Positions 1-43,321 of a stretch of DNA of 43,321 bases are shown one piece after another; the first letter of the stretch is position 1, and the number at the start of each line of letters is the position of its first letter. Location of the stretch: NCBI GenBank assembly GCA_022565805.1, contig JAIULZ010000018.1:1-43321 (forward strand). The letters are read 5' to 3'. The stretch is from Balneolales bacterium (GTDB lineage Bacteria; Bacteroidota; Rhodothermia; Balneolales; Cyclonatronaceae). Made by a program: the position numbers and the translations under genes. The notes under the pieces were generated by a model. The model was not told the DNA's origin and did not search any database. It saw nothing but the letters and a program-made list of their open reading frames with translations.

Positions 1-50
1 TATTTTTGCTCCAAGGAAGAAGGCGGGCAAAAGAGTGGTTTTGCAAAGCC
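1..50 (-). repeat. Intergenic hairpin-forming repeat, copy A
   Basis: On the minus strand this stretch nearly matches 14797-14848 on the plus strand. A 25-bp core is identical (20-44 here, 14804-14828 there) and the flank beyond it differs at only a few positions. The core contains GCAAAA and TTTTGC arms around a short loop, so it can form a hairpin. Neither copy lies in a convincing gene. The element may extend beyond the left edge of the window. It looks like a small REP- or MITE-like intergenic element, but no transposase or target duplication is visible. Confidence 0.6.
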
Positions 51-535
51 TTCTTATAAAAGGTGCTTTTAAAACCTTAGCCCTAAAGAGTGATACTACA
101 GCAGGTCGAATTAACGCAGATTAGGCGAGTTATTCTAACCGTGAAAGTATCTTTGCATAGGTAAAACCATTGGTATTAAGTTATACCCCTATCTTTCGTG
201 TCCAGTCTGCTTGGTTCGGACAGTTATAACAACGGGCTCTGTCTTTAATAATGCAGATATTCTGCTTCGACAGTTTATAAATTATCATCTTCAAAACATA
301 TATAAGGAAGTCGATATTAGTTTTTATCGGTTGATGATGTTTATTTCACCTGCCCTTCCTATTTTAAGATTCATATTTTTTTCAAAGCCTCTTACTATTC
401 TATATTAAACAAGAGAGCCTTGACACCCACGATTCGAAGAACCGCGAACTTAAAACTTGCTTCTTTTCAACGCAGAAGTAAATCAGCTATTAATAGTTTA
501 GTGAATTTCTTACCACATTATTTTAAAGAGAAAGT
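51..535. other. Gap upstream of fur, no convincing gene
   Basis: This AT-rich stretch holds the fur upstream region. A 65-codon open frame at 211-408 has no recognisable protein character and was not called. A TATCTTTG box at 148-155 matches the TAnnTTTG promoter element, but no TTG element lies at the right distance upstream and it is about 380 nt from fur. I see no clear fur promoter or operator. Confidence 0.5.
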
Positions 536-1039
536 ATGGCAACACCCGCACTACAGGAAACGATAGAAGAAGTAAAGGAAATTTTCAGATCCTATCTGAA
601 AACGAATGGGCATCGACAAACTCCCGAACGTTTTATGGTTTTGGAAGAAATATATAAAGCGGATGGACACTTCGACGCAGATGATATGTTTTTCAAGATG
701 AAGGACACCGGTTACCGTGTGTCGAGAGCCACTGTTTACAACACTCTTGACCTACTTGTTGAATGTGGCTTGGTTCAGCGTCATCAGTTCCGTCAGAATC
801 AATCTTATTATGAGCGCGCCTACTCATACCGGCAGCACGACCATGTAATTTGTGATGACTGCGGTGCTATAATTGAGTTCTGTGATCCGCGTATTTTCGA
901 AATTCAAAGCATGATTCAGAAAATACACGACTTCGATATCTCCGGCCACTCGCTTCATTTTTACGGTAAATGCAACGATCCGCAAACTTGTACCAGAAAA
1001 TCGGATCTGAAGCGAAAAAGTACTAAAGAGCAAGAATAA
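536..1039 (+). CDS. fur: Fur-family metal-responsive transcriptional repressor
   Basis: Ferric-uptake-regulator family repressor (167 aa). The N-terminal winged helix spans about residues 15-90, with the family pattern TPERFMVLEEIY near 29-40 and the recognition region SRATVYNTLDLL near 63-74. The C-terminal dimerisation and metal domain carries His101-Asp-His103, the Cys106/Cys109 pair, His138 and His141, and a second pair Cys146/Cys152, so both the regulatory and structural metal sites look intact. Length is slightly above the usual 140-150 aa because of N- and C-terminal tails. The ATG at 536 has only a weak purine-rich stretch upstream. It converges on ftsX with a 13-nt gap. Fur, Zur and PerR cannot be told apart for certain by eye; Fur is the default reading. 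Confidence 0.88.
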   Translation: MATPALQETIEEVKEIFRSYLKTNGHRQTPERFMVLEEIYKADGHFDADDMFFKMKDTGYRVSRATVYNTLDLLVECGLVQRHQFRQNQSYYERAYSYRQHDHVICDDCGAIIEFCDPRIFEIQSMIQKIHDFDISGHSLHFYGKCNDPQTCTRKSDLKRKSTKEQE

Positions 1040-1041
1040 TT

Positions 1042-1076
1042 CTACAATCTGCTCAACCGCTGATTGTAGTTTCTTT
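1042..1076. terminator. Candidate terminator between convergent fur and ftsX
   Basis: CTACAATC (1042-1049) pairs with GATTGTAG (1062-1069) across a 12-nt loop, followed on the plus strand by TTTCTTT. It sits directly after the fur stop and overlaps the last codons of ftsX. It could end fur transcription; the loop is long and the stem AT-rich, so this is moderate evidence. Confidence 0.4.
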
Positions 1077-1937
1077 AATAAATTTATGAGCGGCCCATCG
1101 GCTACCGAAAAAACCAAGAAACAGGGCAAAAAATATTAGTAACCCGCACAAGTAATACCATCGGCCAAAAGGCCAGCTCATAACGCCCACCTGAGGAATG
1201 TAAGCCGGCACAATTAGCTGGAAAATAAGCCATACCAGACCTACGCCCAAAAAACCGGCCATAAGCCCTTGAATAGTTCCTTCGAACATAAATGGCCTTT
1301 TGATGAAGCCATTTGTGGCACCAACAAGCTTCATTGCTTTAATCAAGTCTTTTTTAGCGTAAATGGTTAGCCGGATGGTATTAAAAACCAGAACAAGCGC
1401 AGTTAATCCTATAAAAATTCCAAGAATTGTGCCGCCGATCACAAAAAGGTGAAGCCTTTCTTCGAGTAATTCGAGACCGCGCTGATTAAACCGAACGTCA
1501 TCTACGCCCCTCAAAGTCTGGATTTGGTCCACAAAACTCACTATGGCAGAGGCCTGCGCTTCCGGCGTTGCTCGTACCAGAAAACTTGCCGGCAAAAACT
1601 GTACATCTCCGAGAAATTCTGCCTCTGCACCAAACTCGGCGCGAAATCGCTCCATCGCCTGCGTTTTACTAATGTAGCTAACCTCACTAACCACATCGCT
1701 GGATTCCAGCTCGGCCCGCAGCTGATTTGTGCGCTGCTCGCCTATATCCAGCAAAAATACTTCGATTTCGACATCCTGTTTTATCGCCTGAGCCAGCTCA
1801 TATGCGTTTGTGCTCACACGAATGAGTACACCCAGCAGCACCACTGCCAAAAGCATTGCTGTAACCGAGGAAAAGGCTGAAAGCCTTGCACGCTTAAACC
1901 CGGCAAAACCCTCACGAACTACATAGGAAAAACTCAT
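1053..1937 (-). CDS. ftsX: Cell-division ABC-transporter-like membrane protein FtsX
   Basis: FtsX, the membrane partner of the ATPase FtsE; the complex links the divisome to activation of peptidoglycan hydrolases. The 294 aa show the family layout: a short cytoplasmic N-terminus, a first membrane segment near 21-42, a large extracytoplasmic domain near 45-165, and three membrane segments near 168-190, 215-238 and 258-278. The cytoplasmic motif KAMKLVGATNGFIKRPF between the second and third segments is typical of FtsX. ftsE is not adjacent, which is common in Bacteroidota-like genomes. The ATG at 1937 gives the expected N-terminus. Confidence 0.9.
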   Translation of the reverse strand: MSFSYVVREGFAGFKRARLSAFSSVTAMLLAVVLLGVLIRVSTNAYELAQAIKQDVEIEVFLLDIGEQRTNQLRAELESSDVVSEVSYISKTQAMERFRAEFGAEAEFLGDVQFLPASFLVRATPEAQASAIVSFVDQIQTLRGVDDVRFNQRGLELLEERLHLFVIGGTILGIFIGLTALVLVFNTIRLTIYAKKDLIKAMKLVGATNGFIKRPFMFEGTIQGLMAGFLGVGLVWLIFQLIVPAYIPQVGVMSWPFGRWYYLCGLLIFFALFLGFFGSRWAAHKFIKETTISG

Positions 1938-2134
1938 AAATCAGAAATAAATCGGGAATCAAAGTGATGATTAAAATTAGCTCAATACAAGATACATCAA
2001 TGTTTATTAAATCTCGTTTCTGCTACTCTAATACAAACTCTAATGTACATAAGCCAAAGAAAAGTTAAAACGAAAAGCTATGATATGATTTGTTGTAATT
2101 TGACGGCCTTTCAAATTAGATCTAACCAGTAGCA

Positions 2135-2189
2135 CAGTAGTCAGTAGTCAGTAGTCAGTAGTCAGTAGTCAGTAGTCAGTAGTCAGTAG
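2135..2189. repeat. Heptamer tandem repeat CAGTAGT, seven copies plus a partial
   Basis: CAGTAGT is repeated seven times without error from 2135 to 2183, followed by a partial CAGTAG (2184-2189). It resembles the short heptamer tandem repeats known from the intergenic DNA of filamentous cyanobacteria. Copy number is likely to vary by slippage. Confidence 0.95.
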
Positions 2190-2206
2190 CATATTGAGTA
2201 TTTTAA

Positions 2207-2230
2207 CACTAAAAAAATTGTTTTTTAGTG
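2207..2230 (-). terminator. AT-rich perfect hairpin downstream of the outer-membrane protein gene
   Basis: CACTAAAAAA (2207-2216) pairs perfectly with TTTTTTAGTG (2221-2230) around a 4-nt loop. It lies about 65 nt past the stop of the leftward gene ending at 2294. On the minus strand it is followed by TTAAAATA. It may be a weak terminator; the stem has few GC pairs. Confidence 0.4.
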
Positions 2231-2266
2231 GATTATGTAATTATTTATAGTTCTTGAATTACAAAA

Positions 2267-2287
2267 AATTCACAATTCACAATTCAC
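2267..2287. repeat. Heptamer tandem repeat AATTCAC, three copies
   Basis: Three exact copies of AATTCAC lie 6 nt beyond the stop codon of the leftward gene ending at 2294. Together with the CAGTAGT array this puts two unrelated heptamer arrays in one gap. Confidence 0.85.
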
Positions 2288-2293
2288 ATAAAA

Positions 2294-4453
2294 TCAATTC
2301 CTAAGCACAACACGTATACCAAAGCGGAACCGGCGTGGTGGCATAGGATATGGAGCCGTTTCGAAATACCCTGCCTGCCCTACTCCATCAAGAATATTTT
2401 CGTAGCGTAAGAGTACAATAAGCTGCCTTACTCTGGCCGAAGCCTCGAGGTCTGTGCGAAAATAGGATGGGATAGAAAATTCATCCGAGAGCGGGTCCCA
2501 GTAATCTAGTATGGGATGATAGCTGGAAGAAAAGTACGCGTTAGGTGAAAAAGTTACGACCATCCCAACCCTTGCATAAGTTGCAAAATCGAAAAAATAG
2601 TTTTTGTAAAAAAGGTATGCGCGGTTTGTATTTCGTATGCCGCTGTTATCTAAAAAAAGGTTTTCGTCTCGCTGCGAGCTGCTTTCATAAAGCTGCACCG
2701 TAGCAGAAATACCGGTTTCTATAAATTCGGTTTCAAAATCGGCAAAAAGCTCAGCGCCGGCAGACAGATACGAGTCTATATTCTTGAAATTACCGGTCTG
2801 CGGTTCAATCACAACGGGGTTTCCTATCCTGCTACCGTAAACATGAAGTCCGGCCGAAGAAAGAATGCCCGTGTTAAAATCAATACCGCCCTCTACGCGA
2901 AACATTTGCTCGTTAACCAAATCTGCGCTACCTCTGTAGCCGCTGCCAAGCCAGTGCATCTGCTGTATCGTTGGCATAACCTCCCCTACCGCAAGCGATT
3001 GAAACAAAGATATTCTGTCTGAGAGACTGAATCTGATTCGGTATCCAAGCTCATAAGATGACCTCGGATCCGTTCTGTAGTTAAATTGCCCCCAGCCTCG
3101 CAATTCTACTAAATCGGCGGGCTCAAACCTGAGACGGATTCCACCCTGAGCTTCCGTCCAGGAAGCGCGCGTTAAAACCGTATTTTGCTCGTCGTCTAAA
3201 ATGTTTATCCTACCGTGAATAAAAGGCTGGACTTCTGCCCAGCTGTTGTCTAAACGAGTGTCTGCATAAAGGCCATAGCCGAATGTGCGGTGGAAGGTGC
3301 TATCCTGCGGAGATCTGTAAAATCTGCGGTTTCGCGCATGGTACAAATGTATACGACTTTGCTGTGGGGAGAGCGAGTCGGGCCGGTGGTAGGCAGAGAA
3401 AGTAAGTAAGGAACTGCGGTAGGAGCTCGATGCCGAGGCTTCTCGTGCCAGTACAGAAAGTGGCTCAAAATCGAATATGGCGGGATTCAGAATTTCATAA
3501 CCGCCCGATTCCTGTAGCTGCATATTGTTATAAAGCAACATCGCCTGCCCGGTCCAGTTTTCATTAAGATAGTGTGAATAACGAACCGAAGCCTGTCTGC
3601 CGTCCAGACCGCTTCTGCGATAATCCCCGTCATCATTCATTCCCCTGTATGCAAGCTCAACATTGCCCTGCCGGCTAATGTTCTGCGTTAGAATCGCCTC
3701 TGCTCTTCTAACATTACGCCGTGTGTCTTCGTAATTGATCCATGTTAATGGTTTGTTTACATAAAAACGGCGCAGAGAGAACTCCGACTGATAGCGAATT
3801 CCAGCAGTTTCTTGGGCATACATACCGAAGCGGTCGAGCGGTAGCCAGTTGGTGTTTAAGGTACCCGAAACAGGGTCGTTGAGCGGTATACCCTCGAATG
3901 TATACAACTGATGCCGTGGTTCGATTGCACGAATGAGGGAGGCGTCGTTTCTGCCGTAAGAACCCAATCTGTACGAAATTACCCCGCGCTGCGCCTGATG
4001 CCTTTCTGCCAGGTTATACCACTGTTCCCAGCGAAGCAGGCTATCGGTAAAAGCTACCTGATACCCAACAGATGAAACAGGCTGCATAGGAGTAACAATG
4101 GGCTGCGGAGCCCGGTCTCTCTCGCTGCGCACAGTGCTCCCGAAGCGGTCGGCCTGCCGGTCTATTGCAGATGGCCTCGTTGTATCAGACGGGGTTGTCT
4201 GTAAGGTATCCGGGGAGGTTTCTGTGGTGTCGGTACGTGAAATACGAGATGGAATGTCGGTATGCTTAGCCGTTTCATTTTCATGCCATGCTTTTCTAAG
4301 CTGCTGTAACCTTTCTCCGCTCTGTAAAGATTGAGCCCTGTTCGAATTGCCATATTCCGGAGCCGACGCCATAGCAGGTTCTGTGCTTAGCATGCTGCCA
4401 TATGCAACTATTAGCCAGATGCTACCTAAAATATGGTTGATATTTACAGCCAT
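2294..4453 (-). CDS. TonB-dependent-receptor-like outer-membrane beta-barrel protein
   Basis: An exported protein of 719 aa with an N-terminal signal segment (about 8-30, ending near the small residues of EPAMASA), then a Ser/Thr/Pro-rich linker (about 50-120). A plug-like stretch follows, with FEGIPLNDPVSG as the typical 'name of a beta-hairpin' motif of receptor plugs. The rest is a long beta-barrel of alternating aromatic and polar strands ending in FRFGIRVVLRN, a usual barrel C-terminus. The closing ENILDGV...YPMPPRRFRFG matches TonB-dependent receptors. The plug looks shortened and I see no clear TonB box, so a substrate cannot be named. It starts 18 nt after cinA on the same strand and probably shares its transcript. 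Confidence 0.72.
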   Translation of the reverse strand: MAVNINHILGSIWLIVAYGSMLSTEPAMASAPEYGNSNRAQSLQSGERLQQLRKAWHENETAKHTDIPSRISRTDTTETSPDTLQTTPSDTTRPSAIDRQADRFGSTVRSERDRAPQPIVTPMQPVSSVGYQVAFTDSLLRWEQWYNLAERHQAQRGVISYRLGSYGRNDASLIRAIEPRHQLYTFEGIPLNDPVSGTLNTNWLPLDRFGMYAQETAGIRYQSEFSLRRFYVNKPLTWINYEDTRRNVRRAEAILTQNISRQGNVELAYRGMNDDGDYRRSGLDGRQASVRYSHYLNENWTGQAMLLYNNMQLQESGGYEILNPAIFDFEPLSVLAREASASSSYRSSLLTFSAYHRPDSLSPQQSRIHLYHARNRRFYRSPQDSTFHRTFGYGLYADTRLDNSWAEVQPFIHGRINILDDEQNTVLTRASWTEAQGGIRLRFEPADLVELRGWGQFNYRTDPRSSYELGYRIRFSLSDRISLFQSLAVGEVMPTIQQMHWLGSGYRGSADLVNEQMFRVEGGIDFNTGILSSAGLHVYGSRIGNPVVIEPQTGNFKNIDSYLSAGAELFADFETEFIETGISATVQLYESSSQRDENLFLDNSGIRNTNRAYLFYKNYFFDFATYARVGMVVTFSPNAYFSSSYHPILDYWDPLSDEFSIPSYFRTDLEASARVRQLIVLLRYENILDGVGQAGYFETAPYPMPPRRFRFGIRVVLRN

Positions 4454-4471
4454 TAGCGGTTTCAGATTCCT

Positions 4472-5764
4472 TTATTTTGTAAGAATCGGTTTCGCATCGT
4501 ACGGTAGCCGACTTATGCCGCACTGCACTCTTCTAACCAAATCGAGAGCCACTAATGCAGTGCGCTCTTTGTTAAATTTTCGCTCGCGAAAAAACAACTG
4601 TTTCATCGCGAAATGGCGCTCTCCGTCGTAATACCCGAAGTAAACCAAGCCAACAGGCTTATGCTCTGTACCTCCACCGGGACCTGCAATACCGGTGGTG
4701 GATACTCCTATACTAGCGCCCGTTTTTTTAGCCACAGTTTTTGCCATTATCATAGCTACCTCCGGACTTACTGCGCCAAACTTTTCTAAAACCGTCTCCG
4801 GAACATCTAAAAACCGCGTTTTTAATTCATTTTGGTAGGCAATCATTCCACCCAGAAAACAGGCGCTGCTTCCGGGAACATCTGTAATCATACTGCCAAG
4901 CAGACCACCCGTACAGCTTTCGGCAACTGCTACGGTTTTTCTTAGCTCGGTGAGTAAACGAACCACGCAAACCGGAAGTGTGTCCTTTTCGTTTTCTGAA
5001 TAAATATGATCTCCGGCACTTTTTCTAATATGGGTAATCAGAGGTTTTGCTTTTTCGCGGGCAACCTCCTGATTGTCAGAAGAAGACGATACTCTTAGGC
5101 TTACTCCATGTGTATGAGGTAAAAAGGCAAGCTGCAGACCCGTTTTCAGAAAATTCGAAACATCGCCGATTTCCATATCACTTAGCGTACTTTCCCCAAT
5201 TCCCGCGGTATGAAAATAGTGTCGATAGCTATAAAAAGGCACCTTTTCGTTTAAAGCCGCTAATTTCGGGATTACTTTTTCGGTCATCAGGTGCTTCATT
5301 TCGGCAGGCACCCCGGGCAGAGCCACTACCAGACAATCACTTAATTCGAACCACATGCCCGGTGCCGTTCCACGCGTATTAAAAAGGACTTCGCAGCTGT
5401 CGGGTACCATGGCCTGTTGCAAATTGGAAGGCGAAACAGGAATACCTCTTTTATCAAAATTTCGGACTATAAAATCTTTGGTCGGCTGGTGCTCGATGAG
5501 CTTTGCTCCTGTATACTCTGTAAGCACCGGCTTGGTAATGTCGTCGTGCGTTGGACCGAGTCCGCCGGTAATCAAAATCACATCCGAGTGTTTACGTAGC
5601 CGGTCGAGCGCATCAAAAAGTACCTGACGCTCATCACCAATAGTGAGAGATTCGTAAAGCCCGATATTATGATGTGTAAGAATACGCCCCATCCAGGCGC
5701 TGTTTGTGTTTACGGTGTCTCCTATAAGGAGTTCATCACCAATCGTAATCAAAGAAGCCTTCAT
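4472..5764 (-). CDS. cinA: CinA-like protein with nicotinamide-nucleotide amidohydrolase domain
   Basis: Full-length two-domain CinA (430 aa). Residues 1-170 form the MoaB/MogA-like COG1058 domain, with the signature TGGLGPTHDD at 66-75. Residues about 265-420 form the PncC domain, with AESCTGG at 281-287 and a following GxxxxYQNELK segment. PncC deamidates nicotinamide mononucleotide to nicotinate mononucleotide in pyridine-nucleotide salvage, and the N-terminal domain of related proteins has ADP-ribose pyrophosphatase activity. The ATG at 5764 matches the conserved N-terminus (KASLITIGDELL). It is followed by the outer-membrane protein gene 18 nt on. A TTTGG / TAATTCG pair lies upstream on the minus strand as a possible weak promoter. 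Confidence 0.92.
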   Translation of the reverse strand: MKASLITIGDELLIGDTVNTNSAWMGRILTHHNIGLYESLTIGDERQVLFDALDRLRKHSDVILITGGLGPTHDDITKPVLTEYTGAKLIEHQPTKDFIVRNFDKRGIPVSPSNLQQAMVPDSCEVLFNTRGTAPGMWFELSDCLVVALPGVPAEMKHLMTEKVIPKLAALNEKVPFYSYRHYFHTAGIGESTLSDMEIGDVSNFLKTGLQLAFLPHTHGVSLRVSSSSDNQEVAREKAKPLITHIRKSAGDHIYSENEKDTLPVCVVRLLTELRKTVAVAESCTGGLLGSMITDVPGSSACFLGGMIAYQNELKTRFLDVPETVLEKFGAVSPEVAMIMAKTVAKKTGASIGVSTTGIAGPGGGTEHKPVGLVYFGYYDGERHFAMKQLFFRERKFNKERTALVALDLVRRVQCGISRLPYDAKPILTK

Positions 5765-6055
5765 TTAGCAACAGTTGCTTTTATAAGATGAATTTCGAAT
5801 TACATTAAATATTTAAGCCGACCAAAGCCTGCGGCAAGTCTATTAAGATACGCCAACGCCAAACCAAACCAAAAGAAGCACGAACTGCAGAACATCAGGA
5901 TTTTATTGCTTTCAGATAGCTTCAACAAAATGTATTTTGATTAAAATTTCCAAAAAGCATCAGAATCTTTCACACCTGTGGTCATGGTGGCCTAAACAAA
6001 AACTCTTAACCTGTTGCGAGCTTAGATTACACAGTATACTGCAGCCTAATTTTTT
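5765..6055. other. Divergent promoter region cinA / pgsA
   Basis: This 291-nt AT-rich gap separates two divergent genes and must hold both promoters. On the plus strand TTGCGA is followed 15 nt later by TATACT, about 20 nt before the pgsA start; the spacing is short for a sigma70 promoter. No gene or strong structure is visible. Confidence 0.35.
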
Positions 6056-6685
6056 ATGTCTTTTTTACCATTACCAAACTTTCCGGATTCAGAAACGTAC
6101 CCTGCCCTTAAGAGAATTCCGAATTACCTTACAGTAATACGAATTCTGCTCGCTCCTGTGTTCTTACTACTCTTTCTGCAGGAAGACTGGATGATGCGCC
6201 TTGCTTCCATAATTGTATTTACCGTTGCGGCCATCACCGATTACCTCGATGGCTATCTGGCCAGGCTCTTTAACGCCCACTCAGAATTTGGAAACTACAT
6301 GGATCCGCTTGCAGATAAAATTCTGACTTTCCTGGGATTTGCGGCCCTAAGCATCATGAATCCCAATTTGTTTCCCTGGTTGGTATTAATACTCATTATT
6401 TCCAGAGATGTTTTAATTACGGTGATGCGCTCCGTTGCCCGAAGAAAAGGTCTAAGCATGAAGACCAGCTACAGCGCTAAGCTTAAAACAGCCGTACAGC
6501 TTGTCTTTCTGTATATTGCACTGCTGGCCTTTACACTTCTCATGACACCGGCTTTACAAGATTTTGTACAAATGCAGCTGCTGGACAGCGGTATTTTAAC
6601 ATGGCTCTATTTTGGAGTTGCTGCCTTTACCATATATACTGGTTTCGAATACCTCTTTAAGAATAATGCTATTTTCAAGACCTGA
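6056..6685 (+). CDS. pgsA: CDP-diacylglycerol-glycerol-3-phosphate 3-phosphatidyltransferase
   Basis: Makes phosphatidylglycerol phosphate from CDP-diacylglycerol and glycerol 3-phosphate, the committed step to phosphatidylglycerol. The CDP-alcohol phosphotransferase signature is complete: Asp62, Asp65-Gly66, Ala69-Arg70, Gly79, Asp83 and Asp87, which place the two metal ions and the CDP group. About five or six hydrophobic membrane segments cover the 209 aa. The start RIPNYLTVIRILLAP near 20-34 is typical. The ATG at 6056 is preceded by a T-rich run without a Shine-Dalgarno. Its end overlaps pgpA, the next enzyme of the pathway, by 20 nt if pgpA starts at 6666, which argues for translational coupling. 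Confidence 0.93.
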   Translation: MSFLPLPNFPDSETYPALKRIPNYLTVIRILLAPVFLLLFLQEDWMMRLASIIVFTVAAITDYLDGYLARLFNAHSEFGNYMDPLADKILTFLGFAALSIMNPNLFPWLVLILIISRDVLITVMRSVARRKGLSMKTSYSAKLKTAVQLVFLYIALLAFTLLMTPALQDFVQMQLLDSGILTWLYFGVAAFTIYTGFEYLFKNNAIFKT

Positions 6686-7166
6686 TCAAATACCGGTTTA
6701 CATATGGCTGGTTGGTACTGGATTCGGTAGCGGGCTTATCCCTAAAGCACCGGGAACTACCGGAAGCCTCGCGGCGCTTCTGCACATATTTCTAATTCTG
6801 AGCATGTTCGGTGCGCCCGCCCTCGTTATCTTCTTTATTTTATGTGTAGCAGGGTCTTTACTTACATCACCCTATTTTGAAAAAAATATAGGCAAGGATC
6901 CATCTTGCTTTGTAATGGATGAATGGGCAGGCCAAACCATTCCTTTTTTTATATTCTTCGTTCATGTGCCCGAAAACGGAAAAGCAGAAACTCTTCTATT
7001 ATTTTTGCTTTCCTTTATTTTTTTTAGGGCATTTGATATTCTTAAACCGTTTGGAATTAAACGGGCAGAAAAACTAAAACCCCCAGCTGGAATTCTGGCT
7101 GACGATCTGCTTGCGGGTGTTTATGCGCTTATTTGCATTAAAATGATTATATTTGTTGCAGGTTAA
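6666..7166 (+). CDS. pgpA: Phosphatidylglycerophosphatase A
   Basis: Removes the phosphate from phosphatidylglycerol phosphate, the step after PgsA. Motifs typical of the PgpA family are present: GTGFGSGLIPKAPGTTGSL near the N-terminus, FVMDEWAGQ with the acidic metal ligands in the middle, then FDILKPFGIKRAE and ILADDLLAGVYA. Four hydrophobic segments suggest an inner-membrane protein. I chose the ATG at 6666 (about 166 aa) because the family N-terminus lies close to the GTGFGSG motif. An upstream in-frame start at 6612 would add 18 residues that are pgsA sequence in another frame. The overlap with pgsA supports a two-gene unit. Confidence 0.92.
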   Translation: MLFSRPDQIPVYIWLVGTGFGSGLIPKAPGTTGSLAALLHIFLILSMFGAPALVIFFILCVAGSLLTSPYFEKNIGKDPSCFVMDEWAGQTIPFFIFFVHVPENGKAETLLLFLLSFIFFRAFDILKPFGIKRAEKLKPPAGILADDLLAGVYALICIKMIIFVAG

Positions 7167-7912
7167 TTTCTTTTCGAATATAAGATGTCTTCTTCTTCCG
7201 CAATAAATCCGGCTATTCACTTTAAAAGTCATAATCATAATAAGTGAAGGTTTTATTTACTATGCGGTGTCGAATACATACAAAACATAAGGTTAACCAA
7301 GGCTTTTTCGCAGGTAAATACATAAATAAATAATCCGACAATCGAAACAAGCAATATTGTTTCCGGGTTTATATTCATGTATTCACAAATTCTTTAATCA
7401 AATTCATCGATTTGGCCAAAGCCTCTTTTGGGAGTTTGTACTAAAGCCATGCCAGACAGCTTCTTCAGTAGGTTGTACTGCATGGCTTTCACATATCGGG
7501 CAATGGGATATCTAATTACAAATCGTTTTTCACAGATTCTTTTTCACAGAGTAATAAAACAGGTTAATCGGTAAAGCCAGCTTCAAAAAGAACAAATATA
7601 TAGAAAATGAAATAGGCTTTTCTTCAGTGTTTTCTTTAAAACCTGGTCTGGAATACGACCATTTTGGTATTTAAATAAAGATTATTATCCGGGATTTAAG
7701 CACATTTTCCTACAATATATATAGCCCGTAGATTATTCTAGTTTTCCATACAATTGCCGTAAATAACGTAAAGCGCAGCTTTTTTTTAAGTTCCTTTGCA
7801 CTATCAGAAAGAAATTCCCAAACATACTTTCGTACATTCCGAATTTTAGCACACACATTTATGATTCGCACTTTTGGTGCTGTTATACGACCATTTCAAA
7901 GATTTAGACAAC
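7167..7912. other. Long AT-rich gap before pyrE, no gene seen
   Basis: I see no frame with protein character in these 746 nt. The direct repeat ATACGACCATTT occurs at 7653-7664 and 7885-7896, the second just before the pyrE start. No tRNA-like fold or strong terminator was found. The pyrE promoter, and possibly a leader or small RNA, should lie here. Confidence 0.4.
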
Positions 7913-8563
7913 ATGATTATTAATCCAGCCTTTTCAAATAAACTTGCCGCAGAACTACTTGAAATTAATGCGGTAATACTACGCCCGAACACCCCGTTTA
8001 AATGGACTTCGGGATGGAATTCACCTATTTACTGCGATAATCGTCTCACGCTACGTCACCCGGAATTACGGGCTAAAATCGCAGATGAGTTTACCACCTT
8101 TATACGCAAGCAATACCCGGATGTTAATCTGATTGCCGGAACATCTACAGCAGGAATACCGCATGCATCTTGGATTTCTGAGCGACTGAACCTGCCAATG
8201 GCCTACGTACGCAGCAAGCCTAAGCAACATGGAACCACCAACCAGATAGAAGGTGGCGTTAAAAAAGGCGAGAAAGCCATTATTGTAGAGGATCTTATTT
8301 CAACAGGAGATTCTGCTCTTTCTGTGGCTAAAACGCTTGAGTTTGTTCATGTTGAGGTTCTTGGTGTGGTTAGCATTTTTAGCTATGGTTTTGATCAGGC
8401 TTTATCCAAATTCGAGAAAAATAACATACCCCTCAATTATCTTACCGACTACAGCACACTCATACAGGTAGCCTTGGAAAAAGGCAGCGTGGCCCAAAAT
8501 GATTTGCTGACACTTAACGAGTGGAGAAACAACCCGGATATTTGGCCAAAAAAACAGGTTTGA
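7913..8563 (+). CDS. pyrE: Orotate phosphoribosyltransferase
   Basis: Transfers phosphoribose from PRPP to orotate to give OMP in de novo pyrimidine synthesis. The PRPP-binding signature (IIVEDLISTGDSAL) spans about 123-136, and the mobile catalytic loop carries Lys102, Lys104 and His106 in SKPKQHG. The N-terminal LEINAVILRPNTPFKWTSGWNSPIYCDNR matches the family. The ATG at 7913 gives 216 aa, the normal length; an in-frame alternative at 7874 adds 13 residues with no family counterpart. It is followed after about 100 nt by an unknown gene on the same strand. Confidence 0.93.
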   Translation: MIINPAFSNKLAAELLEINAVILRPNTPFKWTSGWNSPIYCDNRLTLRHPELRAKIADEFTTFIRKQYPDVNLIAGTSTAGIPHASWISERLNLPMAYVRSKPKQHGTTNQIEGGVKKGEKAIIVEDLISTGDSALSVAKTLEFVHVEVLGVVSIFSYGFDQALSKFEKNNIPLNYLTDYSTLIQVALEKGSVAQNDLLTLNEWRNNPDIWPKKQV

Positions 8564-8662
8564 TTTAATAATTTTTTCCGTAAAAAAAGCTATAGCAGAT
8601 CCGTTTTTATCCAATTTCTATTTTGATATTCGCGGCCATTGCAGCACCTATTTAATTTAAAC

Positions 8663-9322
8663 ATGTCAGACTTATTTAATAAAAATTCCGATAGCGTTTC
8701 CGACGCCGAACTTCACAGCTGGTGGCGAACGGTTTTTTTATTGAGCCTGTCGGCAAGTGAACGTCTTGCTTATAATTTAAGGCGGTACGAAAAAAGCGAT
8801 AGCCAGCGTGCGTCTCAAATTAAAATTGGTGAAGAAGCAGACACCGATCTGCAAAAAGAGCTATTAAACAGCGGTAATAATGCTGTACTACCCGACTCCG
8901 GATCACAACTTTTACAACAGCTCGATGAAATCGGAAATTTGCTTTTGAGCTATCAAAACCTTCAAATTGCCCTCGAACTCGATGAAAGTGGTGACAATAA
9001 GTTGGTTAACGGTCTTTTTCTTTGCTTGCACAGAATTCATAACGGTCTGCATATATTTCATCATGAATTAACAGAGCTACCGTCTGATGTAATTTTGCCG
9101 CTTATAGCACCTCTAGACCAGCTTATACGCATGTGGGACATTGATCCGGGTGAAAATGCCGCTGATTTAACACCCGGCAAGGCTACAGGTGCAATCGATA
9201 GCGATGTTTCTGCATCTTTCACTTCATATTACCCGCTTCCAAAGGCCGGACAAACCAGGCTATCCATTCAATTAATTGCCGGAATCCGCTCATCTCTGGA
9301 AACTTTATCCCATAGGGGCTAA
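8663..9322 (+). CDS. Conserved-looking protein of unknown function
   Basis: I do not recognise this 219-aa protein. It looks soluble, acidic and mostly helical: Leu-rich heptad-like stretches around 15-45 and 75-160 (for example LLQQLDEIGNLLLSYQNLQIALEL) and a His-rich helix (LHRIHNGLHIFHHEL) near 122-136. No signal peptide or membrane segment is visible. I prefer the ATG at 8663 over a TTG at 8639 because it follows an AT-rich spacer and begins a plausible N-terminus. Codon use resembles its neighbours, so it is probably native. It sits between pyrE and miaB on the same strand; the context suggests no function. Confidence 0.75.
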   Translation: MSDLFNKNSDSVSDAELHSWWRTVFLLSLSASERLAYNLRRYEKSDSQRASQIKIGEEADTDLQKELLNSGNNAVLPDSGSQLLQQLDEIGNLLLSYQNLQIALELDESGDNKLVNGLFLCLHRIHNGLHIFHHELTELPSDVILPLIAPLDQLIRMWDIDPGENAADLTPGKATGAIDSDVSASFTSYYPLPKAGQTRLSIQLIAGIRSSLETLSHRG

Positions 9323-9700
9323 GCAGTTATTTTATTCTATTTATTGTTTACTGCATAGGTTTCAAACCCTTTGGCAAGTACTTCTTAAGCTGGTAAGAAA
9401 CTGATTAGATATAAATCGCGCTAAACTCTGTCAGGAATAATTAAAAATGCTTATTTTACGACAATATGACAGAACAAAAGCAGCCGGAAAGCTATGCAAC
9501 TATAATACGATAAGGTAATTTCAATTGTGTATAAACGGCCCTGCTGCATTTCAACCTGCCTTAAGACAGATTTGCTTTCAAATAATTAGCGGTTAATAGC
9601 TTTTCTGCATGAATTTTGAAGACTGTCTACAATTATTATATATCACGTCTTAAACAAGACGTTTTTCTGAAATCCCGAATACAAACCAACTTTTATCACT
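9323..9700. other. Gap before miaB, no gene seen
   Basis: These 378 nt hold no convincing frame. It is AT-rich and should contain the miaB promoter. A short palindromic run, CGTCTTAAACAAGACG, lies about 40 nt before the miaB start and could form a small hairpin. Nothing else stands out. Confidence 0.4.
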
Positions 9701-11074
9701 TTGGAAAGCACTAACAAAACCTACTTTATCGAGACTTACGGCTGCCAGATGAATTTCTCTGATTCTGAGATTGTAAACTCAATTATGACGGATCAGGGCC
9801 ATAAACCGGCACCGAGTCCGGAACAGGCAGATATTATATTTGTGAATACTTGCTCCATCCGTGATAACGCCGAACGCAAGGTATGGGATCGGTTGAAGTA
9901 TTTTCGGTCTTTAAGAACCAAAAAGCATCAAGACAAGGTCGTTGGCGTTTTAGGCTGTATGGCAGAACGCATCCGGGAAAAATTTCTGGACGAACACAAG
10001 CTTGCCGATCTGGTTGTTGGCCCCGATGCATACCGCGATATCCCGAACCTGCTTGCTCAGGTAGATGATGGCCGCAAAGCGGTAAACGTAATTTTATCAC
10101 TCGAAGAAACCTACGCCGATATTGCGCCCGTTCGCACAACCGGTAACGGCAGTACTGCCTTTGTTTCTATTATGCGTGGATGCGACAATATGTGTTCATT
10201 TTGTGTAGTTCCATTTACGCGCGGGCGGGAAAGAAGTCGTTCTGCAGAAAGTATAATTCAGGAAATTCAGGTTTTGAGCGATTCGGGATACAAAGAAGTT
10301 ACCGTTTTAGGGCAGAATGTAAATTCATACAGCGATAATGGAGTAAGCTTTGCAGAACTAATGTACCGTGCGAGTCAGGTTAATCCGAATATGCGCATCC
10401 GCTTCTCCACATCACATCCAAAAGATTTCCCGGACGAACTGCTCACCGTTATACAGAAGCAGCCTAATATTTGCAACTATATCCATATTCCTGCACAATC
10501 GGGCAATAGCGAGGTCTTAAAAAGAATGAGAAGACCTTACACAAGAGAAGAATACCTAAGCCTCATTGATCGTATGCGCGAGCTTATACCCGGCGTGGCT
10601 CTGTCTACAGATATTATAACAGGTTTCTGCGGAGAAACAGAAGAACAGCATGCAGATACGCTTTCACTAATGGATAAGGTGAAGTATGATCTGGCCTATA
10701 TGTTTGCTTACTCCGAGCGGGAGCGTACACTTGCCCATCGCAAATACGAAGACGATGTTCCCGAAGAAGTTAAAAAAAGGAGACTCAGCGAAATTATTGA
10801 TCTCCAGATGAAAAATCAGGAAGAGCTGAACCGCGAAGAAGTGGGTAAAGTACATCTTGTACTTGTTGAGGGAACAAGCAAACGCGACGAAAACCAGGTA
10901 AACGGTCGTACCGATACCAATAAAATGGTTGTTTTCAATCGGGAAGAATATGCGCCCGGCGATTATGTAGCCGTAAGAATTACAGACTATACTTCTGCAA
11001 CTCTTAAAGGTGAAGCCCTTTACAAGAGTTCTATACCAGAATTTGCCCTTGACAAACAGCCTGCAATGGCTTAA
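9701..11074 (+). CDS. miaB: tRNA-2-methylthio-N6-dimethylallyladenosine synthase MiaB
   Basis: Radical-SAM methylthiotransferase that converts i6A37 to ms2i6A37 in tRNAs reading UNN codons. The N-terminal domain binds the auxiliary cluster through Cys15, Cys51 and Cys86. The radical-SAM CxxxCxxC is Cys161, Cys165 and Cys168 in [12 protein letters not shown]-terminal TRAM domain covers about 385-445. Length (457 aa) is normal. The start must be the TTG at 9701: the frame has a stop at 9668 and no ATG before the conserved [11 protein letters not shown] segment. It is followed 87 nt later by the sigma54-type activator, an order I recall from many Bacteroidota-like genomes. Confidence 0.95.
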
Positions 11075-11161
11075 AACCATCTAAGCCAGACGTATTTTGG
11101 GGTTTTACCAGAATACCAAGCGTTTTACTCGGGTCATTCTCCACAAAATCAAGGTTGTTTA

Positions 11162-12529
11162 ATGTCTACAGATATTCAGAAAGTGCAGGACAAGTTTGGG
11201 TTGATAGGCAACTCACAAAGTCTGAGGCTGGTACTGGAAAAAGCTGCTCTGGTAGCACCAACCAAAATAAATATCCTCTTACGGGGAGAAAGCGGCGTTG
11301 GAAAAGACGTGATGGCCAAAGTTATACACGGCCTAAGCGATCGCAAAGACAAAAAGCTGGTTATTGTAAATTGTGGCGCCATACCAGAAGGTATAATTGA
11401 AAGTGAGCTTTTTGGTCACGAAAAAGGATCTTTTACCGGTGCCGACCAAACCCGGCAGGGTTATTTCGAGATGGCAAACGAAGGAACCATTTTTCTTGAT
11501 GAAATCGGCGATACTCCGAAGAATGTACAGGTAAAACTGCTTCGGATTTTGGAAAATGGTGAATACTACCGCGTGGGCTCAAGCGAAGTACGCAAAACAG
11601 ATGTACGAATTATAACGGCCACAAACCGCGATCTTTGGTCAGATGTGCAAAAAGGCCATTTTCGCGAAGATCTTTACTATCGTCTCGACACAGTAACCAT
11701 TCATTTACCTCCTTTACGCGACCGTAAAGACGATATTCCGCTGATTTTCAGAAAATTTGTTGAAGAGTTTGCCCAAAAATACGATTCTGTCTTTCAGGGG
11801 TTTTCCGACGATGCCAAATCGCTGCTTGTATCGTACAGATGGCCCGGAAATATCAGGGAGTTAAGGAGCGTAGCAGAACAGCTTGTAGTTTTAGAGCGCT
11901 CGCAATTCGTAACCGCCGAGAAACTCCAAAAATATCTCAAAGGTAGACAGCACAGCGGGGCGACAGATAATTTACCAATGGTTATCAAAAGGGAAGGAAA
12001 TGCGCATGAGCATACGGGTGGCGAAAGTTCTTCAATTAATGAAGGCGAGCGAGAGCTGCTGTACCGTGCACTTATGGATTTAAAAAACGAAATATCGGAT
12101 ATGAGAACCATGCTGGGTTCATTCATTTATACAAATATGAACAGAGAAAGCACTTCATCCCGCAGATTACCTCTTTTAGGAGCCGGTCTCCCACCAGAAG
12201 AACAGCAAGCCGAAGAGTTTACCGCCCGCAAACAGCGTGCTTACGCAGAGTATTTAAATAACAAAGATGAAATACGATTCGGAAACGACCGCCGCGAAGA
12301 TACCAGCAGTGCCGAGGCTGAACATGAGGACATAGAAGATGAAAACAGCATGATGGATCACTTTCGCAAACTGGATTTAATTCCCTCAATTGAAGAGGCC
12401 GAAAAGCTGCTGATCCAGCTTGCTTTAGAGCGGTTCGAAGGTAACCGGCGCAAAGCATCCGAAAAACTCGGCATGAGCGAGCGCACGCTCTACCGCAAAT
12501 TGGATCAGTATGGATTGATTAACACGTAA
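11162..12529 (+). CDS. Sigma54-dependent transcriptional activator without a receiver domain
   Basis: AAA+ enhancer-binding protein that should remodel sigma54-RNA polymerase. The ATPase domain starts almost at the N-terminus: Walker A GESGVGKD at 42-49, the sigma54-contact loop GSFTGA at 89-94 (Ser in place of the common Ala), and Walker B with Asp113-Glu114. LRDRKDDIPLI and RWPGNIRELRSV follow in the usual places. A Fis-type helix-turn-helix ends the protein (about 415-455, FEGNRRKASEKLGMSERTLYRKL). There is no receiver or GAF domain, so activity is probably controlled by abundance or a partner. A roughly 140-residue hydrophilic, acidic linker separates ATPase and DNA-binding domain, longer than usual. 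It lies between miaB and lptE. Confidence 0.9.
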   Translation: MSTDIQKVQDKFGLIGNSQSLRLVLEKAALVAPTKINILLRGESGVGKDVMAKVIHGLSDRKDKKLVIVNCGAIPEGIIESELFGHEKGSFTGADQTRQGYFEMANEGTIFLDEIGDTPKNVQVKLLRILENGEYYRVGSSEVRKTDVRIITATNRDLWSDVQKGHFREDLYYRLDTVTIHLPPLRDRKDDIPLIFRKFVEEFAQKYDSVFQGFSDDAKSLLVSYRWPGNIRELRSVAEQLVVLERSQFVTAEKLQKYLKGRQHSGATDNLPMVIKREGNAHEHTGGESSSINEGERELLYRALMDLKNEISDMRTMLGSFIYTNMNRESTSSRRLPLLGAGLPPEEQQAEEFTARKQRAYAEYLNNKDEIRFGNDRREDTSSAEAEHEDIEDENSMMDHFRKLDLIPSIEEAEKLLIQLALERFEGNRRKASEKLGMSERTLYRKLDQYGLINT

Positions 12530-13189
12530 TTTTCAAAATTCCTTTTGGTTGGTTTCAGGTAGCGAATCGTTTTATATCTTTTCATGAGAATTTTTCCCCT
12601 TGAAAGATTTCGCGACTTTTGGACCGATCATTCTAATTGTGAAGATGCTAACCGATTTGTTTTTTTTTCAAAAATTTTCCAACAGAAAAGTATCATATGA
12701 CTAGTAACTATCCGCATGATACTTTCCTGAGCTTAAATCCAATGGTTATGAATCATAAAGGCACTCATAGTCTGTTCATTATCAAATTAATTGTGCCATC
12801 ACGCAGGTATTGATCCTTTTAGCAAATATATTTGCCAAATATGATACCATTGATTCAAATACCATCTATGGCACATTTTCATTAAGCAGATTTAAATACC
12901 CAAGACAATTACCAAACAGTACTCAGTGACTTTTAAAAAATTTCTTCAGTAAGACCTGGAAATAAAAAGATGGTTGTATACAAACAAACTTTTTTTGTAA
13001 TAGCTCTAAGCTGTTGACACAAAGAAATTTGAATAGAGTAGAGTAGCTCAGACTTGAGCAAAAAGATTTTATATTTTCCTAAGTCTGAAAAGTCAGGCTT
13101 TATGCTGAATCCTGCTACTTTAAATACATCTAGTAATTATTTTTAAAAGGCCTTTCCATAAGCAATAACATTTCGAATCACATGGATTT
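12530..13189. other. Long AT-rich gap between sigma54 activator and lptE
   Basis: This 660-nt stretch shows no convincing gene. It holds small inverted repeats such as CAGACTT / AAGTCTG around 13050-13090. A TGGCAC at about 12869 could suggest the -24 element of a sigma54 promoter, but no GC follows at the -12 distance. The lptE promoter should be here. Confidence 0.4.
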
Positions 13190-13738
13190 ATGAGCAGTTT
13201 TTCAAAATTACAAGCATCGGATTGGCATAACCGAAGCCATATAGCGTGTGTTCTCATAATGCTCGCCTTTTTCACTTCATCTTGCTTTAATTATAGCTTT
13301 ACGGGTGTTTCAATCCCATCGGATGTGCGCACTATCTACATTCCGTTTTTTCCTGATAACGCATCATCAGGGCTAAGTTTTCTTTCAGACGATTTAAATG
13401 AAGCCCTTGTAAACCGTTTTGTTAATCAGAGCAGACTTAGTCTTTCATCAAGTCCTGAAGATGCAGATATCACACTTGAGGGTACGATCATCAGCTACAG
13501 GAACAGACCTTTCAGCGTTACCGGAGAACAGCAAACGGGGCTAAATCAGGTCGATATTACCGTTCGGGCGACCTTTAAATACCGGACAGAACCCGAGCCG
13601 GAGTGGAACCGAACTTTTAATGGAGTATTCGAATTCGATCCAAACGAAGACCCGATCGAAGGAGAAAGAGAAGCTGCATTTCAGGCCATGGAGCGAATCG
13701 CCCGCAACATGTTTAATGATGCCCTAAGTAGCTGGTAA
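13190..13738 (+). CDS. lptE: LptE-like lipopolysaccharide assembly lipoprotein
   Basis: Outer-membrane lipoprotein expected to plug and assemble the LptD barrel in LPS export. A hydrophobic signal segment (about 18-31) ends in TSSC, a lipobox with the modified Cys near 32. The mature part shows the family pattern: FTGVSIP, VRTIYIPFFPD near 45-55, DLNEALVNRFVNQSRL near 67-82, then alternating beta strands (GTIISYRNRPFSVTG) and a C-terminal helix AMERIARNMFNDAL. Length (182 aa) fits. The order miaB - sigma54 activator - lptE supports the call, since LptE proteins are poorly conserved in sequence. A pentamer tandem repeat begins 2 nt after its stop. Confidence 0.8.
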   Translation: MSSFSKLQASDWHNRSHIACVLIMLAFFTSSCFNYSFTGVSIPSDVRTIYIPFFPDNASSGLSFLSDDLNEALVNRFVNQSRLSLSSSPEDADITLEGTIISYRNRPFSVTGEQQTGLNQVDITVRATFKYRTEPEPEWNRTFNGVFEFDPNEDPIEGEREAAFQAMERIARNMFNDALSSW

Positions 13739-13740
13739 GC

Positions 13741-13791
13741 AGTTTAGTTTAGTTTAGTTTAGTTTTATTTTGTTTTGTTTTGTTTTGTTTT
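13741..13791. repeat. Pentamer tandem repeats AGTTT x5 and GTTTT x4
   Basis: AGTTT is repeated five times (13741-13765), then after a short TATTTT joint GTTTT is repeated four times (13772-13791). The array begins 2 nt after the lptE stop codon. The composition is low-complexity, and the T-rich run could also act as a poor transcription end. Confidence 0.9.
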
Positions 13792-13932
13792 CTCCCTTCC
13801 GGCAATCATTTAATGAATTTCAAGAGTTTGAAATATCCCGTTTAGCGAGTACCATGAATACCTTCTTTACATAAGAGAAAAAAAGAGTATTTTACGTTTA
13901 AGTTCACCAGAACGTTTCCTTGTGCAATCATT

Positions 13933-14568
13933 ATGAGTATAGCTTTCCCACTTGAATTACCTGAATCCTTAAAGAGTCATCTCGAGCTTTTTGATAAAGA
14001 TCCCGAAAAAGCGCTTTCGATGCTGGAAAGGCATCTTAAACGCAGAGGAAACGATGCCGTAGGCTTTTTCCTGCTTGGTTGGTTTCATCTTAAAAAAGGT
14101 AATAGAGAAAAAGCAGGCCTATATGCGATAAAAGCAAAAATATTTGCCCCCGGTTCGCCATTCTTTGCTTATCTTCCGTATTTTTTTCAGCATCCGGATC
14201 ATTTTCAGGCATGGATTCCGCAAAATGCGGTAAACATGTCGGGTAACCTGAATAGTGTACCAGGTTCGGCGCTTAACGTAACGCACAGCAATCGTTTTTT
14301 TGTGGATTTAGACCAGCTGATTACCAAACTATCAAAACCAGAAACTTCCCGAATTTCTCTCTCAGAAGCTTCGAAAGATTTAAAACACGCTCCATTTCGT
14401 AAGGGTGAAGGGATCGCTACCTCTACTCTGGCGAAAATATATGAAGACCAAAAGCAGTATAAAGAAGCTATTAAAGTGTATGAGAAAATTGCTGAACGTA
14501 ACCCGGAAAGAAGAGATATTTGCGAGTCAGAAATTAGTCGTTTGCAATCTTTAATTGAAAGTCGTTAG
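13933..14568 (+). CDS. Tetratricopeptide-repeat protein
   Basis: A 211-aa protein without signal peptide or membrane segment. Two regions match tetratricopeptide repeats: about 38-75 (AVGFFLLGWFHLKKGNREKAGLYAIKAK) and about 163-198 (ATSTLAKIYEDQKQYKEAIKVYEKIAERNP). The middle (about 85-150) is a variable linker. TPRs form helical scaffolds for protein contacts; no partner can be named. It follows lptE on the same strand after 194 nt including the pentamer array. In related genomes lptE is often followed by a TPR gene and secG; secG is not found here. Confidence 0.8.
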   Translation: MSIAFPLELPESLKSHLELFDKDPEKALSMLERHLKRRGNDAVGFFLLGWFHLKKGNREKAGLYAIKAKIFAPGSPFFAYLPYFFQHPDHFQAWIPQNAVNMSGNLNSVPGSALNVTHSNRFFVDLDQLITKLSKPETSRISLSEASKDLKHAPFRKGEGIATSTLAKIYEDQKQYKEAIKVYEKIAERNPERRDICESEISRLQSLIESR

Positions 14569-14796
14569 AAATATATGTAATGCTGCCTGCATTCCAATTT
14601 TATTCGATTGGCAATGATTCAGCTAATCAAAACCTTGGCAAAACTACTTTCAGGCGTTTTCTGCTTTTTCGCAAAAATAAAAGTTCCACTAAGATAGTAT
14701 GTACAGCCGTTTCGTGATTTCTCCAGCGTTTATCAGAAATGAATAAGTAAGTTTTTAAGCCTCTTTTAGAGGTATATCTCAGGATTAATTGATAGA

Positions 14797-14848
14797 GGAT
14801 TTGGCAAAACCACTCTTTTGCCCGCCTTTATCCCTGGAGAAAAATAGA
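14797..14848 (+). repeat. Intergenic hairpin-forming repeat, copy B
   Basis: This is the plus-strand partner of 1-50, inverted relative to it, with an identical 25-bp core at 14804-14828. Here the inner arms extend to 7 bp (GGCAAAA / TTTTGCC) around CCACTC. A looser resemblance, again with short arms around CCAT, exists near 41034-41086. Confidence 0.6.
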
Positions 14849-14905
14849 AGCTTTTACAAAGCCCTCTAATGTATTTTTAGTACAAAATACAGACAAAAAT
14901 AATTA

Positions 14906-14919
14906 CTTATTGCAATAAG
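14906..14919. promoter_or_regulatory. 14-bp perfect palindrome, possible operator
   Basis: CTTATTGCAATAAG is a perfect palindrome in a non-coding gap. It has the size of a dimeric repressor site, but no start codon lies close by on either strand, so its role is uncertain. Confidence 0.25.
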
Positions 14920-15000
14920 GTGATTGCGAAACTATTGACTCAATCAAAGTCCCAACCATCAAAAATATCAGTGATTGCGTTAGAATAATGGTGTATTCTA

Positions 15001-15606
15001 CTAAGTCTTTAACCAGAATTCCAGCCTTCGCGATTTTTTTTCTGATACATTGCTAAACCGCTCATTGCCATACCATAACATACCACTTACGCCTATCTGT
15101 CGATTGAAGATTAATACCCAATCATTAAGTCCATCGTATCCTTCATAAGTCTGATAGTAATTATTGTTCATATTACGCTGAATAACAGATCTTATACTAT
15201 TGCAATCAGAAACAAACTCTACCACCTCATTTAAGCGGACTTGATTATTTCTGAGTATGGCAAACCATTGTGCATTAACATGAACCATTCGGGTAAGTTT
15301 AAGATCACCTGATCTTCGCTAATTTATTGCTCTTCTCAAATGAGATCTTCAATCGGTAACATTTAGCGGAACTACTTGAGTGCCTATCCGTCTGTTTCCT
15401 TGATGCATTACCAGCATCCATCGGCCGTTTCCATAGGCCATATCTACGATTCCATTGCCCGGGTTATTGTTTACAAGCCTGGCAAGCTTTGGTTTACTAA
15501 TCCATTTTTGAGCCAAACCTCCGCTGTCCGCCTTCGGTTCTCTGTCATTTTCTCTACGAATTAACAAGCCACACACGCTCTCGAGCTTTCCCCACTCTCT
15601 CTTTTG
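15001..15606 (-). pseudogene. Decayed remnant of a Trp/Gly-rich repeat protein
   Basis: One minus-strand reading frame runs from just after the hydrolase stop (15607) to 15001 and is broken by two stops, at 15349-15351 and 15319-15321. The pieces read as one protein: GIVDMAYGNGRWMLVMHQG in the first, then, after the stops, LKLTRMVHVNAQWFAIL and NDWVLIFNRQIGVSG. The GNGRWMLVM and WVLIF strands recall the beta-repeat tails (DUF7477-like) found on some large secreted or kinase proteins. No N-terminal domain is present, and the first piece has only a GTG as start. I read it as the 3' end of a lost gene. The family assignment is from memory of the pattern only. Confidence 0.45.
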
Positions 15607-16242
15607 TTATTGCTTAATGAAAGCATTAAACTTTTTCTCGTGACCAATTAAGGTAGAAGGTCCGTGACCCGGAAAAACCTCGGTCTCATCGGGCAGCGTG
15701 TAAAGCTTTTCGCGAACAGATTTTTCCAAAATATCATAATTACCCTTATATAAATCAGTTCTGCCTATGCTACCATTGAAAAGCACATCCCCGGCAAAGA
15801 CTTTGTTTTCGTCTTTAAAATACAGAGATACATGATCGGGTGAGTGGCCCGGTGTAAAAAGAACTTCCATTGTAAAACGCCCAACCATAAACATTTCACC
15901 GGGAACCAACTCATTGGGTATAAAATCGAATGCTTTGGCGTTAAGACCGTAAAAATTCCCTTGAACGTGGAAGTTTTGCCATAGATATAAATCTTTGTGG
16001 CATAGCCATACAGGCACATCATATTTTTCCAGTACCCGTTGTAGTCCCATTACATGATCGATGTGGGCATGCGTTAAAATAACAGCTTTTAGTATGGCAT
16101 GATGCTGCTTTAAGGTATCTGTCATTTTGTTCAGCTCAGACGGAACAGAAAAACCGGCGTCGATTAAAATAGCCTGACCATCTTCTATCAGCAGATATGT
16201 ATTTTGGCTAAAAGGATTAACTTCGAAGGTTTCAACAATCAT
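15607..16242 (-). CDS. Metallo-beta-lactamase-fold hydrolase, glyoxalase II-like
   Basis: A small soluble hydrolase (211 aa) with the complete binuclear metal site of the glyoxalase II / YcbL group: His58-x-His60-x-Asp62-His63 (THAHIDH), His134 in TPGHSPDH, Asp153 in FAGDVLF and His194 in VFPGHGP. The substrate-recognition C-terminal domain of true GloB is absent, so it belongs with the short YcbL-like thioester hydrolases or persulfide dioxygenase-like proteins; the exact substrate cannot be read. The ATG at 16242 gives the normal start (MIVETFEVNPFSQNTYLL). It lies alone, with the rpmE2 terminator upstream. Confidence 0.88.
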   Translation of the reverse strand: MIVETFEVNPFSQNTYLLIEDGQAILIDAGFSVPSELNKMTDTLKQHHAILKAVILTHAHIDHVMGLQRVLEKYDVPVWLCHKDLYLWQNFHVQGNFYGLNAKAFDFIPNELVPGEMFMVGRFTMEVLFTPGHSPDHVSLYFKDENKVFAGDVLFNGSIGRTDLYKGNYDILEKSVREKLYTLPDETEVFPGHGPSTLIGHEKKFNAFIKQ

Positions 16243-16303
16243 TTTTGTTTTGATAAAATGGATGAAGGGGCGTAATTACACGGCTAAAGTAGGGGTATAA
16301 AGC

Positions 16304-16343
16304 AAAAAAAAAGGCAATTCCCATTAAATAAGGAATCGCCTTT
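16304..16343 (-). terminator. Intrinsic terminator of rpmE2
   Basis: Arms 16310-16321 and 16332-16343 pair over 11 bp with one mismatch. In the minus-strand transcript the stem is followed by a run of nine U (A-run 16304-16312 on the plus strand). It starts 18 nt after the rpmE2 stop. Confidence 0.85.
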
Positions 16344-16361
16344 AAAACAAAAAACGCTGAT

Positions 16362-16577
16362 TTAGGACTTGCGACCGTAGCGCTTGTTGAACTTGTCAAC
16401 GCGGCCAGCGGCAGTAATCATCTTAATATCTTCGTTGTAAAAAGGATGATTTTTCGAGTCCACCTCGGTTCTGTAAATACCATCTTTGGTTTTCATGGTA
16501 CTTTTGGTTTTAACTTCGGTACCATCGCTCATCACGACTGTGATTTCGTTGTATTCCGGGTGAATATCTTTTTTCAT
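16362..16577 (-). CDS. rpmE2: 50S ribosomal protein L31 type B
   Basis: Ribosomal protein L31 of the large subunit (71 aa). It begins MKKDIHPEYNEI, has SKNHPFYNED in the middle and ends GRVDKFNKRYG, all typical of L31. The CxxC zinc ligands of the zinc form are missing, which makes it the type B (zinc-independent) form. In many bacteria this form replaces the zinc form under zinc limitation under Zur control; no Zur site is obvious upstream. It may be the only L31 of this genome. It is followed by a clear terminator. Confidence 0.94.
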   Translation of the reverse strand: MKKDIHPEYNEITVVMSDGTEVKTKSTMKTKDGIYRTEVDSKNHPFYNEDIKMITAAGRVDKFNKRYGRKS

Positions 16578-16857
16578 AAAATTAGGGTCTTTTAGCAGAA
16601 CTTAGCTTCATATTGGTTACAGCCTGCTAATATAGGGAAAATGAACGATTAAGAAAAGGTTTAGTCAATTAAAAATAATTCATTTCTCAATTATGAGCAT
16701 ATCTAGGCATGGCTTTAATAGCAAGTGCTGCAATCAATTACTTTTTGATCTTTTCTGTATTGGTCTTGGCCTGACAATAGATCAGGTTATTTTGGAAAAG
16801 ATTAGAGTTAAAAGTTTATAATTATGCTTTGAGAACCGGTAGGTTTAATCTTCAAAA
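16578..16857. other. Gap rpmE2 / MoxR-like ATPase
   Basis: Non-coding, AT-rich stretch with the rpmE2 upstream region at its left end. A short CCTGA...TCAGG hairpin lies near 16769-16785. No gene or strong terminator is seen after the ATPase gene. Confidence 0.35.
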
Positions 16858-18378
16858 TTAGCGATAACCTTCTTCTCCATAAGGGTTATCTTCTTCGTCG
16901 TCATCCTGGAAACCTCCCAAAGAACCAAGCATACTGCCTACCATATCGGAATAGGAAATAGTTCCATCAGCATCTTCTCTGCCAAGCATTGAGTTTTGGT
17001 GCATTGCATCTAGTACAAAATCCATAAACAAAAACGCTTCTTCCTGCGTGGCTGGCTTTATGGTTTTCTTAACAAGCTCCTGCAAACCCGATACTTTACT
17101 TAATTGCTCGCGATATTCAGCTTCGGTCATGGCGTCGCTAAGCTCTACCTGCCCGCCCTTACTAAACCATTGTACTATTTCGCGGTACATTTCATTAGTC
17201 TGCTTTTTACGCTGTGGATCCGGGAAGTATTTCTTAAAGACGGTATTCAATGCTTTTCCGGTAAGAAGTTTTGCTACACTCACCGCTCCCTCCTGCTCAC
17301 CTTCATAAACGAGCTCGAGTTTGCCTGTAAGTGCGGGAATCATGTAATAAAGATCACAAACACGTATTCTAAGTGGCTCGTCGTTTTCTATACTTCTTCG
17401 CTCTGCAGAAGATACGATTTGCTCCATGGCCGTGATGGTCATACGGGCAGAAACACCGCTTTTTTGGTCTATGTACTCAGATTTACGAGCTTCAAATGCA
17501 ACTTGCTCAACAATTTCCCGGATAAAATGTGGAATAACGGGCTCCTTACCGTTACGTTTTATCCATGCCTCCTGACTCGTAATCTCTACACCAATATCAA
17601 TTGATTTGGGGTAATGTGTAATAATCTGGGAATCGATACGATCTTTTAATGGCGTAATAATATTTCCGCGATTGGTATAGTCTTCGGGGTTGGCAGAAAA
17701 GACCATTAACACATCAAGCGGAATACGAATATTAAAGCCCCTAATTTGTATATCACGTTCCTGCATTATGTTGAGCAGCGCAACCTGTATTCTGGGCTGC
17801 AGATCCGGCAATTCGTTAATAGCAAAAATACCGCGGTTCATTTTTGGGATGATACCGTAATTAATTACAAGTTCGTCGGCCAGGGTTCTCTTTTCGGTTG
17901 CGGCTTTTATGGGGTCTATATCACCAATTAAGTCGGCGACGCTTGTATCTGGTGTGGCTAATTTTTCGGCATATCTGTCGTCGCGATGTACCCATCGCAC
18001 CGGGCTATCATCCCCGTGCTTATTCACCAGCTCTTTGCCATATCGAGAAATGGGATGGAAAGGATCGTCCATAATCTCCGACCCTTCAAGAACCGGAATG
18101 TACTCATCAAGCAGCCTTGGCAACATACGAATAATACGCGATTTTGCTTGTCCGCGTAATCCAAGAAGAATAAAATCGTGCCTGGAGAGAAGTGCGTGCT
18201 GGATTTGAGGAATTACAGTTTTGTCATACCCTTTAATTCCTTCAAAAATATTCTCTTTTTGCTTAATCATCCGGGTCATGTTCATCCGGATTTCGTCTTT
18301 TACAGAGCGCGAAACCCATCCGGATTTTCGCAACTCGCCTATTGTTTTTGGGCTAATATCCATGAATATAGTTTTCAA
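16858..18378 (-). CDS. MoxR / magnesium-chelatase-like AAA+ ATPase
   Basis: A 506-aa AAA+ protein of the magnesium-chelatase-subunit-I-like / MoxR group found in Bacteroidota. The P-loop is unusual: GLRGQAKS with Lys79 and Ser80, having Ala where the last Gly is normal. Walker B reads GIFAINELPDL, with Asn in place of the first acid. Sensor 1 is VFSANPEDYTNRG, and PLKDRIDSQI carries the arginine finger. The C-terminal third is a helical extension ending in an acidic tail (GGFQDDDEEDNPYGEEGY). Such ATPases usually work with a VWA-domain partner to insert metals or mature complexes; no VWA gene is adjacent. These motif changes may be normal for this subfamily. The ATG at 18378 is followed by a short N-terminal helix region. 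Confidence 0.82.
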   Translation of the reverse strand: MKTIFMDISPKTIGELRKSGWVSRSVKDEIRMNMTRMIKQKENIFEGIKGYDKTVIPQIQHALLSRHDFILLGLRGQAKSRIIRMLPRLLDEYIPVLEGSEIMDDPFHPISRYGKELVNKHGDDSPVRWVHRDDRYAEKLATPDTSVADLIGDIDPIKAATEKRTLADELVINYGIIPKMNRGIFAINELPDLQPRIQVALLNIMQERDIQIRGFNIRIPLDVLMVFSANPEDYTNRGNIITPLKDRIDSQIITHYPKSIDIGVEITSQEAWIKRNGKEPVIPHFIREIVEQVAFEARKSEYIDQKSGVSARMTITAMEQIVSSAERRSIENDEPLRIRVCDLYYMIPALTGKLELVYEGEQEGAVSVAKLLTGKALNTVFKKYFPDPQRKKQTNEMYREIVQWFSKGGQVELSDAMTEAEYREQLSKVSGLQELVKKTIKPATQEEAFLFMDFVLDAMHQNSMLGREDADGTISYSDMVGSMLGSLGGFQDDDEEDNPYGEEGYR

Positions 18379-18751
18379 ATCGAAAAATGGTTGTTTTCAC
18401 CGTTTGTTTCTAGCTCGTTTAAGACAAACAGTAACGGAGGCTATACAAGAATTGAACGGAAGCGTGTGGCTATTTTTAAGTCTGCCGCCAAATGCCATTA
18501 TTCAGAAACGATAAGAATCTAACGTTTCAGTAATTCCAAAAGTGGATCTGACTGAAATATTTTTTCTTAGCATATCTAAAAAAAGTATTTGGTGAACCAC
18601 CTGCAAAAACTGTTTACCCTTGTATTATTTATGGAATAAAGAATGTGTTTGGTTAGTTTCATTGTACGGTCTTAAACCCTTAGCATTCTTTTTTAATTCG
18701 GTTTTTCGCATATCATATTCAATAAATTCTTACAAGCCGAATTAAATCGCT
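18379..18751. other. Gap MoxR-like ATPase / pabB
   Basis: No real gene is visible in these 373 nt. An AT-rich hairpin with one bulge (arms about 18561-18570 and 18576-18584, closed by TTAG / CTAA) could end the leftward pab transcript weakly. The ATPase promoter should lie in the left part. Confidence 0.35.
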
Positions 18752-20086
18752 TCATGATATACCGGCACTTGCACCAACTGCAATCTGCAGTGCTCTGCAT
18801 TTTGTAATGGTTTCTTCCCATTCGTCGGCCGGCTCCGATCCGGAAGTAATAGCCCCGCCTGTACAGTAAATAAGCTTACCGCTTTCACAAACCGCGGTAC
18901 GTATAACCACATTAAAATCCCCGTCGTCTTCTGGAGAAATATATCCAATTGCCCCGCTGTAGAGTCCACGCTTGTAGTTTTCGAGACGCTCTATATCCTG
19001 CATAGCGCTAAGCTTTGGAGCGCCTGTCATAGAGCCCATGGGAAAACAGGCTTCCAGCGAATCGAGCATGGTTTTGCCCGGCAGCAGTTCACCCTCAATT
19101 TCCGACACCATCTGAAAAACCGTCGGGTAGCGTTTAATCAAAAAAAGTGAGGGCACCCGAACCGAGCCTGGAGCGCATATTCTGCTAAAATCGTGTCGAA
19201 CCAAATCCACGATCATCAGATTTTCGGCTCGATTTTTTTCAGAGGCAGCGAGCTCTTGTTTAATTTGCTCGTTCTCTTCCACCGTTTCACCTATGCCCGC
19301 GGTGCCTTTAATGGGCTCAGATGTTATCACCCTGCCATTTTTCTTTAAAAAACGTTCTGGAGAGGCACAGCAAACTTCAGAGCCTTCAATAGATAAATAG
19401 GCCCCAAATGGAACAGGCCCAAGCTTTTTCATGCTTCTGTACAGCTCGAATACATCCCCATTTATCGATCCCTCTACTTTTCTGCTCAAATTTATTTCGT
19501 AATAATCGCCTTCATAAATAGCCTTTTTTGCCTGTTTTACCATATTAGTAAAATGCTCTTTTTCAGCAGGATTCGCGGGGTCGATTCGGATTTCCGGGGC
19601 GGGTTCCTTTTCAGCTTTCATTTTTGTGTGCAGGGTGATGAAATCCCAAACTTTAGCTTTGTCACCAGTAAGCAAATGCAGCTTTTCCGTTTTCACAGAA
19701 TACGAAAACAGCCATACCGGAACCATGACATAGGAGTCCGGAAGATTGATAGCTGGCGGATTTTCTGAACGAATATTTTCGATGTAATTCTTCAGGTCGT
19801 AGCCCAGATAGCCAAGCAGCCAGTCGTTTGCAAATCTTTCACGAAACTGCCTGAGACTCTTCCAGGGATTTTGGCTGTAAAGTTTCGTCTGCTTTCCGGT
19901 TTTGATGGTAACCTGTCCACCTCGTGCTGTAAGACTGGCTTTAGCCCCAATTCCAAGCAGAGCATCTCCCTTATCCTGGCTATCCAGTAAAATTACAGGA
20001 TAGAGCTTCTTACACACCTTTATAAGCCGGTGCCAGCGGTCTTCGCTAAAGGAAATAGAATAAAGTGCAGGTCGATGAGAAAACAA
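18752..20086 (-). CDS. pabB: Aminodeoxychorismate synthase component I
   Basis: Converts chorismate and ammonia to 4-amino-4-deoxychorismate on the way to p-aminobenzoate and folate. The chorismate-binding domain (about 175-440) contains SEPIKGTA with Lys260; the PIKGT form is the signature of PabB, whereas anthranilate synthase has PIAGT. Other active-site stretches are EINLSRK (about 197-203), LVRHDFSR and FPMGSMTGAPK, and GDFNVVIRTAV near the end. The N-terminal 150 residues are the less conserved TrpE-like part. The glutaminase PabA is not in the window. It follows pabC by 39 nt and a thioredoxin-like gene, all leftward. Confidence 0.92.
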   Translation of the reverse strand: MFSHRPALYSISFSEDRWHRLIKVCKKLYPVILLDSQDKGDALLGIGAKASLTARGGQVTIKTGKQTKLYSQNPWKSLRQFRERFANDWLLGYLGYDLKNYIENIRSENPPAINLPDSYVMVPVWLFSYSVKTEKLHLLTGDKAKVWDFITLHTKMKAEKEPAPEIRIDPANPAEKEHFTNMVKQAKKAIYEGDYYEINLSRKVEGSINGDVFELYRSMKKLGPVPFGAYLSIEGSEVCCASPERFLKKNGRVITSEPIKGTAGIGETVEENEQIKQELAASEKNRAENLMIVDLVRHDFSRICAPGSVRVPSLFLIKRYPTVFQMVSEIEGELLPGKTMLDSLEACFPMGSMTGAPKLSAMQDIERLENYKRGLYSGAIGYISPEDDGDFNVVIRTAVCESGKLIYCTGGAITSGSEPADEWEETITKCRALQIAVGASAGIS

Positions 20087-20125
20087 GGTGATTGATTTGT
20101 GTTTGTATTGAAGCCTTCAATAGAC

Positions 20126-21004
20126 TCAAATAAGACTGAGGTTTTCTTTTCGATGTGTTGTAAAGCAATGCCTAACTTTTTCGAGAAGCGGGTGCATGGC
20201 AAAGAGTTTATGACTTTCAATTTGGCATACCGGATGCACGCCCTTTAAAGCGCTGGTTACAAATGCAGCATCTGCATCCAAAAGATCTTTAATTCTAAGT
20301 TGAGCGGGCTGCAAACTTAATCCTTCACGGTTAAGAGCTTCTTTTAGAACCCTCATTGTAACGCCATTTAAAGCCGAAGAGGTTTCCGCAGGAATAAATA
20401 TTTCATCATTTTTTATGATACCGATATTTGAAACAGCCGTTTCGCTAACATACCCCCGCTGATCGAGCAAAATGCCGTCATCAAATCCACGCTTTTTTGC
20501 TTCCAACAAAGCGTTTTTAGACGGCAGGTAAAAGGTCCATTTAATCTGGTTCGATAAAACAGATGCCGGAACGCGCTCCCATTCTGTAATACACAATCGC
20601 AATGGCAGTAAAAATGGTTTATAGATATCTGCCGAAATCTGAAAAAAAAACGTTGGAAACGCATCGGGGGATAAACCGTCTGCATCCGAACGCCCGGCAA
20701 GAAGCTTTACTCGTATATCTTGGTTCCGAAAATTATTCTTATCTATAAGTTCGCGAATAGATTTACCTACAGACATTGGGTTACTTATAAACTCCAAATC
20801 TTCTTCAGAGGCTCCAAGAGCCCGTAACCCGGCTGCGAAACGGCTAAGATGGTACTCTGGCTTTAGCCACTGGTACTGCGAAACAAGTATGGTTTCAAAA
20901 CAGGCTAATCCAAAAGTAAGGGCGCTACAGTTTGCCGGCAAAACTGCCTCTGATTGTCTCATAAAAGAGCCATCAAAATACACAATCAGGTTTTTTTGCA
21001 GCAT
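20126..21004 (-). CDS. pabC: Class IV aminotransferase, probable aminodeoxychorismate lyase
   Basis: PLP enzyme of fold type IV (292 aa). The likely PLP lysine is Lys155 (SNQIKWTFYLP), spaced as in the family from RGFDDGILLDQRGYVSETAVSNIGI (about 172-197). LNGVTMRVL and the C-terminal AAFVTSALKGVHPV also fit. Aminodeoxychorismate lyase and branched-chain or D-amino acid aminotransferases share these motifs; the position directly before pabB favours the lyase, which releases pyruvate from aminodeoxychorismate to give p-aminobenzoate. The ATG at 21004 lies 1 nt after the stop of the upstream thioredoxin-like gene, so the three genes look like one operon. Confidence 0.85.
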   Translation of the reverse strand: MLQKNLIVYFDGSFMRQSEAVLPANCSALTFGLACFETILVSQYQWLKPEYHLSRFAAGLRALGASEEDLEFISNPMSVGKSIRELIDKNNFRNQDIRVKLLAGRSDADGLSPDAFPTFFFQISADIYKPFLLPLRLCITEWERVPASVLSNQIKWTFYLPSKNALLEAKKRGFDDGILLDQRGYVSETAVSNIGIIKNDEIFIPAETSSALNGVTMRVLKEALNREGLSLQPAQLRIKDLLDADAAFVTSALKGVHPVCQIESHKLFAMHPLLEKVRHCFTTHRKENLSLI

Positions 21005-21005
21005 A

Positions 21006-21542
21006 TTACTTGCTTAAATAGTTTCGCACAAAAGCATAGTCTTCGGTTCCTGAAAAACCAAATTTAACACCATGCAAACGTCCGCCAGGTTCGTATAAAA
21101 GCAGGCTGGGCAAACCCGGAATTCGAATTTCGTTATAATGCTCGGTGCCATCTACCACTTCGAACCTAATATTTTCTAGTTCAAAAAACTCTTCTATAAA
21201 TTCACGATTATCTTTTACAGCAATGGCAATAACCATTACATCTGTACCTGTTTCGGCTCTCACCCTACTGAGATAATTTATTGCATCGAGAGACCTACCC
21301 GACCATGTAGCCCAGAATAGCAGTACTACCGGCATATCGCTGAAATCTGAAGGGCTAAGGCTTTGACCGGTTTCATAGCTGGTAAATTGAAGTGCGTAAA
21401 TTTCTGAACCATCACCAATTCGCTCTACAAATTTTTGTTGCTGCGAACCCATAAAGCGCAGGTTAAAAAAAGTTATCATGATGATGCAGATTATAGCCAC
21501 ACCAAGCATAAAAGGGATAAAATATTTTTGATCTAGTCTCAT
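21006..21542 (-). CDS. Membrane-anchored thioredoxin-fold protein lacking both active-site cysteines
   Basis: A TlpA/ResA-like protein (about 178 aa): one N-terminal membrane anchor (about 8-27) and a thioredoxin fold outside the membrane. The active-site strand reads VVLLFWATWSGRSLDAI; where the family has WCxxC this protein has Ser81-Gly-Arg-Ser84, so both redox cysteines are gone. The cis-proline segment GLPSLLLY and the rest of the fold are kept. It cannot act as a thiol-disulfide reductase by the usual mechanism and may be a binding or chaperone variant. I chose the ATG at 21542; a TTG 69 nt upstream would add a poor leader. It heads the pabC-pabB unit with a 1-nt gap to pabC. Confidence 0.8.
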   Translation of the reverse strand: MRLDQKYFIPFMLGVAIICIIMITFFNLRFMGSQQQKFVERIGDGSEIYALQFTSYETGQSLSPSDFSDMPVVLLFWATWSGRSLDAINYLSRVRAETGTDVMVIAIAVKDNREFIEEFFELENIRFEVVDGTEHYNEIRIPGLPSLLLYEPGGRLHGVKFGFSGTEDYAFVRNYLSK

Positions 21543-21667
21543 GCCCGAATATAAGCAGATTAAAGCCTTAAGCATTCCAGAAAAGTAAATTCCTCTTCCT
21601 AATACAAGCAATAAATTGAAAAAACAGGGTGGTAAACCTGATATTCATACCAATACTACATAAACAG

Positions 21668-21696
21668 AAAAAGCCCGGCAGTAATACCGGGCTTTT
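21668..21696 (-). terminator. Strong intrinsic terminator after hsp20
   Basis: AAAAGCCCGG (21669-21678) pairs perfectly with CCGGGCTTTT (21687-21696) around an 8-nt loop. In the leftward transcript the stem runs into UUUUU. It separates hsp20 from the thioredoxin-like/pab operon, about 95 nt after the hsp20 stop. Confidence 0.88.
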
Positions 21697-21789
21697 GTAT
21701 AAAGTTGATGTATGGTTTATTAACGAAGAGGTCTTATGTTTTTGCGCTTCGATTCGACCTTTTGCCTTTTATAAAACCACGGTTTCTCA

Positions 21790-22227
21790 TTAAGAGATTT
21801 GAATTTTACGGCTTACGGCTTCTTCACTCTTATGGATGGTAAGCGTAAGAATACCGTCTTCCATGGTTGCTTCTATGGATTCGCGATTTACGTTGCGGGG
21901 CAGCGTAAAGGTTCGGGCAAATTTGCCATAGCTGGTTTCCACAAGATGGAACTTACGGCCTTCTTCTTCTTTCCTGTAATTCCGCTCGCCGGCAATGGTA
22001 AGTGAATTGTCTTCCAGTTCTATCGAAACATCATCTTTCTTCATGCCCGGCAAAGCTACCTGAATTTGGTAGTTCTTGTCGGTTTCGGTTACATCTACAA
22101 CCGGCTTGAAAGAACCATTTACCGGGCTATTAACAGCACCCTCAAAAAAGGTATCCAGCATTTGAGAAAAGGTTCTGGGTATTGTATTATCGATGTCGGA
22201 TGGATTTCTAAATCTTACAAGTGTCAT
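21790..22227 (-). CDS. Small heat-shock protein, Hsp20/alpha-crystallin family
   Basis: ATP-independent holdase that binds unfolding proteins (about 145 aa). A short N-terminal arm (about 1-40) precedes the alpha-crystallin domain (about 42-135), with VALPGMKKDDVSIELEDN and the conserved FARTFTLPRNV...ATMEDGILTLTI. The C-terminal IxI motif that drives oligomer assembly is IQI in SRKIQIS. The ATG at 22227 is preceded by GGAG at 22234-22237 with 6 nt spacing, a good Shine-Dalgarno. A second in-frame ATG at 22239 overlaps that site. The gene has its own leader with inverted repeats and its own terminator, so it is a single-gene unit. Confidence 0.93.
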   Translation of the reverse strand: MTLVRFRNPSDIDNTIPRTFSQMLDTFFEGAVNSPVNGSFKPVVDVTETDKNYQIQVALPGMKKDDVSIELEDNSLTIAGERNYRKEEEGRKFHLVETSYGKFARTFTLPRNVNRESIEATMEDGILTLTIHKSEEAVSRKIQIS

Positions 22228-22319
22228 GGCTAACTCCATTTATGTTTTAGAAGGTTTTCTGTTGAATTCATAAAACCTTGTATTGTTTATTTTGTTTGTT
22301 TCTGAAACATAAATGGCAA
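22228..22319 (-). promoter_or_regulatory. Candidate RNA thermometer in the hsp20 leader
   Basis: In the leftward transcript CCAUUUAUGUUU (plus-strand 22305-22316) can pair with AAACAUAAAUGG (22236-22247), 12 bp without mismatch, across 57 nt. The 3' arm contains the first two G of the GGAG Shine-Dalgarno. Allowing one G-A mismatch and a U-G pair, the stem runs through the whole GGAG. Between the arms a second hairpin forms from AAGGUUUU and AAAACCUU. A two-hairpin leader ending in a weak AU-rich stem over the ribosome site is the known design of heat-opened thermometers of small heat-shock genes. The transcription start is not known; an operator dyad is the alternative. Confidence 0.5.
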
Positions 22320-22473
22320 TTTGTGTACCAATAGCCCGCTCTCATATTTGCTGCGACAAGATTGCAATACGACGTTTAAGGCTGTCAGAAGAAGTAAGAC
22401 AAGGTTTCTGAAGCACCTTAATTTCGTCTGTATTTCCCTGCAAGAATTTCAAAGCAGAGTGACAAAATTAGTC

Positions 22474-23844
22474 TCAGCCTTTTTCCTTCTTGAGCCTTTT
22501 CCACTCGCGCGATGTCATAAAAGCGAGTTCCAGGCTTTGCTCGTAATTAAGCCTCGGATCGCAAAATGTTCGGTAATTCTGATCCAATCCTTTTTCTTGC
22601 AAACCATTTGCACCACCAACGCATTCGGTTACATTTTCGCCGGTGAGCTCAAGATGAACTCCACCTAGAATGGTGCCCATATCACGGTGAATCGAAAAAG
22701 ATTTGCGGATTTCCGACAAAATATCATCGAAAGCGCGTGTTTTTATTCCGTTGCCAGTACTAAATGTGTTGCCGTGCATAGGATCTGCGCTCCACAATAC
22801 ATTAAAGCCCCTGCGAGTTACTTTTTCAATTAAACCAGGTAAACCGTGTTCTACATTCGCATTTCCGAAACGGGTAATCATCACAATTTTACCCTCTTCA
22901 TTCGATGGGTTCAATACCTGAATTAGATCACAGATTTCGTCGGCATCGAAGGGCGGTCCTACTTTAATACCCACCGGATTTTTTATTCCCCGGAAATACT
23001 CTACATGGGCCTCGTTAATGTCGCGGGTACGATTACCAATCCAGGGCATGTGCGTACTTAAATTGTACCAGCCGGTCTTATGAGGTGTTTGCCGGGTTTG
23101 AGCAGAATCGTAATATAGATTAAGCGCCTCGTGGCTGGTAAACATTTCTACCTGTCTTAATGAAGTAAGCTCTGAGGGCAAAACGCCTTCCATAAACTTA
23201 ACAGCATTAGTAATCGACTTTACCAGATTCGCGTACTCTTCGTAATACTGATTATTGCTCATAAAATCGAGCTCCCAGTATTCGGGGTGATGAAGATCTG
23301 CAAAACCACCACCCTCGGTAAGCGCACGTATAAAATTAAGCGTAAGCCCCGATTTATGATAAGCTTCTACCAGTCGTTGAGGATCGGGCACACGAATATC
23401 TGCATCTACTTCGTACCCATTAACAAGATCTCCCCTGTAAATCGGGTAATCTAAATCGCCAATACGTTCGCTTGCCTTTGACCTTGGCTTAGCATACTGC
23501 CCGGCAATACGCCCCACCCGCACCACACTAATATTCATCTCGTGAACCATGATAAAGCTCATCTGGAGCAATACCTTAAGCAGTTTAACTATATGCGGAG
23601 AGTTACAGTCTTCAAAAGTTTCGGCGCAGTCGCCGCCCTGAAGCAAAAATGATTCGCCCTTTGCCGCCTTAGCGAGCTTTTTCTTAAGGGCATCTATTTC
23701 CCAGGTAGTAACAAGCGGTGGGTATGTTTGAAGCTGGTTGTACGCTTTTTCCAGCGCTTCTGTATTTGGATAATCAGGCAGTTGGCGAATAGGAAAGGTT
23801 CTCCAGGATTCCGGAGTCCAGGACTTACGTTTTATTATTTCCAT
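22474..23844 (-). CDS. Class II 3-deoxy-7-phosphoheptulonate synthase (DAHP synthase)
   Basis: Condenses phosphoenolpyruvate and erythrose 4-phosphate to DAHP, the first step of the shikimate pathway. It is the plant/Mycobacterium-type class II enzyme (456 aa), recognised by WTPESWR at the start, LQGGDCAETF with metal ligand Cys73, VGRIAGQYAKPRS, SADPMHGNT with a ligand His, GGVHLELTGENVTECVGG with a ligand Glu, and CDPRLNYEQSLELAF with a ligand Asp. The N-terminal extension used for regulation in the Mycobacterium enzyme is not seen. The ATG at 23844 gives the standard start. Its pathway product chorismate is used by the nearby pabB. Confidence 0.94.
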   Translation of the reverse strand: MEIIKRKSWTPESWRTFPIRQLPDYPNTEALEKAYNQLQTYPPLVTTWEIDALKKKLAKAAKGESFLLQGGDCAETFEDCNSPHIVKLLKVLLQMSFIMVHEMNISVVRVGRIAGQYAKPRSKASERIGDLDYPIYRGDLVNGYEVDADIRVPDPQRLVEAYHKSGLTLNFIRALTEGGGFADLHHPEYWELDFMSNNQYYEEYANLVKSITNAVKFMEGVLPSELTSLRQVEMFTSHEALNLYYDSAQTRQTPHKTGWYNLSTHMPWIGNRTRDINEAHVEYFRGIKNPVGIKVGPPFDADEICDLIQVLNPSNEEGKIVMITRFGNANVEHGLPGLIEKVTRRGFNVLWSADPMHGNTFSTGNGIKTRAFDDILSEIRKSFSIHRDMGTILGGVHLELTGENVTECVGGANGLQEKGLDQNYRTFCDPRLNYEQSLELAFMTSREWKRLKKEKG

Positions 23845-23853
23845 CTCATTTAT

Positions 23854-23886
23854 TGCATTTAAAATCGCAAAACGGCGATTTTTGCA
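23854..23886 (-). promoter_or_regulatory. Hairpin in the leader of the DAHP synthase gene
   Basis: AAAATCGC (23861-23868) and GCGATTTT (23875-23882) pair perfectly around a 6-nt loop, flanked by TGCA on both sides. It ends about 10 nt upstream of the DAHP synthase start codon, close enough to affect ribosome access. No leader peptide or U-run is seen, so a transcription attenuator is not supported. Confidence 0.3.
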
Positions 23887-24435
23887 CGTTTTAGTTCAGT
23901 TAGGTTTAGCTTATTTGGGTAAACACTTTTGGACAACAACTATTCAATTTGCACAAATTTCTAACTCAAAATGAGCTCCGGGTTAATCATAGATATATAT
24001 ACTTTCATGCATCCTGAAACCCGAGTAAGATATTAATGCCCCAAACTGCTAAAATAAGGGTTTTATGCTACGGTCTGCTAATAAAAAACGAGCAGGCACA
24101 TAAGTATCCGGATTCATTACAATAAATATTGCCAACTGCGCCTTAAATCACGGCTTTCTTCTGTTAAACTGAAGTCTCATGTCTTTGATCCTACGTCTTG
24201 TTTAGTCTGCTATTTACTGTTCCATAGAATCATTTCTAACTAACTGATGTTACCTTACTACACATCGACCTTAAAACACAGACTATGCAAGTATACAGGG
24301 TTGCTTCTGCCATATAGCAGAAAAGTCCGTATTTTTAAAGTCTCAAAATAATTTGCGCATTAAATACGCATTTTTCCCATTTCAGCTATCTGTCTGCACT
24401 ACCGCTAACCGTCATTATCAAGTAACTAAAGCATT
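23887..24435. other. Divergent gap DAHP synthase / uvrA, no gene
   Basis: No coding frame with protein character is visible. The gap must hold the promoters of two divergent genes. A small hairpin (TTCTGC / GCAGAA, 24305-24322) lies upstream of uvrA. I see no recognisable LexA-type dyad. Confidence 0.4.
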
Positions 24436-27288
24436 TTGCAATCCAATATCATAATCCGCGGCGCCCGCGAACATAATCTCAAAAAAATCGATATAGATAT
24501 TCCCCGCGATCAGCTTGTGGTGATTACCGGCCTATCAGGCTCTGGAAAATCATCGCTGGCATTCGATACGATTTACGCAGAAGGTCAGCGGCGATTTATG
24601 GAATCTTTATCGGCCTATGCGCGTCAGTTTTTGGGGATGATGGAACGACCCGATGTTGATTTTATTGATGGTTTATCTCCCGTAATATCGATAGACCAAA
24701 AAACGACAAACAGAAATCCGAGATCAACTGTTGGTACCGTTACCGAGATTTACGACTACCTGAGGCTTTTATTTGCAAGAACCGGAATTCCCTACTCCTA
24801 CATTTCGGGCAACCGGATGGAAAAACAAACGACCGATCAGGTTGTGGATTCTATCATGAGTATGCCAAACGGCACGAAAGCTTACTGTCTCGCGCCTGTG
24901 GTTCGGGGCAGAAAAGGCCATTATCGCGAGCTTTTTGAACAAACGCTGAAACAGGGCTACATTCGCGTACGCGTTAACGGCAAAATGCTCGAGATAGAAG
25001 ATGGCATGAAGCTCGACCGCTATAAAACCCATAACATTGAAGTGGTTATAGATCGGTTTGTCATTTCAGAAAATAGCCGCTCCAGAATCGCGCAATCGGT
25101 GCATACCGCTCTGGAAATGGCCGATGGAAATGTAATTCTTCACATACCAGAACAAAACGGCGACGGCAAAGATCAGCTCTATTCTATGAAGCTGTTCGAT
25201 ACCGAAAGCGGTCTTGCGTATGAAGATCCGGCACCAAATTTATTCTCTTTTAACTCCCCGTTCGGCGCCTGTAAAACCTGCGGCGGAATGGGCTATCACT
25301 ACGATCCCGATCCGGATTTAATTGTACCCAACCTGAGTACGACCATTAGCGAAGGCGGCATTCGGTATTTGGGTAAACCCAAAAGCACCTTTGCCTTTAA
25401 GCTGATCGATGCTGTTTTAAAAACCGCCGATGCTGATTTTAAAACGCCTTTCAACAAAATGCCGGATGCTCTGCTCAACACGCTTTTTTACGGCAGTGGT
25501 GCGCTGAAATATGATGTACGCTACGACTTCGGCTCTTCCGGCGCAACTTATCAGCACCCGTTTGAGGGGCTGGTTTCCATGATTCGGCATTCCTACGAGG
25601 AAAGCAATTCTCCTAAGCAGCGGGATAAAGCCAAGGCGTTTATGAACCAAGTAAAATGCCCGGACTGCGGCGGTGGCCGACTCAATAAAGAGGCACTTTC
25701 ATACAAAGTCGGCAAGCACACCATTGCAGATCTGGTAAAGCTGGATATCTCGGAATTAAGATATGAAATAGACCGGCTCGAGCTCACCGACCGGCAGCGA
25801 TTAATTGGTTCGCAAATCATAAAAGAAATCAGGGACAGACTCGACTTTTTGCTGAATGTAGGCCTTAATTATCTAACACTCGACCGTGAAGCGCAAAGCC
25901 TGAGCGGTGGCGAAGCTCAGCGAATTCGTTTGGCTACTCAAATCGGCACGCAGCTCGTGGGAGTTCTCTATATTTTAGATGAGCCAAGTATTGGATTGCA
26001 TCAGCGGGATAACATTAAACTTATACAATCGCTGCAGATGCTCCGGGATCTCGGAAACTCGGTGCTCGTAGTAGAGCATGATCGCGAAACCATAGAACAT
26101 GCCGATTATGTGATTGATATGGGTCCGGGCGCTGGCGTTTATGGCGGCGAGATTGTGAGCAAAGGCACACCCAATACGCTGGATTCTGATACCACAACCG
26201 CGGCCTACCTTTCTTATAACAAAGTAATCCCCATTCCAGAATACCGCAGATCTGGTAACAGCAAAACTCTTAAAATTACCGGCGCAAGAGGTCACAACCT
26301 TAAACGCGTTGATTTCGAGCTCCCTCTCGGCACATTTGTAGCCGCAACCGGTGTAAGCGGAAGCGGCAAAAGCTCACTCATAAACCAAACCCTGGTTCCG
26401 GTTTTGAGCAATCACTTTTACAAATCGAAAGATGCTCCTCTACCCTACGACGAAATTGAGGGCATCGATAATATTGATAAAATCATTTCGATCGACCAAA
26501 GTCCTATCGGCCGAACTCCAAGATCTAACCCCGGCACCTACACGAAAGTATTCGATGCCATCAGGGCGCTATTTGCCGATTTACCCGAGGCTAAAATACG
26601 CGGCTACGATCAGGGGCGATTTTCTTTTAACGTAAAAGGCGGTCGTTGTGAAGAATGTGGCGGAGATGGCCTCAAAAAAATTGAAATGAATTTTCTGCCC
26701 GATGTATATGTAAAGTGCGAATCCTGCAACGGAAAAAGATATAACCGGGAAACGCTCGAAATCTATTACAAAGGCAAGAACATCAGCGATGTTCTTAATA
26801 TGCCTGTCTCAGAAGCTGTAAACTTTTTTGATGCCCTTCCTCGAATTAAAAGAACTCTGGAAACACTAAACTCGGTGGGTCTTGGCTATTTGACCATCGG
26901 TCAGCCAAGCACAACGCTTAGCGGTGGTGAAGCACAGCGCGTTAAACTGGCGCGGGAATTATCCAAAATAGGCACCGGCAACACCCTGTATGTGATGGAT
27001 GAACCCACAACGGGACTTCATTTCGAAGATGTGCGTCAGCTGGTAGATGTAATTCAAATGCTGGTTGATAAAGGCAACACTGTACTCGTAATCGAGCATA
27101 ATCTGGACCTGATTAAAGCCGCCGATTATGTTATAGATTTAGGTCCGGAGGGTGGTAAAAGCGGTGGGTTAATTATAGCAGCCGGCACTCCAGAGAAAGT
27201 ATCTGAAGCAGAAGGCAGCCACACGGGCAAGTATCTTAAGGAAGAACTTTTGCGCCACAAAGAAGCCTTGAGCATGCCGGTGAAGTGA
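24436..27288 (+). CDS. uvrA: Excinuclease ABC subunit A
   Basis: DNA-damage recognition ATPase of nucleotide excision repair (950 aa). Both ABC modules are complete: Walker A GLSGSGKS (32-39) and a second GVSGSGKS near 640, with LSGGEAQR signatures in each half. The C-terminal zinc module GGRCEECGGDG...CESCNGKRYN is present. The first zinc site has only one CxxC (ACKTCGG): the earlier CPxC pair of the E. coli protein is replaced by LFDTESG, a pattern I associate with Bacteroidota-like UvrA. The start is the TTG at 24436; a stop lies three codons upstream (24427) and the next residues are already family sequence (IIIRGAREHNLKKIDI). Confidence 0.96.
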   Translation: MQSNIIIRGAREHNLKKIDIDIPRDQLVVITGLSGSGKSSLAFDTIYAEGQRRFMESLSAYARQFLGMMERPDVDFIDGLSPVISIDQKTTNRNPRSTVGTVTEIYDYLRLLFARTGIPYSYISGNRMEKQTTDQVVDSIMSMPNGTKAYCLAPVVRGRKGHYRELFEQTLKQGYIRVRVNGKMLEIEDGMKLDRYKTHNIEVVIDRFVISENSRSRIAQSVHTALEMADGNVILHIPEQNGDGKDQLYSMKLFDTESGLAYEDPAPNLFSFNSPFGACKTCGGMGYHYDPDPDLIVPNLSTTISEGGIRYLGKPKSTFAFKLIDAVLKTADADFKTPFNKMPDALLNTLFYGSGALKYDVRYDFGSSGATYQHPFEGLVSMIRHSYEESNSPKQRDKAKAFMNQVKCPDCGGGRLNKEALSYKVGKHTIADLVKLDISELRYEIDRLELTDRQRLIGSQIIKEIRDRLDFLLNVGLNYLTLDREAQSLSGGEAQRIRLATQIGTQLVGVLYILDEPSIGLHQRDNIKLIQSLQMLRDLGNSVLVVEHDRETIEHADYVIDMGPGAGVYGGEIVSKGTPNTLDSDTTTAAYLSYNKVIPIPEYRRSGNSKTLKITGARGHNLKRVDFELPLGTFVAATGVSGSGKSSLINQTLVPVLSNHFYKSKDAPLPYDEIEGIDNIDKIISIDQSPIGRTPRSNPGTYTKVFDAIRALFADLPEAKIRGYDQGRFSFNVKGGRCEECGGDGLKKIEMNFLPDVYVKCESCNGKRYNRETLEIYYKGKNISDVLNMPVSEAVNFFDALPRIKRTLETLNSVGLGYLTIGQPSTTLSGGEAQRVKLARELSKIGTGNTLYVMDEPTTGLHFEDVRQLVDVIQMLVDKGNTVLVIEHNLDLIKAADYVIDLGPEGGKSGGLIIAAGTPEKVSEAEGSHTGKYLKEELLRHKEALSMPVK

Positions 27289-27511
27289 TTGAGTTTCCTT
27301 AAGCAACTTTATTTCACACTTTCTTAAGAAGTGCTATAATTATTGAGAATACCCAGAAACCCAATCCGCTTTGAGAAGAAATTATTCTCTAAAAAGCTAT
27401 CTTTTTACATGCAAAAACATGCGAAATTATATCAAAAAGCTGGTTTATACTCGTTTTGTGATTTATTTTGGGTTAAACTTTCTACTTAATTAAAGCTTGC
27501 TTAAAGTAGTG

Positions 27512-27542
27512 TTGATGAGATCAGCTGTTTTCTCTATCTTTG
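27512..27542 (+). promoter_or_regulatory. Bacteroidota-type promoter at the start of an unknown gene
   Basis: TTGATG (27512-27517), then 17 nt, then TATCTTTG (27535-27542), a full match to the TAnnTTTG -7 element. Transcription would begin about 5-8 nt further, at 27547-27550, within the ATGATGATG that opens the next gene. This suggests a leaderless mRNA. Confidence 0.5.
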
Positions 27543-27543
27543 A

Positions 27544-28092
27544 ATGATGATGTATTCGCACACCACCATATTTATTCGAATCTGGGTTTTTCTGGTTCTG
27601 GCAGGCTTCAGCTCCGTGCAGCTTACAGATTCTTCTGCCCTGCAGTCCTATTCGTTTTTTTCGAATTGGGTGGATCAGCATCTGGCTGAAAACCAAAATA
27701 CCATTGCAGCAGATAGATTGGATCAAAGCGCAACGGCTGCATTAGCTGGTCTGCACGATTTCCAATCACTTGCTACCACAGAAGATGATAAAAAAAGTGG
27801 GCAATCAGAATCAGATCGCAATATCATATTAAGCTATCTTTTTCTTGCCTGGTCTCAGCATCATGATGCCTCAGACATGGCGACAACGCTCAATCTTGAG
27901 CGAATACACCTTCAGCTGATTCAAAAATACAGTGGAGCATGGCTACATTTCCTGTCTCATCACCCTGTACGCTCTATAGATTCAGACGACCAAAAAACAG
28001 CCTTTACACATGCCAAACAGCCCGCTTTCCTTGCTGTTTCGGCTCTTAAGATAAGCTCCTTCTTAAGCGGGCACGCCATAAACGCCCCCTAG
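27544..28092 (+). CDS. Exported protein of unknown function
   Basis: I do not recognise this protein (182 aa). A hydrophobic N-terminal segment (about 8-25, IFIRIWVFLVLAGFSSV) looks like a Sec signal peptide or anchor. The remainder is polar and helical, with LFLAWSQHHDASDMATTL near 100-117 and many His and Ser residues; no cysteine is present. Three consecutive ATG codons (27544, 27547, 27550) are possible starts. A consensus promoter element ends at 27542, so if it is used only the later ATGs lie on the mRNA. It stands alone between uvrA and secD. A real but lineage-restricted gene is likely. Confidence 0.6.
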   Translation: MMMYSHTTIFIRIWVFLVLAGFSSVQLTDSSALQSYSFFSNWVDQHLAENQNTIAADRLDQSATAALAGLHDFQSLATTEDDKKSGQSESDRNIILSYLFLAWSQHHDASDMATTLNLERIHLQLIQKYSGAWLHFLSHHPVRSIDSDDQKTAFTHAKQPAFLAVSALKISSFLSGHAINAP

Positions 28093-28445
28093 GTAGCTCA
28101 TAACAGCTTACTGTTCTGAAGCAAAACTTCCTCCTTGTTTTACTTCTTGCTTATCGAAATCAAAGAATAGAGCTAACTACCTTTTGTATCTCAATTTCGA
28201 TTGAAAGCTCCGAATAATGTAGAATTCCTTGCTTTCAGATTAATTGTTTCAGATTCGATAAACTGCAACCTTAAGTTCTGCTCTTTAGACCTCATACCAG
28301 TACAGTATCCTCAGGGAGTACCATCAAAATTCAGCAATTGAAATAAACGGTATTATCCTTTTCAAACGGGCGAATTATGCAATTTTATTAATCCGCCGCA
28401 TCCGATCTTTCTCTGACAAAACTAAATAAACAACAACCTTAACTT
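28093..28445. other. Gap before secD, no gene seen
   Basis: These 353 nt show no gene and no strong hairpin. The secD promoter should lie here; no clear TTG / TAnnTTTG pair was found. Confidence 0.35.
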
Positions 28446-30260
28446 ATGAAAAAAAATAACTCAACCAAGATTTTCTTCATTATAGGTTTCCTGGTGCTTA
28501 CAGGATTCTATCTTCAGTTTAGTGTTCGGCACTGGCTGGAAGAGCGGCATATAAGCTCTCTTGACGAAGAAGCGCGCACCGAATATCTTTTCCAGAACGC
28601 AGATCGTCTCGCAAACCTGAGATCAAGAGCCCTTAACTTTGGTCTCGATCTTCAGGGTGGGATGTATGTTACGCTGGAGCTGGCCACACACCAGCTAATC
28701 TCAGAACTTGCCCGCGACCAGCGCGATGATGCTTTCGACGAGGCGCTCCAAACCACTTTCGAGCGATCCAGAACTGCAAATATAGACGTAGTAGCCGAGT
28801 TTATTAATGAGTTTGAAAGAAATAACGAAGGAGCTCGACTTAGCCGTTATTTCCACATGAACTCCGATGAATTAACCCGTGCATCAACAAACGATGAAGT
28901 ACGCGATTTCCTGAACCAGCAGCGTAGTGCAGCTGTAGATCGTGCTGTCGAAATTATTCGTAATCGTATTGACCGCTTTGGTGTAACCGAGCCGTCTATT
29001 GTTAAGCAGGGTACCAGCCGTATAGTTGTAGAGCTTCCCGGTGTAGACGACGATCAGGATCGTGTGCGAAGCCTTCTGCGTGGTACCGCTCGCCTGGAGT
29101 TTAGAACAATGGCAAACTCCAACGAGATCCGCAATACTTTTGAAAGAATTGTAGCCGCTCTAAATGAAACAGAAACCATCGAAGGCGAAGATGGCGAAAC
29201 TGAGCAAATAGTAACCAACCCGCTTTTGGATGTTCTTATTGATCTCGGCGGGCCGGATATTCGTATGGGTTATGCCAGCCCCAGAGATACTGCTACAGTA
29301 AACGATCTTCTACGCAGAGAATCTATTCAGCGCCTCATACCTGGCAACATGGAGCTTATGTGGGGAGCGCGGCAGGAAACAGAAGGCGGACTTTTGCCAC
29401 TTTTGGGTGTTCGTGCCACGGCAGAATTAACCGGTGAAGTTATTACGGATGCGCGTCCGGCTTTCGACCCGCAAACAAACGCACCGGAAGTTTCAATGAC
29501 CATGAACCGTGATGGTGCCCGCACCTGGAGCATGCTTACAGGCGCCAATATTGGTCGTCCGGTAGCTATTATTCTTGATGGAATGGTATACAGCTATCCA
29601 ACCGTACGGACCCAAATTTCCGACGGTCGTTCATCAATTAGTGGCTTAGGCGGATTGGCAGAAGCGGAAGATCTTGTAAATATACTATTGTCTGGTGCTC
29701 TGCCTGCACCACTCGATATTATTGAAGAACGTACAGTAGGTGCTACTCTTGGTGAAGCCTCTATACGCGCCGGGTTTAATTCAGCCTTGTTTGGCTTAAT
29801 AGTAGTATGTCTATTTATGATTTTCTACTACCGTACAGGTGGCGGAATCGCAAACCTTGCGCTGGTTCTCAACATTGTGTTTATACTTGGTATTCTAAGC
29901 GCGTTCCAAGCCACATTAACCCTGCCGGGTATTGCTGGTATCGTTCTTACCATCGGTATGGCGGTAGATGCAAACGTACTTATTTTCGACCGTATTCGTG
30001 AAGAGCTTCGCTCCGGTAAATCGATTATTGCTGCCATAGACAGCGGTTACAATAATGCCATGAGCGCAATTCTGGATGCTAACATCACCACATTCTTAAC
30101 GGCATTAATTCTATTCAGTTTTGGTATGGGCCCGATTAAAGGCTTTGCGGTAACGCTAATGGCAGGTATTGTTGCCTCGTTGTTCAGTGCTATCATCATC
30201 ACAAGGGTTATCGTTGACTGGCTCACAAGAGGCCGCAACCCAAGCATCAGCTTTGGATAA
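28446..30260 (+). CDS. secD: Protein translocase subunit SecD
   Basis: Proton-driven helper of the Sec translocon that pulls exported proteins through from the periplasmic side; it works with SecF. The protein has 604 aa: a first membrane segment (about 9-27), the family motif FGLDLQGGMYV at 65-75, a large periplasmic P1 domain, and five C-terminal membrane segments. The channel region carries GMAVDANVLIFDRIREE, with the conserved Asp and Arg of proton transfer, and ANITTFLTALILF. FGVTEPSIVKQGTSRIVVELPG is the conserved P1 stretch. The ATG at 28446 gives the usual start. secF follows after 55 nt. Confidence 0.96.
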   Translation: MKKNNSTKIFFIIGFLVLTGFYLQFSVRHWLEERHISSLDEEARTEYLFQNADRLANLRSRALNFGLDLQGGMYVTLELATHQLISELARDQRDDAFDEALQTTFERSRTANIDVVAEFINEFERNNEGARLSRYFHMNSDELTRASTNDEVRDFLNQQRSAAVDRAVEIIRNRIDRFGVTEPSIVKQGTSRIVVELPGVDDDQDRVRSLLRGTARLEFRTMANSNEIRNTFERIVAALNETETIEGEDGETEQIVTNPLLDVLIDLGGPDIRMGYASPRDTATVNDLLRRESIQRLIPGNMELMWGARQETEGGLLPLLGVRATAELTGEVITDARPAFDPQTNAPEVSMTMNRDGARTWSMLTGANIGRPVAIILDGMVYSYPTVRTQISDGRSSISGLGGLAEAEDLVNILLSGALPAPLDIIEERTVGATLGEASIRAGFNSALFGLIVVCLFMIFYYRTGGGIANLALVLNIVFILGILSAFQATLTLPGIAGIVLTIGMAVDANVLIFDRIREELRSGKSIIAAIDSGYNNAMSAILDANITTFLTALILFSFGMGPIKGFAVTLMAGIVASLFSAIIITRVIVDWLTRGRNPSISFG

Positions 30261-30315
30261 CTCATATTCCTTACCCAAACCCATTTACTTAAACTGATAT
30301 TTAGAAAATAGAATT

Positions 30316-31224
30316 ATGAGATTATTTGAAGATCCTAAGTTCAACTTTATCCACCAACGTAAAATCGGATATATCATTTCCGGTATACTCGTGGTAATTT
30401 CGATTGCGGCAATTCTCGTGAAAGGCCTGCAGTTTGGCATCGACTTTCGCGGTGGTACAGAAATAGTTGTGGCTTTCGAGGCCGCTTCACCTTCTGTAGA
30501 AGAAATTCGTGCAGAGCTTGCCGAACCTCTGCTTAGTATTCCTGAGGTAAAAACCTTTGGTGCAGATATTATTATTCGTACCGATTCTCCACTCGAAGGT
30601 GGCGCTCTCAACAGTGCCATTTTAGGTGGTTTGGCACAGGCATACCCCGATAATCCGGCGCAAATTATTCGAACGGAAATCGTAGGTCCGCGTTTTGCGG
30701 AAGATCTGCGAAATGCAGCGCTGCAGTCCGTAATTTTTGCTCTTGCGCTTATTTTCCTCTACATTCTTATTCGATTCAAGAAATGGTATTATTCGGCAGG
30801 AGCCGTAGCCGCACTGGCGCACGATGTAATCATTACCTTGGGTATGTTTACACTACTCTACGACCTCGTTCCGTTCGCTCTTGATATCGATCAGGCGATT
30901 ATTGCCGCCTTCCTCACCATTGTGGGATATTCTCTTAACGATACGGTAGTAGTTTTTGACCGTATTCGGGAAAATTCCCTTATATTCAAGACCGAAGCCT
31001 ACGATACAATGGTTAACAGAAGTATTAACAATACGCTTAGCCGTACCGTAGTAACTTCGGTAACAACTCTTATTGCGGTTGGCATTTTGTTTGTATTTGG
31101 CGGAGAAGTACTAAAAGGCTTATCTTTTGCCTTGATTTTGGGAGTAATTCTTGGTACATATAGCTCAATATTTGTAGCAAGTAGCCTTGTTGTCGATCTG
31201 CAGCTAAGAAAGACCAACAGTTAA
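30316..31224 (+). CDS. secF: Protein translocase subunit SecF
   Basis: Partner of SecD in the SecDF complex (302 aa). It shows one N-terminal membrane segment (about 17-35), the motif GIDFRGGTEI at 41-50, a short periplasmic domain with VGPRFAEDLRNAA, then five membrane segments containing VGYSLNDTVVVFDRIREN. The ATG at 30316 fits the family start. Separate secD and secF genes are the older arrangement; many Bacteroidota have a fused secDF. The pair is followed by a STAS gene 28 nt later, possibly on the same mRNA. Confidence 0.96.
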   Translation: MRLFEDPKFNFIHQRKIGYIISGILVVISIAAILVKGLQFGIDFRGGTEIVVAFEAASPSVEEIRAELAEPLLSIPEVKTFGADIIIRTDSPLEGGALNSAILGGLAQAYPDNPAQIIRTEIVGPRFAEDLRNAALQSVIFALALIFLYILIRFKKWYYSAGAVAALAHDVIITLGMFTLLYDLVPFALDIDQAIIAAFLTIVGYSLNDTVVVFDRIRENSLIFKTEAYDTMVNRSINNTLSRTVVTSVTTLIAVGILFVFGGEVLKGLSFALILGVILGTYSSIFVASSLVVDLQLRKTNS

Positions 31225-31252
31225 TTCTTAACTTTCCTGCGAGGAATAAAAC

Positions 31253-31603
31253 ATGAGTTTCAACACCACAGAGCGGTATAACTGCGTTATCATTGAGTTT
31301 AAAGGCAACGTAATGGGTGGCCCCGATGCCACCAAACTAAACGAAAGCCTGCATCAGCTCATAGATAAAGGCCAAAAAAATGTAGTCGTAGACCTGGCTA
31401 AAGTTTCTTTTATGAACTCTTCCGGTCTGGGAATGCTTATCGGTGGCCTTACAACTATGCGTAATGCCGGCGGTGATCTTCGTATTGCCAATGCCGCTAA
31501 CAAAATTGAAAGTCTTCTCATCGTTACAAAGCTTATTACCGTATTCAAGCACTTCAAGTCGCTCGACGCCGCGGTAGAATCTTTCCAAAACGATGCTGAA
31601 TAA
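31253..31603 (+). CDS. STAS-domain anti-sigma-factor antagonist
   Basis: A single-domain STAS protein (116 aa) of the SpoIIAA/RsbV type. The phosphorylation loop FMNSSGLGML places the switch serine at Ser57, matching the SpoIIAA serine. Such proteins bind an anti-sigma kinase when unphosphorylated and release the sigma factor. No kinase or sigma gene is adjacent, so the partner is unknown. GAGGAA 8 nt upstream of the ATG at 31253 is a clear Shine-Dalgarno. It follows secF by 28 nt and is closed by a strong terminator, so it may end the secDF transcript. Confidence 0.9.
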   Translation: MSFNTTERYNCVIIEFKGNVMGGPDATKLNESLHQLIDKGQKNVVVDLAKVSFMNSSGLGMLIGGLTTMRNAGGDLRIANAANKIESLLIVTKLITVFKHFKSLDAAVESFQNDAE

Positions 31604-31667
31604 GCCTTTTTTGTTTGATTACGCCTGATTTTGTTGTAATCGTTTTAGCGGTATTTTAATACTGCTT

Positions 31668-31703
31668 AAAGAGGTGTATCTATATGGGTACACCTCTTTT
31701 TTT
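31668..31703 (+). terminator. Strong intrinsic terminator after the STAS gene
   Basis: AAAGAGGTGTA (31668-31678) pairs perfectly with TACACCTCTTT (31689-31699) around a 10-nt loop, followed by a T-run. It isolates purA from the secDF-STAS unit. Confidence 0.9.
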
Positions 31704-31784
31704 GTGATAAAATCAGATTATTTTAAAACTATTGCTACAGCAACTCCGGCTGGCAGGTTTTGCCGGTTGTTTATGTATGATTAA

Positions 31785-33086
<1,302 letters not shown>

Positions 33087-33095
33087 TCTCTAATT

Positions 33096-34232
33096 ATGAC
33101 CCGATTTACGGTTTCATACAAGCTGGTAGCAGACCATGAAGATGAAGCTATGGCTTTGTCGGAAAAAGTGGCCGGCGAGCAAAGCGTTGAAGTTCCCGAC
33201 GACGTTTTGAGTCCGCGTATTTTTGAGATTTTCAGAGGTCATACACAAAAAGTTTCGCAAACTTCAGAAAGCAGCTGGGAATCCAAAATTTCCTACGACA
33301 GCCGACTTCTGGGAGACGATCTTTCTCAGTTTTTGAATGTTTTGCTTGGTAACGTGTCGCTTTACAATGGAGTAAAAGTAACGGGCTTAAGCTGGGATAA
33401 ACTCGAGCACTTACAGCTGAACGGCCCCGCCAACGGCATAAATGGTGTACGGGCTTTGTGCAGCGCGAAATCGCGGGAAAATAGGCGGCCGCTATTATGC
33501 TCAGCGCTCAAACCCATCGGGCTCAGCACCGCCGAGATTGCCGAAATTTGCTATCAGTTCGCGCTTGGAGGAATTGATCTCATCAAAGATGATCACGGCC
33601 TTGCCAATCAGGCATCTTCTCCCTTTGAAGAGCGCGTAGCGGCCTGCACGGCTGCGGTTCAAAAAGCCGCGGATGAAACCGGACATAAAGCCATTTATCT
33701 ACCGAATGTAACCGCCGATGGCGAACAGACCTTACGCAGATTTTCTATTGCCAAAAAAGCCGGAGCCGGCGGCGCGCTCGTAATTCCGCATCTATGCGGC
33801 CTGCACCAAATGAACAAACTTGCGGCTGATGCCGAAGGTTTTCCCATTATGGCACATCCGGCCTTTAGCGGCAGCTATGTACTTTCAAACTCCTTCGGCT
33901 TCACACCAGAATTTTTATACGGCGAGCTATGGAAGGCTTTTGGGGCAGATTTCAGCATTTACCCAAACTATGGCGGACGCTTTTCTTTTAGCATGGAGAG
34001 CTGCAAAAAGATAAATTCCGCGTGTCGGGAAGAGTTATCAGCCACGAAAAAAAACTGTTTTCCTGCACCCGGTGGTGGAATACAGCGCAACAGTATCCGT
34101 CAGTTTTCAGAATGGTATGGCAAGGACACTACTTTTTTGATTGGCGGCTCTCTCTACCAGCATCCCGGCGGAGTAAAAACAGCCTGCACCGAGCTGATTG
34201 ATGAGCTGGAAAGCATGTATAAAGAAACTTGA
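33096..34232 (+). CDS. RuBisCO-like protein (form IV), non-carboxylating
   Basis: Large-subunit RuBisCO homologue (378 aa), N-terminal domain about 1-125 and TIM barrel about 130-375. The RuBisCO Lys175 counterpart is Lys139 (ALKPIGLS), but the Lys177 position is absent. The metal-site motif reads IKDDHG: Lys164 (carbamylated lysine equivalent) and Asp166 are kept, while Glu204 is His167. Loop 6 carries PNYGGRFSF without the catalytic Lys334. Phosphate-binding glycines are kept (GGG 326-328, GG 350-351). It therefore cannot be a CO2-fixing RuBisCO; known form IV proteins are enolases or isomerases in methionine salvage or act on sugar-acid phosphates. The IKDDHGLANQ stretch reminds me of the DeepYkr subgroup, which includes the Rhodospirillum rubrum 5-methylthioribulose-1-phosphate isomerase (from memory). 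It lies 9 nt after purA and 89 nt before a cupin. Confidence 0.88.
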   Translation: MTRFTVSYKLVADHEDEAMALSEKVAGEQSVEVPDDVLSPRIFEIFRGHTQKVSQTSESSWESKISYDSRLLGDDLSQFLNVLLGNVSLYNGVKVTGLSWDKLEHLQLNGPANGINGVRALCSAKSRENRRPLLCSALKPIGLSTAEIAEICYQFALGGIDLIKDDHGLANQASSPFEERVAACTAAVQKAADETGHKAIYLPNVTADGEQTLRRFSIAKKAGAGGALVIPHLCGLHQMNKLAADAEGFPIMAHPAFSGSYVLSNSFGFTPEFLYGELWKAFGADFSIYPNYGGRFSFSMESCKKINSACREELSATKKNCFPAPGGGIQRNSIRQFSEWYGKDTTFLIGGSLYQHPGGVKTACTELIDELESMYKET

Positions 34233-34321
34233 TGCAAAAAATCTAAAATCATCATCACGAAATACTACTTACAAGCTACACATCGCCACTAAAAAAAGCT
34301 TAACAACTAAATTCCTACATC

Positions 34322-34780
34322 GTGAAACCAAACTCAAAAGTTATACGGAAAGCCAAACAGGGCTGGGAAACAGTACAGCCGAAGGTATACAAAACCGCTG
34401 GCACGAGTTTTAAAGACATCACCCGTTTTTCGCTGCTGGGCGAGGGAGAAAACGAGCATGAGCTAAATATGCAAACCCGTGTATTCCGGGTGCTCGAAGG
34501 CGGCTATTCGTCTCTCGAATACCACAGGCATCCTCACTCTGTTATGATTATCGAAGGTAAAGGCAGCGTAATTCTGGGTGATGAGGTCCATGACCTGAAT
34601 ACTTTCGATGTAGTGTACATCAGTCCGGAAACCCTGCATCAATTTCATGCCGATAAAGGAGCGCCTCTCTCTTTTCTATGCGTGGTAGACCGCTATCGCG
34701 ACCGTCCGGCCGTACCCGACGAGAAAATGCTGGATGAGATTATGGGAGATTCCGAGGCGAGGAGAAAAGCAAGACTTTAA
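34322..34780 (+). CDS. Single-domain cupin next to the RuBisCO-like gene
   Basis: A small metal-binding beta-barrel protein (152 aa). Cupin motif 1 gives His68, His70 (plus His72) and Glu78 (YHRHPHSVMIIEGKG); motif 2 gives His106 (ISPETLHQFH). These four residues are the usual metal ligands. A Cys120 follows in SFLCVVDRYRDRP. It starts with GTG at 34322. In Rhodospirillum rubrum a cupin works after the RuBisCO-like isomerase, releasing methanethiol to give 1-deoxyxylulose 5-phosphate; adjacency suggests a similar step here. That enzyme is, as I recall, longer than this one, and single-domain cupins with this ending are widespread, so the function stays open. Confidence 0.82.
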   Translation: MKPNSKVIRKAKQGWETVQPKVYKTAGTSFKDITRFSLLGEGENEHELNMQTRVFRVLEGGYSSLEYHRHPHSVMIIEGKGSVILGDEVHDLNTFDVVYISPETLHQFHADKGAPLSFLCVVDRYRDRPAVPDEKMLDEIMGDSEARRKARL

Positions 34781-35376
34781 AAGGCGCCCCTCAATTTTAC
34801 AAAAAACTATTTGTCGCCCTGCCCTTCTTTTTATTACTTTAGCAAAACAGACGTTTGGTTATCTTACATAAAGATAACAACTAATCTTTATTTTCATGAA
34901 AGATTAGATTTAAGAAGCTATACTTGGCTCATACATCTGTTGGATTATTTCAGAAAACATCAACAATAGTTTAAATAATTCTTTACGAAATCTGCATTGA
35001 TGTATTTGATGAAGTTTTTTTGTACTTAGAAGTCAGAAACCCGACCCAAATAAAAACACCCCATTCCTGAGTGGCAGACTCTTCGAAAAAGCTAATGCAA
35101 AGGGAACTAATTATTAATGCAAAAAAGCGCAGCATGCCCGAATGGATCTCCCCTTCATTTGCCAACTCATAGATTAGACGAAAGCGATCAATGAATCAAA
35201 CCTAAACTCTATTATCTGAATTTCTGTACTGACTTAGAGAATTCCGGGAAGAATTGACATTATTTCTTGATTGCCACATAAAACATGAATTTGAAATTCT
35301 GTTTGTTCAGAATTTTTCATCGCCCAGACATAAGACTTTTTTAATGCAGTATTCATTCTAAATTGAATAGTTTAAA
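34781..35376. other. Gap after the cupin gene: tandem hairpins, no gene
   Basis: These 596 nt show two adjacent hairpins (34858-34907, listed separately) and otherwise AT-rich sequence. A 60-codon minus-strand frame at 34983-35165 has no protein character and was not called. Confidence 0.45.
34858..34907. promoter_or_regulatory. Two tandem stem-loops downstream of the cupin gene
   Basis: GTTATCTT (34858-34865) pairs with AAGATAAC (34871-34878). Only 2 nt later CTAATCTTT (34881-34889) pairs with AAAGATTAG (34899-34907). Both stems are perfect and share an ATCTT core. They lie about 80 nt past the cupin stop and may serve as a 3' end or processing structure; no long U-run follows. Confidence 0.4.
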
Positions 35377-36462
35377 ATGTTTGCTTTTAAGCGTAGTCAA
35401 TTAATCGGAACCCTGTTTTTTATTTACTTGCTGCCAATTTCCTGCGGATCACATGATGCCAGCGATCAGGATTCAAAGGAGAAAGTCGCTTCACTTAACC
35501 ACATCCGGGACATTAAGCTAACGGGCTACCCTCCTCATGTAATCGCAAGAACGAGACCTTATTTCCACGTCTTGCCGGACCAATCAGGGTTTATTATATC
35601 AAATCATGATAATGTAATTCTAACTCTGTTTGATTCCTCCGGCAATTACATCACACACTTCGGTGAACCAGGCCGCGGACCTGAAGAGTTTTTAGTCCCC
35701 CTAAGAATAGGGTTCGATACGAATCAGAACATCTTTGTTTATGATGTTAATCAAGAGATCATTAAAAAATTTGATATCTTCGGAACATTTATAGAATCAT
35801 TTACCGGATTAGTCGAGCATCAGATATGGTCAAGGGGCAATATGATGCCGCTCATTGATAACAAATGGTATATCCCAATGGAAAAGCCCGGTGATCCTTC
35901 ATTTAGTGAAAACACCTCCGTTGCGGTAGCTGAGTATGATTTTTCAAGCGTCAAAACCGGAGGTGGATGGGACCCGTATTATAAGAACCGGCGGGGCACT
36001 CTGCAATTTCCTAAACTTGTTTTCGACTATAGTCGAGAGGAGTTGTTTGTGGTTAACCGAACCTCTCCAAGTATCAGAGTCAAGAATAAAGAGCTGGAGC
36101 TTTTATAGATTTGGGCTCATGAGTCCCCCCATTTTAAATTGGGTGATGATATTTTGTTGTCTTACTCTATGGAGCAGGCATATGATATTATTAGCCAAAT
36201 AAGCATTGTAATGCAACCGTTTCTAACTGATGATTTTTTCTTGTTTTATTTTATGAATCAGAATGAAATATTCAGAGAAAGTCTTGACTACTCAGATTTA
36301 GAACAGTACATAGGCGTATATAGCCTTGAAGGCAGGCATTACCATGGCGAAATTGAGCTACCCCATCAATTTAAAGGCGTTCTGAACAATCAGCTTATGA
36401 TTATCCGAGACGACGACCCCGACCATTTTATAATTGGTCTTTACGAAATTGAGCTGAATTGA
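35377..36462 (+). pseudogene. 6-bladed beta-propeller lipoprotein gene with an in-frame amber codon
   Basis: The N-terminal part has a signal segment ending in LPISC, a probable lipobox, and then repeated blade strands such as LFDSSGNYITHFGEPGRGPEEF and NIFVYDVNQEIIKKFD, typical of the NHL-like 6-bladed propeller proteins of Bacteroidota. After codon 243 (ELELL) there is one TAG at 36106-36108. The same reading frame continues IWAHESPHFKLGDDILLSYSME and runs to the TGA at 36460-36462, for 360 coding positions in all, close to the family length. So this is a single nonsense change and not a frameshift. Either the gene is freshly inactivated, or the N-terminal 243 residues are made alone, or the codon is read through. 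A sequencing error is also possible. Confidence 0.75.
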
Positions 36463-36475
36463 ATTGAATTAAATT
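36456..36475. repeat. Pentamer tandem repeat GAATT overlapping the propeller stop codon
   Basis: GAATT occurs three times (36456-36470), followed by AAATT. The final stop of the propeller gene (36460-36462) lies inside the array. Confidence 0.75.
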
Positions 36476-36562
36476 AAACGTATTACCAAGCAGGAATCTA
36501 ACAGACTCCTATTTGGTAATAGCTTTCGGTTCCGGCGCAATTTCTTGATTCTAATTCATTGC

Positions 36563-37765
36563 CTACGTGGTGTATTCCGCATTAATGCGCACGTACTCAT
36601 AGCTGAGGTCACAGCCCCAGCCTACAGCCTGAGATTCTCCGCCTTTGAAGTCGAGGATAATTTGGATTTCTGTATTTTTCATCAGCTTCTTAAGATCATT
36701 CAGGTTTACCCGTAATGGCTGACCATTTTCAAGAATTTTAAGCTGTTTTCCTGAGCCTATAAACAAATCCAGCTTTTGCGGATCAAAAGGAACTCCTGCC
36801 CTTCCAGCAGCTGCAACAATGCGTCCCCAGTTTGGGTCTCTGCCAAACATGGCTGTTTTTACGAGGGAAGAATCCGAAATAGTACGGATTACCTGCCGCG
36901 CATCCTCTTTCGACCGGGCACCCTTTACCACATATTCGATTAGCTTGGAAGCCCCTTCACCGTCAGAAACAATCATTTTTGCCAAATGCTGGCAAAGCTG
37001 ACCCAAATACCGGGTAAAGGTGTCAAAATCTTCCCCCTCTTCATTAATAAGCTTATTATCCGCCTCGCCATTAGACAGAATACAGACCATATCGTTTGTA
37101 GAAGTATCGCCGTCTACCGTAATCATATTAAAAGTATCGTCTGTAACTTTTTTTAACGCTTTATCCAGCAAGGCGGGCGAAATAGCGGCATCACACATAA
37201 TAAAAGCCAGCATGGTTCCCATATTGGGATGAATCATTCCCGAGCCCTTGGCAACCGCACCCATATTTATTTTTTTACCACTCAGCTCAAACGAAACAAA
37301 GCCTTCTTTCGGGAAAGTATCGGTCGTTAAAATAGCGCTGGCAAGCAAAGAGCCCGCAACTTTACGATTAGTAAGTTTAACCGCATTTTCCTTAATGCCG
37401 GCCACCACTTTTTCGGTTGGGAAATTTCGGCCTATTACTCCGGTAGAAGCAATCAAAACCTGCTCTCTTGGTATACCAAACTCTTTAGAAGCAGCCGCAA
37501 CCATAGCCTGCGCGCCAATATAGCCTTGCTGACCGGTACAGGCGTTAGCGTTGCCAGAATTGACCACCACAGCCCGAATTATACCATTTTTAATATGTTC
37601 GCGGCTAATCTTGATTGGCTCGGCCACGATTACATTTCGGGTAAAAACCGCGGCAGCAGATGCCGGTTTATCCGACAAAATGAGGCCAAGGTCTCTGCGC
37701 TTGCTTTTTACACCTGTATGGGCTCCCCAGTAGGTGAATCCTCTCACATCCGTAATATTTTCCAT
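36563..37765 (-). CDS. argJ: Glutamate N-acetyltransferase / ornithine acetyltransferase
   Basis: Moves the acetyl group from N-acetylornithine to glutamate, recycling it in arginine synthesis; some members also use acetyl-CoA. The 400 aa include STGVIG (108-113, oxyanion region) and KGSGMIHPNMGTMLAF, where self-cleavage before Thr184 should yield two chains. The residue before Thr184 is Gly where Ala is more usual. DGDTSTNDM is also conserved. It is the last gene of argB-argD-argC-argJ, starting 9 nt after argC. Presence of argJ indicates the acetyl-recycling route rather than the succinyl route of many Bacteroidota. Confidence 0.95.
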   Translation of the reverse strand: MENITDVRGFTYWGAHTGVKSKRRDLGLILSDKPASAAAVFTRNVIVAEPIKISREHIKNGIIRAVVVNSGNANACTGQQGYIGAQAMVAAASKEFGIPREQVLIASTGVIGRNFPTEKVVAGIKENAVKLTNRKVAGSLLASAILTTDTFPKEGFVSFELSGKKINMGAVAKGSGMIHPNMGTMLAFIMCDAAISPALLDKALKKVTDDTFNMITVDGDTSTNDMVCILSNGEADNKLINEEGEDFDTFTRYLGQLCQHLAKMIVSDGEGASKLIEYVVKGARSKEDARQVIRTISDSSLVKTAMFGRDPNWGRIVAAAGRAGVPFDPQKLDLFIGSGKQLKILENGQPLRVNLNDLKKLMKNTEIQIILDFKGGESQAVGWGCDLSYEYVRINAEYTT

Positions 37766-37774
37766 AGCTGTAAT

Positions 37775-38842
37775 TTAGGGACAAATTGCTGGTGAAAGTA
37801 GACCAGTGGTTTCTTCCAGACCAAACATAATATTAGCATTATGGATAGCCTGACCAGCAGCACCTTTCACAAGATTGTCTATTGCACTCACTGTAATTAT
37901 ACGATTTGTTCTTTCATCTAAAGTAAAAAAGATATCGCAAAAATTTGTCCCTCTTACGTATCTAAGTTCAGGCGGCATGTTTCGCAACCTGATAAACGGT
38001 TCATTTTGATACATAGCGCTAAAGGCTTCCTGCACGTCTTTTTCACGCACTCCCTTTTTTGCTTTACTGTAGGTGGTTGTAAGAATACCCCGGTTTACCG
38101 GAAGCAAATGTGGCGTAAACTGAACAAGAACGCTTCCTCCTGTAGAAACAAACTGCAAAGCCTGCTCTATTTCGGGAGTGTGACGATGAGTTTTGAGTCC
38201 GTAGCTTGTAAAGTTATCGTATGCATTCGGGAAGTGCGTATTGGGTTTGGCAGAAGCGCCGGCGCCGGTAATTCCGGATTTTGCATCTATAACGATAGAG
38301 TCGATCTCTGCAAGATCATTTTTCATTATCGGAAGCAGAGGCAAAATCGATGAGGTTGGGTAACACCCCGGATTTGCAACCAGGTCTGCATGCTTAATCT
38401 CGTCTCTGTAGAGTTCCGGCATACCGTAAACCGCCCGGCTGTTTAATTCGCGGGCTTTATGCGTAGTTTGATACCATTTTTCGTAGGTATCTGCATTTCG
38501 AAGACGAAAATCGCCGCTTAAATCCACAACCTTGCACGAAATATTTTTATGCTCAGCCATAAACTCCATAGACACCCGATGCGGTAACGCCAGAAAAAGG
38601 ACATCCAGACTGTCTGTATCCATCTCATTTACGGTGATAAACCGAAGATCATAAAATCCGGAAAACTGTGGATGTTCCTGATCTAAAGTATTTCCCGCCT
38701 TGCTTTCTGAAGTTACGGCAACCAGCTCTAATACAGGATGAGCGGTAATTAGCCGAATAAGCTCCGAGCCGGTATAGCCCGTGCCTCCTGCAATTCCCGC
38801 TTTCAAGGTTTTACCGCTTTTCTTCCCTAAATCATAACTCAT
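37775..38842 (-). CDS. argC: N-acetyl-gamma-glutamyl-phosphate reductase
   Basis: Reduces N-acetylglutamyl 5-phosphate to the semialdehyde with NADPH. The N-terminal Rossmann motif GGTGYTGSEL begins at Gly19. The catalytic Cys160 sits in VANPGCYPTS. KSGITGAGASAKPNTHF and VQFTPHLLPVNRG are conserved substrate-domain stretches. Length (355 aa) is slightly above the usual 345 because of a short N-terminal leader (SYDLGKKSGKTL). It lies 26 nt after argD and 9 nt before argJ. Confidence 0.95.
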   Translation of the reverse strand: MSYDLGKKSGKTLKAGIAGGTGYTGSELIRLITAHPVLELVAVTSESKAGNTLDQEHPQFSGFYDLRFITVNEMDTDSLDVLFLALPHRVSMEFMAEHKNISCKVVDLSGDFRLRNADTYEKWYQTTHKARELNSRAVYGMPELYRDEIKHADLVANPGCYPTSSILPLLPIMKNDLAEIDSIVIDAKSGITGAGASAKPNTHFPNAYDNFTSYGLKTHRHTPEIEQALQFVSTGGSVLVQFTPHLLPVNRGILTTTYSKAKKGVREKDVQEAFSAMYQNEPFIRLRNMPPELRYVRGTNFCDIFFTLDERTNRIITVSAIDNLVKGAAGQAIHNANIMFGLEETTGLLSPAICP

Positions 38843-38868
38843 TAAAAAATCCGTTTTTGCTGAAAAAT

Positions 38869-40086
38869 CTATTTTAATTCTGTTTTTTCTTTTTCCTGAA
38901 GCTGAGATGCCTGCTCTTCAGCAATAGCCTGCATCATCACATCCACTACAATATCCAGCTCGTCGCGACTGATATTAAGGGCGGGAACAAGCCGCACCAC
39001 ATTTGTGGCAGTTACGTTGGCGATTACGCCCTTACGTAGCATTCTGAGCGCCACACCGGCTCCATCGAATGTAAGCTGGACTCCGTTCATGAGTCCCATC
39101 CCCCGCACTTCAGAAATACCTGGTTCACCGGGGATTTCAATTCGAATTCGATCGCGCAGCCACTTTCCATTTTCTTGAGCCTGTCTTATCATATTTTCAT
39201 CAAAAATTGCGTCTATCGTTGCCAAAGCCGCTCTGCAGGCCAGCGGATTACCGCCAAAAGTTGTACCATGCTTGCCATATTCGATTACGCTTGCGACTTC
39301 TTCTGTTGCCATAAAGGCTCCGATCGGGAAACCACCACCGAGGCCTTTGGCCATGGTAATAATATCGGGCACGATACCGTATTTTTCGTAAGCAAAAAAA
39401 GCGCCTGTGCGTCCAACGCCGCACTGAATTTCATCAAAAACCAGCAATACTTTGTGCTCGAGACAAAGAGAGCTCAGCTCATTCATATACTCGCGACCCG
39501 CAACATGAATGCCCCCTTCGCCCTGAATCGGCTCCATAAAAACCGCAACCGTATCGTCGTTGATAACCGCCTCTGCGGCCTTAATATCGTTGAATGGAAT
39601 TTGGGTGAAGCCACCCAGCATCGGTTCGAACCCTTCCTGATATTTAGGCTGTCCCATAGCCAGCGCGCCCAGCGTTCTGCCATGAAAAGCGCCCGCCATG
39701 GTAACAATCGGACCTTTTTTACCCGTTTTATTGGCATAGCGCTTAACCAGCTTTAAAGCACCTTCTATGGCTTCGGTACCGCTGTTGCAGAAAAACACAC
39801 GCTGATGATTTCCCAGCTCTACCAGTTTTTTTGCAAGCTGAACCTGTGGTTCTGTCGTGAAAAAGTTCGATGTATGAATTAGCGTTCCAGCCTGAGCGCG
39901 AATTGCCTCCACAACTGCCGGATGACAATGTCCCACATTATTTACGGCGATACCTGCCAATGCATCTATATACTCGTTTCCATCGGTATCCCAAACGCGC
40001 GAACCCAAGCCATGAGTAAGCGTAACCGGATATCTTTTGTATGTCTTAAAATGATAGTCGTTATCAATCTCGTGCAGTGTTTTCAT
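38869..40086 (-). CDS. argD: Acetylornithine aminotransferase
   Basis: PLP-dependent class III aminotransferase that converts the semialdehyde to N-acetylornithine. Lys247 (ITMAKGLGGGFPIGA) binds PLP and Asp218 (LLVFDEIQCGVGRTG) contacts the pyridine nitrogen. NSGTEAIEGALKLVKRYA and AFHGRTLGALA are family motifs. Length is 405 aa, with a short charged C-terminal tail. It lies in the arg cluster, so the arginine role is favoured over GABA or other class III substrates. It is 16 nt after argB. Confidence 0.95.
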   Translation of the reverse strand: MKTLHEIDNDYHFKTYKRYPVTLTHGLGSRVWDTDGNEYIDALAGIAVNNVGHCHPAVVEAIRAQAGTLIHTSNFFTTEPQVQLAKKLVELGNHQRVFFCNSGTEAIEGALKLVKRYANKTGKKGPIVTMAGAFHGRTLGALAMGQPKYQEGFEPMLGGFTQIPFNDIKAAEAVINDDTVAVFMEPIQGEGGIHVAGREYMNELSSLCLEHKVLLVFDEIQCGVGRTGAFFAYEKYGIVPDIITMAKGLGGGFPIGAFMATEEVASVIEYGKHGTTFGGNPLACRAALATIDAIFDENMIRQAQENGKWLRDRIRIEIPGEPGISEVRGMGLMNGVQLTFDGAGVALRMLRKGVIANVTATNVVRLVPALNISRDELDIVVDVMMQAIAEEQASQLQEKEKTELK

Positions 40087-40102
40087 ACTTTAAAATTCTA
40101 AC

Positions 40103-40933
40103 CTACTTAATTAATGTTCCGTGAATTCCTGATCCGGAAAGGCGGGCAGCAAGTGCGCCAGATTCCGTACCGTTAATAATATGGGCTTCTTGTACGCCGT
40201 TTTGAAGCGCTACCAAAACAGATTCCAGTTTGGGCAACATTCCGCCTGTTGCTTTTTCATTTATGAAGTTTGCCAATTCGTTTACGCTTATTTGCTCAAT
40301 CCGGCTTTCTTCATCGGGAAAATTGGCATACAGGCCATTAACATTCGTTATACTCACATAGCAATCGGCGCCCAACGCTCCTGCAATAGCTCCTGCAAAA
40401 ATATCTGCATTTATGTTGTAGTCCTTCCCATCGGTTCCTAAAGCTACAGGCGCTAAAACCGGCATATAAGCGCTCTTCAATAAAATTTCATACAGAGTTG
40501 TATCTACTGATTGCACATCACCCACAAAGCCTATGTCGATTTCATCAGTCAGCTCGCCATTTTTTTCAAGATGATACCTTCGTTTTGCTATAACAGAGCC
40601 CCCGTCTTTCCCGGAGAGTCCAACTGCTTTAACTCCAAGTGAATTAAGCATACGCACCAGGCGACCATTAACGCTACCACGCAGAGCCAGCTCTACGTAG
40701 TACATGACCTCCTCCGTTGTCTTGCGATGACCGCTAATAAATTCGGACTGCACCTGTGCCAGCGTTAGCAATTTATTTATTTCGGGACCGCCGCCGTGTA
40801 TCAGCACAATTTGATCACCCTTTTTATGCAAAGAGACAATTTCCTCCAGAAGCTTCAGCTGCTGTTCTGTATCTGTCATGGCGTTCCCGCCGTACTTAAT
40901 AACTACTAGTCGTCCTTTTTTTTCAATTCCCAT
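40103..40933 (-). CDS. argB: Acetylglutamate kinase
   Basis: Phosphorylates N-acetylglutamate, usually the controlled step of the pathway. The amino-acid-kinase fold is clear: Lys13-Tyr-Gly-Gly near the start (VIKYGGNAM), HGGGPEIN at 46-53, and FVGDVQSVDTTLYEILL in the middle. The 276 aa lack the long N-terminal helix (about 20 residues before the first strand) of arginine-inhibited hexameric forms, so it may be the dimeric, arginine-insensitive type; this is inference. It is first in the leftward arg operon and is preceded by a long AT-rich gap. Confidence 0.94.
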   Translation of the reverse strand: MGIEKKGRLVVIKYGGNAMTDTEQQLKLLEEIVSLHKKGDQIVLIHGGGPEINKLLTLAQVQSEFISGHRKTTEEVMYYVELALRGSVNGRLVRMLNSLGVKAVGLSGKDGGSVIAKRRYHLEKNGELTDEIDIGFVGDVQSVDTTLYEILLKSAYMPVLAPVALGTDGKDYNINADIFAGAIAGALGADCYVSITNVNGLYANFPDEESRIEQISVNELANFINEKATGGMLPKLESVLVALQNGVQEAHIINGTESGALAARLSGSGIHGTLIK

Positions 40934-41856
40934 ATTTTTTATTGCGTTGCAAAAAATTTCTTAAACAAATTTCGAAAAATAATATTGTTAAAGTGTCCCT
41001 AAATTGCCAATTATAAAGAGAAATATGAAGGCGTTACAAAACCATTTTTGTGCAGGTCTCCTGCCTTATCACGAAAAATAAAATCGTTAAACAGGAATCT
41101 TCTACAACGGATTTATTTTGAATCCATCGTTCATTACAAACCAAACGGAATATATCTATAAGCCTAAGTTTCAGACAGCAAACCAAATGCCGAATGGTTT
41201 ATAACTGCACATATAGATTTAAATTCATCAAAATTAAAACACACCTAACACGATACTTTTCTTTTTTAAGTTAAATTTAATTTTTTATGTCTGGGTCAAA
41301 AATCATTCCAAAAGCACGGATGAGTCTATTATTGGTAGATTGTCAGATAAACAATGCGAAATTTGAAAGAAAGTTTCAAAATCATGAATTAGCCGGTTTC
41401 TGATTCTGGGTGAAACAAGTTAGTATCCTGCATTATTCACTAAGAAATTTGGTTTTGTACAAGGCGTCTGAGAAATGATGGTAGAAACGTACCCGATTAC
41501 GTTGAGTAAACTATTTCACAGACATCGCTATTTAATGGCAAAATTCACTGCATGAAATAGAACTTTTACCTCATATGACCTATCTAACTGAAGTTCATGG
41601 TGATACACTCAAACACCCAATATTTGTAAATAATGAAGGTTAAGTGCGACTTTCGCTGTTCGATTTATAATTCTATCCAATTACTAAAATTTGGAAAGAG
41701 TCGAAGATTAAGGCAGTACTCATCGTGAAATTTATAGTATATGCATCAGTAATTTACCTAAATAATTGTAGAAAATACGTTTAGGATAAATATTCCGACA
41801 GGTTTTGCTGTATTTTTTTTGAATGTTATCGAAAGTGGAGACATGAATTATATTCC

Positions 41857-41888
41857 ACATGCAGTGTTTAAAACATGCAGTGTTTAAA
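41857..41888. repeat. 16-bp direct tandem repeat, two copies
   Basis: ACATGCAGTGTTTAAA occurs twice in direct succession (41857-41872 and 41873-41888) without mismatch, in the long gap before the coiled-coil gene. Confidence 0.9.
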
Positions 41889-42111
41889 AATATTCATTAG
41901 GATATTGAGTATAACTAAAACCACCTTCTCACTAAACTTTTCTTTAAAGGTAGATATCCATTGAAAAGAAATTTTATGAATGACCAGAAAAAATAATTAA
42001 CAACTTGCGTAGAACATGAAAAGCCTCAACCCTTTAATTTATCATAAATGAGCAGTAGTATAAGTGTCTTTTTTTTCACATTTTTGGAAGTCCCTGTATT
42101 TTTTTTTACAC

Positions 42112-42143
42112 TTGTGTAATTTCGATTCATAAGAGTATATTCT
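42112..42143 (+). promoter_or_regulatory. Candidate promoter of the coiled-coil gene
   Basis: TTGTGT (42112-42117), 18 nt, then TATATTCT (42136-42143). Spacing equals that of the tRNA-Gly promoter and the -7 element differs from TAnnTTTG in its last two bases. The start codon lies about 50 nt downstream. Confidence 0.4.
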
Positions 42144-42191
42144 TCGGCATCAAAACTATGTATCTAACCCACATCTATACCCATCAGATTT

Positions 42192-43028
42192 ATGAAACAG
42201 CATATTACTAAATTCGAAAAGTCGACACCCAAAATGCTTGCCTTCGCCTCCTTAGGCTTAGGTTTGGCCGGCCTGGCGCTGTCGGCAGGAGTACAACACC
42301 TCCCTTTAGACGAGGGAATGGCTAGTGCAGGCGCATGGCTTTCTGTGATCGGTTTTCTTGCAGCAACTGTATTTTTTGTAGTTTGGGGAGGGGCTCCAGT
42401 TGCAAGTGGAACAAAAGAAGTTGAAGTTGAAGACAGAATTCAGGTTAAACTATCTACCGAAGTTGAAGCTGCTATACAGAAAAAAATTGACGCTGCAATT
42501 GCTGAAATGCTCAATAGCCAGAAAGTCGCATTAAGCGGAGTAAAAGAAAAAGCAGATGCGCTTACAAAAACCATCAATGATGAGATTTCCAAAATCAAAT
42601 CTGATTTGGGCAAAGTAGATGTAGATAAGAGAATAAATGAATTTCAGGCTGACATCCAGAAAAAACAGTCTGCTATCAACGAAGGGCTTGGAAAAGCTAC
42701 TCAGGCCCTCACGTCTGAAGTGCAGAGAGTTAAAGAGGATCTTGCTAAATCTGATATTAAAGGACTTCAGAAAGAATTTGGCTCATTTGTTGCCTCTTTT
42801 GATGCTGAAAAAACCAAGGCTACTATTGCAGACTTAATGCAAAATATAAAGGCTACAGAGAGCAGCATCAAACAGCTGAGCACAGATTCAAGTAAACTTG
42901 AGAAAACTGTACAGACTTCAGAGAAAGTAGTTGGAGAGCAATCTTCGGCTGTTCTTAAATCACTTGAAAAGATTCGTACAGAAATCGATAAAACATATAA
43001 GCAGTTCGCTGAGTTTAACAAAAACTGA
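42192..43028 (+). CDS. Membrane-anchored coiled-coil protein of unknown function
   Basis: I do not recognise a family (278 aa). Two membrane segments lie near the N-terminus (about 15-33, LAFASLGLGLAGLALSAG, and about 48-66, WLSVIGFLAATVFFVVWGG). From about 75 to the end it is a Lys/Glu/Ala/Ser-rich helix with heptad character and repeated DxxIxKIKxDL-like units, predicted to be a long coiled coil. There is no cysteine. The layout resembles bacterial apolipoprotein- or chemoreceptor-stalk-like rods, with the helix probably on one side of the inner membrane. The ATG at 42192 directly precedes the first segment. It lies alone between the long gap and tRNA-Gly, with no visible terminator of its own. 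Confidence 0.78.
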   Translation: MKQHITKFEKSTPKMLAFASLGLGLAGLALSAGVQHLPLDEGMASAGAWLSVIGFLAATVFFVVWGGAPVASGTKEVEVEDRIQVKLSTEVEAAIQKKIDAAIAEMLNSQKVALSGVKEKADALTKTINDEISKIKSDLGKVDVDKRINEFQADIQKKQSAINEGLGKATQALTSEVQRVKEDLAKSDIKGLQKEFGSFVASFDAEKTKATIADLMQNIKATESSIKQLSTDSSKLEKTVQTSEKVVGEQSSAVLKSLEKIRTEIDKTYKQFAEFNKN

Positions 43029-43074
43029 TTTTGCGAAAAGTCTGAAAAAAAGACGCGGGATTCTAAAAAAAAAC

Positions 43075-43106
43075 TTGCGTTGGCCCGTTTTAATGTGTTA
43101 TATTTG
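43075..43106 (+). promoter_or_regulatory. tRNA-Gly promoter, Bacteroidota type
   Basis: TTGCGT (43075-43080), an 18-nt spacer and TATATTTG (43099-43106), a full TAnnTTTG match. An A-run lies just upstream as a possible UP element. Transcription would start near 43113, about 15 nt before the mature tRNA. Confidence 0.7.
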
Positions 43107-43127
43107 AATCTCTGAAACACGAGATTC

Positions 43128-43200
43128 GCGAGAATAGCTCAGCTGGTAGAGCGCAACCTTGCCAAGGTTGAGGTCGCGGGTTCGAACCCCGTTTCTCGCT
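43128..43200 (+). tRNA. tRNA-Gly (anticodon GCC)
   Basis: A full cloverleaf of 73 nt. Acceptor GCGAGAA pairs with TTCTCGC (43193-43199), with U73 as discriminator, usual for bacterial tRNA-Gly. The D arm contains AGCTCAGCTGGTAGAGC. The anticodon arm is CAACC / GGTTG around TTGCCAA, anticodon GCC. The T arm is CGGGTTCGAACCCCG. CCA is not encoded. It reads GGC and GGU codons. Confidence 0.97.
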
Positions 43201-43207
43201 CACTCCT

Positions 43208-43244
43208 AAAAACCCCGTTTATAGCTTATAAACGGGGTTTTTTT
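43208..43244 (+). terminator. Strong intrinsic terminator after tRNA-Gly
   Basis: A perfect stem of about 16 bp, with a CCCCG / CGGGG core and TTTATA / TATAAA, encloses a 3-nt loop and is followed by a run of T. It begins 8 nt after the tRNA. Confidence 0.92.
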
Positions 43245-43321
43245 ATGCCCAAAAATCTAAATAGGCCTAAAAACAGCCCAGCCCGAGAAAAAAAACACTT
43301 GCGAATAATGGCACTTTGTGG
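43245..43321 (+). other. Start of the next transcription unit's control region
   Basis: An A-rich run followed by TTGCGA (43299-43304) copies the arrangement upstream of tRNA-Gly. The matching -7 element would fall just outside the window, so another promoter, perhaps of a further RNA gene, probably begins here. Confidence 0.35.

Follow-up and report, generated by a model that had tools for sequence, protein, structure and literature searches.

The RuBisCO-like protein (RLP) and the cupin encoded next to each other in the genome of a Balneolales bacterium very probably carry out an MTA-isoprenoid shunt, in which the RLP would isomerise 5-methylthioribulose-1-P and the cupin would remove methanethiol, leaving 1-deoxyxylulose-5-P (DXP). 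The shunt recycles methylthioadenosine (MTA), a waste product, and yields methanethiol and a precursor for isoprenoids. It has been demonstrated in R. rubrum and R. palustris, where Rru_A1998/Rru_A2000 and RPA2169/RPA2170 have been experimentally assigned (PMC4958253, PMC5893883), Rru_A2000 being the R. rubrum 1-methylthioxylulose-5-P methylsulfurylase (PMC4958253). RLP and cupin are already recognised families, since a published survey used both as markers (PMC10663253). The suggestion in an earlier note on this DNA that such a branch may not have been tested seems true for the lineage but not for the pathway: in the searchable literature we found no description of the shunt in Balneolota and no enzyme assay for any member of this phylum. 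What emerges is a known pathway in a little-studied lineage.

The gene pair

The window (the whole stretch of 43,321 nucleotides that was analysed) makes up all of contig 18. The draft genome to which it belongs measures 4.47 Mb and is 99% complete, and no RuBisCO-superfamily protein besides the RLP was found in it. The relevant features are as follows.

28446 to 31603, forward strand: secD, secF (both named from their sequences) and a STAS-domain protein gene (by profile), upstream of purA
31797 to 33086, forward strand: purA, adenylosuccinate synthase; conserved upstream neighbour, dispensable for the predicted pathway
33096 to 34232, forward strand: RLP, form IV DeepYkr type, predicted 5-(methylthio)ribulose-1-phosphate 1,3-isomerase (profile matches, alignment, tree)
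33510 to 33512, forward strand: K139 codon, at the RuBisCO K175 position (spinach K175); seen in the sequence, invariant in the alignment
33585 to 33596, forward strand: K164-D165-D166-H167 codons, KDDH metal-site motif (spinach K201-D202-D203-E204; sequence, alignment, tree)
34322 to 34780, forward strand: cupin homologous to Rru_A2000, GTG start, predicted 1-(methylthio)xylulose-5-phosphate methylsulfurylase (profile, structure matches, alignment)
34523 to 34537, forward strand: cupin metal-ligand motif H68-x-H70-x-H72, invariant in 15 aligned cupins including 3jzv
34637 to 34639, forward strand: fourth His ligand of the cupin, H106, invariant in the same 15 cupins

The RLP reading frame has an ATG start and encodes 378 amino acids. 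It opens exactly 9 nt after the purA stop, which ends at 33086, and its own stop lies 89 nt before the cupin start at 34322, which confirms the earlier note's placement of an RLP between purA and a cupin. The protein scores 80.7 bits against Pfam RuBisCO_large (cut-off 30.1) and so carries the catalytic domain. The frame is kept in 74 of the 129 genomes of the order Balneolales, and nine residues (K139, K164, D165, D166, H167, H254, R295, G327 and G328) are invariant among 21 aligned proteins, 20 of them from this order and the other being 3qfw; it is therefore not a chance ORF. But is it a RuBisCO? In the alignment I141 sits at the K177 position, H167 replaces E204 and the loop-6 'VGK' with its lysine is missing, on which grounds a true RuBisCO of forms I-III was rejected. 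The same pattern had been read from the sequence in the earlier note (Lys139 and Lys164/Asp166 kept, His167 for Glu204, Lys177 and the loop-6 Lys missing), and each element of it holds in sequence and alignment.

Placement of the RLP

Among solved structures the top match of the RLP is 3qfw (212 bits, 35% identity), which we take to be R. palustris RLP1, followed by MtnW at 132 bits; the motif LIKDDHGLADQ is the same in 3qfw and the window protein. Such matches to proteins of solved structure suffice to settle the fold. A tree of 71 proteins, built by a quick search without bootstrap and with some long outgroup branches, unites 60 DeepYkr-type proteins, the window RLP and 3qfw among them, in a single clade (SH-aLRT 97), separate from the MtnW, C. 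tepidum/RLP2 (Photo) and OiaX-like groups, all of which read KDDE. The window RLP joins other Balneolales within it (99), and these group with 3qfw and with Gemmatimonadota and Ectothiorhodospiraceae proteins (92), most of which are also cupin-adjacent. A Photo (C. tepidum-type) RLP was rejected, the window protein lying outside that clade. The tree also bears on a concern of the earlier note, that the protein might belong to a clade with a proven different reaction: the proven reaction of the DeepYkr clade is itself a step of MTA salvage.

The KDDH site that the earlier note singled out is present, but it is nothing special to this protein. All DeepYkr clade members carry it except one (L170), which reads KEDH; many of these loci were collected partly by an IKDDH pattern, and their agreement is to that extent not independent, whereas L166, L169, L170 and the RLP matches in the genomes of the order came from genome searches free of this bias. 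Judged by sequence, KDDH marks the DeepYkr clade and is no peculiarity of the window RLP. Of note, L166 (L166:6809-8002, genome G131) and its family f6 relatives are RLPs of the same class that lack a cupin in the roughly 6 kb flanking them to left and right.

The cupin partner and its distribution

The cupin has 152 amino acids and finds its best solved matches in 3ibm, 3kgz and 3jzv, with 37-41% identity. Of these, 3jzv is labelled Rru_A2000 (72 bits, E 4e-19; 47 of 127 positions identical, 37%), and 3kgz is presumably an R. palustris protein. C120, like the four histidines, is invariant in the 15 aligned cupins.

How faithfully do RLP and cupin travel together? Among the 129 genomes of the order, whose named members include Fodinibius species and sediment MAGs, 74 have the RLP, 70 a strong cupin match and 95 mtnA. 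RLP and cupin occur together in 69 genomes, the RLP alone in five, the cupin alone in one and neither in 54 (Fisher p 3e-29), and the exceptions mostly fall where a contig breaks off or a genome is incomplete. RLP and mtnA occur together in 72, with the RLP alone in two (genomes 86% and 73% complete), mtnA alone in 23 and neither in 32 (p 3e-13); both p-values overstate independence, as the genomes counted are related. Some 5 to 12 kb stand between RLP and cupin in four genomes (G024, G026 at L061:6564-17623, G030 and G092), so the pair is retained even without adjacency. Among cultured members, F. roseus (L080) carries the pair.

The order secD-secF-STAS-purA-RLP-cupin is retained in most of the Balneolales genomes examined, which bears out the purA-RLP-cupin order that the earlier note proposed to survey. 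The functional tie to purA and AMP synthesis that it drew from this closeness is not supported: the secDF-STAS-purA block is conserved as a whole, and DeepYkr RLPs outside Balneolales have other neighbours and lack the block. The association of purA with the RLP is one of conserved gene order only. In a genome of the same genus (G097 contig 34, L064:12313-14558), a CRISPR-like array begins some 1.4 kb downstream of the cupin gene; it holds more than 30 copies of GTCGCAATTCCACATAGGTACGATTGAGAG, and its spacers measure about 36 nt.

The rest of the pathway

The window genome encodes MtnA on contig 88 (449.6 bits, cut-off 279), Dxr (471 bits) and Dxs (814.6 bits). The MTA-salvage inference of the earlier note is upheld by the DeepYkr placement, the Rru_A2000-type cupin partner and this mtnA, whose presence also answers its worry that every MTA-consuming enzyme might be absent. 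No class II aldolase was found in the genome with a model that detects one in 12 of 14 control genomes; the known routes by MtnB and by Ald2 (DHAP shunt) therefore appear absent, which leaves the RLP as the only known consumer of 5-methylthioribulose-1-P found there.

Which enzyme would feed MtnA? The search for mtnP and mtnA that the earlier note suggested succeeded for mtnA but not for mtnP: no protein in any of the 129 genomes exceeds the MTAP family cut-off. The three PF01048 proteins of the window genome are two PNP-type phosphorylases and one AMP nucleosidase-like protein, with no MtnN among them. One of the phosphorylases, on contig 13 (L055:6945-7778), aligns Asp and Met with the Asn and His of PDB 8swu, at positions that we take to recognise the purine and the 5' group of the substrate; it is therefore a candidate MTA phosphorylase in place of the missing MtnP. 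The candidacy is weak, since NCBIfam labels the protein an inosine/guanosine PNP and PNP-type genes are also present in genomes without mtnA.

The cupin reaction raises a similar question about its thiol. Rru_A2000-type cupins studied so far use glutathione. No GshB-type glutathione synthase was detected in the window genome with the PF02955 profile, whose one match was rejected as such an enzyme because the protein is RimK; bacillithiol synthase BshC is present (339.7 bits). A review anticipated that different groups would use different thiols and, in the passage concerned, names Firmicutes and Actinobacteria, not Balneolales (PMC6302742).

From what was observed directly (gene content, clade, conserved residues, co-occurrence and gene order) we infer the following reactions. 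MTA would be phosphorolysed to 5-methylthioribose-1-P, possibly by the contig-13 phosphorylase, and MtnA would convert this to 5-methylthioribulose-1-P. The RLP would enolise the latter through the K164/D166/H167 metal site and the K139 region and, by analogy with characterised members of its clade, complete a 1,3-isomerisation to 1-methylthioxylulose-5-P. The metal-binding cupin, with a thiol co-substrate that may be bacillithiol rather than glutathione, would then take off the methylthio group. Its products would be DXP, which Dxr would feed to the MEP pathway, and a methylthio-thiol adduct that would in turn yield methanethiol. That Balneolales hold a biochemically distinct variant, with bacillithiol for glutathione in the cupin step and a PNP-type enzyme for MtnP, is a tentative idea which we rate as somewhat doubtful.

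The window resembles the R. rubrum system in having a DeepYkr RLP that adjoins a homologous cupin, and in possessing mtnA and the MEP pathway. It differs in lying behind purA in the secDF-STAS-purA block, in having no canonical MtnP found, and in a genome, from another order, with BshC and no detected glutathione synthase. From R. palustris come the closest solved RLP and the second-closest solved cupin, and RPA2169/RPA2170 show the same succession of RLP and cupin; the RLPs share only 35% identity, and R. palustris has Ald2 and RuBisCOs, which were not found in the window genome.

Alternative readings

Could the pair serve another purpose? The main substrate of the RLP might be 5-deoxyribulose-1-P, derived from the radical-SAM by-product 5'-deoxyadenosine, whose 1,3-isomerisation would yield DXP directly, with MtnA serving both routes. 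The mtnA and dxr genes of the same genome would suit this scheme, and in other bacteria the early MTA enzymes also handle 5'-deoxynucleosides (PMC10986504). Such a route could dispense with the cupin, but a cupin of the Rru_A2000 type is present in 69 of the 74 genomes that have the RLP, and we regard this substrate as very unlikely to be the main one. It is likewise quite improbable that the RLP works as a sugar-phosphate isomerase, with the cupin as its partner, in an unknown pathway that resembles the shunt in fold and clade only. The identities to solved cupins and to 3qfw do leave room for an altered substrate, and MtnP was identified in none of the 129 genomes; the invariant active-site residues, the tight link to mtnA (72 of the 74 RLP genomes) and the relatives in other phyla that adjoin mtnK and mtnA all argue for the MTA substrate instead.

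Two other form IV functions fare worse. MtnW of Bacillus, the 2,3-diketo-5-methylthiopentyl-1-P enolase, also belongs to the RuBisCO superfamily and to methionine salvage, and it ranks first among the NCBIfam matches of the window RLP with 186.5 bits. These scores are far under the cut-offs (186.5 against 409 and 152.4 against 513.6 bits), MtnW falls in a separate clade with KDDE in place of KDDH and another reaction, and with no class II aldolase found there is no MtnB to make its substrate; an MtnW-type role is thus extremely improbable. The sugar-phosphate alternative of the earlier note, the isoapionate pathway, fails on similar grounds. OiaX (3-oxo-isoapionate-4-P decarboxylase) is a form IV RLP that does have a counterpart elsewhere in the order, yet the window RLP reaches 82.8 bits against a cut-off of 700, branches off from the OiaX-like group and has other neighbours, with no DUF1537-like kinase among them. 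That it is OiaX, or a member of another form IV group, is scarcely credible. The counterpart is a second RLP in a Balneolales genome (G016 contig 11, L155:41-2700), OiaX-like with 501 bits and encoded beside a DUF1537-like four-carbon sugar-acid kinase, which suggests an isoapionate-type pathway in the order.

A transketolase in place of the cupin

DeepYkr RLPs in other phyla adjoin mtnK, mtnA or an MtnP-like gene. Among 80 named contigs with such an RLP, a cupin follows it in 39, a transketolase-like gene or split pair directly precedes it in 27, and neither is seen in 14; none has both, an exclusion that was scored on the RLP contigs and that is partly phylogenetic, with few changes on the tree. 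The split transketolase (about 310 + 335 amino acids, fused in L127) is exemplified by L117:1671-7107 from Clostridium ljungdahlii, L100, L139 and about 24 other loci, which come from spirochaetes, Chloroflexota, Acidobacteriota, Planctomycetota and others besides C. ljungdahlii, many of them anaerobes; some also have mtnK, mtnA or an MtnP-like gene. We found no description of this arrangement in the literature searched. In these loci the product of the RLP may pass to the transketolase rather than to a cupin, and one can speculate that the enzyme cleaves 1-methylthioxylulose-5-P to glyceraldehyde-3-P and a two-carbon unit bearing the methylthio group.

Implications

The RLP-cupin shunt would bring to Balneolales an oxygen-independent route of methionine salvage that has until now been elucidated in purple bacteria, and it predicts the release of methanethiol from MTA. 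A role as the sole source of DXP was rejected in view of dxs, so the shunt would serve salvage and detoxification. The difference between KDDH and KDDE offers a usable marker to separate MTRu-1P isomerases from other RuBisCO-like proteins. The split transketolase in place of the cupin hints that what the RLP makes may have another fate as well, and is more novel than the shunt itself.
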